Assembly (NCBI RefSeq): GCF_000468095.1
Contig: NZ_ASZC01000014.1
Location: 62,001-126,000 of the forward strand
Direction: 5' to 3'
Source of the DNA: Pantoea sp. AS-PWVM4
GTDB lineage: Bacteria > Pseudomonadota > Gammaproteobacteria > Enterobacterales > Enterobacteriaceae
Length of the DNA stretch: 64,000 bases
This document shows positions 1-64,000 of this stretch, piece after piece. Position 1 is the first letter of the stretch, and the number at the start of each line of letters is the position of its first letter. The notes beneath the pieces are model-generated. The model was not told the origin of the DNA. It did no database searches and saw only the letters and a program-made list of their open reading frames with translations. Position numbers and translations under genes: made by a program.

Positions 1-657
1 TCGCTCAAGCTGCTGCAAGCCGGTTATGGCTACCGCACCTATCAGATGATGCGTGAGTATCAACTGTTCCAGCCGCTGTTCCCGACGTTGACGCGTGGCT
101 TCACCGAACACAGCGACAGCCCGATGGAGCGCATGCTGGCACAGGTGCTGAAAAACACCGATACCCGCCTACAGAATGATATGCGCGTCAATCCGGCGTT
201 CCTGTTTGCCGCGATGTTCTGGTATCCGCAGCTGGAATCTGCCGAACAAATCGCCCAGGAAAGCGGCCTGACCTATTACGATGCCTTTGCTCTGGCGATG
301 AACGAAACGCTGGATGAAGCCTGCCGCGCGCTGGCGATTCCGAAGCGCATCACCACGCTGATTCGTGATATCTGGCAGTTACAACTGCGTATGTCGCGTC
401 GCCACGGCAAACGTGCGTGGAAGCTGATGGAACATCCCAAGTTCCGCGCGGCCTATGACCTGCTGGCGCTGCGTGCCGAAGTGGAAAACAACCCGGAGCT
501 GCAACGTCTGACGCAGTGGTGGGGGGAATTCCAGGCCGCCGCCCCGACGACGCAGAAAAACATGCTGAATACGCTGGGCGACGATCCGGCACCGCGCCGT
601 AAACCACGTCGTCCTCGTCGCCGTCCTGCTGCCCCACGCAGCAACAGCGCGCCATGA
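1..657 (+). CDS. pcnB: Poly(A) polymerase I, C-terminal part (5' end outside window)
   Basis: PcnB adds 3' poly(A) tails to RNA and so promotes decay by the degradosome; it also controls ColE1-type plasmid copy number. The reading frame is open from base 1, so the gene enters from the left and only its last 218 residues are seen. The nucleotidyltransferase head is outside. The visible part matches the RNA-binding C-terminal half ([17 protein letters not shown], then [21 protein letters not shown]). It ends in the very basic Arg/Pro/Lys tail ([15 protein letters not shown]) typical of enterobacterial PcnB. The stop overlaps the folK start as ATGA, so the two are translationally coupled, in the same order as E. 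coli. Confidence 0.96.
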
Positions 658-1133
658 CCCGCGTCTATCTCGCTTTAGGCAGTAACCTCGCCGACCCGCT
701 GCATCAGGTTGATGCAGCGCTGGCGGCGCTGGATGCACTGCCGCACACCACCCGCGTTGCTACGTCGTCGCTGTACCGCACCCCGCCCTACGGCCCACCG
801 GATCAACCGGATTACCTCAACGCGGTGGTGGCGCTGGAGACAGATTTGCCCGCAGAAACCTTGCTCGACCATACCCAGCGCATTGAGCTGGAACATGGCC
901 GGGTGCGCAAAGCCGAGCGTTGGGGACCCCGCACCCTCGATCTGGATATCCTGCTGTTTGGCGATACGGTGATTAACACGCCGCGCCTGACGGTGCCGCA
1001 TTATGACATGCACAACCGCGCGTTTATGCTGCTGCCGCTGCTGGAGATCGCCCCTCAGTTGACGTTACCCGATGGCACCCCACTCGCTCCTGTGCTGGCA
1101 GCGCTCGACCAAAGCGCGATTCGTTTCTGGTAA
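654..1133 (+). CDS. folK: 2-amino-4-hydroxy-6-hydroxymethyldihydropteridine pyrophosphokinase
   Basis: FolK transfers pyrophosphate from ATP to 6-hydroxymethyl-7,8-dihydropterin, the step before dihydropteroate synthase in cytoplasmic folate synthesis. The 159-residue product has the usual HPPK length. It starts with [12 protein letters not shown] and carries the family signature [15 protein letters not shown] near residues 89-103; Asp96 and Asp98 are the expected Mg ligands. The ATG overlaps the pcnB stop by 4 bp, so it is probably coexpressed with pcnB. In E. coli a fimbrial operon lies between folK and panB; here panB follows after only 75 bp. Confidence 0.97.
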
Positions 1134-1208
1134 AATCGCACGCCAGTCATATCACCTGCACCGCCAATCCTTTACACTGCGCCCATCAGAAAATACTGAG
1201 AGAGTGCG

Positions 1209-2003
1209 ATGAAACCCACAACCATCTCCCATTTGCGCCAGTGGAAAGCCAGTGGCCGCAAATTTGCCACGCTGACGGCCTATGACTTCAGTTTTGCCCG
1301 CCTGTTTGCCGACGAAGGTATTCAGGTGCTGCTGATTGGTGATTCGCTCGGCATGACGGTACAGGGCCATGAATCGACCCTGCCGGTGACGGTCGCCGAT
1401 ATCGCTTATCATACCGCCGCAGTGCGTCGTGGTGCGCCACAGGCGCTGGTGATGGCTGACCTGCCGTTTATGAGTTATGCCACGCCCGCACAGACCTTTG
1501 ACAACGCGGCACAGTTGATGCGTGCCGGGGCCAACATGGTCAAACTGGAAGGCGGTGCCTGGCTGGCAGAAACCGTGCAGATGCTGACCGAGCGCGCGGT
1601 GCCGGTATGTGGTCATCTTGGCTTAACGCCGCAGTCGGTGAACATCTTCGGCGGTTATAAAGTTCAGGGCCGCGACGAAGCGGGTGCAGAACGTCTGCTG
1701 GCAGATGCGCTGGCGCTGGAAGCGGCTGGTGCGCAGTTACTGGTGCTGGAGTGCGTGCCGGTGGCGCTGGCAGAACGCGTCACCAAAGCGCTGGCGATTC
1801 CGGTCATCGGTATCGGCGCAGGCAATGTCACCGATGGACAAATTCTGGTGATGCACGATGCCTTTGGCATTACCGGCGGCCATATCCCGAAGTTTGCCAA
1901 AAATTTCCTCGCGGAAACCGGCGACATTCGCGCGGCGATTCGCCACTATATTGCCGAAGTTGAGGCGGGCAGCTATCCGGCCGCCGAACACAGTTTCCAG
2001 TAA
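1209..2003 (+). CDS. panB: 3-methyl-2-oxobutanoate hydroxymethyltransferase
   Basis: PanB makes ketopantoate from 2-oxoisovalerate and 5,10-methylenetetrahydrofolate, the first committed step of pantothenate synthesis. At 264 residues it has the E. coli length. Recognisable segments are [14 protein letters not shown] (Asp45, a metal ligand), MVKLEGG near 110-116, and [12 protein letters not shown]. It is the first gene of panB-panC-panD, with 15 bp to panC. The reading frame opens with [13 protein letters not shown], the same start as E. coli. Confidence 0.97.
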
Positions 2004-2018
2004 ATCAGGAGATGTGCA

Positions 2019-2873
2019 GTGCTGATCATTGAAACACTGCCGATGCTGCGTCGCGAGATTCGTCGCTGGCGGCAGGAAGGCAAACGTATCGCGCTGGTGC
2101 CTACCATGGGCAACCTGCACGACGGACACTTAACGCTGGTCGATGCTGCGCGTGAGCGCGCCGATATCGTGGTGGTGTCGATTTTTGTGAATCCGATGCA
2201 ATTCGATCGTCCCGACGATTTAGCGCGCTATCCGCGTACTTTGCAGGACGACTGCGAAAAACTGAATCGCCACAGCGTGGACCTGGTATTCGCTCCTGCA
2301 CCGGCTGATGTCTATCCCAAAGGCCTGGACACCCAAACCTTTGTTGAAGTGCCGGGACTGTCATCGCTGCTGGAAGGCGCCAGCCGTCCGGGCCACTTCC
2401 GTGGCGTCTCTACCATCGTCAGCAAGCTGTTCAACCTGGTGCAACCCAATATCGCCTGTTTCGGTGAAAAGGATTTTCAGCAATTGGCTATCATCCGCAA
2501 AATGGTGGCGGATATGGGCTTCGACATCGAGATTGTCGGTGTGCCAACGGTACGTGCCAAAGATGGCCTGGCGCTCAGTTCGCGCAATGGTTATCTCACC
2601 GCCGATGAGCGTAAACTGGCACCCGGTTTAAGCCAGGTGATGAACGCTATGGCCGAGCGTCTCAGCAATGGCGAGCGCCATGTCGAAGAGATTATCGAGA
2701 CTGCCGAACAGGCGCTGCGTGAGAAAGGTTTCCGCCCGGATGGTCTGGCGATTTGCGATGCCGAAACGCTCCAGCCGCTGACCGTCGATAGCCAACGAGC
2801 CGTGATTCTGATGGCTGCCTGGCTGGGCAACGCCCGTCTGATTGATAATCAGCAAGTGGATCTGACCCAGTAA
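2019..2873 (+). CDS. panC: Pantothenate synthetase (pantoate--beta-alanine ligase)
   Basis: PanC condenses pantoate with beta-alanine using ATP, through a pantoyl-adenylate, to give pantothenate. The 284-residue product shows the nucleotidyltransferase motif HDGH inside [17 protein letters not shown], the [15 protein letters not shown] segment, and the SSRNGYL loop that takes the place of KMSKS. The start chosen is GTG at 2019, because the protein then opens as (M)[13 protein letters not shown], colinear with E. coli PanC, and an AGGAGA ribosome site lies 5 bp upstream. It lies between panB and panD in a compact operon. Confidence 0.97.
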
Positions 2874-2901
2874 GGGATCATTTTTATAAGGTTATACCGC
2901 T

Positions 2902-3282
2902 ATGATTCGTACCGTATTACAGGGCAAGCTGCATCGCGTCAAAGTGACCCAGGCAGACTTGAATTACGAAGGTTCCTGCGCCATTGACCAGGACTTTCTG
3001 GATGCCTCTGGCATTCTGCAATATGAAGCCATCGACATCTACAACGTCACCAACGGCCAGCGTTTTTCCACCTACGCCATTGCCGCTGAGCGTGGTTCAA
3101 AGATTATCTCCGTCAACGGTGCTGCCGCACGCTGCGCCTGTGAAGGCGACATCATGATCATCTGTTCTTATGTGCAGGTGGAGGATGAAGTTGCCCGTAG
3201 CTGGCAGCCCAAAGTAGCCTATTTTGAGGGCGATAACGAGATGAAGCGCATCGCAAAAGCGCTGCCGGTGCAGGTCGCCTGA
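2902..3282 (+). CDS. panD: Aspartate 1-decarboxylase precursor
   Basis: PanD makes beta-alanine from L-aspartate and supplies PanC. It is a pyruvoyl enzyme made as a proenzyme that cleaves itself before a serine. The 126-residue sequence has that site at Gly24-Ser25 in NYEGSCAID. The conserved [14 protein letters not shown] block follows. It sits 28 bp after panC with a good ribosome site (AAGGTT). In E. coli panD and panC are separated by another gene; here all three pan genes are contiguous. A palindromic repeat follows at 3290. Confidence 0.97.
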
Positions 3283-3289
3283 TAGCATT

Positions 3290-3361
3290 GTAGCGGCGCG
3301 ATTTATCGTGCGATTCCGCGCGGGCTGCCGGAAAAAATCGCGCGATAAATCGCGCCGCTAC
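3290..3361. repeat. Palindromic intergenic repeat, copy 1
   Basis: This 72 bp inverted repeat has arms GTAGCGGCGCGATTTATCG and its reverse complement around a short variable centre. It fills the gap between convergent panD and yadH. Near-identical copies lie at 23117, 26536 and 45905. The structure resembles REP/BIME-type extragenic palindromes; that class assignment is inference. Confidence 0.85.
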
Positions 3362-3375
3362 GTCACAGTTCTGCC

Positions 3376-4146
3376 TTAGCTTCGCAGTCCCCGCCCACGC
3401 TGTATCAATACATACACCAGCGCGTAAAACACCACGATAAACGCCACCAGCACTGACAGGGTCAGCTCCAGCGGTACATCATGGATGCCAAGGAAACCGT
3501 AGCGGAAGCCACTGATCATATACACGATCGGATTCAGCTTAGACACCGCCTGCCAGAATGGCGGCAGCAGCGCCAGCGAATAGAACACCCCACCAAGATA
3601 GGTCAACGGCGTCAACACGAAGGTCGGAATCAGGCTGATATCGTCAAAGGTGCGGGCAAATACCGCGTTCAGCAAACCGGCCAGCGAGAACAGAATCGCC
3701 GTCAGCAGCAGCGTAACCGCCACCATCGTCCACGAATAGACCTGGAAAGGCACGAAGAACAACGATATCGCTGTCACCAGGATCCCGACACAGACACCAC
3801 GCGCCACGCCACCACCGACATACCCGGCGATGATAATGTGCGTCGGCACCGGTGCCACCAGCAATTCTTCAATGTTGCGCTGAAACTTGGCGCTGAAAAA
3901 CGAGGAGGCCACGTTAGCGTAGGCGTTGGTGATTACCGCCATCATGATCAGACCCGGCACGATAAATTGCATGTAACTAAAACCATGCATATCACCGATG
4001 CGCGATCCAATCAGGTTGCCGAAGATGATGAAATACAGCGTCATGGTGATCACCGGTGGCACCAGCGTCTGAATCCAGATGCGGGCAAAACGGTTGATCT
4101 CTTTGGTCCAGATGCTCTTGAGCGCCACCCAATATAAATGCGTCAT
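3376..4146 (-). CDS. yadH: ABC-2 type transporter permease YadH
   Basis: YadH is the inner-membrane permease of a two-gene ABC-2 family export system with YadG; the substrate is not known. The 256-residue protein has about six hydrophobic segments, including LVPPVITMTLYFIIFGNLIG and the family loop SAKFQRNIEELLVAP that contacts the ATPase. Its start overlaps the yadG stop by 4 bp (ATGA), so the two are translationally coupled. It is convergent with panD, and a palindromic repeat lies in the gap. Confidence 0.94.
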   Translation of the reverse strand: MTHLYWVALKSIWTKEINRFARIWIQTLVPPVITMTLYFIIFGNLIGSRIGDMHGFSYMQFIVPGLIMMAVITNAYANVASSFFSAKFQRNIEELLVAPVPTHIIIAGYVGGGVARGVCVGILVTAISLFFVPFQVYSWTMVAVTLLLTAILFSLAGLLNAVFARTFDDISLIPTFVLTPLTYLGGVFYSLALLPPFWQAVSKLNPIVYMISGFRYGFLGIHDVPLELTLSVLVAFIVVFYALVYVLIQRGRGLRS

Positions 4147-5069
4147 GCTTTGGCTCCTGTTTTTCCCTGCACCAGGCTGACAAACAGCTCCTCAAGGCGG
4201 TTAGCTTTGTTTCGCATACTCAATACCTGAACACCCTGAGCGCTGAGCTGACTGAAAACGCTGTTCAGCCCCTGCTCACGCATCACCTCAACTTCCAGCG
4301 TCGAGGTATCGACGAGACGATACTGGAAACCTTCCAACTTCGGCAGTGGACTGCGCGGCGCTAAATCGAGGATAAAGGTTTCGGATTGCAGCTTAGAGAG
4401 CAAACCTTTCATCGAGGTGTTTTCCACCAGCTCACCGCTCTGGATAATGCCGATATTACGGCACAGCATTTCCGCCTCTTCCAGGTAATGGGTGGTCAGA
4501 ATGATGGTGGTGCCCTGCGCATTCAGCTCCTTCAGGAACACCCACATGGAGCGACGCAGTTCGATATCGACACCCGCGGTTGGCTCATCGAGGATCAGCA
4601 GCTTGGGTTCGTGCATCAGCGCGCGGGCAATCATCAGGCGGCGTTTCATCCCACCTGACAACATGCGCGCACGTTCGTTACGCTTGCCCCACAGATCGAG
4701 TTGTTTCAGGTATTTTTCGGCGCGGATATTCGCTTCACGACGTTCCACACCGTAATAACCGGCCTGATTAACCACAATCTGTAATACGGTTTCAAACGGG
4801 TTGAAGTTAAATTCCTGCGGCACCAGTCCCAGCTGGCGCTTGGCATTGACCACATCCTTTTCCAGGTCATAGCCGAACACCCGCACGCTGCCGCCTGATT
4901 TATTCACCAGCGAGCTGATAATGCCGATGGTGGTGGACTTACCGGCACCGTTCGGCCCCAGTAAGGCATAAAAATCACCTGCTTCCACGCTGAGATCGAT
5001 CCCTTTCAGCGCCTGTACGCCGCCGGGATAGGTCTTGGTCAGCCCGGAAAGTTCCAGTGCATAAGTCAT
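4143..5069 (-). CDS. yadG: ABC transporter ATP-binding protein YadG
   Basis: YadG is the ATPase of the YadG-YadH exporter. The 308-residue protein has Walker A GPNGAGKST near 39-47, Q-loop QEFNFNPFE, signature LSGGMKRRLMIARAL, Walker B LLILDEPTAGVD and the switch histidine in TTHYLEEAE. About 80 C-terminal residues follow the ATPase domain, as in E. coli YadG. In E. coli the carbonic anhydrase gene can separates yadG from hpt; here only about 200 bp without a credible gene lies between them. Confidence 0.94.
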   Translation of the reverse strand: MTYALELSGLTKTYPGGVQALKGIDLSVEAGDFYALLGPNGAGKSTTIGIISSLVNKSGGSVRVFGYDLEKDVVNAKRQLGLVPQEFNFNPFETVLQIVVNQAGYYGVERREANIRAEKYLKQLDLWGKRNERARMLSGGMKRRLMIARALMHEPKLLILDEPTAGVDIELRRSMWVFLKELNAQGTTIILTTHYLEEAEMLCRNIGIIQSGELVENTSMKGLLSKLQSETFILDLAPRSPLPKLEGFQYRLVDTSTLEVEVMREQGLNSVFSQLSAQGVQVLSMRNKANRLEELFVSLVQGKTGAKA

Positions 5070-5267
5070 TGCGAATCCATACCTTGTTGTAATCAGAAAT
5101 GAGTGACCAGGTGATAAAAGTCGTGAATTTAAAGGAGTTTAGCAGAGATTATGTTACCACTCAGCGCAGCGCGGGGGAAACGCGTGCAGCGCCACCCGTC
5201 AGCCACTGGCCGACGGGCTGCGCATCTTATCGCAGGCGGGAAAGGTTAGCCTTGGAAGATTGTGCGG

Positions 5268-5804
5268 TTACTCGTCGAGCAGCACCACTTTGCCGATGTA
5301 CGGCAGATGACGATAGCGCTGGGCGTAGTCGATACCAAAACCCACCACAAATTCGTCCGGGATGGCGAAGCCAACATATTCAACGGTGACATCCACTTCA
5401 CGACGTTCCGGCTTGTCCAGCAGGGTACAGATCGCCAGCGAGTGCGGCTCACGCAGACGCAGGATCTCGCGCACTTTGCTCAGGGTGTTGCCGGAATCGA
5501 TGATGTCTTCGACGATCAGCACGTCTTTACCGCGAATATCTTCATCGAGATCTTTCAGGATCTTCACATCACGGGTACTGGACATGCCGCTGCCGTAGCT
5601 GGAGGCGGTCATAAAGTCGACTTCGTGCGGCACCTCAATGGTGCGGCACAGATCGGCCATAAACATAAAGGAACCGCGTAACAGCCCGACCAGCACCATT
5701 TCACGGCCGCTGTTACGGTAATGGTCGCTAATCTGTTTGCCCAGCTCGGCAATACGGGTTGCGATCTCCTGCTCAGAGATCATCACGTCGACGGTGTGTT
5801 TCAT
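5268..5804 (-). CDS. hpt: Hypoxanthine phosphoribosyltransferase
   Basis: Hpt salvages hypoxanthine, and guanine less well, by transfer of phosphoribose from PRPP to give IMP. The 178-residue product is as long as E. coli Hpt. The PRPP-binding motif [13 protein letters not shown] spans about residues 95-107, with Glu99 and Asp100 as the acidic pair. The frame stays open upstream to 5882, but the start at 5804 gives MKHTVDVMI, colinear with E. coli. It is divergent from the PLP enzyme at 5960. Confidence 0.96.
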
Positions 5805-5959
5805 TGCATTCAGCCCGGTTAGGTGTCTTAAGAAAGCCACGCAGTCTATCATAGTCCAATTAAGCGCTGACGCCGCGCACACAACGCAAACGTTACCGTG
5901 GCGAAAAATATTGCTCTGACGTTAACTGTATAAAAAGCACCCAGCCAACCGGAGACGTT

Positions 5960-7240
5960 ATGACCTCTTCATCCAGCAAAAAATCGCCGCCTGATACCTC
6001 TTCGCTCCATCCCGAAACACAAATGCTGAATTACGGTTACGATCCACGCCTGTCGGAAGGGGCAGTTAAGCCGCCGGTATTCCTCACCTCTACCTTTGTG
6101 TTTAACAGCGCCGAAGAAGGGAAGGATTTTTTTGATTTCGTCGCCGGTCGCCGGGAACCGCCCGAGGGCCAAAGCGGCGGCCTGGTCTATTCACGCTTTA
6201 ATCATCCCAATAGCGAAATTGTTGAAGATCGGCTGGCAATTTACGAAGGGGCAGAACGCGCCGCCCTGTTCTCTTCCGGCATGGCGGCGATTGCCACCAC
6301 CTTGCTAACCTTTGCCCGGCCAGGTGAGGTGATTTTGCATTCACAGCCGCTGTACGGCGGCACCGAAACCCTGCTCAGCAAGACGCTACATAATCTCGAA
6401 ATTAAAGCCGTTGGTTTCAGCGATGGCACCGATGAAGAGAAAGTCCACGAAGCCGCTAAACTGGCCTGGCAACGTGGACGCGTGGCGTTGATTTTGATTG
6501 AAACCCCCGCCAACCCCACCAACAGTCTGGTGGATATTGAATTGATGGTGGAAGTCGCCGAGGTGATTGCTCAGCACCAGGGTTCCCGTCCGATTATTGC
6601 CTGTGATAACACCCTGCTCGGCCCGATTTTTCAGCGCCCGCTGGAACAGGGTGCTGACCTGTCGCTCTATTCCCTGACCAAATATGTCGGCGGCCACTCT
6701 GACCTGATTGCCGGTGCGGTACTGGGTAGAAAAGCGTTGATTGAGCAGGTACGGTCGCTGCGCAGCGCCATTGGTACCCAGCTTGATCCTCACTCCAGTT
6801 GGATGATTGGCCGTTCGCTGGAAACATTGTCGTTGCGGATGGAGAAAGCCGCGCACAACGCAGCGTTAGTGGCGGCGTTTCTGCGCGATCAACCGCAGGT
6901 GGAGAAGTTGTACTGGCTCCCCTTCCTCGATAAAAACAGCAGCGCCGGGGAAACCTATCGTCGTCAGTGCTTTGGCGCAGGTTCCACCTTCTCTTTTGAT
7001 ATTCGCGGCGGTCAGCCTGCCGCTTTCCGTTTCCTCAACGCCCTGAAGTTGTTCAAACTGGCGGTGAGCCTCGGCGGCACCGAATCACTCGCCAGCCATC
7101 CGGCCAGCACCACCCATTCCGGTGTCGCCGCCGAAGTACGTCAGCGTATTGGTATCACTGACGCCACCGTGCGATTATCCATCGGCATCGAACATGCCGA
7201 TGATTTAATTGAAGATATCCGGCAGGCGTTAGCCAGTTAA
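5960..7240 (+). CDS. Cys/Met-metabolism PLP-dependent enzyme (cystathionine gamma-synthase family)
   Basis: This 426-residue protein belongs to the trans-sulfuration PLP family (cystathionine synthases and lyases, methionine gamma-lyase, O-acylhomoserine sulfhydrylases). The likely Schiff-base lysine is Lys241 in [12 protein letters not shown]. Other landmarks are Tyr78-Ser-Arg, SSGMAAI near 105-111, Asp216 in ACDNTLLGP, and the C-terminal [15 protein letters not shown] block. The exact reaction cannot be read from sequence. It is not plain MetB or MetC, because a 15-20 residue insertion ([14 protein letters not shown]) precedes the active-site Tyr. GGAG lies 5 bp before the ATG. It occupies the position of gcd in E. 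coli, and its stop overlaps the cueO stop. Confidence 0.85.
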
Positions 7241-8850
7241 GTCACGGTAAAGCCCAGCATCATGCCGGTGTCTTCATGTTCCAGCAGGTGACAGTGCGCC
7301 ATGTAGGCATGTTCAGCGCTGGCAACATAGTTGAAGCGCACCAACACCTCACTGCGCCAGCCATCGACGCTGACCATATCTTTCCAGCCCTGGCGGTGTG
7401 GAGCCGGCGGCTTGCCATTTTCTGACAGAATACGGAACTGGGTGCCGTGGATATGGAACGGGTGCAGCATGCTGTCGCCTTCGCCGGAGATGGTCCATTT
7501 CTCCATGCTGCCAAGTTTCGCACCGAACATCGGCTTCGCCATATCAAAAGCAACGCCATTGATTTTGTTCCCATTATGAAAATCGTAACCCGGCGCAGCC
7601 TTAGCATGACCGCTGTGATCCATCGCCATGTTGCCGTGATCCATCTGCATGCCGCCCATGTCCATCTTCATGTCCATCGGCTTTTTGTCGGCTGGCATGG
7701 CCATGCCGTGATGATTACCCATCGCTTTTGCCCCGTAGCGATCCATCAACGCCTGCATCCCCTGGCTGTCGAGCTGCGGGTCCATCATCAGTTGCAACCA
7801 ACGGGTTTGCAGCCCCTCAGTCGCGGGTACTGGCGGCAGATCCACCAGCTTATCCGGCAACGCGCCGCTCGCCATGACACGCAGCGGCAGGATGTTCACC
7901 AACGGCAGCGGCTGATCGAACGGGGCCAGCATCATACCCATCTGTGTCACTGGCAGCGTAACCATATCAAAGGCGTTACCGTCGGAAGTATCGACTATCA
8001 CTTCAAAACGTTCGCCTGGCAGTAGCGGCAGGCTCTCCACCTTCACCGGTTCCGCCAGCAAACCACCGTCGCTGCCAATCACATATAACGGACGTTTATC
8101 GCTGGTGGCGATATGCAGTGAACGGGCGTTACATCCATTCAGCAGACGCAGGCGCAACCAGCCGCGAGGCACCGCATGTTGTGGATATTGCGCGCCGTTG
8201 GTCAGCATCATATCGCCGAACCAACCCACTGCCGCGCGCATAATATCCAGTTGATAATCGATGCGGCTGCCATCTTTCGTTAGCTGCTTGTCCTGGAAAA
8301 TCAGGGGGACATCGTCAACGCCCCACTGGATGGGCAGGCGCAATTTGCCGGATGCATCATCCTGAAGCAGCACCAGTCCAGCCAGCCCCTGAGCGACCTG
8401 ATGGCCGGTTTTGCCATGCTGGTGGGGATGAAACCAGCAGGTCGCTGCGGGTTGATCCGGGGTAAAACTCACCTGCCGGGTTGCTCCGGGCGCGATGACC
8501 GCCTGTGGCCCCCCATCCACCGCACCGGGTACTTCCAGCCCGTGCCAGTGGACGGTCGTCGCTTCCGGCAGACGGTTATGGATATTGACATTCACCGGTT
8601 TACCGCGCTGCAAGGCAATGGCGGGGCCGAGCAGGCTACCATTGTAGCCCCAGGTTGGCACCGCTTTGCCGTTCCACTGGCTGGTGCCTGCCTGAGCGAT
8701 AAGGTTATAGGTGCCGTGCGCATCCGCTTCCAGCAGCGCGGGGATCGGCAATAAAGGGCGCGTGGCAGCCATCAATGAGCGGCTCCACAGGGGCAGGGCA
8801 CCTGCCGCGCTGAGAGCAGCAGTCAGCTTCAGAAAATGACGACGTTGCAT
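7237..8850 (-). CDS. cueO: Multicopper oxidase CueO (cuprous oxidase)
   Basis: CueO oxidises Cu(I) to Cu(II) in the periplasm and protects against copper. The start at 8850 gives [20 protein letters not shown], a twin-arginine signal peptide, with AAGGA 7 bp upstream; upstream in-frame starts lack that spacing. The protein is 537 residues. Copper ligands are seen in [22 protein letters not shown] and the C-terminal [13 protein letters not shown] (type 1 Cys and Met). A Met/His-rich segment ([20 protein letters not shown]) before the last ligand block is the CueO Cu(I)-binding insert. A CueR-type promoter precedes it. Confidence 0.96.
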
Positions 8851-8879
8851 ATTCATATCCTTATTGTGCATAAGGCCTC

Positions 8880-8910
8880 AGCGTAAACCTTGCCCCTGCG
8901 GGAGGGTCAA
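8880..8910 (-). promoter_or_regulatory. CueR-type promoter of cueO
   Basis: On the minus strand TTGACC (8905-8910) and TACGCT (8880-8885) are separated by exactly 19 bp. The spacer holds an imperfect dyad (ACCCTCCC...GGGCAAGGT). A 19-bp spacer over a dyad is the hallmark of MerR-family activated promoters, and the sequence resembles the E. coli cueO and copA CueR sites. It lies about 30 bp upstream of cueO. Confidence 0.75.
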
Positions 8911-9025
8911 GCCCTGCTGTATAATGCAGCGAAAAAATTGCGATGTGCGGCACGACGGCAAATTTATCGGAATCCTGCCAGTATCTGTGCTAACGTCAGT
9001 TTATTGTCCCTTGTTGAGAATGATT

Positions 9026-9373
9026 ATGACGAAAAGCATCAAGATCCTGCTGCTGGCGGGACTCCTTGGCTTCTCCTCCACCAGCTTTGCCCTGAGCGAA
9101 TCCGAAGCGGAAGATCTGGCTGATCTCACCGCAGTATTTGTTTATCTGAAGAATGATTGCGGCTATCAGGACTTACCCGATGCGCAGATTCGCAAAGCAC
9201 TGGTGTTCTTCGCCCAGCAGAACCGCTGGGATCTGAGCAACTACAGTACCTTCAACATGAAAGCGCTCGGCGAAGACAGCTACAAAGATTTGAGCGGCAT
9301 CGCCATCACCAATGACAAAAAATGTAAGTCACTGGCACGCGACTCGTTAAGCCTGCTCGCCTACGTGAAATAA
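9026..9373 (+). CDS. yacC: YacC family secreted protein of unknown function
   Basis: This 115-residue protein has the length of E. coli YacC and shares its core: SESEAEDLADLTAVFVYLKNDCGYQ, then FFAQQNRWDLSNY and the C-terminal LARDSLSLLAYVK. The first 20 or so residues (MTKSIKILLLAGLLGFSSTSFA) form a signal peptide with an AXA-like site, so it is probably periplasmic. Two cysteines in the mature part could form a disulfide. The second of two close ATGs (9026, not 9020) matches the E. coli length. It lies between cueO and speE as in E. coli. Its role is not known. Confidence 0.9.
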   Translation: MTKSIKILLLAGLLGFSSTSFALSESEAEDLADLTAVFVYLKNDCGYQDLPDAQIRKALVFFAQQNRWDLSNYSTFNMKALGEDSYKDLSGIAITNDKKCKSLARDSLSLLAYVK

Positions 9374-9403
9374 CCCGCCGCCCCGCTCTGCTGCTGAACA
9401 TTT

Positions 9404-9421
9404 GACCGTGCAACCACGGTC
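9404..9421 (+). other. Hairpin upstream of speE
   Basis: GACCGTG and CACGGTC form a perfect 7-bp stem with a CAAC loop between yacC and speE. No T-run follows, so it is not a clear terminator. It may be an RNA hairpin in the speE leader or an operator dyad. Confidence 0.4.
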
Positions 9422-9482
9422 ATAATTCGCTATGATTTGCCGCCCATTTTCATGGCGATGTCATCACAGGAGAGCCTCAATC

Positions 9483-10346
9483 ATGGCCCAAAATGAAATG
9501 TGGTATGAAACCCTTCATGCCGGTTTCGGACAGTATTTCACGGTGGATAAGGAACTTTACCGCGAGAAAACTGCGCACCAGGATTTAGTCATCTTTGAAA
9601 ATGCGGCTTTCGGTCGCGTTATGGCGCTGGACGGCGTGGTACAAACCACCGAGCGCGATGAATTTATCTATCATGAAATGATGACCCATGTGCCGATTCT
9701 GGCGCACGGGGCGGCAAAGCGTGTGCTGATTATCGGCGGTGGCGACGGTGCCATGCTGCGCGAAGTATCACGCCATGCCAGTATTGAACAGATCACTATG
9801 GTGGAGATCGATGCCGGGGTGGTGAACTTCTGCAAACAGTATCTGCCCAACCACAGCGCGGGTGCCTATGATGATGCGCGTTTGCAGCTGGTGATTGATG
9901 ATGGCGTCAATTTCGTCAACCAGACGTCGGAGAAATTCGATGTGATCATCTCTGACTGCACCGATCCGATCGGTCCGGGAGAGAGCCTGTTCACCTCAGA
10001 ATTTTATGCCGGCTGCAAAAACGCCCTCAACCCGGGCGGTATTTTTGTCGCACAGAACGGCGTCTGCTTTTTACAGCAAGACGAGGCGATTAACAGCCAT
10101 CGCAAACTCAGCCACTACTTTTCCGATGTCAGCTTTTACCAGGCAGCGATTCCGACCTATTACGGTGGCATCATGACCTTTGCCTGGGCTAGCGACAATC
10201 CGGCGCTACGTCAACTTGATAGCGCCACCTTGCAGTCGCGTTTTGCGGCCGCTGGCCTGCACTGCCGTTACTACAATCCGGCAATCCACACTGGCAGCTT
10301 TGCCCTGCCGCAATATCTGCTGAATGCCCTGTCAGACGTGCGCTGA
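9483..10346 (+). CDS. speE: Spermidine synthase (putrescine aminopropyltransferase)
   Basis: SpeE transfers the aminopropyl group of decarboxylated S-adenosylmethionine to putrescine, giving spermidine and methylthioadenosine. The 287-residue protein has the SAM-binding loop GGGDG at 85-89, MVEIDAGVV near 106-114, and the catalytic aspartate Asp158 in [13 protein letters not shown]. The ATG at 9483 follows AGGAG and matches the E. coli start (E. coli MAEKKQWHETLH). It lies 28 bp before speD, whose product supplies its aminopropyl donor. Confidence 0.97.
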
Positions 10347-10374
10347 CCGGATATTTATAAGGGGGTGAACGAAA

Positions 10375-11190
10375 TTGCAAAAGCTAAAACTACATGGCTT
10401 CAATAACCTGACAAAGAGCCTGAGTTTTTGTATTTACGATATTTGCTATGCAAATACTGAAGCCGAGCGTGATGGTTACATCGCCTATATTGATGAGCAA
10501 TACAACGCCAACCGTCTGACGGAAATTCTGACGGAGACCTGCTCGATCATCGGTGCCAACGTGCTCAACATCGCACGCCAGGACTATGAACCACAGGGAG
10601 CAAGCGTGACCATTCTGGTCAGCGAGGAGCCGATCGATCCGAAAGACATCGATAACTCAGAACATCCCGGCCCGCTGCCCAACTCCGTCGTCGCGCACCT
10701 CGATAAAAGCCATATTTGCGTGCATACCTATCCGGAGAGCCACCCGGAAGGCGGATTATGCACCTTCCGCGCCGATATTGAAGTCTCAACCTGCGGCGTG
10801 ATTTCACCGTTGAAAGCGTTGAATTACCTGATTCACCAGCTGGAATCTGACATCGTCACCATCGACTATCGCGTGCGCGGTTTTACCCGTGATGTCAATG
10901 GCGTGAAGCACTTTATCGACCATGCGATCAACTCGATTCAGAACTTTATGTCGGATGATATGAAGTCGATGTATGACATGCTGGATGTGAACGTTTATCA
11001 GGAAAATATCTTTCACACCAAAATGTTGCTGAAAGAGTTCGATCTGAAGCATTACCTGTTCAACACCAAACCGGAAGATCTTAGCCCGGAAGAACACCAG
11101 CGCATTACCGGCTTGCTGTGGAAAGAGATGCGGGAGATCTACTATGGCCGCAATATTCCGTCTGTGGGCCTGAAACCCGGAGCGTTCTGA
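10375..11190 (+). CDS. speD: S-adenosylmethionine decarboxylase proenzyme
   Basis: SpeD decarboxylates SAM to give the aminopropyl donor for SpeE. It is a pyruvoyl enzyme that cleaves itself; the site is Lys111-Ser112 in [14 protein letters not shown]. The start is TTG at 10375, as in E. coli speD, preceded by AAGGGGG. The protein is 271 residues, about 7 longer than E. coli at the C-terminus (SVGLKPGAF). Motifs [20 protein letters not shown] and YRVRGFTRD are intact. It forms an operon with speE. Confidence 0.97.
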
Positions 11191-11224
11191 TACGGTTCAC
11201 GAAAGTGATCCAGCCAATTCTTTA

Positions 11225-11244
11225 TGGCGGGCAACAACCCGCCA
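11225..11244 (+). terminator. Hairpin after speD, possible weak terminator
   Basis: TGGCGGG and CCCGCCA form a perfect 7-bp stem with a CAACAA loop, 34 bp after the speD stop. The following bases (CTTCGTGG) are not T-rich, so intrinsic termination would be weak. The rest of the 282 bp gap to the next gene is AT-rich and holds a possible -10 TATAAT at 11438-11443 but no convincing -35 partner. Confidence 0.4.
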
Positions 11245-11472
11245 CTTCGTGGATGCCGCGAAAATTTATCAATAAATTCATTATTCAGATGCACTTTAAT
11301 ACCACCCATTAATAAACACACGCCCGTGTGGTATCAGTTATTATTTGGTATAAACAGAAATGTTCGTCTACGCTTCGTATGTACAATAGATTGACCATTA
11401 TTTCACCAACATAAGGCTGATGGCAGAATAAATGATTTATAATCCGTAATAACTCTGCACGGGGTTGTGGAC

Positions 11473-12789
11473 ATGAACATTTTCACACGAAATACTCTCT
11501 GGGTATTGTTCTATCTATTTTTCACTGCCGGTCCGTTATTTGTTCTTCTGATAGGTCCACTCCCCCCCTCCAGGGATTTTTGGACAGAATTCTCTGCTGC
11601 GGCAGGCTATGCTGGCCTGGCCATTTTAGGATTGCAGGTTGGTCTTACCGCCCGCTTTCGTGCGGTGACAAGCCCGTGGGGCGAAGATACTATTTATCAT
11701 TTCCATAAACAAATGTCTTTTATTGCCCTGGTCCTGATTATTGCCCATCCTGTCATCCTTTTTATTTTGCGACCAGAAAGACTGGCACTGCTTAATTTCA
11801 TTGAAGCACCGTGGCGGGCACGCTTTGCGGCAATATCTACCTATTCTCTTATTGCCTTAATGGTGATGGCACTGTGGCGTGTGAAACTAAAAATTAGCTA
11901 CGAAGTCTGGCACTATACTCATATTATTTTGGCAGTTTTAGTCATTGGCGCGGGGCTACTTCATACGGTTGCCTGGGGGTTCTATTTAGATGCGCCATTA
12001 AAACGTGCCTTGTGGACAGGATTAGCCATACTCTGGTGCTGCCTGCTGATTTATACACGCATCGTCCGTCCTTTCCTGATGTTGCGAAAACCCTACCAGG
12101 TCATTGCAACGCGCCATGAACGAGGAGGCAGTACCACGCTGGTGATGCAACCTGTTGGTCATTCAGGGTTTCCATTTGTCCCCGGTCAATTTGGCTGGCT
12201 GAATGTCTGGGGAAGTCCTTTCAAATTAACGTCTCATCCCTTCTCTTTTTCATCCAGCGCGGAAATGGCGAAAGAGACGATTGAAATGACCATACAAGAT
12301 GCTGGCGATTACACCCGGAAGATCAGAAATGTGACGGCGGGTAAGCGTGTTTATATTGATGGTCCCTATGGTGCATTCACTGTGGGTAATCCGGCGGATA
12401 TGCATGTGTTAATTGCCGGGGGGATTGGTATTACCCCGATGATGAGTATCATCCGAACTTTTGCCGATCTCGGTGATAAACGTCCGATAATACTAATCTA
12501 TGGTAATAAAAATTGGGATGGCATTACTTTTAGAGAAGAACTGGAAGCCTTGTCAGACAGAATTAATCTACAGGTCATACATGTTCTTGAACAACCCCCG
12601 AAAGACTGGACGGGAGAAACGGGTATCATTAGCAGTGAACTGATACAACGTTATATTCCAGCGCCATATGAACAACATGAATACTTTATCTGTGGCCCAA
12701 ACAGAATGATGGATGAGATTGAAAAAACGCTGGCAGCTTTACAGGTTCCGCTAGCGAAATATCACTCAGAACGCTATCACTTTGTATAA
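11473..12789 (+). CDS. Bis-haem flavocytochrome, ferric reductase / NADPH oxidase-like
   Basis: This 438-residue membrane oxidoreductase joins a ferric-reductase transmembrane domain (about residues 8-200, six or so helices) to a ferredoxin-reductase-type FAD/NAD(P)H domain (205-438). Histidines are paired 14 residues apart on two helices, His78/His92 and His150/His164, the pattern that holds two stacked haems in NOX and FRE proteins. FAD motif HPFSFSS is at 255-261, nucleotide motif GGIGITP at 316-322, and CGPNRMM at 407-413. Likely activity is transmembrane electron transfer from cytosolic NAD(P)H to ferric iron or oxygen; the acceptor is unknown. The ATG at 11473 is preferred over GTG at 11467 because GGGG lies 8 bp before it. 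It is AT-richer than its neighbours, suggesting transfer. Confidence 0.85.
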   Translation: MNIFTRNTLWVLFYLFFTAGPLFVLLIGPLPPSRDFWTEFSAAAGYAGLAILGLQVGLTARFRAVTSPWGEDTIYHFHKQMSFIALVLIIAHPVILFILRPERLALLNFIEAPWRARFAAISTYSLIALMVMALWRVKLKISYEVWHYTHIILAVLVIGAGLLHTVAWGFYLDAPLKRALWTGLAILWCCLLIYTRIVRPFLMLRKPYQVIATRHERGGSTTLVMQPVGHSGFPFVPGQFGWLNVWGSPFKLTSHPFSFSSSAEMAKETIEMTIQDAGDYTRKIRNVTAGKRVYIDGPYGAFTVGNPADMHVLIAGGIGITPMMSIIRTFADLGDKRPIILIYGNKNWDGITFREELEALSDRINLQVIHVLEQPPKDWTGETGIISSELIQRYIPAPYEQHEYFICGPNRMMDEIEKTLAALQVPLAKYHSERYHFV

Positions 12790-12799
12790 AGAGGCGAAA

Positions 12800-12895
12800 A
12801 TGCGTAAATTATTTGCCGATCTTCTGGTTTTTATCACGGCAGTGATAATACTGGCATTGATAATATTCTTTGCATATAGCAGAGTCTATTTTTGA
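12800..12895 (+). CDS. 31-residue single-pass membrane protein downstream of the flavocytochrome
   Basis: A short frame starts 10 bp after the flavocytochrome stop. GAGG lies about 5 bp before its ATG. The product begins MRKLFADLLVF, continues with an unbroken hydrophobic stretch of roughly 20 residues (about 8-26), and ends SRVYF. One membrane helix with a basic N-terminus is predicted. Position and ribosome site suggest cotranslation with, and perhaps stabilisation of, the flavocytochrome, like other small subunits of respiratory and redox membrane enzymes. It is not a family I recognise. Confidence 0.6.
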   Translation: MRKLFADLLVFITAVIILALIIFFAYSRVYF

Positions 12896-12976
12896 TCCGG
12901 TTCCTGAAATAATAACCACTCATCGCCGGTAGAATTAACATCATGCCAAACTGAATTCAGAAAAGAGTACGTGATC

Positions 12977-13023
12977 GTGCTCAAGAGCGAGTCGGCGCAT
13001 TTGCGCCTGAACTCTTGAGCCAC
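12977..13023. other. Nested palindrome between the flavocytochrome and deoR-type gene
   Basis: The outer arms GCTCAAGAG and CTCTTGAGC flank an inner palindrome GGCGCATTTGCGCC. The structure lies between convergent genes. No T-run follows on either strand, so it may be a weak bidirectional terminator or a protein-binding dyad. The rest of the 148 bp gap shows nothing I recognise. Confidence 0.5.
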
Positions 13024-13043
13024 GACAGGGTGAGGATATCGAT

Positions 13044-13805
13044 TTATTCTGTCAGTTGCAGCGCAATTCCACGTTCCCGTAGATTGCGACACACTTCGTC
13101 ATCCAGGCGCGCATCGGTCACGATATCGGTCAGACTCTCAATGGGTGCGGCACAGAACAGTGACCATGAACCGTATTTGCTGCTGTCGGCCAGCAGAATC
13201 CGGCGACGCGCATTCGCCAGCAAATCCATCTTCAGCCCGGCCTTCTCTTCGGTTGGCGTAGTTATGCCGCGTTCGATACTCCACGAGTTACAGCTGACAA
13301 AGGCCACATCCGGGTTGATGCTACGCAGCAGGCGGCGACCATGTTCACCGATGCATGACTGGCTGGAATCATCGATCCGCCCGCCAATGATGGTGACTTC
13401 AATCTGTTTAAATTCAGACAAAAACAGCGCGATGTGCAGGTCGGCAGTGATCACCCGCAGCGGTAAATGGGTCAATTGACGCGCCAGCTCCAGCATGGTG
13501 GTGCCAGCATCCAGTACCACCGCATCTCCGGACTGTACAAAACCGGCTGCAAAATGAGCGATCGCCTGTTTTTCCGCCAGGTTACGCTGCATCTTTTCCA
13601 GAGTGGTTGGCTGGGCGGGGATAAAGCGATTAAGGGTAACGCCGCCGTGACTACGGCTAATCACGCCTTCTTTATCCAGCTTGATCAGATCGCGGCGAAT
13701 AGTGGCCGGTGAGGCAGAAATAGCGCTCACCAGCTGTTCAACAGTAACCAGATTATGGCTTTTCAGATAGTCCATAATCTGGTCGAGGCGACTTTGTCCC
13801 TTCAT
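13044..13805 (-). CDS. DeoR-family transcriptional regulator
   Basis: This 253-residue protein has an N-terminal DeoR winged helix-turn-helix (residues about 3-58, [20 protein letters not shown], then HGGV). The C-terminal sugar-phosphate sensor domain has [13 protein letters not shown] near 98-110 and IIGGRID. DeoR proteins usually repress sugar operons and respond to a phosphorylated intermediate. It is the third gene after dtnK and pdxA2, 6 bp from pdxA2, so it is probably the local and autoregulated controller. A candidate operator array lies at 16091-16218. Salmonella has a similar regulator beside its D-threonate genes. Confidence 0.9.
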
Positions 13806-13811
13806 ATTTCC

Positions 13812-14792
13812 CTATGCAAGTTGCATCGCGAGTTTGATGGAGATCGCCATGCTCGCAGAGTTCGCCTTACCTGTCCAGGCGATATCAAAGGCGGTGCCGT
13901 GGTCCGCAGAAGTACGGATAAACGGCAAACCGGCTGTAATATTGACGCCATCATAAAAACCAAGCAATTTCAGCGGGATATGCCCCTGATCGTGGTACAT
14001 CGCCACCACCATATCATACTGGCCTTGCTGGCATTGCAGGAACACCGTATCCGGCGGGCACGGGCCATAAACATCGATGCCTTTTTCCTTCATCGCTTTG
14101 ATGGCCGGTGCCACGGTAGTGATCTCTTCATCACCAAACAAACCATTCTCACCGGCATGCGGGTTAACCCCGGCAACCGCAATACGCGGTTTGTCGAATC
14201 CGACGCGGCGCAGGAAGGTATCTGCCATGCCGATCACCGTCTCAATACGCGGACGATTGAGGGTGTCGAGGAATTTACGCAGCGCGATATGCGTCGTAAC
14301 GTGAATCACCTTCAGATGATCGGTGTACAGCACCATCGCGTAATCTTTGGTGTTGGTCAGTTGCGCCAGCAGTTCGGTGTGGCCGGGATAGATATGCCCC
14401 GCCGAATGCAGGGCTTCTTTGTTCAGCGGCGCAGTCGCAATCGCCTGCACTTCCCCAGCCAGAGCCAGTTCGGTGGCACGTTTCACGCAGCGCCATGCCA
14501 GATCGCCCGCTTCTTTCTGCACCACACCGGGTTGCAGCGCTTCCGGGTTCGCCAGCGGCTCGTCAATCACGTTGATGATACCCGGCGCAAAATGCGCGTC
14601 TTTTACCTGGTCCAGCACGCGCAGCTCAGCCTGCGGCGTAATGTTCAATCCCATCACCCGACGCAGCGTTGCGGCACAGCCCACCACCACCGCCGGAACA
14701 CCGGCCAGCTCGCCTTCCGCCAGCGCTTTAATGATGATCTCAGGGCTGATGCCCGCCGGATCGCCCATGGTCACCGCAATAATTTTATTCAC
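13812..14792 (-). CDS. pdxA2: 4-phospho-D-threonate 3-dehydrogenase (PdxA2)
   Basis: PdxA2 oxidises and decarboxylates 4-phospho-D-threonate to dihydroxyacetone phosphate with NAD, following DtnK. The 326-residue sequence is very like Salmonella PdxA2 as I remember it, for example ITMGDPAGI/VTMGDPAGIS, PGHTELLA, THIALRKFLDTL and NPHAGENGLFG. Metal ligands are His168, His212 and His267 (YHDQGHIPLK). The start is GTG at 14792, 7 bp after GAGGAG, overlapping the dtnK stop by 8 bp. A longer TTG start at 14807 is less likely. It is a paralogue of the vitamin B6 enzyme PdxA; context decides the catabolic call. Confidence 0.9.
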   Translation of the reverse strand: MNKIIAVTMGDPAGISPEIIIKALAEGELAGVPAVVVGCAATLRRVMGLNITPQAELRVLDQVKDAHFAPGIINVIDEPLANPEALQPGVVQKEAGDLAWRCVKRATELALAGEVQAIATAPLNKEALHSAGHIYPGHTELLAQLTNTKDYAMVLYTDHLKVIHVTTHIALRKFLDTLNRPRIETVIGMADTFLRRVGFDKPRIAVAGVNPHAGENGLFGDEEITTVAPAIKAMKEKGIDVYGPCPPDTVFLQCQQGQYDMVVAMYHDQGHIPLKLLGFYDGVNITAGLPFIRTSADHGTAFDIAWTGKANSASMAISIKLAMQLA

Positions 14793-16056
14793 TCGACATC
14801 TCCTCAATAAAACGAATGGCTTCTACCAGGGTGTTTTCGTCGCCAAAGCCACCCGCTTTGGTCATCACCGGCAGGTGTAAATCACTATTAAGCAGAACCC
14901 CGTGCGGCACACAGCCCGCCACCAGACCCTGAATTTGAAAACCGCTGGCCCCCAGCGCCTGTGCCACGGCAATCGCCACATCCCCACCGGAGAGATACAG
15001 CCCGGCAGGCTGGACGTTGCGGCACACCGCTTCGGTCAGTTGGGCCAAAAACTGGCAGATACGCTCGCCCAGTTGCTGGCGGGAAACCTGTTGCTGCTGG
15101 CACAGCCTGTCAATCTCATGACGCTGTGCGGCATGTTGAGTGGTGCGCACCACGCAGTGTTCACCCATGCGCAATGCCTGCTCCATCGCCTGCTGCCAGT
15201 TGCTGGCCTGCGGCCATGCTGGCTGGGCAAACAACTGACGGATATCAATATCGATAATGCGAATCGCCCGCTGGCTATTGAGACGATCAATCTGCTGTTG
15301 GGCAATGGCGCTCATCGAGCCCACCACCGCCAGCACCGGCCGCGCCTCCCGGCCTGCCAGATACTCACCCAGCGCGTCACCCAGACCAGATGCCCCGGCC
15401 AACAGTGGACGCGTTGACAGCGCGGCTGCCGCCTGCATCAAAACGCGTAAATCGGCGTCCTGCTCAATATCAATCACCACCAGCCCCTGCTTCCCTGCCA
15501 GCACCTGCGCCAGCTTGCCGCTGCGTAGCGTGTCGATGTTGATCACTTCACCTGGCAAATCGCTCTGCATCTGCAAGCGCGTCAGCACATTGCTGCTGGT
15601 AACGGGCGTTTTCGGGTCGCTGGCAAATTCGGTGTCAGTCAGGCGCTGCTGATTGATCCACACCTCGCCCCCTCGCGTGGTGCGCCCCAGCTTTGGTACC
15701 GCAGGCACGACCAGCGCCAGCGCTTTGCCACTGGCCGCCATCGCTGCGGCGATTTCCGCACCGGGGTTGCCACGTAACGTGGAATCCATCTTCTTAAACA
15801 ACCAGCCATCCTGCGCAATCGCCTGATGCTGCTGTACCGCGCGTTCAGTGCGTTGCGCGGCCTCAGTGGCACTGACTGCCCGGCTGTCGGTGCTAATCAC
15901 CAGTACATCGGCGGCATTGGCATCATGCGGCGTATCGCTATTAAACAGCACATGCACGCGCGCCCCTGCCCGGGCCAGACCGCTTCCGGCATCGTTAGCG
16001 CCGGTAAAATCATCGGCAATCACCAGAACCGGCGTTTTCCAAGGTTGTGAACGCAT
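14785..16056 (-). CDS. dtnK: Four-carbon acid sugar kinase, D-threonate kinase type (DUF1537)
   Basis: DUF1537 kinases phosphorylate acid sugars; the member paired with PdxA2 in Salmonella acts on D-threonate. The 423-residue protein begins near LVIADDFTGANDAG (Asp15-Asp16, family N-terminal motif). It then shows FKKMDSTLRGNPGAEI, and the C-terminal nucleotide part LYLSGGDVAIAVAQALG and GCVPHGVLL. The ATG at 16056 follows AGGAGAGG closely. An upstream GTG at 16110 has no ribosome site. It leads the dtnK-pdxA2-deoR operon, divergent from the alcohol dehydrogenase. D-erythronate or L-threonate is a possible alternative substrate. Confidence 0.88.
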   Translation of the reverse strand: MRSQPWKTPVLVIADDFTGANDAGSGLARAGARVHVLFNSDTPHDANAADVLVISTDSRAVSATEAAQRTERAVQQHQAIAQDGWLFKKMDSTLRGNPGAEIAAAMAASGKALALVVPAVPKLGRTTRGGEVWINQQRLTDTEFASDPKTPVTSSNVLTRLQMQSDLPGEVINIDTLRSGKLAQVLAGKQGLVVIDIEQDADLRVLMQAAAALSTRPLLAGASGLGDALGEYLAGREARPVLAVVGSMSAIAQQQIDRLNSQRAIRIIDIDIRQLFAQPAWPQASNWQQAMEQALRMGEHCVVRTTQHAAQRHEIDRLCQQQQVSRQQLGERICQFLAQLTEAVCRNVQPAGLYLSGGDVAIAVAQALGASGFQIQGLVAGCVPHGVLLNSDLHLPVMTKAGGFGDENTLVEAIRFIEEMSSE

Positions 16057-16090
16057 CCTCTCTCCTGTAACGGGCAGCTTGCCGTGTTGA

Positions 16091-16218
16091 GATTGATTAT
16101 ATTCAATCACGATTGATTATATGTGAGCAAGATCAAATTAATTGAAATCAATATGCCCTATAAATTCAGGCACAGTTAGTGACAGATATCGCAGACTGAT
16201 GAGCAAAACCAATCAATC
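16091..16218. promoter_or_regulatory. Divergent sugar-acid promoter: direct repeats and CRP-like site
   Basis: Two copies of GATTGATTATAT start at 16091 and 16111, exactly 20 bp apart. The inverted half-site AATCAATC is at 16211-16218 beside the rightward promoter. Such spaced repeats fit a DeoR-family operator. TGTGAGCAAGATCAAA at 16122-16137 matches the CRP consensus at 9 of 10 conserved bases. Together they suggest induction by substrate under cAMP-CRP control of both divergent arms. Confidence 0.6.
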
Positions 16219-16248
16219 AGCGCGATAACATCGGGAAAAGGGTACGAA

Positions 16249-17397
16249 ATGAATATCAACAGCACCGTGATTAGCGGCTATCAGGCACTCAATGACCTCA
16301 GCTACCTGCTGAAAGGTCGGCAGAAAGCGCTGCTGGTCACTGATAAGAATATAGAGGGCATCCCGGCAGTCCAGACGTTGATTGCCCAACTGAAGCAGCA
16401 CATTGCCAGCCTCAGTGTGGTCAACAGCGTGCCGCCAGAACCCAGCCAGCATGATGTGGCGGCGATTGTTGCTGCCCTGCCGACGACCGATGTCGATCTG
16501 GTGATTGGTGTAGGCGGCGGTAGCGTACTGGACGTTGCCAAACTGCTCTCTATTCTGTGCGTGAAAGGCGCGCCTACCCTTGAGGCCCTGCTGGCCGGGG
16601 AAAAACCGCTGACCCGCACCACTTCGCTGCTGATCCCGACCACCGCAGGCACCGGTTCAGAAGCCACGCCGAACGCCATCCTGGCGATCCCGGAGAAAGA
16701 AACCAAAGTTGGCATTATTACTCCGGTGATGCTGCCGGACTATGTCGCGCTGGTGCCGGAGCTGACCACCAGCATGCCACCACACATCGCCTCTTCTACC
16801 GGCATTGATGCGCTGTGCCACCTGATTGAGTGCTTCACCGCCACAGTCGCCAACCCGGTGAGTGATAACTACGCGATGATTGGCATGAAAAAGCTGTTTG
16901 CCAGCCTGGAAACCGCCGTTGCCGAGCCGGGTAATCTTGAAGCGCGTCTGAATATGCTGTGGGCGTCATATTACGGCGGCGCATCGATTGCCCACGCCGG
17001 TACGCATCTGGTGCACGCGATGTCTTATCCGCTGGGCGGCAAATATCACATTCCGCACGGCGTGGCGAACGCCATCCTGTTGGCACCCTGTATGCGTTTC
17101 GTACGCCCGGCAGCAGTGAGTAAATTTGCTCAGGCTTATGACCTGCTGCCTGACGCCGACCAGACTCTGGATGAAGAAGCGAAATCGCACGCGCTGGTTG
17201 AGTACTTCGCCGCGCTGGTACAGCGCCTGAAACTGCCAGCCAGCCTGGAAGAGCTGGGTATCGGCCCGGATCACCTGCCCTATCTGGTAGAAGCCGCGCT
17301 CGACGTGCAACGCCTGATGAAGAATGTACCGATGAAAGTGAGCGCCGATGACGTGCGAAACGTCTACCTGACGCTGTTTCCGGCATTGAATCACTAA
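16249..17397 (+). CDS. Iron-containing alcohol dehydrogenase
   Basis: This 382-residue protein is a group III (Fe-type) alcohol dehydrogenase. The NAD loop GVGGGSVLDVAK is at 87-98 and PTTAGTGSE at 130-138. The metal ligands are Asp187, His191, His256 and His270, with the spacing seen in FucO. The substrate is not readable. In this cluster a hydroxy acid or the aldehyde made by the neighbouring aldolase is likely. It leads the rightward operon, and 17 bp separate it from the DapA-family gene. Confidence 0.9.
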   Translation: MNINSTVISGYQALNDLSYLLKGRQKALLVTDKNIEGIPAVQTLIAQLKQHIASLSVVNSVPPEPSQHDVAAIVAALPTTDVDLVIGVGGGSVLDVAKLLSILCVKGAPTLEALLAGEKPLTRTTSLLIPTTAGTGSEATPNAILAIPEKETKVGIITPVMLPDYVALVPELTTSMPPHIASSTGIDALCHLIECFTATVANPVSDNYAMIGMKKLFASLETAVAEPGNLEARLNMLWASYYGGASIAHAGTHLVHAMSYPLGGKYHIPHGVANAILLAPCMRFVRPAAVSKFAQAYDLLPDADQTLDEEAKSHALVEYFAALVQRLKLPASLEELGIGPDHLPYLVEAALDVQRLMKNVPMKVSADDVRNVYLTLFPALNH

Positions 17398-17414
17398 GGA
17401 CTATCGAGGAAATC

Positions 17415-18299
17415 ATGAGCAACAAAATTCAGGGCGTACTGACCGCCATTGTCACCACCTTCGACCGCGACGGTGCCTTTAACCCTGCCACACAACGTGA
17501 GCAGGTGAAGCGTCAACTGAGCGCCGGTAACGGTATTTTCTGCGGCGGCACCAACGGTGAATTCTTCGTGCTGAATGAGCAGGAGAAACTGGCGGTCACT
17601 GAAACCTGCGTGGATGAAGTGAACGCCAGCGCGCCCGTAGTGGCACATATTGGCGAGATCTCCACCCGTGAAACCATCCGTCTCGGTAAGCAGATTGAGA
17701 AACTGGGTGTTGATGCGGTATCGGTGATCACCCCGTACTTCGTGCCGTTGAAGCAGGATGAGTTGATTTACCACTATCAGACGGTGGCGGATGCGCTGAA
17801 CGTGCCGCTGTTCCTCTACAACATCCCGGCGCGTACCGGCAATACCTTGCAACCGGAAACCGTGCGCACGCTGGCGTCACATCCCAACATCATCGGTATC
17901 AAGGACAGCGCGGGCAGCTACGAAAGCCTGAGCGGTTTCCTGCAAGCCGCCAAAGGTATCGATAATTTTGACGTGCTGAATGGCCCGGACTCGTTGATTC
18001 ATCAGGGCTTTGTTGATGGCTGCTCAGCCTGCATCTCCGGCCTTGCCAACGTGGCACCGAAAGAGATCAACGCCATCTGGGCACGCTTCCACGCCGGCGA
18101 TATCGAAGGTTCGCGCCTGGCACAGGAAAATGTCACCGGCTTACGCACCGACCTGTACAGCGTCGGCTTCTCACCGGCAGCGGTGAAAAAGGCGGTTTCT
18201 CTGCTCGGTTATAACGTCGGTGACAGCCGCTATGCGGTGCGTTTCACTGCCGAAGAAGAGCAGAAGATCCGTCAGATCGTGAACCAGTATTTGCAGTAA
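17415..18299 (+). CDS. DapA-family aldolase/lyase (dihydrodipicolinate synthase family)
   Basis: This 294-residue class I lyase has the Schiff-base lysine Lys163 in GIKDSAGS, the catalytic tyrosine Tyr135 in FLYNIPARTGN, and a GGTNGEF loop at 44-50 in place of the GTTGE of true DapA. The variant loop and the neighbours point to a catabolic 2-keto-3-deoxy acid or hydroxy-keto acid aldolase, not lysine synthesis. The products would be pyruvate and an aldehyde. AGGA precedes the ATG. A hairpin follows before the next gene. Confidence 0.88.
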   Translation: MSNKIQGVLTAIVTTFDRDGAFNPATQREQVKRQLSAGNGIFCGGTNGEFFVLNEQEKLAVTETCVDEVNASAPVVAHIGEISTRETIRLGKQIEKLGVDAVSVITPYFVPLKQDELIYHYQTVADALNVPLFLYNIPARTGNTLQPETVRTLASHPNIIGIKDSAGSYESLSGFLQAAKGIDNFDVLNGPDSLIHQGFVDGCSACISGLANVAPKEINAIWARFHAGDIEGSRLAQENVTGLRTDLYSVGFSPAAVKKAVSLLGYNVGDSRYAVRFTAEEEQKIRQIVNQYLQ

Positions 18300-18307
18300 T
18301 GGCCGTC

Positions 18308-18327
18308 AGGGCAGCGTGTGCTGCCCT
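18308..18327 (+). other. Intercistronic hairpin in the sugar-acid operon
   Basis: AGGGCAGC and GCTGCCCT form a perfect 8-bp stem with a GTGT loop, 8 bp after the aldolase stop. Only a weak pyrimidine-rich tail follows, so it may stabilise the upstream message or attenuate downstream expression. Confidence 0.5.
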
Positions 18328-18359
18328 TGCCTGTTCCACTTTTTACACCGGGAAGCGTT

Positions 18360-19313
18360 ATGAAAGTTATCTGTACCTCACCATCATTCGCTAAATATGA
18401 CGCAACGCCAATCACCACGTTGCAACAGCAGGGTTTTGAACTGATCACCCTGCCCGCCGATGCCCCGCTAAGCGCGCTGGAGCCGCATCTGCCCGACACC
18501 GTGGCGATGATTGTCGCCTTTACCGACGTCAATGAAGAACTATTGAGCAAAGCGCCACAGCTGAAGATTGTCTGTAAGCACGGCGTAGGCGTCGACAACA
18601 TCAATCTGGAAGCCACCCGCGCACGCGGTATTTACGTGACCAACGTGCCGGATGCCAACAAGCATGCCGTGGCTGACTTCGCTTTTGCTTTGATCCTCAA
18701 CAGCGCCCGTCAGGTCACCCAGGCGGCGGTGGAAACCCGCGCCGGCAACTGGCCGCGTATTTTTGCCACCGACGTTTACGGCAAAACGCTTGGCATCGTT
18801 GGGCTGGGCAACATTGGTAAGCAGGTCGCACTGCGCGCCAAGGGCTTCAACATGCGCGTGATCGCCTTCGATTTCTACCCGGATGAGAAATTCGCTGCGG
18901 AACATGGCATCGAATTCGTCAGCATGGATCAACTGACCGAAGCGAGTGACTTCATCACCCTGCATACCCCGCTGACCAATGAAACGCGCAACCTGTTTGA
19001 TGCAGCTCGTATCAAACGGATGAAGAAAAGTGCGTTCCTGATCAATGTATCGCGCGGTGGCGTGGTGAATGAACAGGATCTGTTCCAGGCGTTGCAGGAC
19101 AACGTGATCGCCGGAGCGGCTGCGGATGTCTTTGAGCAGGAACCTCTGGCCGAACATCCGCTGTTCACCCTGAGCAACTTTATTCCGACCTCACATATTG
19201 CGGGCTACACCGACGGGGCAATCAGCGCCATTGGCGAACGTTGCGTGACGCAAATTGTGCAGTGCATTAAACAGGGCGAACGCCCGGTTAACGTGATGAA
19301 CGGGCTGGCCTGA
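18360..19313 (+). CDS. D-isomer-specific 2-hydroxyacid dehydrogenase
   Basis: This 317-residue protein is of the phosphoglycerate/glycerate dehydrogenase family. The NAD-binding GLGNIG is at 148-153 and the catalytic triad is Arg232 (NVSRGG), Glu261 (FEQEP) and His279 (TSHIAGYTDGA). It has no C-terminal ACT domain, so it is not SerA. It probably interconverts a D-2-hydroxy acid and its keto acid in the cluster pathway. The ATG at 18360 follows GGAAG; the longer upstream frame has no family similarity. Confidence 0.9.
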   Translation: MKVICTSPSFAKYDATPITTLQQQGFELITLPADAPLSALEPHLPDTVAMIVAFTDVNEELLSKAPQLKIVCKHGVGVDNINLEATRARGIYVTNVPDANKHAVADFAFALILNSARQVTQAAVETRAGNWPRIFATDVYGKTLGIVGLGNIGKQVALRAKGFNMRVIAFDFYPDEKFAAEHGIEFVSMDQLTEASDFITLHTPLTNETRNLFDAARIKRMKKSAFLINVSRGGVVNEQDLFQALQDNVIAGAAADVFEQEPLAEHPLFTLSNFIPTSHIAGYTDGAISAIGERCVTQIVQCIKQGERPVNVMNGLA

Positions 19314-19342
19314 GGGCCGCCCCCCTGAATCGAGTGATTATT

Positions 19343-20662
19343 ATGAATACACCCTCACGCTCGACCCGTATTCGCTGGTGGATCGCTGGCCTGATGTGGC
19401 TGGCTGTCGCCATTAACTATATTGACCGTACTGTACTCTCTGCTGCTGCCCCGCATCTGATCAAAGAACTGGAAATCAATCCAGAGATGATGGGCGTAAT
19501 CATGGCCGCGTTTTTCTGGTCGTACGCACTACTGCAAATTCCGGCTGGCTGGTTTGCTGACCGTTTCGGTCAGAAAAAAGGGCTGGGAATTGCCGTTGGC
19601 TGGTGGTCAATCGCCACTATGGCAATGGGCCTGGCAACGGGCTTTAAATCGCTACTGGCGCTGCGTCTGGCGCTGGGTGTCGGTGAAGCGGCGGCCTACC
19701 CGAGCAACGCCGGGATCGCAGCCCGCTGGTTCCCGGACCGCGAACGCGCCACCGTCTCTGGCTTGTTTGACAGCGCCTCCAAATTTGGTGGTGCTATCGC
19801 CATGCCGCTGATTGTATGGATGATCGCCATGTTTGACTGGCGCATCACCTTCCTCGCCATCGGTGCGGTCGGTCTGTTCTGGGTAATTGCCTGGTACTTT
19901 ATCTATGCCGAGAACCCGGAAGATCATAAGTCGATCAGCCGCGATGAAGTGCACCTGATCCGTGATGGCCAGGCTAACAAGCACGGTGATAAAAGCGTGC
20001 TGCCGATGAAGTGGTACAAGCTGCTGCGCTATCGCAATATCTGGGCAATGTGCATTGGCTTCTTCACCATCAACTACACCTCCTATTTCTTTATCACCTG
20101 GCTGCCGACCTACCTGGTGAAAGATAAAGGCATGGACTTCCTGAAAATGGGGATGGTGGCAGCACTGCCGTTGATTTGCGGCATGGTGATTGAAGTGCTG
20201 GCTGGTTGGGCATCCGACCGGATGGTGCACAACAAAGTCCTGTCGCTGACCGCGACACGTAAACTGTTCCTGACCATTGGCCTGGTGATGGCGCTGTGTA
20301 TCGGTTTTGCGCCCTTCACTGACTCGGTATTTATGACGGTGCTGCTGCTGTGCATCGCCAAATCGGGTACCACCGTAGCGGCTTCCCAGGTGTGGGCGTT
20401 GCCGGGTGACGTGGCACCGAAAAACAGCGTGTCAATTGTCGCCGGATTGCAGAACACCGTTTCCAATATGGGCGGCGCGGTTGGCCCGATCATTACCGGT
20501 GCTATCGTGGGTGCCACCGGCCATTTCACCTGGGCGCTGGTGTTCTCTGCCGTACTGGTGGTGATTGGCATCCTTAATTACCTGTTCCTGATGGGCAAAG
20601 TAGAACCTATCGTGGATGAGGAACAGGTTCATCATTCACAAACCCTGACCAGCGGCGCGTAA
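19343..20662 (+). CDS. MFS transporter, ACS (anion:cation symporter) family, copy 1
   Basis: This 439-residue, 12-helix transporter carries ACS-family marks: WLAVAINYIDRTVLSAAAP in helix 1, AFFWSYALLQIPAGWFADRFG between helices 2 and 3, and RLALGVGEAAAYPSN. The family takes up sugar acids such as galactonate and glucarate, which fits its place after three sugar-acid enzymes. The ATG at 19343 has GAGTG 7 bp upstream; a GTG at 19334 is less suited. Confidence 0.9.
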   Translation: MNTPSRSTRIRWWIAGLMWLAVAINYIDRTVLSAAAPHLIKELEINPEMMGVIMAAFFWSYALLQIPAGWFADRFGQKKGLGIAVGWWSIATMAMGLATGFKSLLALRLALGVGEAAAYPSNAGIAARWFPDRERATVSGLFDSASKFGGAIAMPLIVWMIAMFDWRITFLAIGAVGLFWVIAWYFIYAENPEDHKSISRDEVHLIRDGQANKHGDKSVLPMKWYKLLRYRNIWAMCIGFFTINYTSYFFITWLPTYLVKDKGMDFLKMGMVAALPLICGMVIEVLAGWASDRMVHNKVLSLTATRKLFLTIGLVMALCIGFAPFTDSVFMTVLLLCIAKSGTTVAASQVWALPGDVAPKNSVSIVAGLQNTVSNMGGAVGPIITGAIVGATGHFTWALVFSAVLVVIGILNYLFLMGKVEPIVDEEQVHHSQTLTSGA

Positions 20663-20673
20663 GCGCCCTGACC

Positions 20674-20696
20674 CGCCGCATCGTCCTGATGCGGCG
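20674..20696 (+). terminator. Hairpin between the two MFS genes
   Basis: CGCCGCATC and GATGCGGCG form a perfect 9-bp stem with a GTCCT loop, 12 bp after the first transporter. TTCC follows, a weak tail. It may partly end the upstream transcript, making MFS copy 2 and the cyclase a separate unit. Confidence 0.5.
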
Positions 20697-20735
20697 TTCC
20701 CTACAACTCACTATAAAAAACAATTGGAGGCGATG

Positions 20736-22067
20736 ATGTCGCTGAATTCCAATGGAGCATCTGCTGCTGTTTCGGCAAGAAAAGGGAAATTTCGTTTCAT
20801 CATTCTGACGGTGCTGTCTGTCAGCATCGCCATCAACTACATCGACCGCGCCGCAATGAGCGTCGCCATCCCGTTTATGAGCCAGGAGTTACACTTCTCG
20901 CCCACCGACAGCGGGTTGCTGCTCTCCGCCTTTTTCTGGAGTTATGTGCTGTTCCAGTTACCAGGCGGTTGGCTGGTGGATAAACTCGGCCCACGCATCA
21001 CTTTTGCCCTCAGTAGCCTCGGCTGGGGACTGGCAACGGCGGCCTGCGGCCTGGCCAGCAGTATCGCGGCGCTGGTGGGTTTCCGCTTCGTCCTCGGTGC
21101 GGTCGAAGCCCCCAGCTATCCCGCCAGTTCCTCGACCGTGACACGCTGGTTCCCGCGCCAGGAACGCAGTTTCGCCGCCGCCACCTTTAACAACGGCAGC
21201 AAAATTGGCGGCACCCTGGCGATTCCGATCATCTCGTTTTTAATTGCGCTGGTTGGCTGGCGTATGACCTTTGTCATCTCCGGTCTGGTGGCGGTGGTCT
21301 GGGCGCTGGCATGGTATCTGTGGTATCGCGATCCGCGCGAACACAAGGCCGTCTCCGCAGAGGAAGTGGCGTTTATTGAGGCCAATCAGGACCCGCAAAA
21401 CGGCGAACCGATGAGCGTACGTCAGTTGCTGGCGCAGCGCACCGTGCAGGCGATGATGGCGGGTTTCTTCTGCATCAACTTCGTTTCCTATTTCTTCTTC
21501 ACCTGGTTCCCAACCTATCTGGTGGAAACCTTCCATCTTTCTCTGATGAAGTTCGGCCTGCTGGGGATGCTGCCGGGTATCGCCGCGATTGTCGGTGGCT
21601 GGTGTGGCGGTTTGCTGTCGGATTCGCTGGTGCGCCGAGGTTATTCACTCAGCGTGGCGCGAAAAATCCCGCTGGTCGGTGGGATGCTTGGCAGCGCGAC
21701 TATCGGCCTGGCGGCCTTTTCCCCGACGGTAGGTCTGGCGCTGTCTGCGCTGTGCTTCGCTAACTTTGCCGCAACCTTTGCTTCGGCGGCTTTGTGGGCG
21801 CTGCCGTCAGACGTGGCACCCAACCGCGCCAATGTCGCCACCATTGGGGGTATCCAGAATATGGCGGCCAACCTTGCTGGCATCATTTCGCCGATTCTGA
21901 TCGGTGTGATCATGCAGTTCACCCATTCGTTCGTGATTCCGCTGGAAATCGCTGGCGTCATCGGTGTGGTCGGCGCGCTGGTGTATGCCTTCTGGCTGCC
22001 GCGCGTGCAGCCGATGGGCGTGGCCGACAACGCTGCGCCGAATGGCGCGTTGAGGAGAGAAGTATGA
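20736..22067 (+). CDS. MFS transporter, ACS family, copy 2
   Basis: A second ACS-family carrier of 443 residues, related to but clearly different from copy 1: INYIDRAAMSVAIPFM, AFFWSYVLFQLPGGWLVDKLG, RFVLGAVEAPSYPAS. Two ATGs lie together at 20733 and 20736; the second is 5 bp from GGAGG and is chosen. Its stop overlaps the cyclase start (ATGA), so this transporter and the cyclase are translationally coupled. The coupled cyclase may process what it imports. Confidence 0.9.
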   Translation: MSLNSNGASAAVSARKGKFRFIILTVLSVSIAINYIDRAAMSVAIPFMSQELHFSPTDSGLLLSAFFWSYVLFQLPGGWLVDKLGPRITFALSSLGWGLATAACGLASSIAALVGFRFVLGAVEAPSYPASSSTVTRWFPRQERSFAAATFNNGSKIGGTLAIPIISFLIALVGWRMTFVISGLVAVVWALAWYLWYRDPREHKAVSAEEVAFIEANQDPQNGEPMSVRQLLAQRTVQAMMAGFFCINFVSYFFFTWFPTYLVETFHLSLMKFGLLGMLPGIAAIVGGWCGGLLSDSLVRRGYSLSVARKIPLVGGMLGSATIGLAAFSPTVGLALSALCFANFAATFASAALWALPSDVAPNRANVATIGGIQNMAANLAGIISPILIGVIMQFTHSFVIPLEIAGVIGVVGALVYAFWLPRVQPMGVADNAAPNGALRREV

Positions 22068-23107
22068 ATAGCCGTTGGAAACAACGCCCGCCCCACTCCA
22101 CCTGGGGTGATTTTGGCCCCGATGACCAGTTAGGTCGCCTCAATCTACTCACGCCACAAAAAGTGCGGGAAGGTGTGGCGGAAGTGCAGACCGGAGAAAC
22201 CTTTTGCCTGAGTTTGCCGCTCGATTTACCGGGCGGCACGGCGATGAACCCACGTCGTCCACCGCCGCAGCTCAACGCCACAAGGCGTGGTGAACACGCC
22301 AATATGACCTATCCGCTGTCGCGTGATAATCCACAGTTGAGTGATGTGATTTGCGACGACACCGTGACGCTGGCGCTGCAATATTCCACCCAGTGGGACA
22401 GCCTCGCACATATGGGACAATGGTTTGACGTGAACGCGAACGGCGAGCCGGAGATGGTGTTCTACAACGGCTATAAAGCGAATGTCGATATCGTCGGCGA
22501 AACCGACTACCGCGCCGGGTGTGGCTGCCACCACGGTAGCCATCTGGGAGCCAAAGCGCTGGGCATCGAAAATATGGCGCAGCACGGTATTCAGGGACGT
22601 GCGGTGATGATCGATATCAAGCGCCACTTTGGTACCGAGCGTTTTGCCTTTGGCTATACCCATCTGCAACAGATCTTACAGGCAGACGGCATCGAAGTGC
22701 GCCCTGGCGATCTGGTGTGTTTTCGTACCGGCATGGATGAGGCCATTCTGTCGATGCAAGGCGAGCCAGATATGACTTTCCTTAACAGCCACTTTGCCGG
22801 GCTGGACGGCAGCGATGCGCAATTGCGGCAGTGGATTGTAGAAAGCGGTGTTGTGGCGCTGATTGCCGACAATCCGGCGGTGGAGATGCTACCGGCACGA
22901 CCGTTGAACGATGATTTTTATCCGTCGCATCCGCTGCATGATCTCTGCCTGTTCCGCCTGGGGGTGTATCTCGGTGAGTTGTGGTTGCTGAGTCCGTTAG
23001 CAGACTGGCTGGCGCACCACCAGCGGCACGCATTTCTGCTGACGGCCCCGCCACTGCGGCTACCTGGCGCAGTGGGATCTCCTGCTACGCCGGTGGCTAC
23101 CGTATAA
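22064..23107 (+). CDS. Cyclase-family hydrolase (kynurenine formamidase / isatin hydrolase-like)
   Basis: This 347-residue protein matches the cyclase family (metal-dependent amidases and lactone hydrolases). Landmarks are HSTWGDFGPDDQLGRLNLLT near the start, the metal-site segment QWDSLAHMG, HHGSHLGAKALG, and the late NPAVEMLPARPL / HPLHDLCLFRLGVYLGELW block. The usual HxGTHxD motif is altered to QWDSLAHMG, as in a longer subfamily of about 330-350 residues. Substrate unknown; ring opening of a lactone or amide is possible. The start overlaps the transporter stop, with GAGGAG upstream. Confidence 0.82.
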   Translation: MNSRWKQRPPHSTWGDFGPDDQLGRLNLLTPQKVREGVAEVQTGETFCLSLPLDLPGGTAMNPRRPPPQLNATRRGEHANMTYPLSRDNPQLSDVICDDTVTLALQYSTQWDSLAHMGQWFDVNANGEPEMVFYNGYKANVDIVGETDYRAGCGCHHGSHLGAKALGIENMAQHGIQGRAVMIDIKRHFGTERFAFGYTHLQQILQADGIEVRPGDLVCFRTGMDEAILSMQGEPDMTFLNSHFAGLDGSDAQLRQWIVESGVVALIADNPAVEMLPARPLNDDFYPSHPLHDLCLFRLGVYLGELWLLSPLADWLAHHQRHAFLLTAPPLRLPGAVGSPATPVATV

Positions 23108-23116
23108 TCCATTTCT

Positions 23117-23185
23117 GTAGCGGCGCGATTTATCGCGCATTTTGTAACCCCGGGGTCAAAAGAGCGCGATAAATCGCGCCGCTAC
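23117..23185. repeat. Palindromic intergenic repeat, copy 2
   Basis: This 69 bp inverted repeat has the same arms as the copy at 3290, around a different centre (TTTTGTAACCCCGGGGTCAAA region). It lies between convergent cyclase and yacL. Confidence 0.85.
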
Positions 23186-23191
23186 AGGTCA

Positions 23192-23554
23192 TTATTTTCC
23201 CGCTAAAAACTGCCGATACGCGGTAATCACCGCCAGAAAATCCTCCACACCGCAAAACGCCAGGCTCTCTTCATCGTAATAGGTCATCCCCTCTTCCAGC
23301 CCATCATCCTCGAGTGCCAGCTGGTTGGCGCGAATCATCACCTCTTCTTCATCCAGCCACAGCGTATATTCATGCCCGACACGTTGCCACTGATGATGGG
23401 TGCCTTTCACCTGCTGCACGGCAGCTTCGACTTCATCCAGCAGGGTAAGATTCTCATCCACCTCTTCGTTGAACCAGTGCCCCACCGCTTCGTGGTCCAT
23501 CGACATACGCACTTTGACCTTACCGGTCAGATCGCGCAAAAATTCATATTCCAT
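23192..23554 (-). CDS. yacL: UPF0231 family protein YacL
   Basis: This 120-residue acidic cytoplasmic protein is colinear with E. coli Yac[33 protein letters not shown], then [20 protein letters not shown] and [16 protein letters not shown]. Its function is unknown. It follows acnB with 172 bp between them, as in E. coli. Confidence 0.94.
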
Positions 23555-23679
23555 GAGTTTTACCTCTTACTGATAGCGCGCCACGAGGCACTCCCTGAGA
23601 GCATTTTGTGCGCAACACGCTGAATAAAGTGGGATCGTGCTCGCATTATGCCAGGCCGCGTCAGAGGAAAAAAGCACAC

Positions 23680-23706
23680 AAAAAAAGGGGCGATTCTCAT
23701 CGCCCC
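23680..23706 (-). terminator. Intrinsic terminator of acnB
   Basis: Read on the minus strand, GGGGCGAT-GAGA-ATCGCCCC is followed by a run of seven T. It lies 20 bp after the acnB stop. Confidence 0.85.
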
Positions 23707-23726
23707 CTGATAACACCTTTTCCCAA

Positions 23727-26324
23727 TTACAGCGCGGTCTGGAAGATCACGTTGTCGGCTTTATCGGTGTACTGATGCAGCTGATCAAAGTTGAGGTAGC
23801 GGTAGGTATCCGCCGCGGTCTTATCAACCTGAGTCATAAACTGCTGATACTCATCCGGCGTAGGCAGTTTACCCAGCAATGAGGCGACAGCCGCCAACTC
23901 CGCAGAGGCCAGATAAACGTTCGCGCCAGTACCGAGACGGTTCGGGAAGTTACGGGTCGAGGTGGAAACCACCGTCGCACCGTCAGCTACACGCGCCTGG
24001 TTACCCATGCACAACGAGCAACCCGGGATCTCAATACGCGCACCGCTCTTGCCGAATACGCTGTAGTAGCCTTCTTCGGTGAGCTGTGCCGCATCCATCT
24101 TGGTTGGCGGAGCCACCCACAGACGGGTCGGCAGCTGACCTTTGTGGCTGTCCAGCAGTTTACCCGCCGCACGGAAGTGGCCGATGTTGGTCATGCAAGA
24201 ACCGATAAATACTTCATCGATCTTCTCACCCTGTACATCAGACAGCAGACGCGCATCATCCGGATCGTTTGGCGCGCACAGAATCGGCTCTTTGATTTCC
24301 GCCAGATCGATGTCGATCACCGCAGCGTATTCTGCATCCGCATCGCCTTCCAGCAGTTGCGGATCGGCCAGCCATTTCTCCATACCTTCAACGCGGCGCT
24401 CCAGCGTACGACGGTCGCCGTAACCTTCGGAGATCATCCACTTCAGCAGCACGATGTTGGAGTTGAGATACTCGATGATCGGCTCTTTATCCAGTTTGAT
24501 GGTACAACCGGCAGCAGAACGCTCAGCAGAGGCATCGGTCAGTTCAAACGCCTGCTCCACTTTCAGTTTTGGCAGACCTTCGATTTCCAGCACGCGGCCA
24601 GAGAAGATGTTTTTCTTACCTTTCTTCTCAACGGTCAGCAGGCCCTGTTTGATAGCGTACAGCGGAATCGCGTGTACCAAATCACGCAGGGTGATGCCCG
24701 GCTGCATTTCGCCTTTGAAACGCACCAGTACCGATTCCGGCATATCCAGCGGCATAACACCTGTTGCCGCAGCAAACGCGACCAGACCAGAACCCGCCGG
24801 GAACGAAATACCAATCGGGAAACGGGTATGGGAGTCACCACCGGTGCCAACGGTATCCGGCAGCAGCATACGGTTCAGCCAGCTGTGAATTACGCCGTCA
24901 CCTGGACGCAGCGACACACCGCCACGGTTCATAATGAAGTCTGGCAGAGTATGGTGCGTGGTCACGTCTACCGGTTTCGGGTAAGCGGCAGTATGACAGA
25001 AGGATTGCATCACCAGGTCAGCAGAGAAGCCGAGACACGCCAGGTCCTTCAGCTCATCACGGGTCATTGGACCGGTGGTGTCCTGAGAACCTACTGAAGT
25101 CATCTTCGGCTCGCAGTACGCGCCAGGACGGATACCTTCAACACCACAGGCACGGCCAACCATTTTCTGCGCCAGTGAGAAACCACGGGTGCTGGCAGCA
25201 ACGTCTTTGGCTTGCAGGAACACATCGCTGTGCGGCAGACCCAGAGATTCACGGGCTTTGGCTGTCAGGCCACGACCGATAATCAGCGGAATACGGCCAC
25301 CCGCACGAACTTCATCCAGCAGGACTTCGGTTTTCAGCTCGAATTTTGCCAGCAGTTCGTCGGTGTCGTGATTACGCACTTCACCTTTATACGGGTAGAC
25401 ATCAATCACATCGCCCATATTCAGACGATCAACGTCCACTTCGATCGGCAGCGCGCCGGCATCTTCCATAGTGTTGAAGAAGATCGGGGCAATTTTGCCG
25501 CCAAGGCACAAACCGCCACCCTTCTTGTTCGGCACATACGGAATGTCTTCACCCATAAACCACAACACCGAGTTGGTGGCTGACTTACGGGAAGAACCGG
25601 TTCCGACCACGTCGCCAACGTACGTCAGCGGGAAACCTTTTTTCTGTAATGCTTCGATTTGTTTGATCGGACCAATGTTACCGGCATCATCGGGTTCGAT
25701 GCCTTCACGGGCGTTCTTCAGCATCGCCAGTGCGTGCAGTGGAATATCCGGGCGAGACCATGCATCCGGTGCCGGAGAGAGGTCATCGGTGTTGGTTTCG
25801 CCGGTCACTTTGAACACGGTGGTGGTGATTTTTTCTGCCAGTTTAGGACGCTTCAGGAACCATTCTGCATCGGCCCAGGACTGGATGATTTTTTTCGCGT
25901 GTGGGTTACCCGCTTTGGCTTTCTCTTCGACATCGTAGAAGTTATCGAACATCAGCAGCGTGTGAGACAGGGCTTCTGCGGCAATCGGTGCCAGTGCTTC
26001 ATCATCAAGCGATTCAATCAGCGCATGGATGTTGTAGCCACCTTGCATGGTGCCCAGCAGTTCGACTGCTTTTTCAGGAGTAACCAGAGGAGAGTGGGCT
26101 TCGCCCTTCGCGACAGCTGCCAGGAAACCGGCTTTTACATACGCCGCTTCATCAACACCCGGTGGGACACGATTGACCAACAGGTCAGTAAGGAATTCTT
26201 CTTCACCCGCTGGCGGGTTTTTCAGCAGTTCAACCAGCGCGGCCATTTGGGAAGCATCTAACGGCTTAGGTACGATTCCCTGGGCAGCACGCTCGGCAAC
26301 GTGCTTACGGTATTCTTCTAGCAC
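23727..26324 (-). CDS. acnB: Aconitate hydratase B
   Basis: AcnB is the main TCA-cycle aconitase (citrate to isocitrate); it also acts on 2-methylcitrate derivatives and, as apoprotein, binds mRNA. At 865 residues it equals E. coli AcnB. The N-terminal HEAT-like domain ([15 protein letters not shown] on) precedes the swivel domain, the order peculiar to AcnB. The [4Fe-4S] ligands are in GSCMTNIGH and CSLCMGNQ. The start is GTG at 26324, 6 bp after GAGGAG; the frame runs on upstream to 26504 without family similarity. A likely promoter lies at 26415. Confidence 0.97.
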
Positions 26325-26414
26325 GACGTTCTCCTCGCTCTCATTGTATAGCTTTCCGGTGCACCCTTTAACGCAGTCCAACAGTAGGGTGAGGTGCCCG
26401 GTTCCGCGTCGGCC

Positions 26415-26443
26415 AGCATAGCAGCATTTCGGCTGATTGTTAA
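26415..26443 (-). promoter_or_regulatory. Probable sigma-70 promoter of acnB
   Basis: Minus-strand TTAACA (26438-26443) and TATGCT (26415-26420) are 17 bp apart. They match the -35 consensus at 5 of 6 bases and the -10 at 4 of 6. They would give a leader of about 85 nt. Confidence 0.5.
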
Positions 26444-26535
26444 TCTGTTTACAAAAAAGCAACATCCTTTCGTTAAGCAGCAGATTTCGCTGCGCAGGGG
26501 ACACATCACAAAAAAGCAGGCAAACGTATTGCTCC

Positions 26536-26607
26536 GTAGCGGCGCGATTTATCGCGCAATAACAGCAGCGATGCCGGGAAAACTCGCGCGATAAATCGCG
26601 CCGCTAC
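26536..26607. repeat. Palindromic intergenic repeat, copy 3
   Basis: This 72 bp element has the same arms as the other copies. It is the only copy not between convergent genes: it lies downstream of the aldo/keto reductase and upstream of the acnB promoter, all on the minus strand. Confidence 0.85.
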
Positions 26608-26664
26608 GAATGGGGCCTTAACAGGCAGCAAGCACCTGTTAAGTTGAGCATTTTTCAGGACCCC

Positions 26665-27660
<996 letters not shown>

Positions 27661-27758
27661 TGTTTCATCCTCGTTGCTGTCAGTGTTATTGTTATAACCC
27701 TCAACAATCGCGGCAACAATTGAGGCATTCTTGTCGATTTAGTGAGTAAAATTCAGTA

Positions 27759-28655
27759 ATGAACCCTTATCGCGCCACGCTACAGGAACTGGAGATGTTT
27801 GCCGCTATCGCGCAGCATCTGAGCTTTCGCAAAGCCGCCAGTGAACGCAATATCACCCCCTCGGCGCTCAGCCATGCGATGCGTAATTTTGAAGAGCGCC
27901 TCGGAGTACGATTGTTGAATCGCACTACGCGCAAAGTGGCCCTGACTGAAGCCGGAGATCGTTTTCTCCAGCGTATTCAACCCGCATTGCAGGACCTGGC
28001 GCAGGCGGTTGATGAACTAAACGACTGGCGCAGCGACCCGCGTGGTAGCCTGCGGATCAGCATGCCACGTTCAGCAGAAGCGCTGTTTTTCCAGTCCCTG
28101 ATCCTGCCGTTTATGCAGCGCTATCCAGACATCACGCTGGAGATCGACAGCAACGATACGCTGCTGGATATTGTGGCCGCCGGTTTCGATGCCGGCGTGC
28201 GCTATGGTGCAGTGCTGGCACAGGATATGGTGGCGGTCCCCTTCGGCATCCCAATGCGCGCATTGGCCGTTGCCACCCCCGAATTCATTGCACGCTATGG
28301 CGTGCCGAGTACCCCCGCTGAACTGCTGAATTTTTCCTGTATCGAACGCCGCTTTCCCAGTGGGCGTCGCTATCGTTGGGAGTTCTGGCAAGACGGACAA
28401 AAACAGGAAGTGGCGGTAAACGGCTCGTTGGTACTCGACAATAATGAACGTATTTTGCAAGCGGCACTGGCGGGAGCAGGTATTGCCTTCCTACATCAGG
28501 GGACGGTGATGGAGGCGATCCAGCGTGGTGATCTGGTGGAAATTTTATCTGATTTTACTCAGGTGGAAGAAGGGTTCTGGCTTTATTATCCAAGTCGTAA
28601 ATATCTGTCTACGCCATTGCGTTATTTCATTGATTGGCTTAAGGAAAATCGGTAA
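27759..28655 (+). CDS. LysR-family transcriptional regulator
   Basis: This 298-residue protein has the LysR helix-turn-helix at about residues 20-50 ([20 protein letters not shown], then [19 protein letters not shown]) and a two-lobed effector domain. It is of the subgroup often found divergent from an aldo/keto or short-chain reductase. Its likely target is the adjacent reductase gene; the 98 bp between them must hold both promoters. Confidence 0.93.
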
Positions 28656-28693
28656 CGGATTATCAAAAAAGTCGCGCCGTTACGAAATATGCC

Positions 28694-28730
28694 AAAAAAA
28701 ACGGCTCACTCAGGGAGCCGCTTTTTTATT
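28694..28730. terminator. Bidirectional terminator between lysR-type gene and lpdA
   Basis: CGGCTC and GAGCCG form a GC-rich stem flanked by eight A on the left and seven T on the right (CTTTTTTTA region). It can therefore work on both strands for these convergent genes. Confidence 0.85.
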
Positions 28731-28739
28731 TTTCAGCGC

Positions 28740-30164
28740 TTATTTCTTTTTCGCTTTCGCGTTCGGCAGGTCGGTGATGCTACCTTCGAACACTTCCGCT
28801 GCCAGGCCCACAGACTCGTGCAACGTCGGGTGCGCATGGATGGTCAGCGCGATATCTTCGGCATCACAACCCATCTCAATCGCCAGACCGATTTCACCCA
28901 GCAGCTCGCCGCCGTTGGTGCCGACAATGGCGCCACCAATCACACGGTGCGTTTCTTTGTCGAAAATCAGTTTGGTCATACCGTCAGCACAGTCAGAGGC
29001 GATAGCACGGCCTGAAGCAGCCCACGGGAAGGTGGAAACTTCGTAGCTGATGCCTTTCTCTTTCGCTTCTTTCTCGGTCAGACCTACCCATGCCACTTCT
29101 GGCTCGGTGTAAGCAATTGACGGAATCACTTTCGGGTCGAAGTAATGCTTCATACCGGCGATAACTTCAGCCGCAACGTGACCTTCGTGCACGCCTTTGT
29201 GCGCCAGCATCGGCTGACCAACGATGTCACCGATCGCATAGATGTGTGGCACGTTGGTGCGCATTTGTTTGTCGACGCGGATAAAACCACGATCGTCCAC
29301 TTCTACGCCCGCTTTACCGGCATCCAGACCTTTACCATTCGGCACACGGCCAATCGCCACCAGTACGGCATCGTAACGCTGTGCTTCAGACGGCGCTTTT
29401 TTGCCTTCCATGGAAACGTAAATGCCATCTTCTTTCGCGACAACGGCGGTGACTTTAGTTTCCAGCATCAGGTTGAATTTCTTGCTGATGCGTTTGGTGA
29501 ACACTTTCACCACGTCTTTATCGGCCGCCGGGATAACCTGGTCAAACATCTCAACCACGTCGATCTCTGAACCCAGCGCATGGTAAACGGTACCCATCTC
29601 CAGACCGATGATACCGCCACCCATAACCAGCAGACGCTTCGGAACTTCTTTCAGTTCCAGCGCATCTGTTGAATCCCACACGCGCGGATCTTCGTGCGGA
29701 ATGAACGGCAGTTCAATCGGACGAGAACCGGCAGCGATGATAGCGTTGTCGAAGTTAATGGTGGTCGCCCCACCTTCACCTTCAACCACCAGGGTGTTAG
29801 CACCGGTGAATTTACCCAGACCGTTCACCACTTTGACTTTACGGCCTTTGGCCATACCCGCCAGGCCACCGGTCAGTTGTGTGATGACTTTCTCTTTCCA
29901 GGTACGAATTTTGTTGATGTCAGTTGAAGGCTGGCCAAACACGATGCCGTGTTCTTCCAGTGCTTTCGCTTCTTCAATGACTTTCGCTACGTGCAGCAGC
30001 GCTTTTGACGGGATACAGCCAACGTTCAGACAGACACCACCGAGGGTGCTGTAGCGCTCTACCAGTACGGTTTCCAGACCTAAATCAGCGCAACGGAAGG
30101 CTGCAGAGTAACCTGCAGGACCTGCCCCAAGTACCACGACTTGAGTTTTAATCTCTGTACTCAT
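28740..30164 (-). CDS. lpdA: Dihydrolipoamide dehydrogenase (E3)
   Basis: E3 reoxidises the dihydrolipoyl groups of the pyruvate, 2-oxoglutarate and glycine systems with NAD. The 474-residue flavoprotein has the FAD loop VLGAGPAGYSAA, the redox disulfide Cys45/Cys50 (GGVCLNVGCIPSK), an NAD loop GGGIIGLEMG and the C-terminal His-Glu pair in HAHPTLHES. The second of two adjacent ATGs (30164) is 5 bp from AGAGG and matches E. coli. It lies 174 bp after aceF, with a hairpin between, so it probably also has its own promoter. Confidence 0.97.
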   Translation of the reverse strand: MSTEIKTQVVVLGAGPAGYSAAFRCADLGLETVLVERYSTLGGVCLNVGCIPSKALLHVAKVIEEAKALEEHGIVFGQPSTDINKIRTWKEKVITQLTGGLAGMAKGRKVKVVNGLGKFTGANTLVVEGEGGATTINFDNAIIAAGSRPIELPFIPHEDPRVWDSTDALELKEVPKRLLVMGGGIIGLEMGTVYHALGSEIDVVEMFDQVIPAADKDVVKVFTKRISKKFNLMLETKVTAVVAKEDGIYVSMEGKKAPSEAQRYDAVLVAIGRVPNGKGLDAGKAGVEVDDRGFIRVDKQMRTNVPHIYAIGDIVGQPMLAHKGVHEGHVAAEVIAGMKHYFDPKVIPSIAYTEPEVAWVGLTEKEAKEKGISYEVSTFPWAASGRAIASDCADGMTKLIFDKETHRVIGGAIVGTNGGELLGEIGLAIEMGCDAEDIALTIHAHPTLHESVGLAAEVFEGSITDLPNAKAKKK

Positions 30165-30308
30165 CATGACCTCTTATTAGATTTCCGGCGGTCAGACGCG
30201 AACCTGTCCCAGGCTCTGGATGCCCTTATTCCACCGGCACATTTCACCGCAAGAGTTTACAGAATTGTTAATAAACTGCCAACCGCGGTGACTCTGAATG
30301 CGTACAAC

Positions 30309-30330
30309 AAGGCCGGCATTCGCCGGCCTT
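30309..30330 (-). terminator. Hairpin after aceF
   Basis: AAGGCCGGC and GCCGGCCTT form a perfect 9-bp stem with a 4-nt loop, 9 bp after the aceF stop. The following minus-strand bases (GTTGTACG) are only partly T-rich, which fits partial termination before lpdA. Confidence 0.6.
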
Positions 30331-30338
30331 GATTAACT

Positions 30339-32231
30339 TCACATCACCAGACGGCGAATGTCTGACAACATGTTGTTGATGATGGTGATAAAGCGCGCAC
30401 CATCAGCACCGTCAATCACGCGGTGGTCGAAGGAAAGAGAGATTGGCATCATCAGACGCGGAGCAAACTCTTTACCATTCCATACCGGCTCCATCGCCGA
30501 TTTGGAGACACCGAGGATAGCCACTTCCGGCGCGTTCACGATTGGCGCAAAGTGCGTGGTGCCCAGGCCACCCAGGCTGGAGATGGTGAAACATCCACCC
30601 TGCATATCGCCCGCAGTCAGCTTACCGTCACGCGCTTTTTTCGAGATCGCCATCAGTTCACGGGACAGCTCGGTGATGCCTTTTTTGTTCACATCTTTGA
30701 ACACCGGAACCACCAGACCGTTTGGCGTATCCACGGCCACACCGATGTTGATGTATTTCTTCAGCGTCAGTTTCTGACCATCTTCGGACAGTGAGCTGTT
30801 GAAACGCGGCATCTGCTCCAGCGCAGCGGCTACGGCTTTCATGATAAACACCACCGGGGTGAATTTCACATCCAGCTTACGTTTCTCTGCTTCGCTGTTC
30901 TGCTGCTTACGGAACGCTTCCAGATCGGTGATATCGGTTTTATCGAAGTGAGTCACATGCGGGATCATGACCCAGTTACGGCTCAGGTTAGCACCGGAGA
31001 TTTTCTGGATACGACCCAGCTCGACTTCTTCGATTTCACCAAACTTGCTGAAGTCCACTTTCGGCCACGGCAACATGCCAGGCAGACCGCCGCCACTCGC
31101 CGCCGCAGCCGGAGCTGCTTCAGCGCGTTTCACCGCGTCTTTCACATACGCCTGAACGTCTTCTTTCAGGATGCGACCTTTACGGCCAGTGCCTTTGACT
31201 TTCGCCAGGTTGACACCGAACTCGCGCGCCAGGCGACGAATCACCGGGGTAGCATGCACGTAAGCGTCGTTCTCAGCAAAATCACTCTTCGCATCCGCTT
31301 TGGCGGCAGCGGGTGCCGGAGCGGCCTGAGCAGCAGGTGCCGGAGCAGCTTCCTGTTTCGCCGGTGCAGCAGCAGCAGCAGGCGCAGCGCCTTCGACTTC
31401 AAACACCATAATCAGCGAGCCGGTTTTCACTTTGTCACCGGTGGAAACTTTCAGCTCTTTCACGGTGCCCGCGAACGGCGCCGGGACTTCCATTGAGGCT
31501 TTATCGCCTTCAACCACAATCAGTGACTGTTCAGCGGTAACTTTGTCGCCCACTTTGACCAGCACTTCAGTGACTTCAACTTCATCACCACCGATATCCG
31601 GTACGTTGACATCTTTCGCGCCAGCAGCAGCGGCCGGTGCCGGGGCCGCAGCAGGTTGTGCCGCCGCCGCAGGGGCTGCCGGAGCAGCAGCGCCTTGCGC
31701 TTCGAATACCATGATAAGTGAACCGGTGTTCACTTTATCGCCGGTGGCGATTTTGATCTCTTTCACTACGCCCGCGAACGGTGCCGGGACTTCCATTGAG
31801 GCTTTGTCGCCTTCAACGGTGATCAGGGACTGCTCAGCCGCAACGGTGTCGCCCACTTTAACCAGAATCTCGGTGACTTCGACTTCATCACCACCGATAT
31901 CCGGCACGTTGACGTCTTTGCTGACAGCAGCGGCAGCCGCAGGTGCCGGCGCGGCTTCTGCTTTCTTCTCTTCTGCCGCCGGTGCAGCAGCCGCTGCGCC
32001 TTCTGCGTCAAAGATCATGATCAGTTTGCCGGTTTCGACTTTGTCGCCGGTGGCAATTTTGATCTCTTTGACTACGCCAGCCTGCGGTGATGGCACTTCC
32101 ATCGAGGCTTTGTCGCCTTCCACGGTGATCAGTGACTGTTCGGCTTCAACCTTGTCACCTACCTTGACCAGGATCTCGGTGACTTCAACTTCATCTGCCC
32201 CGATATCCGGCACTTTAATTTCGATAGCCAT
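30339..32231 (-). CDS. aceF: Dihydrolipoamide acetyltransferase (E2 of pyruvate dehydrogenase)
   Basis: AceF is the core of the pyruvate dehydrogenase complex and passes the acetyl group to CoA. The 630-residue protein has three tandem lipoyl domains with the lysine in [10 protein letters not shown] at Lys41, Lys143 and Lys244, joined by Ala/Pro-rich linkers. The E1/E3-binding domain ([20 protein letters not shown], about 330-365) and the catalytic domain ending in [12 protein letters not shown] follow. It lies 14 bp after aceE. The three lipoyl domains are near repeats of about 100 codons each and explain the strong internal repetition of the DNA. Confidence 0.98.
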
Positions 32232-32245
32232 TACTCTCTTACCTC

Positions 32246-34912
32246 TTAAGCCAGACGCGGGTTAACTTTATCGGCATCGATGTTGAATTTGGTGATCGCT
32301 TCCGCCACCACTTTCTTATCGATTTCGCCGCGTTTAGCCAGTTCACCCAGTGCTGCAACCACGACATACGATGCATCCACTTCGAAGTGGTGACGCAGGT
32401 TTTCACGGCTGTCTGAACGACCGAAGCCATCAGTACCCAGCACACGGTAATCGCTCGCCGGTACGTAGCTACGAACCTGTTCTGCGAACAGTTTCATGTA
32501 GTCAGTTGACGCAACGGCCGGCGCGTCATTCATCACCTGAGCGATGTAAGGCACACGCGGGGTTTCAGTCGGATGCAGCATGTTCCAGCGCTCGCAATCC
32601 TGACCATCACGCGCCAGTTCAGTGAACGAGGTCACGCTGTAGACGTCAGAACCGATACCGTAGTCTTTCGCCAGGATCTGAGCCGCTTCACGGACGTGAC
32701 GCAGGATAGAACCAGAGCCAAGCAGCTGCACTTTACCTTTGCTACCTTCAACCGCTTCCAGCTTGTAGATACCCTTACGGATACCCTCTTCCGCACCCTG
32801 CGGCATCGCAGGCATGTGGTAGTTTTCGTTCAGCGTGGTGATGTAGTAGTAAATGTTTTCCTGCGCTTCGCCGTACATACGCACCAGACCATCATGCATG
32901 ATGACAGCCACTTCGTAGGCATAAGACGGATCGTAAGAGATACAGTTCGGGATAGTCAGCGACTGAATATGGCTGTGACCATCTTCATGCTGCAAGCCTT
33001 CACCGTTCAGGGTGGTACGACCGGAGGTGCCGCCGACGAGGAAGCCGCGCGCCTGTTGGTCGCCTGCCAGCCACATCAGATCACCAATACGCTGGAAGCC
33101 GAACATCGAGTAATAGATGTAGAACGGAATCATTGGCAGATTGTTGGTGCTGTAAGAGGTCGCCGCCGCCAGCCAGGATGAACCTGCGCCCAGCTCGTTG
33201 ATCCCTTCCTGCAAAATCTGGCCTTTTTCATCTTCTTTATAGTAAGCAACCTGCTCACGGTCCTGCGGGGTGTACTGCTGGCCGTTCGGGCTGTAGATAC
33301 CAATCTGACGGAACAGACCTTCCATACCAAAGGTACGGGCTTCGTCCGCGAGGATCGGCACCAGACGATCTTTGATCGACTTGTTCTTCAGCATCACGTT
33401 CAGCGCACGCACGAAAGCGATGGTGGTAGAGATCTCTTTGCTCTGCTCTTCCAGCAGCGCGCTGAACTCTTCCAGTGCCGGCATTTCCAGCTTCTCGGTG
33501 AAGTGTGGCTGGCGAGTCGGCAGGTAGCCGCCCAGCTTCTCACGCTGACCGTGCAGGTAGTTGTACTCTTCTGAGCCTTTTTCGAAGGTCACGTACGGCA
33601 GTTTTTCGATGTTTTCATCAGCTACCGGCACATTGAAGCGATCGCGGATGTAGCGAACGCCATCCATGTTCATCTTCTTCACCTGGTGAGCGATGTTTTT
33701 ACCTTCGGCGGTGTCACCCATACCATAACCTTTGATGGTATGTGCCAGAATCAGCGTCGGCTGGCCTTTGGTGTCCTGCGCTTTTTTCAGTGCCGCGTAG
33801 ATTTTCTTCGGATCGTGACCACCACGGTTCAGGGCGAAGATCTCTTCGTCTGACCAGTCTTTCACCAGCGCAGCAGTCTCCGGGTATTTACCGAAGAAGT
33901 GCTCACGCACGTAGGCACCGTCGCGTGATTTGAAGGTCTGATAGTCACCGTCAACGGTTTCGTTCATCAGCTGGATCAGTTTACCGCTGGTATCTTTCTT
34001 CAGCAGCTCATCCCAACGTGCGCCCCAGATCACTTTGATCACGTTCCAGCCAGCACCGGCAAAGATGCCTTCCAGCTCGTTGATGATCTTACCGTTACCG
34101 GTGACCGGGCCATCCAGACGTTGCAGGTTACAGTTGATGATGAACACCAGGTTGTCCAGTTTTTCGCGGACAGCAATGGTGATCGCACCTTTGGATTCCG
34201 GCTCATCCATCTCACCGTCACCCAGGAAGGCGTAAACGGTCTGAGCAGAGGTGTCTTTCAGACCACGATGATCCAGATATTTCAGGAATTTCGCCTGGTA
34301 GATCGCATTCAGTGGGCCAAGGCCCATGGATACGGTCGGGAACTGCCAGAATTCCGGCATCAGTTTCGGGTGCGGATAAGAAGAAAGACCGTTGCCATGC
34401 ACTTCCTGACGGAAGTTGTTCATCTGCTCTTCGGTCAGACGGCCTTCAAGGAACGCACGAGAGTAGATACCCGGAGAGATATGGCCCTGGAAGTAAACCA
34501 GATCGCCGCCATCTTTCTCGCTACGCGCACGGAAGAAGTGGTTGAAGCACACTTCATAGATAGTCGCGGAAGACTGGAAGGATGAGAGGTGACCACCCAA
34601 CTCCAGATCTTTCTTCGACGCACGCAGCACCGACATGATGGCGTTCCAGCGGATTGCGGAACGGATACGACGTTCAAGCGAGGTGTTGCCCGGATAGTCC
34701 GGTTCATCTTCAACGGCAATAGAGTTGATGTAGTTGCTCACGGCAGAAGAACCTGCAGCAACTTTTACGCCGCCCTTGCGTGCAGCACTTAATACCTGGT
34801 CAATCAGATACTGCGCACGCTCAACACCTTCTTCACGGATGACCGATTCGATCGCCTGTAGCCAGTCACGAGTTTCGATCGGATCCACGTCATTGTGTAA
34901 ACGTTCTGACAT
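32246..34912 (-). CDS. aceE: Pyruvate dehydrogenase E1 component
   Basis: AceE decarboxylates pyruvate with thiamine diphosphate and acetylates the AceF lipoyl groups. At 888 residues it is one longer than E. coli AceE. The ThDP motif [20 protein letters not shown], ending in [16 protein letters not shown], is clear, as are [13 protein letters not shown] and the C-terminal [19 protein letters not shown]. The start [16 protein letters not shown] equals E. coli. It is second in the pdhR-aceE-aceF operon; a large hairpin lies in the 127 bp pdhR-aceE gap. Confidence 0.98.
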
Positions 34913-34956
34913 GGGGTGTATTCCTTATCTGTGTCTAATACGTTGAATTGTCAGGA

Positions 34957-35004
34957 GCCTGTCTGCTTGTGCTTTGCTTCAGTTCACAGCACAAGAAGAC
35001 AGGC
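34957..35004. other. Large hairpin in the pdhR-aceE intergenic region
   Basis: GCCTGTCT-G-CTTGTGCT pairs with AGCACAAG-A-AGACAGGC over a 14-nt loop: two perfect 8-bp stems with one mismatch between. On the plus strand CGTCGCTTTTT follows, but on the transcribed minus strand no T-run follows. It is thus more likely an RNA processing or stabilising structure in the pdhR-aceE transcript than a terminator of it. Confidence 0.7.
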
Positions 35005-35039
35005 CCGTCGCTTTTTATCCGCACGTTCGTTGCCGCGCG

Positions 35040-35804
35040 TTATTCCTTACGTTGCTGTAAACGACGCAGGGAGCGTTCACGACGACTCTGCTCCCGACTT
35101 CTATCCAGCAAGATTTCCTCAATGAACGCCAGGTGACGGTGTGATGCCTCGCGTGCTTGTTCTGGCTCACGAGCCACAATCGCCTCAAAAATACTGGCGC
35201 GGTGACCGCTCACTTTCGCCAGCATTTCCCGGCGAGCGTAGAGCAATTCAAAATTCTGACGGACGTTTTGTTCCAGCATAGGGCCCATAGAACGCAGCAA
35301 ATGCAAAAGCACCACATTATGGGCCGCTTCTGTGACAGCGATCTGATACTGCATCACGGCGTCGGCTTCAGCGTCGAGATCGCCGCTGTCCTGGGCCTGC
35401 TGGATTTGAACATGGCAGTCGCGAATGCGTTGCAGATCCTCATCCGTACCACGCAACGCCGCGTAATACGCAGCAATGCCTTCCAACGCGTGGCGGGTTT
35501 CCAGCAGGTCAAACTGAGATTCCGGATGTTGGGCAAGCAGGCTGACCAGTGGGTCGCTCAGGCTTTGCCAGAGATGCTTTTGAACGAAGGTGCCGCCACC
35601 CTGACGGCGCAGCAGCAACCCTTTCGCCTCAAGGCGCTGGATCGCTTCACGAAGAGAAGGACGTGATACATCGAATTGTTTGGCGAGTTCGCGCTCGGGT
35701 AGCAGCTTCTCTCCTGGCCGCAGCGTCCCTTCCATAATCAGGGATTCCAGCTGCTGCTCAATGGCATCGGAGAGCTTTGGTTGGCGAATCTTACTGTAAG
35801 CCAT
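35040..35804 (-). CDS. pdhR: Pyruvate dehydrogenase complex repressor PdhR
   Basis: PdhR is a GntR/FadR-family repressor of pdhR-aceEF and respiratory genes; pyruvate releases it. The 254-residue protein has the winged helix in residues about 9-77 ([19 protein letters not shown], then [20 protein letters not shown]) and the FadR-type C-terminal helical domain ([12 protein letters not shown] on). A perfect operator lies 34 bp upstream of its start, so it represses its own operon. Confidence 0.97.
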
Positions 35805-35837
35805 CGTCCCTTCTTATTGTGACTGACGTCCGGAGTA

Positions 35838-35854
35838 AATTGGTAATACCAATT
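35838..35854. promoter_or_regulatory. PdhR operator
   Basis: AATTGGTAATACCAATT is a perfect match to the PdhR box AATTGGTnnnACCAATT. It lies about 10 bp downstream of the predicted transcription start, as in E. coli. Confidence 0.93.
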
Positions 35855-35870
35855 GCCAAAAGTTGCCGGT

Positions 35871-35899
35871 AAAGTAACAAAGTATTCACCTTGTGTCTA
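35871..35899 (-). promoter_or_regulatory. Promoter of pdhR-aceEF
   Basis: Minus-strand TAGACA (35894-35899) and TACTTT (35871-35876) lie 17 bp apart. The predicted start falls about 10 bp before the PdhR box, the same architecture as E. coli Ppdh. The -10 match is weak (3 of 6), as expected of a regulated promoter. Confidence 0.6.
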
Positions 35900-36236
35900 T
35901 ATGGCAGCCGTCACACTTCAGGGGATTATCATTGGTTAAATGCGCTAAACGGCTGGGATAAAGACAGAAATAGAGCTGCGGGGTGAATTGTTAACAGAAT
36001 CCGCTTTTACCAAACCTTACACAGGCTTAGCGTATCCCTTCCACACTCACCATAAGGGAAAGCTATTCGTGTTTATTACCAATTCATGTCAGAAATACCG
36101 CGTCAGCGCGGCAGTGGATGCTGCTGCTTTTCCAGGCGTCTCTTAGCACAAAAAGCAAAAGCAGGTGCAAAGCGTCGCGCTTATCACTATTCTGGTCGCC
36201 AAGGTAGCTCACGTATGCACACAGCACGCCAGATAC

Positions 36237-36275
36237 CGTAAATAAATGAGTACGTTATGTAAAAATAGCCTTACA
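36237..36275. promoter_or_regulatory. TyrR-like boxes upstream of aroP
   Basis: TGTAAAAATAGCCTTACA (36258-36275) matches TGTAAAN6TTTACA at 11 of 12 positions. A weak second box (CGTAAA-N6-AGTACG, 36237-36254) starts 21 bp upstream. A strong/weak pair about two helical turns apart is how TyrR represses aroP in E. coli. Confidence 0.7.
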
Positions 36276-36308
36276 TTGGGCGAAAAATAACAACATCACG
36301 AGGTTCGT

Positions 36309-37664
36309 ATGGAACAACAGCATGGCGACACGCTGCACCGCGGCTTGAAAAATCGCCATATTCAGCTGATTGCGCTGGGTGGTGCCGTAGGTACTGGTCT
36401 GTTTCTGGGTAGCGCTTCAGTCATCAAATCTGCCGGCCCGGCCGTTATTCTGGGCTATGCAATTGCCGGATTTATTGCCTTTCTGATTATGCGCCAATTG
36501 GGCGAAATGGTAGTGGAAGAGCCGGTTGCCGGTAGCTTCAGCCATTTTGCCTACAAATATTGGGGCAACTTCGCCGGTTTCGCCTCTGGCTGGAACTACT
36601 GGGTGTTGTATGTACTGGTTGCCATGGCCGAGTTAACCGCCGTGGGTAAATATATCCAGTTCTGGTGGCCAGACTTCCCTACCTGGGCAACCGCCGCCAT
36701 CTTCTTTGTCGTGATCAACGCCATCAACCTGACCAACGTGAAAGTGTTTGGTGAGATGGAGTTCTGGTTTGCCATCATCAAAGTCGTTGCGGTCATTGGT
36801 ATGATCCTGTTTGGCGGTTGGCTGCTGTTCAGCGGCAATGGCGGGCCGCAGGCGACCGTCAGCAACCTGTGGAACCAGGGCGGCTTCCTGCCGAATGGCT
36901 TTGGTGGGTTGGTGATGATGATGGCGATCATTATGTTCTCGTTTGGCGGTCTGGAGCTGGTGGGGATCACCGCTGCGGAAGCCGACAACCCGGAGCAAAG
37001 CATCCCTAAAGCGACCAACCAGGTGCTGTGGCGTATCCTGATTTTCTATATCGGCTCACTGGCGGTGCTGCTGTCGCTGCTGCCGTGGACCCGCGTCACC
37101 GCTGACACCAGCCCGTTTGTACTGATTTTCCACGAACTGGGTGATGCGCTGGTGGCGAATGCACTCAACGTGGTGATCCTGACGGCGGCACTGTCGGTGT
37201 ATAACAGCTGCGTTTACTGTAACAGCCGCATGTTGTTCGGCCTGGCGCAGCAGGGCAATGCCCCGAAAGCCCTGTTGAAAGTCGATAAACGCGGTGTACC
37301 GGTGGCAACCATTCTGGTGTCTGCGGTAGCAACTGCCCTCTGCGTACTGATTAACTACCTGATGCCTGGCGAAGCCTTCGGCCTGTTGATGTCCCTGGTG
37401 GTTTCGGCGCTGGTGATTAACTGGGCGATGATAAGCCTCGCTCACCTGAAATTCCGTAAGAAGAAAGACCAGCAGGGCGTTACCACGCGTTTCCGCGCCA
37501 TCCTTTACCCGCTGGGTAACTGGATCTGCCTGGTGTTCCTCGCCGGTATTCTGGTGATTATGGCGATTACTCCCGGCATGGCGATTTCGGTCTGGCTGAT
37601 TCCGGTTTGGCTGGTAGTACTGGCTATCGGCTACGCGATTAAAAACAAAGCGCAGCAAGCGTAA
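36309..37664 (+). CDS. aroP: Aromatic amino acid permease AroP
   Basis: AroP imports Phe, Tyr and Trp across the inner membrane by proton symport. The 451-residue protein has about 12 helices and matches E. coli AroP throughout: RGLKNRHIQLIALGGAVGTG, GEMVVEEPVAGSFSHFA, GGLELVGITAAEADNPEQS and YNSCVYCNSRMLFGLAQQGN. It is divergent from pdhR, as in E. coli, and preceded by TyrR-like boxes. PheP is a close paralogue, but the location supports AroP. Confidence 0.96.
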   Translation: MEQQHGDTLHRGLKNRHIQLIALGGAVGTGLFLGSASVIKSAGPAVILGYAIAGFIAFLIMRQLGEMVVEEPVAGSFSHFAYKYWGNFAGFASGWNYWVLYVLVAMAELTAVGKYIQFWWPDFPTWATAAIFFVVINAINLTNVKVFGEMEFWFAIIKVVAVIGMILFGGWLLFSGNGGPQATVSNLWNQGGFLPNGFGGLVMMMAIIMFSFGGLELVGITAAEADNPEQSIPKATNQVLWRILIFYIGSLAVLLSLLPWTRVTADTSPFVLIFHELGDALVANALNVVILTAALSVYNSCVYCNSRMLFGLAQQGNAPKALLKVDKRGVPVATILVSAVATALCVLINYLMPGEAFGLLMSLVVSALVINWAMISLAHLKFRKKKDQQGVTTRFRAILYPLGNWICLVFLAGILVIMAITPGMAISVWLIPVWLVVLAIGYAIKNKAQQA

Positions 37665-37673
37665 ATCTGCCCA

Positions 37674-37702
37674 CTCTGCCCGCCCTTGATCGGCGGGCAG
37701 AG
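37674..37702 (+). terminator. Terminator-like hairpin after aroP
   Basis: CTCTGCCCGCC and GGCGGGCAGAG form a perfect 11-bp stem with a 7-nt loop, 9 bp after the aroP stop, followed by pyrimidine-rich ATCTTCCTTCTTT. Confidence 0.75.
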
Positions 37703-37836
37703 ATCTTCCTTCTTTAGATCTTCCTCACACTTTTTTCCGCCCAGGTGTTTTGTCCATCATCCTGACCAAATGGTCCCCGCCAGATTGCTGATTTTCCGCT
37801 AATAATTTTCCCACTGGTTATTACTGGAGAACAACA

Positions 37837-39249
37837 ATGAAAGGAACCGCGCTCTCATTTCGGGAAAAGCTGGGATACGGCATGGGCGATGCCGGATGTA
37901 ACATGATTGGCGGTGCCATCATGCTCTTCCTTAACTATTTCTATACCGATGTTTTTGGCCTCGCACCGGCGCTGGTCGGCACCTTATTGCTTTCCGTGCG
38001 GGTACTGGATGCGGTGACAGACCCGATTATGGGTGCCATTGCCGATCGCACGCAAAGCCGCTGGGGCCGTTTCCGCCCCTGGCTGCTGTGGATCTCCGTC
38101 CCTTATGTTCTGTTTAGCGTGTTGATGTTCACCACTCCGGACTGGAGCTATGAAAACAAGGTCATCTGGGCCTTTGTTACTTACTTTTTGATGTCATTAA
38201 CCTACACCGCCATCAATATTCCTTACTGCTCGCTGGGTGGTGTCATCACGAATGATCCGGGTGAACGTGTCTCCTGCCAGTCATACCGTTTTGTCATGGT
38301 CGGGGTTGCCACATTGATTTTGTCCCTGTCGCTGTTGCCAATGGCCGAGTGGTTTGGCGGCGACAACAAAGCGCGTGGTTATCAGATGGCGATGAGCGTG
38401 CTGGCACTGATTGGCCTGGCGATGTTTCTGTTCTGCTTTGCCACGGTACGTGAGCGTATTCGCCCGGCGGTACCCACCAATGATGATTTGAAAAACGACC
38501 TGCGTGACGTGTGGAAAAATGACCAGTGGGTACGCATTCTGCTGCTGACATTCTGCAACGTCTGCCCGGGTTTTATCCGCATGGCCGCTACCATGTATTA
38601 CGTCACCTGGGTAATGGGTCAGTCGACCCATTTTGCCACCTTATTTATCAGCCTGGGCGTCATTGGCATGATGCTGGGCAGCACGCTGGCAAAAGTGCTG
38701 ACCGATCGCTGGTGCAAATTAAAAGTGTTTTTCTGGACGAACATCGCCCTGGCGCTGTTTTCCTCTGGTTTCTACTGGATCAACCCGCATGCCACTCTGA
38801 GCGTGGTGATCGCCTACTTCCTGCTGAATATCCTGCATCAAATTCCTTCACCGCTGCACTGGTCGCTGATGGCCGATGTTGATGATTATGGCGAGTGGAA
38901 AACCGGCAAACGCATTACCGGCATGAGCTTCTCTGGCAACCTGTTTTTCCTCAAAGTCGGACTGGCCGTCGCCGGGGCGATGGTCGGTTTCCTGCTCTCC
39001 ATCTATGGCTATGATGCCGGGGCGAAACAACAATCAGACCAGGCAATCAACGGCATTATGCTGCTATTCACCATTATTCCTGGCGTTGGTTATCTGATCA
39101 CCGCCGGTGTCGTCCGTCTGCTGAAAGTGGATCGAAAATTGATGCGTACCATTCAGGACGATCTGGCGTTGCGCCGCGCGGACTTTCGCGATCTGCAAAC
39201 ATCACGTCCCTCCTCTGCCGCCGTTATCGAACCCGGAGAAATTAAATGA
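37837..39249 (+). CDS. GPH-family glycoside:cation symporter
   Basis: This 470-residue transporter belongs to the glycoside-pentoside-hexuronide:cation symporter family (MelB/XynP-like). Markers are [17 protein letters not shown] near the start, [28 protein letters not shown] and [18 protein letters not shown]. It probably imports an oligosaccharide or glycoside cleaved by the GH43 enzyme, whose start overlaps its stop by 4 bp. The pair is inserted between aroP and ampE relative to E. coli. Confidence 0.92.
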
Positions 39250-40205
39250 GTCATTCCTGGCCTAATCCCTTTATCACGCAACGTGCTGATCCTTTTATTC
39301 TCCGTCATGACAACGGGTATTACTTTGTCGCGTCAGTGCCTGAATATGATCGTCTGGAAATACGTTATGCAGCCACGCTGGCAGAACTGCCCGAGGCTGA
39401 ACCGGTTGTGGTTTGGCACAAACCGGACACGGGACCGTTTAGCGCACTGATCTGGGCACCCGAGCTGCATCATATCAACGGCCAGTGGGTGATCTATTTT
39501 GCTGCTGCCCCCACGCGTGAAATTAAAGATGGCTTGTTCCAGCACCGCATGTACGCGTTGGTTTGTAGCGATATTGACCCGCTGACCGGCCACTGGCAGC
39601 CGGTGCGTCGGGTGCATACGCCGTTAGACAGCTTCTCACTCGACGCCACGCATTTTGTTCATCAGGGAAGAAACTGGTATCTGTGGGCGCAGAAAGATCC
39701 CGCTATCCCAGGTAACTCGAATCTTTATCTCGCTGAATTGCTTAATCCCTGGACGCTGAAAGGCACGCCACAGATGCTGAGCCGCCCGGAGTATGAATGG
39801 GAATGCGCCGGATTTAGCGTGAACGAAGGTCCGGCGGTGATTCGTCATGGTAAGCGGTTGTTTGTCACCTACTCCGCCAGCGCGACGGATGAAAACTATT
39901 GTCTGGGAATTCTCAGCATTGATGCGGATGCCGACCCACTGCAAGCAGCCGCGTGGCAAAAATCAGCGCGCCCGGTCTTCAACACCAGTTGGGACAATCA
40001 TCAATACGGACCAGGCCACAATAGCTTTACCGTCGACGAACAAGGGAAGGATGTACTGGTTTATCACGCGCGTAACTACACGGAAATTGAGGGCGATCCG
40101 TTATGGGATCCTAATCGCCATACGCGGTTGAAATACTTTGCCTGGCGTGAGGACGGCACACCGGATTTTGGTGTGCCGCCCGCCGATCACACCAGCGTAC
40201 CGTAG
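39246..40205 (+). CDS. Glycoside hydrolase family 43 protein (arabinosidase/xylosidase type)
   Basis: This 319-residue five-bladed propeller glycosidase has the GH43 catalytic triad: base Asp15 (RADPFI), pKa modulator Asp133 (SLDATHF) and acid Glu194 (NEGPAV). GPGHNSF near the end holds the central His of the family. No signal peptide is present, so it works in the cytoplasm on sugars brought in by the coupled GPH symporter. Exo-alpha-L-arabinofuranosidase on arabino-oligosaccharides is a likely activity; beta-xylosidase is the alternative. Its 3' end overlaps the convergent ampE end by 19 bp. Confidence 0.9.
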
Positions 40206-41041
40206 ATGGTCAGCAGCGCGACCACCACCACCAGCACCAGGGAAATGCGTTTTGCCAGCGCAACAGCCACGCGCGGGGTTTCCACTTTATCAACATGGGG
40301 ATCCCGCGCCAGGGAGAACTGCGCCAGACTGGTCAACACCTGATATTGCGAGCGATGCCAGTCAGTCAGCGAGGCGAACCAGGCTGGCAACGCTCGCTCA
40401 CCATGCCCCAGTAACGCGTAGGCAACGCCTGCAAGACGCACCGGAATCCAGTCCAGCAGATGTAGAATGCGGTCAACACCTGATTGCGCGCGTTCCAGCG
40501 GAGTATGATGCTTTGCCAGCCAGCTTTGCCAGGCTCGCAGAAAGGCGTAGCCCACCAGCAGCACTGGCCCGTAAGGACCGCCCACCACGAACCAGAACAG
40601 CGGAGCCAGATAAAAGCGGAAGTTAATCCAGATCAGCGCGTTCTGAAGCTCACGCAGAAATTCGCGCTCGCTGCACTCAACCGGCACCCCGTGAATCAGC
40701 GTCAGCTCTGCCGCCATCGCCTGATGCGCCGCCTGGTCATCGTGACTCGCCGCTTTCAGATAAGTGTGATAATGCAGGCGTACCGAACCTGCGCCAATAC
40801 ACAGCAATCCCACGACAATCCAGAACAACAGCTGCACTACACCAAAAAGCAACCCTTTCAGGCTCCAGACCAGCAGCCAGACAATCAGCATGGCGATAAT
40901 CGTCATCACCAGAGTGCGAAGCAGCGAAAAATGCCGACGACCACGAAACAATGGCTCCAGCCGATGATCCAGCTGCCAGTGCTCACCCAGCTTAAACAAT
41001 CGTTCCCAACCTAAAACCAATAACAAGCTAAACAACGTCAT
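40187..41041 (-). CDS. ampE: Membrane protein AmpE
   Basis: AmpE is an inner-membrane protein coexpressed with AmpD and linked to beta-lactamase regulation; its activity is unclear. The 284-residue protein equals E. coli AmpE in length and starts [21 protein letters not shown]. Helices lie near residues 40-85, 140-165 and at the C-terminus ([17 protein letters not shown]). The cytosolic HVDKVETP motif is kept. It is 16 bp after ampD. Its stop lies inside the end of the GH43 gene. Confidence 0.94.
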
Positions 41042-41057
41042 ACCTGCTCCTGCTGAT

Positions 41058-41609
41058 TCAGGGATTCTCCCGCTTTAAGGCATGTTTATAGCGTACCCAG
41101 TCAAATGCCGGTCCCGGATCGGTTTTACGTTCCGGCGCAATATCACTGTGTCCGGTGATACGTTCCGCTGTCAGCGGATAGTGTTGCATCAATAGCTCGG
41201 TTACCTGTGCCAGCGTCGCATACTGTGCATCGGTATAGGGCAGAGTATCGGTGCCTTCCAGCTCTATCCCCATCGAAAAATCATTACAATTTTCCCGACC
41301 GTCAAACTGCGATGCCCCCGCATGCCAGGCTCGCTGGTCAAAGGAAACATACTGCACCAGTTCACCGTCGCGCCGGATCAGACAGTGCGCAGCCACACGT
41401 AAATGGGCAATATCGGCAAAATAAGGATGCGCATCCGCAGGCAGAGTCCCCGTGAACAGACGATCAATCCACGGGCCGCCAAATTCGCCGGGCGGCAAAC
41501 TGATATTGTGAATAATCAGCACCGAAGGTATTTCATTTTCCGGCCGCTGATTGAAGTGCGGTGAAAGCACCTTACGCGCACTGCTAATCCAGCCATCTTC
41601 CAGTTTCAT
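41058..41609 (-). CDS. ampD: 1,6-anhydro-N-acetylmuramyl-L-alanine amidase AmpD
   Basis: AmpD cleaves the stem peptide from anhydromuropeptides in the cytoplasm during peptidoglycan recycling, and so keeps AmpR-controlled ampC off. The 183-residue protein has Zn ligands in [15 protein letters not shown] (His), [16 protein letters not shown] (His and Asp), and the catalytic Lys in the last motif. It is divergent from nadC and forms an operon with ampE, as in E. coli. Confidence 0.96.
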
Positions 41610-41734
41610 GCCGTTTTCCCTACGTTGAGGTCAGGCTGAGAATAACATGATTCTTTCCGGGAGCTTGTGAGTTAATGCGAAAGGCAGAGGAAGTTAAGGA
41701 TACTAAACATTTCATCGCCATGAACTGGCATTGA

Positions 41735-42688
<954 letters not shown>

Positions 42689-42696
42689 TAGTCCCG

Positions 42697-42717
42697 TCGC
42701 GGTGCGCTGCACCGCGA
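42697..42717 (+). other. Hairpin between nadC and ppdD
   Basis: TCGCGGTGC and GCACCGCGA pair perfectly over a GCT loop, 8 bp after the nadC stop. No T-run follows directly, so termination would be weak. Confidence 0.5.
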
Positions 42718-42862
42718 ATCTGCGAGGTTGCTTCCAGTTCCCTGTTCAGCAGACTGCAAATGCGGATCTTTTCTGCGTAACGTTTCCAGCCGTTTGATTT
42801 CATCGCTTTTTCTTTCCTGCCCCCTTTTTTACCGTGACGGCTCCACAACAAGGAGCCTGCTT

Positions 42863-43318
42863 ATGGAACGACAACGTGGTTTTACCCTCATCGAATTAAT
42901 GATTGTGATCGGCATTGTGGCCATCCTCAGCGCAATCGGTGTTCCGGCTTATCAAAATTATCTACAACGCGCCGCTCTGACGGATATGTTACAGACGATG
43001 GTGCCTTACAAGACGGCGGTGGAACTTTGTGCCATTGAACGTGGCGGCCCAGCTCAATGCCAGGCAGGTGATCGGGGGATACCGGCAGCCAAAGGTTCGC
43101 GTTATGTCGCGACACTTGCCGTCATCAACGGCGTCATCACGCTGACCGGGCAGGAAAGCCTGTCAGGATTAACGGTGGAGATGCAACCGGTGTGGAACAG
43201 CACCGATGGCACGCTTGACTGGCAACGTAGCTGTAACAGCGACAACAGCACCCTGCGCGAAAACTGCCTGGAACAGTTCCGCTTTGCTGACAAAGGTGGA
43301 CGTCATGGAGAAGCCTGA
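42863..43318 (+). CDS. ppdD: Type IV major prepilin PpdD (HofA)
   Basis: PpdD is the major type IV pilin subunit, assembled after cleavage by a prepilin peptidase. The 151-residue protein has a short basic leader (MERQRG) then FTLIELMIVIGIVAILSAIG, with Gly(-1), Phe1 and Glu5 intact. Four cysteines, as in E. coli PpdD, would form disulfides. AGGAG lies 7 bp before the ATG. Its end overlaps hofB by 14 bp. Confidence 0.95.
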   Translation: MERQRGFTLIELMIVIGIVAILSAIGVPAYQNYLQRAALTDMLQTMVPYKTAVELCAIERGGPAQCQAGDRGIPAAKGSRYVATLAVINGVITLTGQESLSGLTVEMQPVWNSTDGTLDWQRSCNSDNSTLRENCLEQFRFADKGGRHGEA

Positions 43319-44693
43319 TGACATGCTCAAGACGCTGTGTCGGCGTCATAACGCTATAATCCTGCATCATGATGACACTTTGCTGCGCGTGGCTGTGTCC
43401 GGTACACCTGAACCGGCGCTGCTGGAGGCACTGCAATTTGCCAGTCAGTGCAAAGTCGAGGTGGAGTGCTGGCCAGCCGCCCGAATCGAGCAGCAACTCC
43501 ACGAGCCGGGGCGTTCTGAGATGCCCAAAGAACAGGCTGCGGTGGAGTCTGCCATCAACGCAGTGGAGTATATTCTGCGCCAGGCATTACAACGTCGTGC
43601 ATCCGATGTCCATTTTGAGCCACAGCATCACGCGTTGCGTGTTCGGCTGCGTATTGATGGTGTCCTGCACAAGCTGGCGCAATTACCCGATGCTCAACCC
43701 GCTGCGGTGCTGGCCCGGTTGAAAATTCTCGGCGGGCTGGATATTGCTGAACGACGATTGCCGCAGGATGGGCAATTTACCCTGGAACTGGAAGGGAAGC
43801 AGGCCGCCTTTCGTCTCTCCACCTTACCCATCAGCCACGGAGAGAAAGCGGTTGTACGTTTAATGCAGAGCGAAAATAGCGCGATTGCGCTGGATAAACT
43901 CGGCATGCCGACCAGCCAGTTGCGTCAGTTCAGCACGGCACTGGCGAAACCACAGGGGTTGATTCTGGTAACCGGCCCAACCGGTAGCGGCAAAACCTTC
44001 ACCCTTTACAGCGGATTGAGTGCACTCAATGTGCCGGAAAAAAACGTCTGTAGTGTTGAAGATCCGGTGGAAATTCCGCTTGAAGGTATCAACCAGACAC
44101 AAATTCAGCCCCGCAGTGGGCTGGATTTTAATCTGGTGTTGCGCGCCTTATTGCGCCAGGACCCGGACATCATCATGGTGGGTGAAATACGTGATGCGGA
44201 GACGGCGGGGATTGCCGTCAAAGCCGCGCAAACCGGTCATCTGGTCCTCTCTACGCTGCATACCAACTCAACCGCTGAAACCCTGACGCGGCTACGGCAA
44301 ATGGGGATCCCCGGCTATCTGCTAGGTCCGGCGCTGCAACTGATTGTTGCACAACGGCTGGTAAGACGCCTGTGTATACATTGCCGCCAACCGGGGCAGG
44401 CAATTGCTCACCTGCCCCCCGAATTATGGCCGGGAACGCTTCAGACCTGGCGGGCTCCGGGGTGCGACCACTGTTTTTCTGGCTACTATGGGCGGTTGGC
44501 ACTTTTCGAACTCCTGCCCATGACCGCCAAATTGCAGAACGCCATCTCTGCTGATATGCCATTGGAGCATCTGCTCTCACTGGCAAATCAGCAGGGAATG
44601 AAAACGCTGGTCGCCGCCGGACTGGAAGCGGTCAGTCGAGGGGAAACCTCACTGGAAGAGATGCAACGCGTGGTTGGATTGGGCAATGGCTAA
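43305..44693 (+). CDS. hofB: Type IV pilus assembly ATPase HofB (PilB/GspE family)
   Basis: HofB is the hexameric ATPase that drives pilus extension. The 462-residue protein has Walker A GPTGSGKT, Asp box and Walker B in QDPDIIMVGEIRDAETA, the His box (TGHLVLSTLHTN), and the four-cysteine zinc site CIHC...CDHC. The N-terminal domain is shorter than in PilB of Pseudomonas, as in E. coli HofB. The ATG at 43305 lies inside ppdD and the stop overlaps hofC by 8 bp, giving tight coupling. Confidence 0.94.
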   Translation: MEKPDDMLKTLCRRHNAIILHHDDTLLRVAVSGTPEPALLEALQFASQCKVEVECWPAARIEQQLHEPGRSEMPKEQAAVESAINAVEYILRQALQRRASDVHFEPQHHALRVRLRIDGVLHKLAQLPDAQPAAVLARLKILGGLDIAERRLPQDGQFTLELEGKQAAFRLSTLPISHGEKAVVRLMQSENSAIALDKLGMPTSQLRQFSTALAKPQGLILVTGPTGSGKTFTLYSGLSALNVPEKNVCSVEDPVEIPLEGINQTQIQPRSGLDFNLVLRALLRQDPDIIMVGEIRDAETAGIAVKAAQTGHLVLSTLHTNSTAETLTRLRQMGIPGYLLGPALQLIVAQRLVRRLCIHCRQPGQAIAHLPPELWPGTLQTWRAPGCDHCFSGYYGRLALFELLPMTAKLQNAISADMPLEHLLSLANQQGMKTLVAAGLEAVSRGETSLEEMQRVVGLGNG

Positions 44694-45885
44694 TCTCTAT
44701 CATTTTCGCTGGCAGGCACTGGATAGCGCGGGTTTACTGCAAAACGGTGAATCATTAATCTCCACCCCGGATGCACTGCTGCACCAGTTGGCGGATCGTG
44801 GAATGATGGCCGTGAGTTGGAAACGGGGGAAGTGCTGGCGTGCACGCGACTGGAAGTGGCAGCAAAAAAGCAACCTCATCCAACAACTTGCCACGCTGCT
44901 CAAGGCAGGACTTCCTCTGGCAGAAAGCCTGGCTCTGCTTGCCGAAGGACATCCCGATATCGGCTGGCGTACATTACTCAGAGGGTTGCAGCAACGGGTG
45001 CTTGCCGGAGTACCCTTTTCCCAGGCATTACGCGACTGGCCGCAAATTTTCCCGCCGTTGTTTCCGGCATTAATGCAGGTAGGAGAACTTACCGGGCAAT
45101 TAGACGAATGTTGCCGCCAACTGGCGCAACAGCAAACCGGCCAACAGCTTTTGCGTCAGAAAGTGGTCAAGGCACTGCGCTATCCATTGTTCATTATGCT
45201 GGTCGCGATAGCAGTGAGTGCTGGCATGCTGCTATTTGTCTTGCCGGAATTTGTCTCGGTGTACGCCAGCTTCGATGCACCACTCCCGGCACTCACTGCC
45301 GGTGTGATGGCATTATCAGCCTTGCTACAGGCGGTTGCTTTACCGTTACTGTTGACCTGCGGAGCCGTTGCCATTCTGGTTCAACAATTTTATCGACGAT
45401 CTCCCCGCTGGCAGCGTCAATGCCAACTTTGGCTATTGCGGCTGCCATTGCTGGCACCGTTATGGCGCGGCAGCCAGCTCACGCAAATTTATGACATTCT
45501 GCAACTGACACAGCGGGCCGGCCTGACCTTACTGCAAAGTTTGCAAGCGGTGGAAGTCACACTGGCTGCCCGACTCTGGCGTGAGGCTATCAGGGAATTG
45601 CAGCAACATATTGCCGCTGGCGCACCCTTGCACCAGGCTCTGCTACAACATCAATTGTTCACTCCCCTATGTGCCCAACTCATTAAAGTGGGTGAAGAGG
45701 TAGGTGCTTTAGATGTCATGCTGTCACGCCTGGCGGAATGGCATCGGCAGAATACGCTGAGCCGCGCAGAGTCTCTGGCCGCAGCACTTGAACCCATGAT
45801 GATGGTCGTGATTGGCGGCATCGTGGGGACACTGGTAATTGCGATGTATCTGCCGGTATTTGGCCTGGGTGATGCTATTCGCTGA
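44686..45885 (+). CDS. hofC: Type IV pilus inner-membrane platform protein HofC (PilC/GspF family)
   Basis: HofC is the inner-membrane platform on which HofB acts. The 399-residue protein has the two repeated GspF domains (LATLLKAGLPLAESLALLAEG and LTQRAGLTLLQSLQAVE) and three helices (about 165-190, 220-240 and the C-terminal MMMVVIGGIVGTLVIAMYLP). The ATG at 44686 overlaps hofB. A palindromic repeat follows. Confidence 0.93.
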   Translation: MANLYHFRWQALDSAGLLQNGESLISTPDALLHQLADRGMMAVSWKRGKCWRARDWKWQQKSNLIQQLATLLKAGLPLAESLALLAEGHPDIGWRTLLRGLQQRVLAGVPFSQALRDWPQIFPPLFPALMQVGELTGQLDECCRQLAQQQTGQQLLRQKVVKALRYPLFIMLVAIAVSAGMLLFVLPEFVSVYASFDAPLPALTAGVMALSALLQAVALPLLLTCGAVAILVQQFYRRSPRWQRQCQLWLLRLPLLAPLWRGSQLTQIYDILQLTQRAGLTLLQSLQAVEVTLAARLWREAIRELQQHIAAGAPLHQALLQHQLFTPLCAQLIKVGEEVGALDVMLSRLAEWHRQNTLSRAESLAAALEPMMMVVIGGIVGTLVIAMYLPVFGLGDAIR

Positions 45886-45904
45886 TGGGCGTGCATTTTT
45901 ATTC

Positions 45905-45976
45905 GTAGCGGCGTGATTATTCGCGCAATTTCGTACACGAAGTCAGAAAAGGCCGCGCGATAAATCGCGCCGCTAC
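45905..45976. repeat. Palindromic intergenic repeat, copy 4 (diverged)
   Basis: This 72 bp element lies between convergent hofC and guaC. The right arm is intact (GCGCGATAAATCGCGCCGCTAC core), but the left arm has GTGATTATTCGCGC in place of GCGATTTATCGCGC, which weakens the stem. Confidence 0.8.
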
Positions 45977-45983
45977 CGGTGAA

Positions 45984-47024
45984 TCAGCGAGTAAATACCC
46001 GATTTTCCTGTTCCGCCACACGAATAAAAGTGGTGCGTTTGGTCAGCTCTTTGAGTCTTTCCGCCCCAACATAAGTACATGCCGATCGCAGGCCACCGAG
46101 GATATCTTTAATCGTGTCGTCAACCGGACCACGCAGCGGCAGCCGAACGGTTTTGCCCTCTGCCGCACGGTACTGCGCAACACCACCAACATGGCGCTTC
46201 ATGGCTGATTCTGAACTCATGCCATAAAACAGCATAAATTGCTCACCCTGCTCCTCAACGATAGTGCCTTCACACTCATCATGTGCCGCCAGCATACCGC
46301 CAAGCATGACAAAATCGGCTCCGCCACCAAAGGCTTTGGCGATATCACCCGGTACGGCACAACCGCCATCACTGACGATCTGCCCCCCCAGCCCATGAGC
46401 AGCATCTGCACATTCAATCACGGCTGAAAGCTGCGGATAACCCACCCCAGTTTTCACGCGTGTGGTGCAGACTGAGCCGGGACCAATACCCACTTTCACG
46501 ATATCCGCACCAGACAAAATCAGTTCTTCCACCATTTCTCCGGTGACCACATTACCGGCACAAATCGTTTTATCCGGGAAACTCTCGCGCGCACGTTGCA
46601 GGAACGCGACAAAGTGCTCGGAATAACCATTAGCAACATCGATGCAGATAAAGTTAAGTTGAGGTGAAAGCGCCAGAACGGCACTGAGTTTGCTGAAGTC
46701 TGCTTCTGACGTACCGGTAGACACCATTACATGCCCCAGCACCGATGCGGGCACGCGCTGAATAAACGCCTGCCAGTCTTCGACGCTGTAGTGTTTGTGC
46801 ACGGCGGTCAGCACGCCAAATCCTGCCAGCGCTTCTGCCATAGTGAAAGTACCGACCGTATCCATATTAGCGGCGATAACCGGTACGCCAGTCCAGCTTA
46901 GAGCAGAGTGTTTAAAGGTAAAAGTACGCTCGAGTTCAACATCTGAACGGCTTTTGAGAGTGGAACGTTTAGGGCGGATCAGTACGTCTTTAAATCCCAG
47001 TTTTACATCTTCTTCAATACGCAT
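45984..47024 (-). CDS. guaC: GMP reductase
   Basis: GuaC converts GMP to IMP with NADPH, releasing ammonia. The 346-residue protein has the catalytic cysteine loop [49 protein letters not shown] and [13 protein letters not shown]. The start at 47024 ([18 protein letters not shown]) matches E. coli; the frame extends 8 codons upstream to 47048. It lies between hofC and coaE, as in E. coli. Confidence 0.96.
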
Positions 47025-47253
47025 AACGGGTGTCCTGGTTAGTGGCATCGAACCTCAGTTCGGGTAGCGCTCACGGCTCCAGTGTCGTTATCATACGCGC
47101 CATTCGTTCTGCGACAAGACTGCGAATTTCACTTTATTTAAGCTACAATCCGTTAAATTTAGCTGAGAAAATCGATTGTGATCCTGCTCTCATCTTGCCT
47201 TAAGTTTTACGCAGGTTGTGGCAGCATGACGGTGCAGATTCCAGGAAAACGCT

Positions 47254-47862
47254 ATGCCTTTTACCGTTGCGCTAACGGGTGGCATTGGCAGTGGTAAATC
47301 CACCATCGCCAATGCCTTCGCGGCGCTGGGTGCCGAGATCATCGACGCCGACTCCATTGCCAGAGAAGTAGTTGAACCGGGTACGCCAGCATTGCAGGCG
47401 ATCGTTAAACGTCATGGCGAATCGATCCTGACGGCAGAAGGCACGCTTTATCGTGCACGGTTGCGCGAAATTATTTTTCAGCAGCCGCAGGAAAAAAACT
47501 GGCTGAACCAATTGTTGCATCCATTAATTAATGCGCGAACTCAGCAGTTAAAGGCACTCACTACCTCACCTTATGTGCTGTGGGTGGTGCCGTTGCTGGT
47601 GGAAAACGGCCTGCAACATCAGGCAAATCGCGTGCTGGTGGTGGATGTGGATGAGGCAACCCAATTGCAGCGTACGCAACAACGCGACGGGATATCCCTC
47701 GCGCAAGCCCAAAATATTCTTGCCGCGCAGGCCAGCCGACAACAGCGCCTGGCCGTCGCGGATGACATCATCGATAATAGCGGCACGCCTGATGATGCGC
47801 TGCCGCGTGTTGCTGAACTTCACCAGTGCTACTTGCGTCTGGCCGCAGCAGAACAGGATTAA
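47254..47862 (+). CDS. coaE: Dephospho-CoA kinase
   Basis: CoaE phosphorylates dephospho-CoA, the last step of CoA synthesis. The 202-residue P-loop kinase has GGIGSGKST at about 9-17, [14 protein letters not shown] and the late [23 protein letters not shown] lies 8 bp before the ATG. zapD follows after 4 bp and then yacG, the conserved coaE-zapD-yacG operon. Confidence 0.96.
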
Positions 47863-47866
47863 CATC

Positions 47867-48610
47867 ATGAGTACAGTCGTTCTGTTTGAACATCCCCTGA
47901 ATGAGAAAATGCGTACCTGGTTACGCGTCGAATTTCTGCTTAACCAATTGCACGAAACCATCCCCGTCACCAGTTCCGTTTCCGCACTGGGTGTCTTCCG
48001 CATTCTTGCCGATTTGCTGGACATCTTTGAACGGGGTGACATGCGCACTGAACTGCTGAAAGAACAGGAACGCCAGCAACAAAAATTGCGCGCCTGGCTC
48101 GATGTCCCGGGAGTGGATCTGCAACGAGTGCAGACGTTAAGCAAACAGCTAAAACAGCAATCGAGCGAGCTGTTGCAGGCACCCCGTATGGGCCAGCAAT
48201 TACGTGAAGATCGTCTGATTGGGCTGGTTCGTCAGCGCCTGAGCATTCCTGGTGGTTGCTGTAGTTTTGATTTGCCCGGCCTGCATATTTGGTTGCATCT
48301 CGAACAAACGATGCGTGATGCACAGGTCAACGCCTGGCTGGAATCGCTTAATCCACTGCGTAACAGCCTTGCGATGATCCTTGATTTAGTTCGCCAATCG
48401 GGTGTGTTTCGCAATCAAACCAGCCTGAACGGGTTTTATCAGGATAACGCCGAAGGTGCTGATTTGTTGCGGCTGCAACTCACACTGGAAGATGCCTTAT
48501 ATCCGCAAGTCTCCGGCCATAAGAGCCGTTATGCCATTCGCTTCCTGCCGCTTGACAGTGAACGTGGTGAAGTACCCGAACGACTTAACTTTGAACTGGC
48601 CTGTTGTTAG
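47867..48610 (+). CDS. zapD: Cell division protein ZapD
   Basis: ZapD crosslinks FtsZ filaments and stabilises the Z-ring. The 247-residue protein equals the E. coli length and is colinear: [19 protein letters not shown] at the start, helical N-terminal domain, and a beta-rich second half ending [22 protein letters not shown]. It lies 4 bp after coaE and 8 bp before yacG. Confidence 0.95.
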
Positions 48611-48618
48611 AGGATGTT

Positions 48619-48816
48619 ATGCAGGAAGAGATGATTGTTGTACCTTGCCCCAATTGCGGTAAAGACGTGATGTGGGACGAACTGAGTCCCTGGCGCCCAT
48701 TTTGTAGCAAACGTTGCCAGCTGATTGATTTAGGCGAATGGGCAGCAGAAGAAAAACGTATTGCGAGCAGCGGTGATATGACCGACAGCGACGACTGGAG
48801 CGAAGAACAACAGTAA
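48619..48816 (+). CDS. yacG: DNA gyrase inhibitor YacG
   Basis: YacG is a 65-residue zinc protein that binds GyrB and inhibits gyrase in E. coli. Its zinc site is CPNC and CSKRC, followed by [15 protein letters not shown] and an acidic tail. The ATG at 48619 has AGAGG 6 bp upstream. It is last of the coaE-zapD-yacG operon. Confidence 0.95.
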
Positions 48817-48817
48817 C

Positions 48818-48840
48818 TATCAGGGGCCTGGCCCCTGATA
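48818..48840. terminator. Palindrome between convergent yacG and mutT
   Basis: TATCAGGGGC and GCCCCTGATA form a perfect 10-bp stem with a CTG loop, filling the whole 24 bp gap. It probably ends both transcripts, though the flanks are not T-rich. Confidence 0.6.
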
Positions 48841-49236
48841 TCAGATTTCGCCCGCCACCAGGCGTGCAATCAATGCATGGTTTGCGGGTGGGAATTCTTC
48901 TGCAACCAAGGCTGTTTGTTCGACCCAGCGTTGCGGCTGCCCTTCCTTACCCCAGGGCTCGCCATGCCAACCTTCCACCAGAAAGAAATGCAGCGTGACA
49001 CGCAAATCTTCATAGCTGTGATCAGCCTGCCCAATTGGCTGAGCTGCCGTCACTTCAATACCCGTCTCTTCCATTAGCTCACGCTTCAACGCCTGTTCAG
49101 CGGTTTCGTCCTGTTCGATTTTGCCGCCAGGAAACTCCCATTTGTTAGCCATGTGGGAACTTGCTGCACGTTGAGCAAGGAAGATCTGGTGACTGGCATT
49201 GCGAATGATGCCCACCGCGACTTGCAGGTGTTTCAT
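48841..49236 (-). CDS. mutT: 8-oxo-dGTP diphosphatase MutT
   Basis: MutT hydrolyses 8-oxo-dGTP and prevents A:T to C:G mutations. The 131-residue protein has a complete Nudix box, GGKIEQDETAEQALKRELME followed by ETGI, at about residues 38-60. It begins MKHLQVAVGIIRN, as in E. coli (start 49236); the frame is open further upstream without similarity. It follows secA with a terminator between. Confidence 0.95.
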   Translation of the reverse strand: MKHLQVAVGIIRNASHQIFLAQRAASSHMANKWEFPGGKIEQDETAEQALKRELMEETGIEVTAAQPIGQADHSYEDLRVTLHFFLVEGWHGEPWGKEGQPQRWVEQTALVAEEFPPANHALIARLVAGEI

Positions 49237-49301
49237 AAGCTGAATTCCGCTAAAAGAATAAAATGAGTCGCTGATTCTAAAGCAGTCACCGTGAAAACGC
49301 A

Positions 49302-49328
49302 TAAAAAAAGGAGCCAATCGGCTCCTTT
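49302..49328 (-). terminator. Intrinsic terminator of secA
   Basis: Minus-strand AAAGGAGCC-GATT-GGCTCCTTT is followed by further T (TTTTATG). It lies 6 bp after the secA stop. Confidence 0.85.
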
Positions 49329-49333
49329 CTTTA

Positions 49334-52039
49334 TCAGGCCAGACGGCCGTGGCACTGCTTATATTTTTTACCTGAACCACACGGGCAAGGATCGTTACGA
49401 CCGACCTTGCGTTCGCCGCCCTGCGCCGCCAGCGCGGCAGCCGCTGCGGTCTCATCATCCACATGACTCAACTGCTGCTGCTGTGCCAGACGCTCAGCTT
49501 CTTCACGACGCTGTTGCTCCATCGCTTCAACTTCTTCCGGCATACGCACCTGAACTTTGCTCAGGGTGCTGATCACTTCGTATTTCAGCGATTCCAGCAT
49601 GGCGGCAAACATGGAGAAAGATTCGCGCTTGTATTCCTGCTTCGGATCTTTCTGCGCGTAACCACGCAGATGAATACCCTGACGCAGATAATCCATCGCC
49701 GCCAGATGCTCTTTCCACAGTGAGTCCAGCGTTTGCAGCATCACGCCTTTTTCAAAGTTACGCATCATTTCCACGCCCACCACTTCTTCTTTGGCAGCGT
49801 AGCTTTCTGTCGCATGCTTCATGATGCGCTCGCGCAGCGTCTCTTCATGCAGGTCAGGTTCTTTATCCAGCCATTCCGCAATCGGCAGATCCAGGTCGAA
49901 ATCAGTACGCAGACGCTCTTCAAGGCCAGGCACATCCCACATTTCCTCCAGCGACTGCGGCGGAATATAGGTGTCGATGGTTGCTTTAAACACATCCTCA
50001 CGGATGCTGTTGATGGTTTCTGATACGTCAGACACATCCAGCAGCTCGTTACGCTGGCTGTAGATCGCGCGGCGCTGATCGTTAGCAACATCATCATACT
50101 CAAGCAGCTGCTTACGGATGTCGAAGTTACGGCTTTCTACTTTACGCTGCGCATTGGCAATCGCTTTGGTTACCCACGGGTGTTCAATCGCTTCACCTGG
50201 CTTCATCCCCAGCTTACGCATCATGTTAGAGACACGATCAGAGGCGAAGATACGCATCAATGCATCTTCCATTGACAGGTAGAAACGTGAAGAACCGGCG
50301 TCACCCTGACGGCCCGCACGGCCACGCAGCTGGTTATCGATACGACGGGATTCATGGCGCTCAGTACCGATGATATGTAAACCACCGGCGGCCAGAACTG
50401 CTTCATGACGCTGCTGCCAGGCGGCTTTGATTTCTTCAATCTGTGCGTCGGTTGGCGCTTCCAGCTCCGCCACTTCCGCATGCCAGTTACCACCCAGCAT
50501 AATGTCAGTACCACGACCCGCCATGTTTGTGGCGATGGTCACAGCACCAGGCTGACCAGCCTGTGCCACGATATCTGCTTCGCGGGCGTGGAATTTGGCG
50601 TTCAGTACGCTGTGTTTGATGCCGGCACGCGTCAGTTCGTTGGATACCACTTCAGATTTTTCAATTGAAATAGTACCCACCAGCACCGGCTGCCCATTGG
50701 CAGTACAGGCACGAATATCTTCAATGATGGCATCAATCTTCTCTTTCTCGGTCATGTAGACCAGATCGGCCATATCTTTACGCACCATCGGACGGTTGGT
50801 TGGCACCACGATGGTATCGAGTTTGTAGATCGAGCTAAATTCAAAAGCTTCGGTATCCGCTGTACCGGTCATACCGGCCAGTTTTTCGTAGATACGGAAA
50901 TAGTTCTGGAAAGTGATGGACGCCAGCGTCTGGTTTTCGTTCTGGATCTCCACGCCTTCTTTGGCTTCAACCGCCTGATGCAGACCATCTGACCAACGAC
51001 GACCCTGCATCGTACGACCGGTGTGTTCATCAACGATCACAACCTCACCATCTTTAACGATGTAGTCAACGTCACGGGTGAACAACGCATGCGCACGCAG
51101 AGCCGCAGTGACATGGTGCATCAGCATAATGTTGGTCGGTGAATAGAGAGATTCACCCTCATCCATAATGTTCTGGCTAACCAGCAGTTCTTCGACTTTA
51201 ACCAGACCGCGCTCAGTCATATGTGCCTGACGCGCTTTTTCATCCACCCAGAAGTCACCTTCGCCCTGGAAAGTATCGGAATCTTCTTTTTCCTGACGGA
51301 TCAGGTGCGGGATGATTTTGTTGACCTTGATATACAGGTCAGAGCTGTCTTCAGCCGGGCCAGAGATGATCAGCGGCGTACGCGCTTCATCGATCAGGAT
51401 GGAGTCGACCTCATCCACCAGCGCATAATGCAGTTTACGCTGCACGCGCTCTTCCGGGCTGAAAGCCATGTTGTCACGCAGATAGTCGAAACCATACTCG
51501 TTGTTGGTACCGTAGGTGATATCGGCAGCATAGGCAGCGCGTTTGGCAATTGACGGCATACCTGGCAGGTTGATACCCACGGTCAGACCAAGGAATTCAA
51601 ACAGCGGACGGTTATTTTCGGCGTCACGTTGAGCAAGGTAATCGTTCACGGTTACGACGTGGACGCCTTTGCCACTCAGGGCATTCAGGTAAGCAGGCAG
51701 CGTAGCTGTCAGGGTTTTACCTTCACCGGTACGCATCTCAGCGATGCAACGTTCGTTGAGTACCATGCCGCCAATCAACTGCACGTCGAAGTGGCGCATG
51801 CCAAACACACGCTTACTTGCCTCACGTACGGTGGCGAAGGCTTCCGGGATCAAGCTTTCCAGGCTTTCACCTTTTTCCAGACGCTCGCGGAATAAACCCG
51901 TTTTCGCTTTCAGTTCGTCATCGGAGAGCTTTTCAAAATCCGGCTCCATCTTATTGATGACATCCACGACTTTGCGCATGCGGCGCAGAGTACGATCATT
52001 GCTACTACCAAAAACTTTAGTTAATAATTTGATTAACAT
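49334..52039 (-). CDS. secA: Protein translocase ATPase SecA
   Basis: SecA drives secretory proteins through SecYEG. At 901 residues it equals E. coli SecA. Walker A is in [13 protein letters not shown], Walker B region in [18 protein letters not shown], the second nucleotide fold in [13 protein letters not shown], and the C-terminal zinc site in [14 protein letters not shown]. secM lies 69 bp upstream on the same transcript. A small stem TCGTG/CACGA lies between them, as expected of the SecM-controlled leader. Confidence 0.98.
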
Positions 52040-52108
52040 GATAATTATTTTCTCAATTCAGTCGTGACACCACGAACTGCGCAATCTAAACAAAGTGAGT
52101 GAAAAAGG

Positions 52109-52615
52109 TTAGCAGTTGAGCAATGAAGGTCCGGCGCGAATGCCCTGAAGAGCAGACAACCAGAAAGCGGGGGTATTAATTTGCGGTTCTGAGACGCGAA
52201 CAGCACGTTGCGGTTCGGCAACCATCTGTGGCATCGCCGGTGAAGTCAGCAATGCTTGTAATGAATCGATGAGCGCCAGCTTTTGTGCTGCCAGCGGAGC
52301 CGCCTGATCACTCTGCGCCTGCGCCGGTGGCGTCATGCTGAAAGAGAGATGGCGAATAACGGTGCGAATGGCATGTTGATGCCAGTAATCGACATTAAAA
52401 CTTGGGCGGCGTGCCGTTTCCTGGAGACGGATCAGGTGGTCGAAACGGACGATATTACCGACAAACAGGCTGCTGACAGGCGTATCAGCGGAAGTAGGTT
52501 CGGAGGTTTGCGCACACGCGGGCAAGCCAAAACTGGCTGCAACCATCCCCAACAGGAGATGCGGCCAGAAGTAGCGTCTGCCAAATTGTCGCCAGCGTGA
52601 GAAAATCCCGATCAC
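52109..52615 (-). CDS. secM: Secretion monitor SecM
   Basis: SecM stalls its own ribosome until pulled by the Sec machinery, which opens the secA ribosome site. The 168-residue protein has a long signal peptide (RRYFWPHLLLGMVAASFGLP) and the C-terminal arrest core QGIRAGP, with Trp six residues before the Gly (FWLSALQGIRAGP). Compared with E. coli FSTPVWISQAQGIRAGP, the upstream Phe is replaced (INTPAFWL) and Ile after Trp is Leu. The start is GTG at 52615. Confidence 0.92.
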   Translation of the reverse strand: MIGIFSRWRQFGRRYFWPHLLLGMVAASFGLPACAQTSEPTSADTPVSSLFVGNIVRFDHLIRLQETARRPSFNVDYWHQHAIRTVIRHLSFSMTPPAQAQSDQAAPLAAQKLALIDSLQALLTSPAMPQMVAEPQRAVRVSEPQINTPAFWLSALQGIRAGPSLLNC

Positions 52616-52818
52616 AACCCGTCCACAATGCTTCAGTAAAATAGTATTCCCGCCTGCGGCGGTACTTACCCTGCCAATTCAGGCGCCTGATAATAGCATT
52701 TATGTGTGGCTTCCACACCAGTGATTCAATGGTCGTCGGGCGAATTCACGCTTTTTCGTACAAGAACTAACCCGTGTTGGCAGTGAAATGCGAGTCGTTA
52801 CGCAGAAAGGATAGAGAA

Positions 52819-52874
52819 TAAAAAAACGGCAGGTTCCACTGACCGGAGAGAGTGTCAGGGAGACCCGCCGTTTT
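52819..52874 (-). terminator. Terminator of lpxC
   Basis: Minus-strand ACGGCGGGT pairs with ACCTGCCGT (one mismatch), with an inner CTGAC/GTCAG stem, and TTTTTTATT follows. It lies 9 bp after the lpxC stop. It separates the dcw cluster transcript from secM-secA, whose promoter must lie in 52616-52818. Confidence 0.8.
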
Positions 52875-52883
52875 ATGTCTGAC

Positions 52884-53801
52884 TTACGCCAGAACCAGAT
52901 TGGGTGCTTTGAATGCCAGCGGCAGTTCAGCTTCGTCTTCGAAGGTTGCCCATTCCCAGGCTTCCTGCTTCGCCAGTACCGCTTGCAGCAGCTTGTTGTT
53001 CAATGCATGGCCTGATTTAAAGGCGGTAAACGCGCCAATAACGTTGTGGCCGCACATAAACAGGTCGCCGATCGCGTCCAGCATTTTGTGACGAACGAAC
53101 TCATCCTCAAAGCGCAGACCTTCTTCGTTCAGTACGCGGAAATCATCGAGGCCAATCGCACAATCTAAACTACCGCCCAGGCACAGGCCTTTAGACTGCA
53201 GATATTCGATTTCACGCATAAAGCCGAAAGTACGCGCACGGCTGATCTGGCGAACAAACGCCTCGGCCGAGAAGTTCAGCTGATAGCGCTGCGAACTTGA
53301 ATCAATTGCCGGATGTTTGAAATCGATGGTGAAGTCGAGTGAGAAACCATTGTACGGTTTAATCTCTGCCCACTTGTCGCCATCTTCAACGCGCACCGCT
53401 TGCTTAACACGCACAAATTTCTTCGCGCTGTTCAGCTCTTCGATGCCCGCATCCATCAGCAGATAGATAAAAGGTGCAGCACTGCCGTCCATGATCGGGA
53501 TTTCCGGCGCATCAACTTCAACAATGATGTTGTCGATACCCAGACCCGCCAGCGCGGCATTCAGGTGTTCTACGGTCGAAATACGCACGCCTTCATCATT
53601 CACCAGGCAAGTACTCAGCATGGTGTCGCGCACGTATTTTGCATCAGCCGGGAAATCTACCGGTGGATTCAAGTCTGTGCGACGATAGATGACCCCGGTA
53701 TTAGCCGACGCAGGGCGTAAGGTCAGCGTGACTTTTTTGCCGGTATGTAAACCGACGCCAGTCGCCTGAACAATACGTTTTAATGTCCTTTGTTTGATCA
53801 T
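52884..53801 (-). CDS. lpxC: UDP-3-O-acyl-N-acetylglucosamine deacetylase LpxC
   Basis: LpxC catalyses the committed step of lipid A synthesis, a zinc-dependent deacetylation. The 305-residue protein has Zn ligands in [10 protein letters not shown] (His near 79) and [10 protein letters not shown] (His near 238, Asp near 242), and GLHTGKKV at the start. The start at 53801 matches E. coli. It ends [11 protein letters not shown]; the short hydrophobic C-terminus is the FtsH degradation signal in E. coli. Confidence 0.97.
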
Positions 53802-53902
53802 CGCATTATCTCGCAATATTACCCATCCGACCGCCAGTATAAATTACCGGCGGGCGAACACTTTAGCACAAAGAGCGGAGAATCCCAATTCTCGGGATAT
53901 TC

Positions 53903-55057
53903 TTAGTCGGCCTGCTTACGCAGAAACGCCGGAATATCCAGATAGTCAGGCTCTTTGCTTGACGAAGCAGCCGGGTCGTTAACCACTTTCGCAGCAGGTT
54001 TTTGCTCCTGCGGCAGCGGCGCCATGCCATGCTGCTGGTAACGATGGTCCATCACTGGCTGGCTGGCCGGTTTGTTGGTCACCAGGGTGATTTCCGGACG
54101 CTTGTCCATACCGATACCGGTCGCGACCACGGTCACACGCAGTTCATCGTTCATCTCTGGATCCAGAGAAGTACCGATTACCACGGTAGCGTTGTCTGAA
54201 GCGAAGGCACGGATGGTGTTACCCACGGTTTCGAACTCGTCGAGACGCAGATCGAAGCCAGCGGTGATGTTAACCAGCACCCCACGCGCGCCAGACAGGT
54301 CGATATCTTCCAGCAGCGGGCTGGAGATCGCCATTTCGGCCGCTTCTTCCGCACGGTCTTCACCACATGCCACGCCAGAACCCATCATGGCGTAACCCAT
54401 CTCTGACATCACCGTACGTACGTCGGCGAAGTCAACGTTCATCAGACCCGGACGGGTAATCAGCTCGGCGATACCCTGCACCGCACCTTTCAGTACGTCG
54501 TTAGCTGCACCGAAGGCATCCAGCAGAGAAATGCCACGACCCAGCACTTTCAGCAGCTTGTCGTTCGGAATCGTGATCAGTGAATCGACATGCTTCGACA
54601 GTTCAGCGATACCCTGCTCGGCAAAAGCCATGCGCTTTTTACCTTCGAAGTTGAAGGGCTTAGTCACCACCGCAACGGTCAGGATACCCAAATCTTTCGC
54701 GACTTCTGCAACCACCGGTGCCGCACCCGTACCGGTGCCGCCGCCCATGCCCGCCGCAATAAACACCATGTCTGCCCCATCCAGCGCAGAACGCAGTGCT
54801 TCGCGATCTTCTTCCGCTGAGGTGCGACCGACTTCCGGGTTTGCACCCGCACCCAGACCCTTGGTGATATTGGTCCCGATCTGGATAGTCTGGCCGACCG
54901 CCGTTTTACGTAACGCCTGCGCGTCGGTGTTCACAGCGAAGAATTCCACACCTTCGATACGCTCGCGTACCATGTGTTCTACGGCGTTGCCACCGCCACC
55001 GCCGACGCCGATGACTTTAATCACCGCGTCATTGGTCAATTCCATAGGTTCAAACAT
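53903..55057 (-). CDS. ftsZ: Cell division protein FtsZ
   Basis: FtsZ is the tubulin-like GTPase that forms the Z-ring. The 384-residue protein has the GTP loop GMGGGTGTGAAPV near 105-117, an N-terminal VIGVGGGGGNAVEHM, and NVDFADVRTVMSEMG. The C-terminal peptide PDYLDIPAFLRKQAD binds FtsA, ZipA and MinC; a flexible linker precedes it. It follows ftsA after 71 bp. The ZapD gene in this window encodes one of its crosslinkers. Confidence 0.98.
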   Translation of the reverse strand: MFEPMELTNDAVIKVIGVGGGGGNAVEHMVRERIEGVEFFAVNTDAQALRKTAVGQTIQIGTNITKGLGAGANPEVGRTSAEEDREALRSALDGADMVFIAAGMGGGTGTGAAPVVAEVAKDLGILTVAVVTKPFNFEGKKRMAFAEQGIAELSKHVDSLITIPNDKLLKVLGRGISLLDAFGAANDVLKGAVQGIAELITRPGLMNVDFADVRTVMSEMGYAMMGSGVACGEDRAEEAAEMAISSPLLEDIDLSGARGVLVNITAGFDLRLDEFETVGNTIRAFASDNATVVIGTSLDPEMNDELRVTVVATGIGMDKRPEITLVTNKPASQPVMDHRYQQHGMAPLPQEQKPAAKVVNDPAASSSKEPDYLDIPAFLRKQAD

Positions 55058-55128
55058 GATTTCTCTCCGTTATGTGCCTGTCGCCTGGAGATCATAAAAA
55101 CTGCCAGCATGATCCCCTTTTACAAAAA

Positions 55129-56385
55129 TTAAAACTCTTTCTTCAGCCAGCTGTTGATTCGTTTGAACCAGTTACCCACTGAAGCACGTTTTTCCGTTTC
55201 CGCATCACCATTCATATGTGACTCTTTGCCGTAATGCAGCAGACCAACTGCGGTTGAATAGTACGGCTCCTGCGCATAATCCGTCAGGCCGGTGATGTTC
55301 AGTGGCTGACCAATACGCACCTGCGTGTGAAAAACACGCTGGGCGCAGGCCGCCAGGCCTTCAATCTGCGCCGCGCCACCGGTCAGCACAATACCGGCTG
55401 CCAGATGGTGCTTCACGCCCTGCTGGCGCAGCTGTTCCTGCAATTGCAGAATCTCGTCATTCACCAGATTCAGCAGTTCGGTGTAACGCGGCTCAATCAC
55501 TTCTGCCAGCGTCTGACGCTGCAAACTACGCGGTGGGCGTCCACCCACACTCGGGACTTCCACATTCTCGTCTTTACCGACGATGGAACCCAGCGCGCAG
55601 CCATGACGAACTTTAATCGCTTCAGCGTCCGTCGGCGGTGTACCAAAAGCGTAAGCGATATCGCTGGTCACCACATTCCCGGCATACGGGATCACTTTGG
55701 TGTGACGCAGCGCGCCGCCGGTATACACCGCGATATCCATAGTACCGCCACCGATGTCGACCACGCACACGCCCAATTCGCGCTCATCTTCCGTCAACAC
55801 CGAGAAGCTGGAAGCCAAACCGGCAAAAATCAGTTGGTCCACTTTCAGACCGCATCGTTCCACCGCTTTCACGATATTTTTCGCCATATCGTTGTGGCAG
55901 GTGATCAAATGAACTTTCGCCTGCATGCGCACACCGGACAGCCCAACCGGATTCTTAATGCCTTCCTGGTAGTCGATGGCATATTCCTGCGGAATCACAT
56001 GCAGGATACGATGTTCATCACGAACGCGAACCGATTTAGCGGTATGCACCACGTTCTCTACATCATCCTGAGTGACTTCCTCTTCGGAAATCGGAACCAT
56101 CCCGATTTCGTTCTGACAACTGATATGTTTGCCCGATAAAGCAAGGTAGACGGAAGAAATCTGGCAATCTGCCATCAGTTCAGCCTGATCGATGGCGCGC
56201 TGCACGCATTTCACCACCGACTCAAGGTCATTCACGCCACCTTTGTCCATACCGCGAGACGGGCAGCTGCCCACCCCAATAATGTTGACCATACCATCGG
56301 GCAGAATTTCCCCAACCAGGGCGGCGACCTTCGCGGTGCCGATTTCAAGTCCTACTACCAGTTTTCTGTCCGTTGCCTTGATCAT
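55129..56385 (-). CDS. ftsA: Cell division protein FtsA
   Basis: FtsA is an actin-like ATPase that tethers FtsZ to the membrane. The 418-residue protein has [16 protein letters not shown] (phosphate 1), [19 protein letters not shown] (phosphate 2) and [13 protein letters not shown] (adenosine). The C-terminal amphipathic helix [15 protein letters not shown] binds the membrane. The start overlaps the ftsQ stop by 4 bp. Confidence 0.97.
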
Positions 56386-57221
56386 TGTTGTTTAGCCTGT
56401 GCCTGGTTCTGTTGCTGATTGACTTCCTGTGGCTCTAACGGTGCCGGTGTCCATCCTACGGCAGCACCCGAGTCATAGCGCAAATCGACATAGCTGATGC
56501 GCTTGTTACCGCTCTGGGCCTGCTGTTGCAGTTCCGGGTAGAGCTCAATAAAACGGTTCAGACGCTTCATGGTATCGCTGCGTCCCAACTCGATGCGCAC
56601 ATCATCGCTGGTCACCAGCTGCCACGAGCGCCGCGCCGTCATCGACGCGACCTTCAGGGTAAACTTGCTGGCCTTCAGTACATCACTCATGGTGTGATAC
56701 CCGGCCAGCACCTCTTTCTCACTGCCTTCCGGCCCGTACAGCATTGGCATGGTTTCTTTACCAATGTGACTGGCCGGGATACTGAAGGAGACACCATCAG
56801 CGTCCACCATGTGCAGGTCATTCCAGCGTGCCACTGGAACATACTCCACCAGGTTAATCTTCAGCTCATCAGGCCACTGCTTACGCACGCTGACCTGTTT
56901 AATCCACGGCAAACGTTCAATTTGCTGCTGGATAATGTCGACATCCTGCGACATAAAGGTACCCGGTGCGCCGAGTGACAAAATCGCCTGGCGAATGTCA
57001 TCGTGCGTGGTGTAATGCGTTTCACCGGTCACCACCAGTTTCGATAATGGCAGGCGAGATGCATCGTTCATCCACTTCAACACCACCAGCCCGCCAGCCA
57101 CCATAATGCCTAACACAATCAGCAGGAACACGATGCCGAAAAGCCGGGCACCGTTGCTACGCCCGGAGCGCGTGCGCTCCTGGGGTTCGCGGTTGCGTAC
57201 GTTCAGCGCCGCCTGTGACAT
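56382..57221 (-). CDS. ftsQ: Cell division protein FtsQ
   Basis: FtsQ is a single-pass inner-membrane divisome protein that recruits FtsB and FtsL. The 279-residue protein has a cytosolic basic N-terminus, one helix ([21 protein letters not shown]), the POTRA domain ([20 protein letters not shown]) and the beta domain ending [14 protein letters not shown], with a Gln-rich tail. The start at 57221 gives [12 protein letters not shown], as in E. coli, and is 2 bp past the ddlB stop codon. Confidence 0.95.
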
Positions 57222-57222
57222 A

Positions 57223-58143
57223 TCAGTCGGCCAACTCCAGAATACGGGCAACCAGCTGCGGGAAGCTGAGTCCCGCCTGCTTCGCTGCCATCGGCACCAG
57301 ACTATGGCTGGTCATTCCCGGCGAAGTATTCACTTCCAGCAGCTGGAAATTATCCTCACCGTCGACCATCACATCCACTCGTCCCCAGCCGCTGCAACCT
57401 AATGCCCGCCAGGCCGCCAGTACCAACGCCTGCAATTCTGCTTCACGCTCAGCACTCAAGCCGCTCGGGCAGAAGTATTGAGTATCGTCAGAAATGTATT
57501 TTGCTTCATAGTCATAGAACTCACTGGCGGTTTGAATTTTGATGGATGGCAGAATCTGGTCGCCTAAAATGCCGACGGTGTATTCCGCACCACTCAAAAA
57601 CGCTTCCACCAGCACGTCATCATCGTGACGAAACGCTTCTGCCAGCGCCGCCGGTAACGCATCGCGCGTATTAACCCGGCTGATCCCCACGCTTGAACCT
57701 TCGCAGCTTGGTTTGACGAACACCGGTAAGCCCAGTGCATCAATATCGGCCAACGTCTGCGCATCCAGCCCATTTTCCTGCTGCTGACGCGTCAGCCAGA
57801 CAAATTTTCCAGCCGGCAATCCCCTGCCCTGCCACAGCAATTTGCTGCGCAGTTTATCCATAGTGATCGCCGAGGCCATAACACCGCTGCCGGTGTAGGG
57901 GATCTGCTGGAATTCCAGCACCGCCTGCAAAGTACCGTCTTCACCGCCACGACCATGCAGGGCAATGAAAGCTTTATCAAATCCTTGTTGTTTCAGGGTG
58001 AGAACTGAAACATCGCGCGTATCCACCGGATGCGCGTTAATACCCATCTCGCGCAATCCAGCCAGCACCGCGCTACCGGACATCAACGAAACTTCACGCT
58101 CCGCCGAGGTGCCGCCAAACAAAACCGCAACCTTCTCAGCCAT
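57223..58143 (-). CDS. ddlB: D-alanine--D-alanine ligase B
   Basis: DdlB joins two D-alanines with ATP for the peptidoglycan stem peptide. The 306-residue ATP-grasp enzyme has [20 protein letters not shown] at the start, [33 protein letters not shown] and the metal site [16 protein letters not shown]. The start overlaps the murC end by 8 bp and the stop abuts ftsQ. Confidence 0.97.
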
Positions 58144-59611
58144 TGCGCACCTCCGCCTTCACTGCGGGCTGTAAACGGATTTCCGCCAGCTTGCGCGCGA
58201 TTTTGCCAATATTACCTGCGCCCTGAACAATCACCAGGTCGTTGCCACTCAACAGGGGTGCCAGCGTCTCTGGCAGCGCATCGTGTTCAGACACCAGAAT
58301 CGGGTCAACTTTGCCGCGACCACGAATCGCGCGGCACAGCGAACGGCTATCCGCTCCCGGAATCGCGGCTTCGCCCGCCGGATACACATCCAGCATCAGC
58401 AACACATCCACCTGTGACAACACGTTGGCAAAGTCGTCAAACAGATCGCGGGTGCGCGTGTAGCGATGCGGCTGAAATACCATCACCAGTTTTTTCTCTG
58501 GCCAGCCAGCGCGCGCAGCTTTGATCGTCACATCCACCTCGGTGGGGTGATGACCATAATCGTCGACCAGCATCGCGCTACCCGGCGTACCGTTAACCGG
58601 GGCGGTATCAAACTCACCCAGCACATCAAAACGTCGGCCCGTGCCCTGGAAGCTTTCGAGCGCAGCCAGAATCGCGTTGTCGTCGATGCCTTCTTCAGTC
58701 GCTACCGCCACCGCAGCCGCTGCGTTGAGCGCGTTATGGCGACCCGGCGCATTCAGCGTCACATGCAGCACTGGCTTGTCGTGACGAATCAGGGTGAAGT
58801 GCCCCTGAGCACCACGCTGCTCATAATTTTCGATGCGCACATCAGCATCTTCGCTAAAACCATAGGTGGTGAGTTGACGGCCGACGCGCGGGATCAGATC
58901 GCGGATCACCACATCATCGACACACATCACCGCACGGCCGTAGAACGGCAGGTTATGCAGGAAATTGATAAACGTCTGTTTCAGGTTCTCGAAATCGCCC
59001 TGATAGGTATCCATATGATCGGCTTCGATATTGGTGACAATCGCCACCATCGGTTGCAAATGCAGGAACGACGCATCGCTTTCATCCGCTTCAGCAATCA
59101 GATAACGACTGCTGCCCAGCCGTGCATGGGTACCTGCGGCTTTCACCAGGCCACCGTTGACGAAGGTCGGATCCAGGCCACCTTCGGCATAAATACTGGC
59201 TACCATCGCGGTAGTGGTGGTTTTGCCGTGCGTACCGGCAATCGCGATGCCGTGGCGGAAGCGCATCAGCTCCGCCAGCATCTCTGCGCGACGAATCACC
59301 GGGATACGCTGCTCACGCGCCGCCACCAGTTCCGGGTTGTCCTGCGCCACGGCAGTGGAGACCACCACCACACTCGCATCGGTCACGTTTTCCGGGCGAT
59401 GGTTGAAATAGATCGTTGCGCCCAGCAATGCCAGATGCTGCGTCACCGGGTTGGGTGCCAAATCGGAACCGCTAATATGATAACCTTCGTTCGCCAACAC
59501 TTCGGCAATACCGCCCATGCCAGCACCGCCAATGCCGACAAAGTGGATGTGCCGGACGCGACGCATCTCGGGCACAATGGAACGCAGTTTTGCCAATTGT
59601 TGTGTATTCAT
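58136..59611 (-). CDS. murC: UDP-N-acetylmuramate--L-alanine ligase
   Basis: MurC adds L-Ala to UDP-MurNAc. The 491-residue protein equals E. coli MurC. It has the UDP loop [20 protein letters not shown] loop [25 protein letters not shown], and [10 protein letters not shown]. It precedes ddlB, which makes the D-Ala-D-Ala later added by MurF. Confidence 0.97.
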
Positions 59612-59681
59612 CTGTCTCTGTTACCTGTGTTTTCCATTTGTACCTGAACCAGGTACGGGTCAATCTGACTGACCGATTAAC

Positions 59682-60740
59682 TTACTTCGCGGCGCGCGCA
59701 ACTTCCTGAGCAACCCGTTCAGTTGCATCGGGAATCGCCACCTGGCGGGCTTTTTCTGCCATCTCCAGCAAGGTAGCGCGATCCCAGTGGCGCAGCGTCT
59801 CCGCGACCACAGCCGCGGTGAACTGCGGCTGCTCAAAAATTTTGGCTGCGCCCGCCTGCTCCAGCGGCAACGCATTCCAGTACTGCTGACGATCCTTATG
59901 CATGAAAGGCACGAAAATCGCCGGTAAGCCTGCGGCGGCCACTTCACTGACGGTCAGCGCACCGGAACGGCACACCACCACATCAGCCCAGGCATAAGCA
60001 GCAGCCATGTCATCGATGAACTCGGTGACTTTATGCTGCGGCTGACCCGCATCGCGATACGCCTGTTGCACCGTCTCCAGCGCACCTTTGCCGGTCTGAT
60101 GCCATAACGTGATGACATCACCGAGTTCAGCGGCAACCTGCGGCAGCGTCTGATTGAGGATGCGCGCCCCCTGGCTGCCCCCTACGACCAGCACACGCAC
60201 CGGACCGCTACGCCCAGTCAGGCGTTCAGCAGGTAACGGCAGCGCCAACACATCGGTACGTACCGGGTTTCCGACCACATCCGCATTGGGGAATGCGCCG
60301 GGAAAAGCCTGCATCACTTTGCTGGCGATCTTTGCCAGCCATTTGTTGGTCAGCCCGGCGATACCGTTCTGTTCATGCAGCACCACCGGGATACCGCAGC
60401 TCCATGCCGCCAGACCACCAGGGCCAGACACATAACCGCCCATACCCAATACCACATCTGGCTGCCAGTCCTTCATGATGCGGCGCGCCTGACGCCAGGC
60501 ATTAAAGATGCGCAGCGGTGCCAGCAGTTGGGCTTTCACCCCTTTGCCACGTAATCCGCTGATGCGGATAAAATCAATCTCGATACCATGTTTTGGCACC
60601 AGATCGGCTTCCATGCGATCGGCGGTCCCCAGCCAGCGTACCTGCCAGCCCTGTTCCATCAGATGATGGGCGACAGCCAGACCAGGGAACACATGTCCAC
60701 CGGTTCCACCTGCCATCACCATCAGTCGCTTCCCACTCAT
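59682..60740 (-). CDS. murG: UDP-GlcNAc:lipid I GlcNAc transferase MurG
   Basis: MurG makes lipid II from lipid I on the inner face of the membrane. The 352-residue GT-B protein has [55 protein letters not shown] and the C-terminal [19 protein letters not shown]. The start overlaps the ftsW stop by 4 bp. Confidence 0.97.
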
Positions 60741-61951
60741 CGACCACCTCGGGTAAACGCCTGGGCTTTCGCCAGACGCGTTTCATAATCTATGCGCAAC
60801 AAAAACACGATGGCCGTCGACATAATGATCAAACTGGAACCACCGTAACTAATTAGCGGTAACGTCAGACCTTTGGTCGGCAGCATACCGGCAGCCGCCC
60901 CGACGTTAACCAATGCCTGGAAGCTGAACCATACGCCGATGGAACAGGCCAGAAAGCCGGAAAAACGTTGGTCGATCTCCAGCGCGCGACGGCCAATCGA
61001 CATCGCGCGAAAAGCGACGAAGAATACCATCAACAGCGCCAAAACCACACCGGCATAACCCAATTCTTCACCGATGATGGAGAAGATAAAGTCGGTATGC
61101 GCTTCCGGCAGATATTCCAGTTTCTGCACCGAGTTGCCCAGCCCCTGCCCCCAGAACTCACCACGGCCAAACGCCATCAATGACTGGGTTAACTGGTAGC
61201 CGCTACCAAACGGATCTTCCCACGGGTTCCAGAACGACGTCACACGACGCATACGATAGGGTTCCGCGATAATCAGCAGCACCACGGCGAAAATACCGGA
61301 ACCGATGATTGCGAGGAACTGCCACAACTTCGCGCCTGCCAGAAACAGCATCGCCAGCGTGGTGACAAACAGCACCACCACCGTTCCGAGGTCGGGCTGC
61401 GCCAGCAGTAACACCGCCAGCACCACCATCACGCCCATCGGTTTACAGAAGCCCCAGAAGTTGTTACGCACCTCTTCCACTTTGCGCACCAGATAGCTGG
61501 CGAGATAGCAGAACAGCGACAGCTTCGATAGCTCCGCAGGCTGAATACGCAGCGGTCCCAATGCAATCCAGCGCGATGCACCGTTGACCGAGCTACCCAC
61601 CACCAGCACCACCAGCAGCATCACTACGGACACCACCAGCATGGCATTGCTGTAGCGTTGCCAGAAATCCATCGGCACGCGCAAAGTGACCAGCGCCATA
61701 CCGAACGCCAGTGCGATATAAAAAGCATCACGCTTGGCAAAATAGAACGGGTCTTCATTCAAGCGCTGCCCCACCGGCATTGAGGCCGAGGTCACCATAA
61801 TGAAGCCTACCAGGGCCAGACCAAACGTCAGCCACAGCAGCGTGCGGTCGTACAGCACCACCGGCGCATCTTCGTTTTCCCGCGCGCCCATCACCCAATC
61901 TTTCAGGCGCAGGGAAAGGAAGCTGGCTACTCCGGCACCGGGAATGCGCAT
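60737..61951 (-). CDS. ftsW: Lipid II polymerase FtsW
   Basis: FtsW is the SEDS-family septal glycosyltransferase acting with FtsI. The 404-residue, 10-helix protein has [25 protein letters not shown], the [18 protein letters not shown] loop and [12 protein letters not shown]. The start and the murD stop share a base at 61951; a later in-frame Met (residue 21, MGARENED) is possible but the coupled start is preferred. Confidence 0.96.
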
Positions 61952-63267
61952 CAGCCTAACTCCTTCGCCAGTTGCGCGAACTGATCGCCACGCTGTTCAA
62001 AATTACGGAACTGATCGAGGCTGGCGCAGGCTGGTGACAGCAGCACCATATCGCCCGCTTTTGCCTGCTGCGCGATCTGTTCCATTGCCTGCTGCATGGT
62101 TTCAGTGCGGGTAGCAACGTCCGGCCGTAAGGCCGCCAGTGCATCGCCGTCACGGCCAAAGCAGAACAGTCGCACGTTGTCACCTTGCAGATAACGCGCC
62201 AACGGGCTGAAATCAGCGGATTTACCATCGCCGCCCAGCAGTAGCCACAGCGTGCCTTTGACCTGCAAACCATTCAACGCGGCTTCAGTGCTGCCAACAT
62301 TGGTGGCTTTGGAGTCGTTAATCCAACGAATACCGTGCGCTTCATGCGCCAGTTGGAAGCGATGCGGCAAGCCGGTAAAGGTGGTCAGCGCTTTCAGGCT
62401 GGAGGCTCGCGGGATATTTACCGCATCAGCCAGCGCCAGCGCCGCTAACGCATTGGTGTAGTTGTGTTGCCCCACCAGCTTCATTTCGTCGGTGTTCAGC
62501 ACCTTCTCACCTTTCACACGCAACCAGGTACTGCCCTGCTGCCGGTTGAGATGATAATCACCGATATCGATACCAAAGCTGACGCAGCGGGTATCGGCAC
62601 CGCGTACCGGCATGGTCATGCCGTCATCGGCGTTAACCACACATATCCGGGCGTTTTCGTAGATGCGCAGTTTGGCAGCGCGGTACTGCTGCATGCCCAA
62701 CGGATAGCGATCCATATGATCTTCCGTCACGTTGAGGATGGTCGCCGCAGCGGCTTTCAGGCTGTAGGTGGTTTCCAGCTGGAAGCTGGAGAGTTCCAGC
62801 ACGTACAGCTGAGCCGGGGATTTCAGCAGTGACAACGCCGGTAAACCGATATTGCCACCCACACCCACCTGCCAGCCTGCGGCACGCGCCATTTCCCCCA
62901 CCAGGGTGGTCACGGTGCTTTTACCGTTAGAGCCGGTAATCGCCACAATCGGTGCCTGCGCTTCACGACAGAACAGCTCGATATCACCCACGATTTCGAT
63001 ACCGGCATCTGCCGCTTCGCTCAAGGCCGGGTGCGCAAGGGCAATACCTGGGCTGGCGATAATTAAATCGGCCGCCAGCAACCAGTCGTTGTTCAGTCCA
63101 CCGACATAGCGCTCCACCTGTTCTGGCAGCTTATCCAGACCCGGCGGTGACACACGGGTGTCCATCACGCGGGGCGTTACGCCCTGCGCTAAAAAGAAAT
63201 CAACACAGGAGAGGCCGGTCAGCCCCAACCCGATGATGACGACTTTTCTGCCCCGATAGTCAGCCAT
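61951..63267 (-). CDS. murD: UDP-N-acetylmuramoyl-L-alanine--D-glutamate ligase
   Basis: MurD adds D-Glu to UDP-MurNAc-L-Ala. The 438-residue protein has [22 protein letters not shown] loop [38 protein letters not shown] and [12 protein letters not shown]. It lies 2 bp after mraY. Confidence 0.97.
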
Positions 63268-63269
63268 GA

Positions 63270-64000
63270 TTAACGTACCTTCAGCGTTGCCAGGCCAATC
63301 AGCACCAGCATCAGCGAAATAATCCAGAAGCGCACGATCACGCGCGGCTCCGGCCAGCCTTTCAATTCATAGTGATGGTGAATCGGTGCCATGCGGAAAA
63401 TGCGTTGTCCGCGCAGCTTGAACGACCCCACCTGGAGGATCACTGACAGCGTCTCCACCACGAACACGCCACCCATGATCACCAGCAAAAATTCCTGACG
63501 CAGCAACACCGCGATGGTACCGAGCGCGCCACCCAGCGCCAGCGAACCGACATCACCCATAAAAACTTGCGCCGGATAGGTGTTGAACCACAGGAAACCG
63601 AGGCCTGCACCGACAATCGCGGTACACACGATCACCAGTTCCCCCGCATGACGCAGATAAGGGATATGCAGATACTCAGCAAACTTCACGTTACCGGTCG
63701 CCCAGGCAACCAACGCAAAGCCGGCAGCGACGAACACGGTCGGCATGATTGCCAGACCATCCAGACCGTCGGTCAGGTTGACGGCGTTCCCCGTCCCTAC
63801 AATCACAAAGTAAGCCAGCAGAATGTAAAACAGCCCCAGCTGCGGCATGATGTCTTTGAAGAACGGCACCACCAGCTCTGTCGCCGGGGTGTCTTTACCC
63901 GCCAGGTAGAGCGCGAACGCCACACCGAGCGAAATCACCGACATCCAGAAGTATTTCCAGCGGGCGATTAACCCTTTGGTGTCTTTGCGTACCACTTTGC
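63270..64000 (-). CDS. mraY: Phospho-MurNAc-pentapeptide translocase MraY (5' end outside window)
   Basis: MraY makes lipid I from UDP-MurNAc-pentapeptide and undecaprenyl phosphate. The frame is open to the right edge, so the N-terminal third (about 130 residues, by comparison with 360-residue E. coli MraY) is missing. The visible part has [17 protein letters not shown], the catalytic [31 protein letters not shown] and [15 protein letters not shown]. It belongs to the dcw cluster, directly upstream of murD. Confidence 0.97.

Follow-up and report, generated by a model that had tools for sequence, protein, structure and literature searches.

The divergent gene island at positions 13044-23107 of the window (the whole stretch of 64,000 nucleotides analysed here, from Pantoea sp. 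AS-PWVM4) may encode one co-regulated catabolic pathway for a seven-carbon acid sugar, most likely Dha from plant cell-wall pectin, which would be converted to D-threonate and then to DHAP; we give this reading an even chance. The gene content, the linkage of the two arms, the shared promoter sequence, the alternative halves of the right arm and the conservation across classes were all observed directly. An earlier note on this DNA had outlined a right arm degrading a larger hydroxy acid and a left arm turning a four-carbon acid into DHAP, and comparative genomics supported this outline, with candidate substrates assigned to it. Newly seen are the two alternative arm versions, the half with a sialidase-fold protein, the promoter held in common, the occurrence of the locus in E. 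coli, rhizobia and other bacteria, and a specific candidate substrate.

Gene content and the divergent promoter

The left arm lies on the reverse strand and carries a gene for a DeoR-family regulator (13044..13805; PF08220 and PF00455), found in 49 of the 52 related loci, pdxA2 for D-threonate 4-phosphate dehydrogenase (13812..14792; 657 bits against a cut-off of 583 for the equivalog profile NF002891), and dtnK for D-threonate kinase (14785..16077), a DUF1537 protein with the Pfam domains SBD_N and NBD_C that scored 540 bits against a cut-off of 450 for the equivalog NF047819. The forward strand encodes an Fe-type alcohol dehydrogenase (Fe-ADH, 16249..17397; PF00465/PF25137), a DapA-family (DHDPS-family) lyase (17415..18299; PF00701), a D-2-hydroxyacid dehydrogenase of the PGDH/glyoxylate reductase type (18360..19313; PF00389/PF02826), two MFS transporters of the TIGR00893 type (19343..20662 and 20736..22067), both scoring below that profile's cut-off, and a cyclase-family protein (22064..23107; PF04199). 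These nine genes, their families and the two facing operons had been read from the DNA in the earlier note, and all were present where it had placed them, with profile matches in agreement. The island sits between acnB and speD: speE and speD flank it on one side, acnB lies beyond the other end, and each scored above its NCBIfam cut-off.

The Salmonella D-threonate module, which Zhang et al. are said to have described in 2016, reportedly consists of KdgT, DtnK, PdxA2 and a DeoR regulator. The left-arm genes are the same, and many loci share the site near acnB and speD. The window locus differs in having no permease, the neighbour of dtnK being the Fe-ADH gene instead of one for a KdgT-type permease, and in having a divergent arm that should make D-threonate internally from a larger acid.

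The intergenic region between dtnK and the Fe-ADH gene contains an operator-like sequence, TGATTATATTCAATCA (16094..16109), and the exact motif GATTATATTCAATC was present in 50 of the 52 related loci; nowhere else in the genome does the 16-mer occur exactly. The sequence TGTGAGCAAGATCAAA on the forward strand (16122..16137) was called CRP-like by comparison with the CRP consensus, and ATGTGAGCAA was found 10-40 nt past the operator core in 48 of the 50 operator-bearing loci. A -10-like box of the right-arm promoter, CTATAAATT (16158..16166, forward strand), lies 36 nt from TGTGA, with equal spacing in the promoter of an unlinked SSS-sialidase-SDR operon. The composite pattern occurred at two sites only in the 5 Mb genome of the window (control 0), namely between dtnK and the Fe-ADH gene and upstream of the unlinked operon, which have the operator, the CRP-like site and the -10 box in common. 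Across 198 genomes there were 28 such sites in 26 genomes (control 0), 24 of which are lyase genomes. Parts of the locus that lie apart retain the same operator. Of ten KdgT-type loci in relatives, seven contain the operator motif with one mismatch or none. Judging by its position and the shared operator, the DeoR-family protein is likely to be the regulator of both arms, which it would control, presumably by binding there, together with CRP. At the unlinked operon the operator precedes the symporter gene. Genes for a GH28-like protein, an ABC transporter, a tartrate dehydrogenase and a LysR protein beside this operon were considered as candidate pathway members.

Linkage of the arms and alternative right-arm halves

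The two arms are one system, and their arrangement goes beyond chance. The lyase was found in 29 of 198 family genomes, and DtnK was found in every one of the 29 compared with 20 of the 169 genomes without the lyase, all of them related genomes and not independent. Adjacency of the arms, a check named in the earlier note, was borne out by 26 of the 29 lyase genomes, in which dtnK lies divergent from the right arm at a distance of no more than 5 kb. Co-occurrence statistics treat related genomes as independent, and the rearranged distant loci described below are the better evidence. Twenty genomes have DtnK but gave no lyase match; in all ten loci examined from these (L095-L104) a KdgT permease adjoins dtnK, compared with 2 of the 52 lyase loci, which suggests that in the lyase loci D-threonate is made inside the cell. 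Two loci of 29-30% identity from genome_contigs (L159 and L160) had been dropped from the 52-locus set beforehand, and Propionivibrio (L156) is counted both there and among the nine distant loci.

The right arm contains either of two interchangeable halves, the hydroxyacid dehydrogenase with an MFS transporter, as in the window, or a symporter, a sialidase-fold protein and an SDR. At least one half was present in all 29 lyase genomes: 19 had the sialidase half only, 9 the hydroxyacid dehydrogenase half only, and the genome of the window had both, the symporter-sialidase-SDR half being encoded elsewhere and unlinked. None of the 52 named loci lacked both halves, and three carried both. The sialidase-fold gene was found in 21 of the 198 genomes; 20 of these have a lyase match, and in the remaining one (G028) the full locus is present with its reading frame broken. 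The hydroxyacid dehydrogenase, at E <= 1e-100, was found in 10 of the 198, every one a lyase genome, and is proposed to be the alternative entry step. Of the 31 loci having the hydroxyacid dehydrogenase, 30 also encode the first MFS transporter. The second was found in 11 of the 52 loci, each time with the cyclase, whose sole solved relative found is the uncharacterized protein 5ibz; as a guess, the cyclase may act on the substrate of this transporter as a lactonase or hydrolase. Transporters near the core include the ACS-type MFS, SLC13 and tripartite tricarboxylate types, which often serve carboxylates.

The sialidase-fold protein, encoded outside the window, matches BNR_2, and its predicted structure has the beta-propeller fold of sialidases, which were also the best PDB matches of the model (1wcq, Z 36.2, 2.6 A over 312 residues). 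Sequence search of the PDB gave weak matches only, and the fold search was decisive. No secretion signal was seen in this protein by eye. A sialidase-fold protein with no visible secretion signal, set against Dha that is polymer-bound in rhamnogalacturonan II (RG-II), counts against the Dha reading. Some loci also encode an anomerase of the YhcH/NanQ type. The sialidase fold, the YhcH family and the DapA/NanA superfamily would agree with a pathway for Kdo or a sialic acid of the Neu5Ac type, with C8/C9 ulosonates as the substrates of lyase, sialidase and anomerase. Such a pathway is very improbable, as the lyase is only 25% identical to NanA and neither the window nor the E. coli cluster encodes an N-acetylmannosamine kinase or epimerase; moreover, the cleavage products, N-acetylmannosamine or D-arabinose, are not known to be substrates of DtnK and PdxA2. 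Sialic acid catabolism (NanA, NanT, NanQ and sialidases) resembles the locus in the lyase superfamily and in the YhcH family and sialidase fold of the alternative half; the difference lies downstream, where the enzymes of the present locus process a C4 acid instead of an amino sugar.

A proposed route from Dha to DHAP

The lyase is proposed to be a 2-keto-3-deoxy-heptarate (Dha) aldolase. It has the PF00701 fold, the Schiff-base Lys and the catalytic Tyr of class I aldolases of the DapA superfamily, and the equivalents of DapA Lys161, Tyr133 and Arg138 were retained in 17 of 17 orthologues. Assignment as a true dihydrodipicolinate synthase was rejected, since the score against TIGR00674 (DapA) was 180.5 bits, below the cut-off of 206, and Phe stands where the DapA catalytic triad has Tyr107; N-acetylneuraminate lyase was rejected at 120.5 bits against a cut-off of 382 (TIGR00683, nanA). 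In the fold search DHDPS and YagE were tied near Z 34.6, so that the search was discarded as a guide to the substrate. The Arg138-equivalent, proposed to hold the distal carboxylate, was also found in one lyase paralogue of the window's genome, and is replaced by Lys in Caballeronia; the lyases of R. leguminosarum and R. gilardii, which belong to the same kind of cluster, have Val or Met at this position. Given these changes in distant lyases of the same architecture, it was not accepted as proof of a diacid substrate, which it supports weakly. Fe-ADH belongs with the iron-dependent alcohol dehydrogenases (PF00465; metal ligands Asp, His, His, His), and the metal-ligand positions of FucO were retained in 11 of 11 aligned sequences. 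Its profile matches include lactaldehyde reductase as well as 4-hydroxybutyrate dehydrogenase, and it is proposed to be a reductase of a C4 aldehyde acid, D-threuronate.

The YagE tie and the lactaldehyde reductase match would also suit two pathways under one regulator, as would the occurrence of the left arm with KdgT and no right arm in the ten loci mentioned above. The right arm would then comprise a 2-keto-3-deoxy-pentonate/-hexonate aldolase and a glycolaldehyde/glyceraldehyde reductase, as for D-xylonate in E. coli, and the left arm would use external D-threonate. We consider this unlikely: KdgT is rare in lyase loci, which points to an internal source of D-threonate, DtnK accompanies the lyase in every genome, none of the nine genes of the window gave a profile or Pfam match to a sugar-acid dehydratase, and the sialidase fold and YhcH anomerase family misfit linear pentonates. 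In E. coli a dehydratase feeds the D-xylonate aldolase, and the resulting aldehyde, glycolaldehyde, is reduced by an iron alcohol dehydrogenase. The operons concerned (yagE-yagF-yagG; yjhH) share a DapA-family aldolase and a transporter with the locus, and differ in having their own dehydratase to feed the aldolase and no C4 kinase module.

In the preferred single pathway, the C7 acid sugar or a derivative would enter by the MFS transporter of the window or by the symporter, whose gene lies in another part of the genome. The hydroxyacid dehydrogenase would oxidise a 2-hydroxy-3-deoxy diacid; alternatively, the sialidase-fold protein, in some loci with the anomerase, would free or open the 2-keto-3-deoxy sugar acid. 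Cleavage of the 2-keto-3-deoxy-C7 diacid by the lyase, a class I aldolase, would release pyruvate together with a C4 aldehyde acid, and Fe-ADH would reduce the latter to D-threonate. From established knowledge of these families, DtnK would phosphorylate D-threonate, and oxidation and decarboxylation by PdxA2 would yield DHAP and CO2, with the reduction by Fe-ADH offsetting this oxidation. The substrate is most likely Dha, 3-deoxy-D-lyxo-2-heptulosarate, because cleavage between C3 and C4 would leave C5 and C6 in the D-threo configuration, so that reduction of the aldehyde would give D-threonate, one of four stereoisomers. To our knowledge, Dha in plants is known only from RG-II. Dha alone leaves the roles of the hydroxyacid dehydrogenase, SDR, cyclase and TerC unexplained.

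The same gene families could also convert a C7 monoacid (3-deoxy-lyxo-heptulosonate) or another ulosonate to pyruvate and D-threose, the latter then being oxidised to D-threonate, the C4 acid for DtnK. That route is quite improbable, for it requires an aldehyde oxidation, and no aldehyde dehydrogenase was found among the window's nine genes by profile and Pfam matches; iron alcohol dehydrogenases rarely oxidise aldehydes, and we know of no common sugar of the 3-deoxy-lyxo-heptulosonate type. The Dha route would be a seven-carbon counterpart of the galactarate/glucarate route of E. coli, which uses GarP, the aldolase GarL, the reductase GarR and the kinase GarK. Both have an ACS-type transporter, an aldolase forming pyruvate and an aldehyde acid, a reductase and a kinase; the window pathway would be one carbon longer, with unrelated aldolase, reductase and kinase families and a further step, by PdxA2, that leads to DHAP. 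According to PMC6811678, Dha is an analogue of sialic acid with seven carbons, and in RG-II degradation by Bacteroides thetaiotaomicron the Dha hydrolase GH143 releases the proposed substrate. That system is a glycan-cleaving one, and the part of PMC6811678 considered here does not describe the use of free Dha.

Occurrence in E. coli and in distant loci

The locus is common to many plant- and gut-associated bacteria, and the lyase was present in 1043 of 5426 E. coli genomes. The E. coli form corresponds to GR 6 of strain BEN2908, between nagE and glnS, for which a role in pyridoxal phosphate supply was suggested, citing Thiaville et al. 2016 (PMC12928451). This suggestion and the PdxA family membership speak for a kinase and PdxA2 serving pyridoxal phosphate supply, with the other genes as passengers. 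The scores of pdxA2 and dtnK above the curated D-threonate cut-offs, and the CRP-like site, transporters and aldolase, which indicate catabolism, make this scarcely credible. GR 6 is probably also the region that appears, in association with colibactin, as the "D-threonate metabolism region" (PMC9125672). Within the parts of the two papers considered, the region is only listed, with pyridoxal phosphate supply or plain D-threonate metabolism suggested and no pathway proposed, and no description of the present pathway was found in the open-access literature.

The locus may tentatively be put forward, at somewhat short of an even chance, as the first catabolic route for Dha. In it, a dedicated Dha aldolase and a threuronate reductase would supply the D-threonate module, and the entry step would fall interchangeably to a hydroxyacid dehydrogenase or to a sialidase-fold protein of the cytoplasm; the route would have spread, with rearrangement, across three classes of proteobacteria and be present in about one fifth of complete E. 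coli genomes. If so, a function would be gained for several groups whose present annotation goes no further than "dihydrodipicolinate synthase family", "sialidase family" or "iron-containing alcohol dehydrogenase", bacteria would have one reason for keeping the D-threonate module, it would be clear what becomes of a plant sugar that is among the rarest, and a widespread E. coli region would be a plant-pectin sugar pathway and not one of sialic acid or vitamin B6 metabolism.

With strict thresholds, a search of 369 genomes drawn from the class gave neither the lyase nor the sialidase gene except in the window's own genome. The distant members were taken from plasmid records, of which 9 of the 169 with a lyase and 5 of the 297 with the sialidase gene were examined, and from one genome_contigs locus. 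In these alpha- and betaproteobacterial loci the core recurs in rearranged form: all nine encode the lyase, Fe-ADH and either the sialidase or the hydroxyacid dehydrogenase, eight PdxA and five the kinase. Four distant kinases tested against the D-threonate kinase profile scored 80 to 116 bits, far below the cut-off of 450, so that D-threonate is not secured there. The five sialidase-seeded loci all encode a DapA-family lyase, Fe-ADH, PdxA and a kinase. The kinase of the R. gilardii locus is annotated by its C-terminal domain only, and in one sialidase-seeded locus kinase and PdxA are fused.

Linkage of the arms and a shared promoter

The nine genes reported for the island at 13044-23107 were all present and belonged to the families named in an earlier note, which had also correctly placed the island between acnB and speD: speE-speD lies on one side and acnB on the other. 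In the left arm, pdxA2 scored over NCBIfam's curated cut-off for D-threonate 4-phosphate dehydrogenase, and dtnK over that for D-threonate kinase. In the right arm, the DapA-family lyase exceeded no specific NCBIfam model (DapA, 180.5 versus 206 bits; NanA, 120.5 versus 382), and the top three matches of the Fe-type alcohol dehydrogenase (Fe-ADH), namely 4-hydroxybutyrate dehydrogenase, ErcA and lactaldehyde reductase, tied below cut-off at about 211 bits each. The nearest lyase in the 54 named loci (95% identity) came from a Pantoea metagenome-assembled genome (L107). The gap between speD and the island holds a ferric-reductase-like flavoprotein (11473-12789; PF01794, PF00175), and an Rfam tp2 sRNA match was found at 34917-35035 (69.5 bits; gathering score 50).

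The presence of the lyase (E <= 1e-80) and DtnK (E <= 1e-60) was scored in 198 genomes of the family, giving 29 and 49 genomes, respectively. DtnK was found in all 29 lyase genomes versus 20 of the 169 without lyase. The earlier note had set rare adjacency of the arms in relatives as one half of a refuting test; dtnK and the lyase gene were divergent and at most 5 kb apart in 26 of the 29 lyase genomes, the others being G115, G141 and G146. In G146, of the window's genus (L075, L105), the module is split between two contigs: one has pdxA2 adjoining the right arm, the other dtnK next to KdgT at the acnB-speD site. In Salmonella, a KdgT permease lies beside dtnK. Twenty genomes had DtnK and no lyase match; in all ten loci examined from this group KdgT likewise adjoined dtnK, being identified by Pfam in one locus and by similarity to it in the other nine.

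The dtnK-Fe-ADH intergenic region contains an operator-like sequence, TGATTATATTCAATCA, followed after 12 nt by a CRP-like sequence, TGTGAGCAAGATCAAA, and by CTATAAATT 36 nt past the start of TGTGA. The exact core GATTATATTCAATC was found in 50 of 52 related loci, 48 of which carried ATGTGAGCAA 10-40 nt beyond it. This site is the sole exact operator copy in the 5 Mb genome. The sole copy with one mismatch, on another contig (C9:39182), precedes an unlinked SSS-sialidase-SDR operon, 222 nt upstream of the likely symporter start and with identical spacing of the three promoter elements; base composition predicts 0.045 exact or one-mismatch copies per 5 Mb genome. Looser matches were uninformative, since up to three mismatches gave 59 sites versus 6 for the reversed control. 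The composite pattern occurred at two sites in this genome (reversed control, none) and at 28 sites in 26 of the 198 genomes (control, none): 24 lyase genomes, G028 with a broken locus, and G114, where KdgT-like and DtnK-like genes are at the site. The exact pattern was absent from five of the 29 lyase genomes (G022, G057, G167, G180 and G184), and in G115 and G141, where the right arm is separated, a one-mismatch operator lies upstream of Fe-ADH. We consider it highly probable that both arms form one pathway and one regulon. Neither of two distant loci, L156 and L168, gave such an operator match, so the putative regulator-operator pair appears limited to the family.

Two alternative halves of the right arm

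The genes 3' of Fe-ADH and the lyase were either a hydroxyacid dehydrogenase with an MFS transporter or a half built around a sialidase-family protein. The sialidase gene (E <= 1e-70) was found in 21 of the 198 genomes, 20 of them with a lyase match; the 21st, G028, has a full locus copy riddled with indels. The hydroxyacid dehydrogenase (E <= 1e-100) was found in ten, all with lyase. Jointly the halves covered all 29 lyase genomes, 19 with the sialidase only, nine with the hydroxyacid dehydrogenase only, and the window's genome alone with both. None of the 52 named loci counted lacked both halves and three carried both (L124, L125, L134). The halves are read as two entry steps to one core. 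The hydroxyacid dehydrogenase half was extended by a second MFS transporter and the cyclase in 11 of the 52 loci, never by one without the other. The 24 sialidase-type loci carried an SSS symporter in 18, an SDR in 18 and a YhcH anomerase-family protein in 13; loci of the Klebsiella oxytoca/E. coli type encode TerC and an SLC13 permease. Many frameshifts, which are probably sequencing indels, break the entire locus in L223 (G028) and in L157 (Enterobacter sp. EA-1), probably two records of one assembly.

The model of the sialidase-fold protein (pLDDT 82) matched 1wcq with Z 36.2 (2.6 A, 312 residues), and 49 of the 50 fold matches listed were sialidases or neuraminidases, the 50th being a designed protein (4j9t). 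The YhcH protein is a member of the NanQ anomerase family, scoring over the family cut-off (TIGR00022) and under that of NanQ itself. Judged from model and family, both proteins would fit a ring-form ulosonic acid. A cytoplasmic sialidase would imply import of a glycoside of 3-deoxy-D-lyxo-2-heptulosarate (Dha), or a role other than glycoside hydrolysis.

The unlinked SSS-sialidase-SDR operon is adjoined by an ABC sugar transporter, a GH28-like protein and a tartrate dehydrogenase (C9:32428-38122 = L162:429-6123), possibly pectin-related neighbours. The best NCBIfam match of the GH28-like protein was polygalacturonase PglB (432 bits, under the cut-off of 600); the dehydrogenase scored over that of TIGR02089.

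Proposed chemistry

Conversion of D-threonate to DHAP by DtnK and PdxA2 is established (PMC10079672). Because the lyase retains the Schiff-base Lys and catalytic Tyr, it is predicted to free pyruvate from a 2-keto-3-deoxy acid, leaving an aldehyde that Fe-ADH, which retains all four metal ligands, would reduce. If the reduced product is a C4 acid ending in a free CH2OH, the substrate has to be a C7 diacid. Dha, from rhamnogalacturonan II (RG-II), is such a sugar. In Fischer projection, its cleavage would convert C4 to CHO, with C5 on the left and C6 on the right; once the aldehyde is reduced and the chain turned round, C2 would be left and C3 right, which by this reasoning is D-threonate, the DtnK substrate. 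Conversion of a C7 diacid to D-threonate is moderately favoured, and Dha is proposed tentatively as the substrate. The enzyme families are familiar; their combination is new and well conserved.

Several observations weigh against this reading. The Arg at the DHDPS Arg138 position was kept in 17 lyase orthologues, and also in one lyase paralogue of the window's genome; it is Lys in Caballeronia and Val or Met in Rhizobium leguminosarum and Roseomonas gilardii, whose lyases share only 23-25% identity with the window's. Four distant kinases scored 80 to 116 bits versus the D-threonate kinase cut-off of 450.

No description of the pathway or of Dha catabolism was found in the portions of the open-access literature consulted. 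PMC12928451 records the E. coli locus under the label GR 6, points to a similar S. meliloti cluster and suggests a PLP link; PMC9125672 names a D-threonate metabolism region associated with colibactin, which is probably this E. coli locus.

Wider occurrence

At strict thresholds the system is rare outside the family, being found in none of 368 other genomes of the class. Among complete E. coli genomes, 1043 of 5426 carried the E. coli-type lyase, and in the type strain the entire locus lies between glnS and nagE. Its TerC-family gene is annotated as frameshifted (L166:12948-13698); Klebsiella grimontii L147 gave a full TerC match.

Nine more distant loci came from one betaproteobacterium and eight alphaproteobacteria. 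All had lyase and Fe-ADH, seven the sialidase and three the hydroxyacid dehydrogenase, so that one or the other was present in all nine; PdxA was found in eight and the DUF1537 kinase in five within the stretch read. Five sialidase-seeded loci (two of R. leguminosarum, and Caballeronia, R. gilardii and Shinella) all carried a DapA-family lyase, Fe-ADH, PdxA and kinase; the kinase gene tested in R. gilardii has the C-terminal domain only, and in Caballeronia kinase and PdxA are fused in a single 768-residue protein (L226:4073-6379). Gene orders and transporters vary among the distant loci, and simple common descent of one operon therefore does not account for them. In Alloyangia (L172:10755-18097), the core locus is adjoined by a GH78-type alpha-L-rhamnosidase, a second DapA-family lyase and a SiaP-type TRAP transporter, which in this single case would fit a candidate module for Rha-Kdo, side chain C of RG-II.
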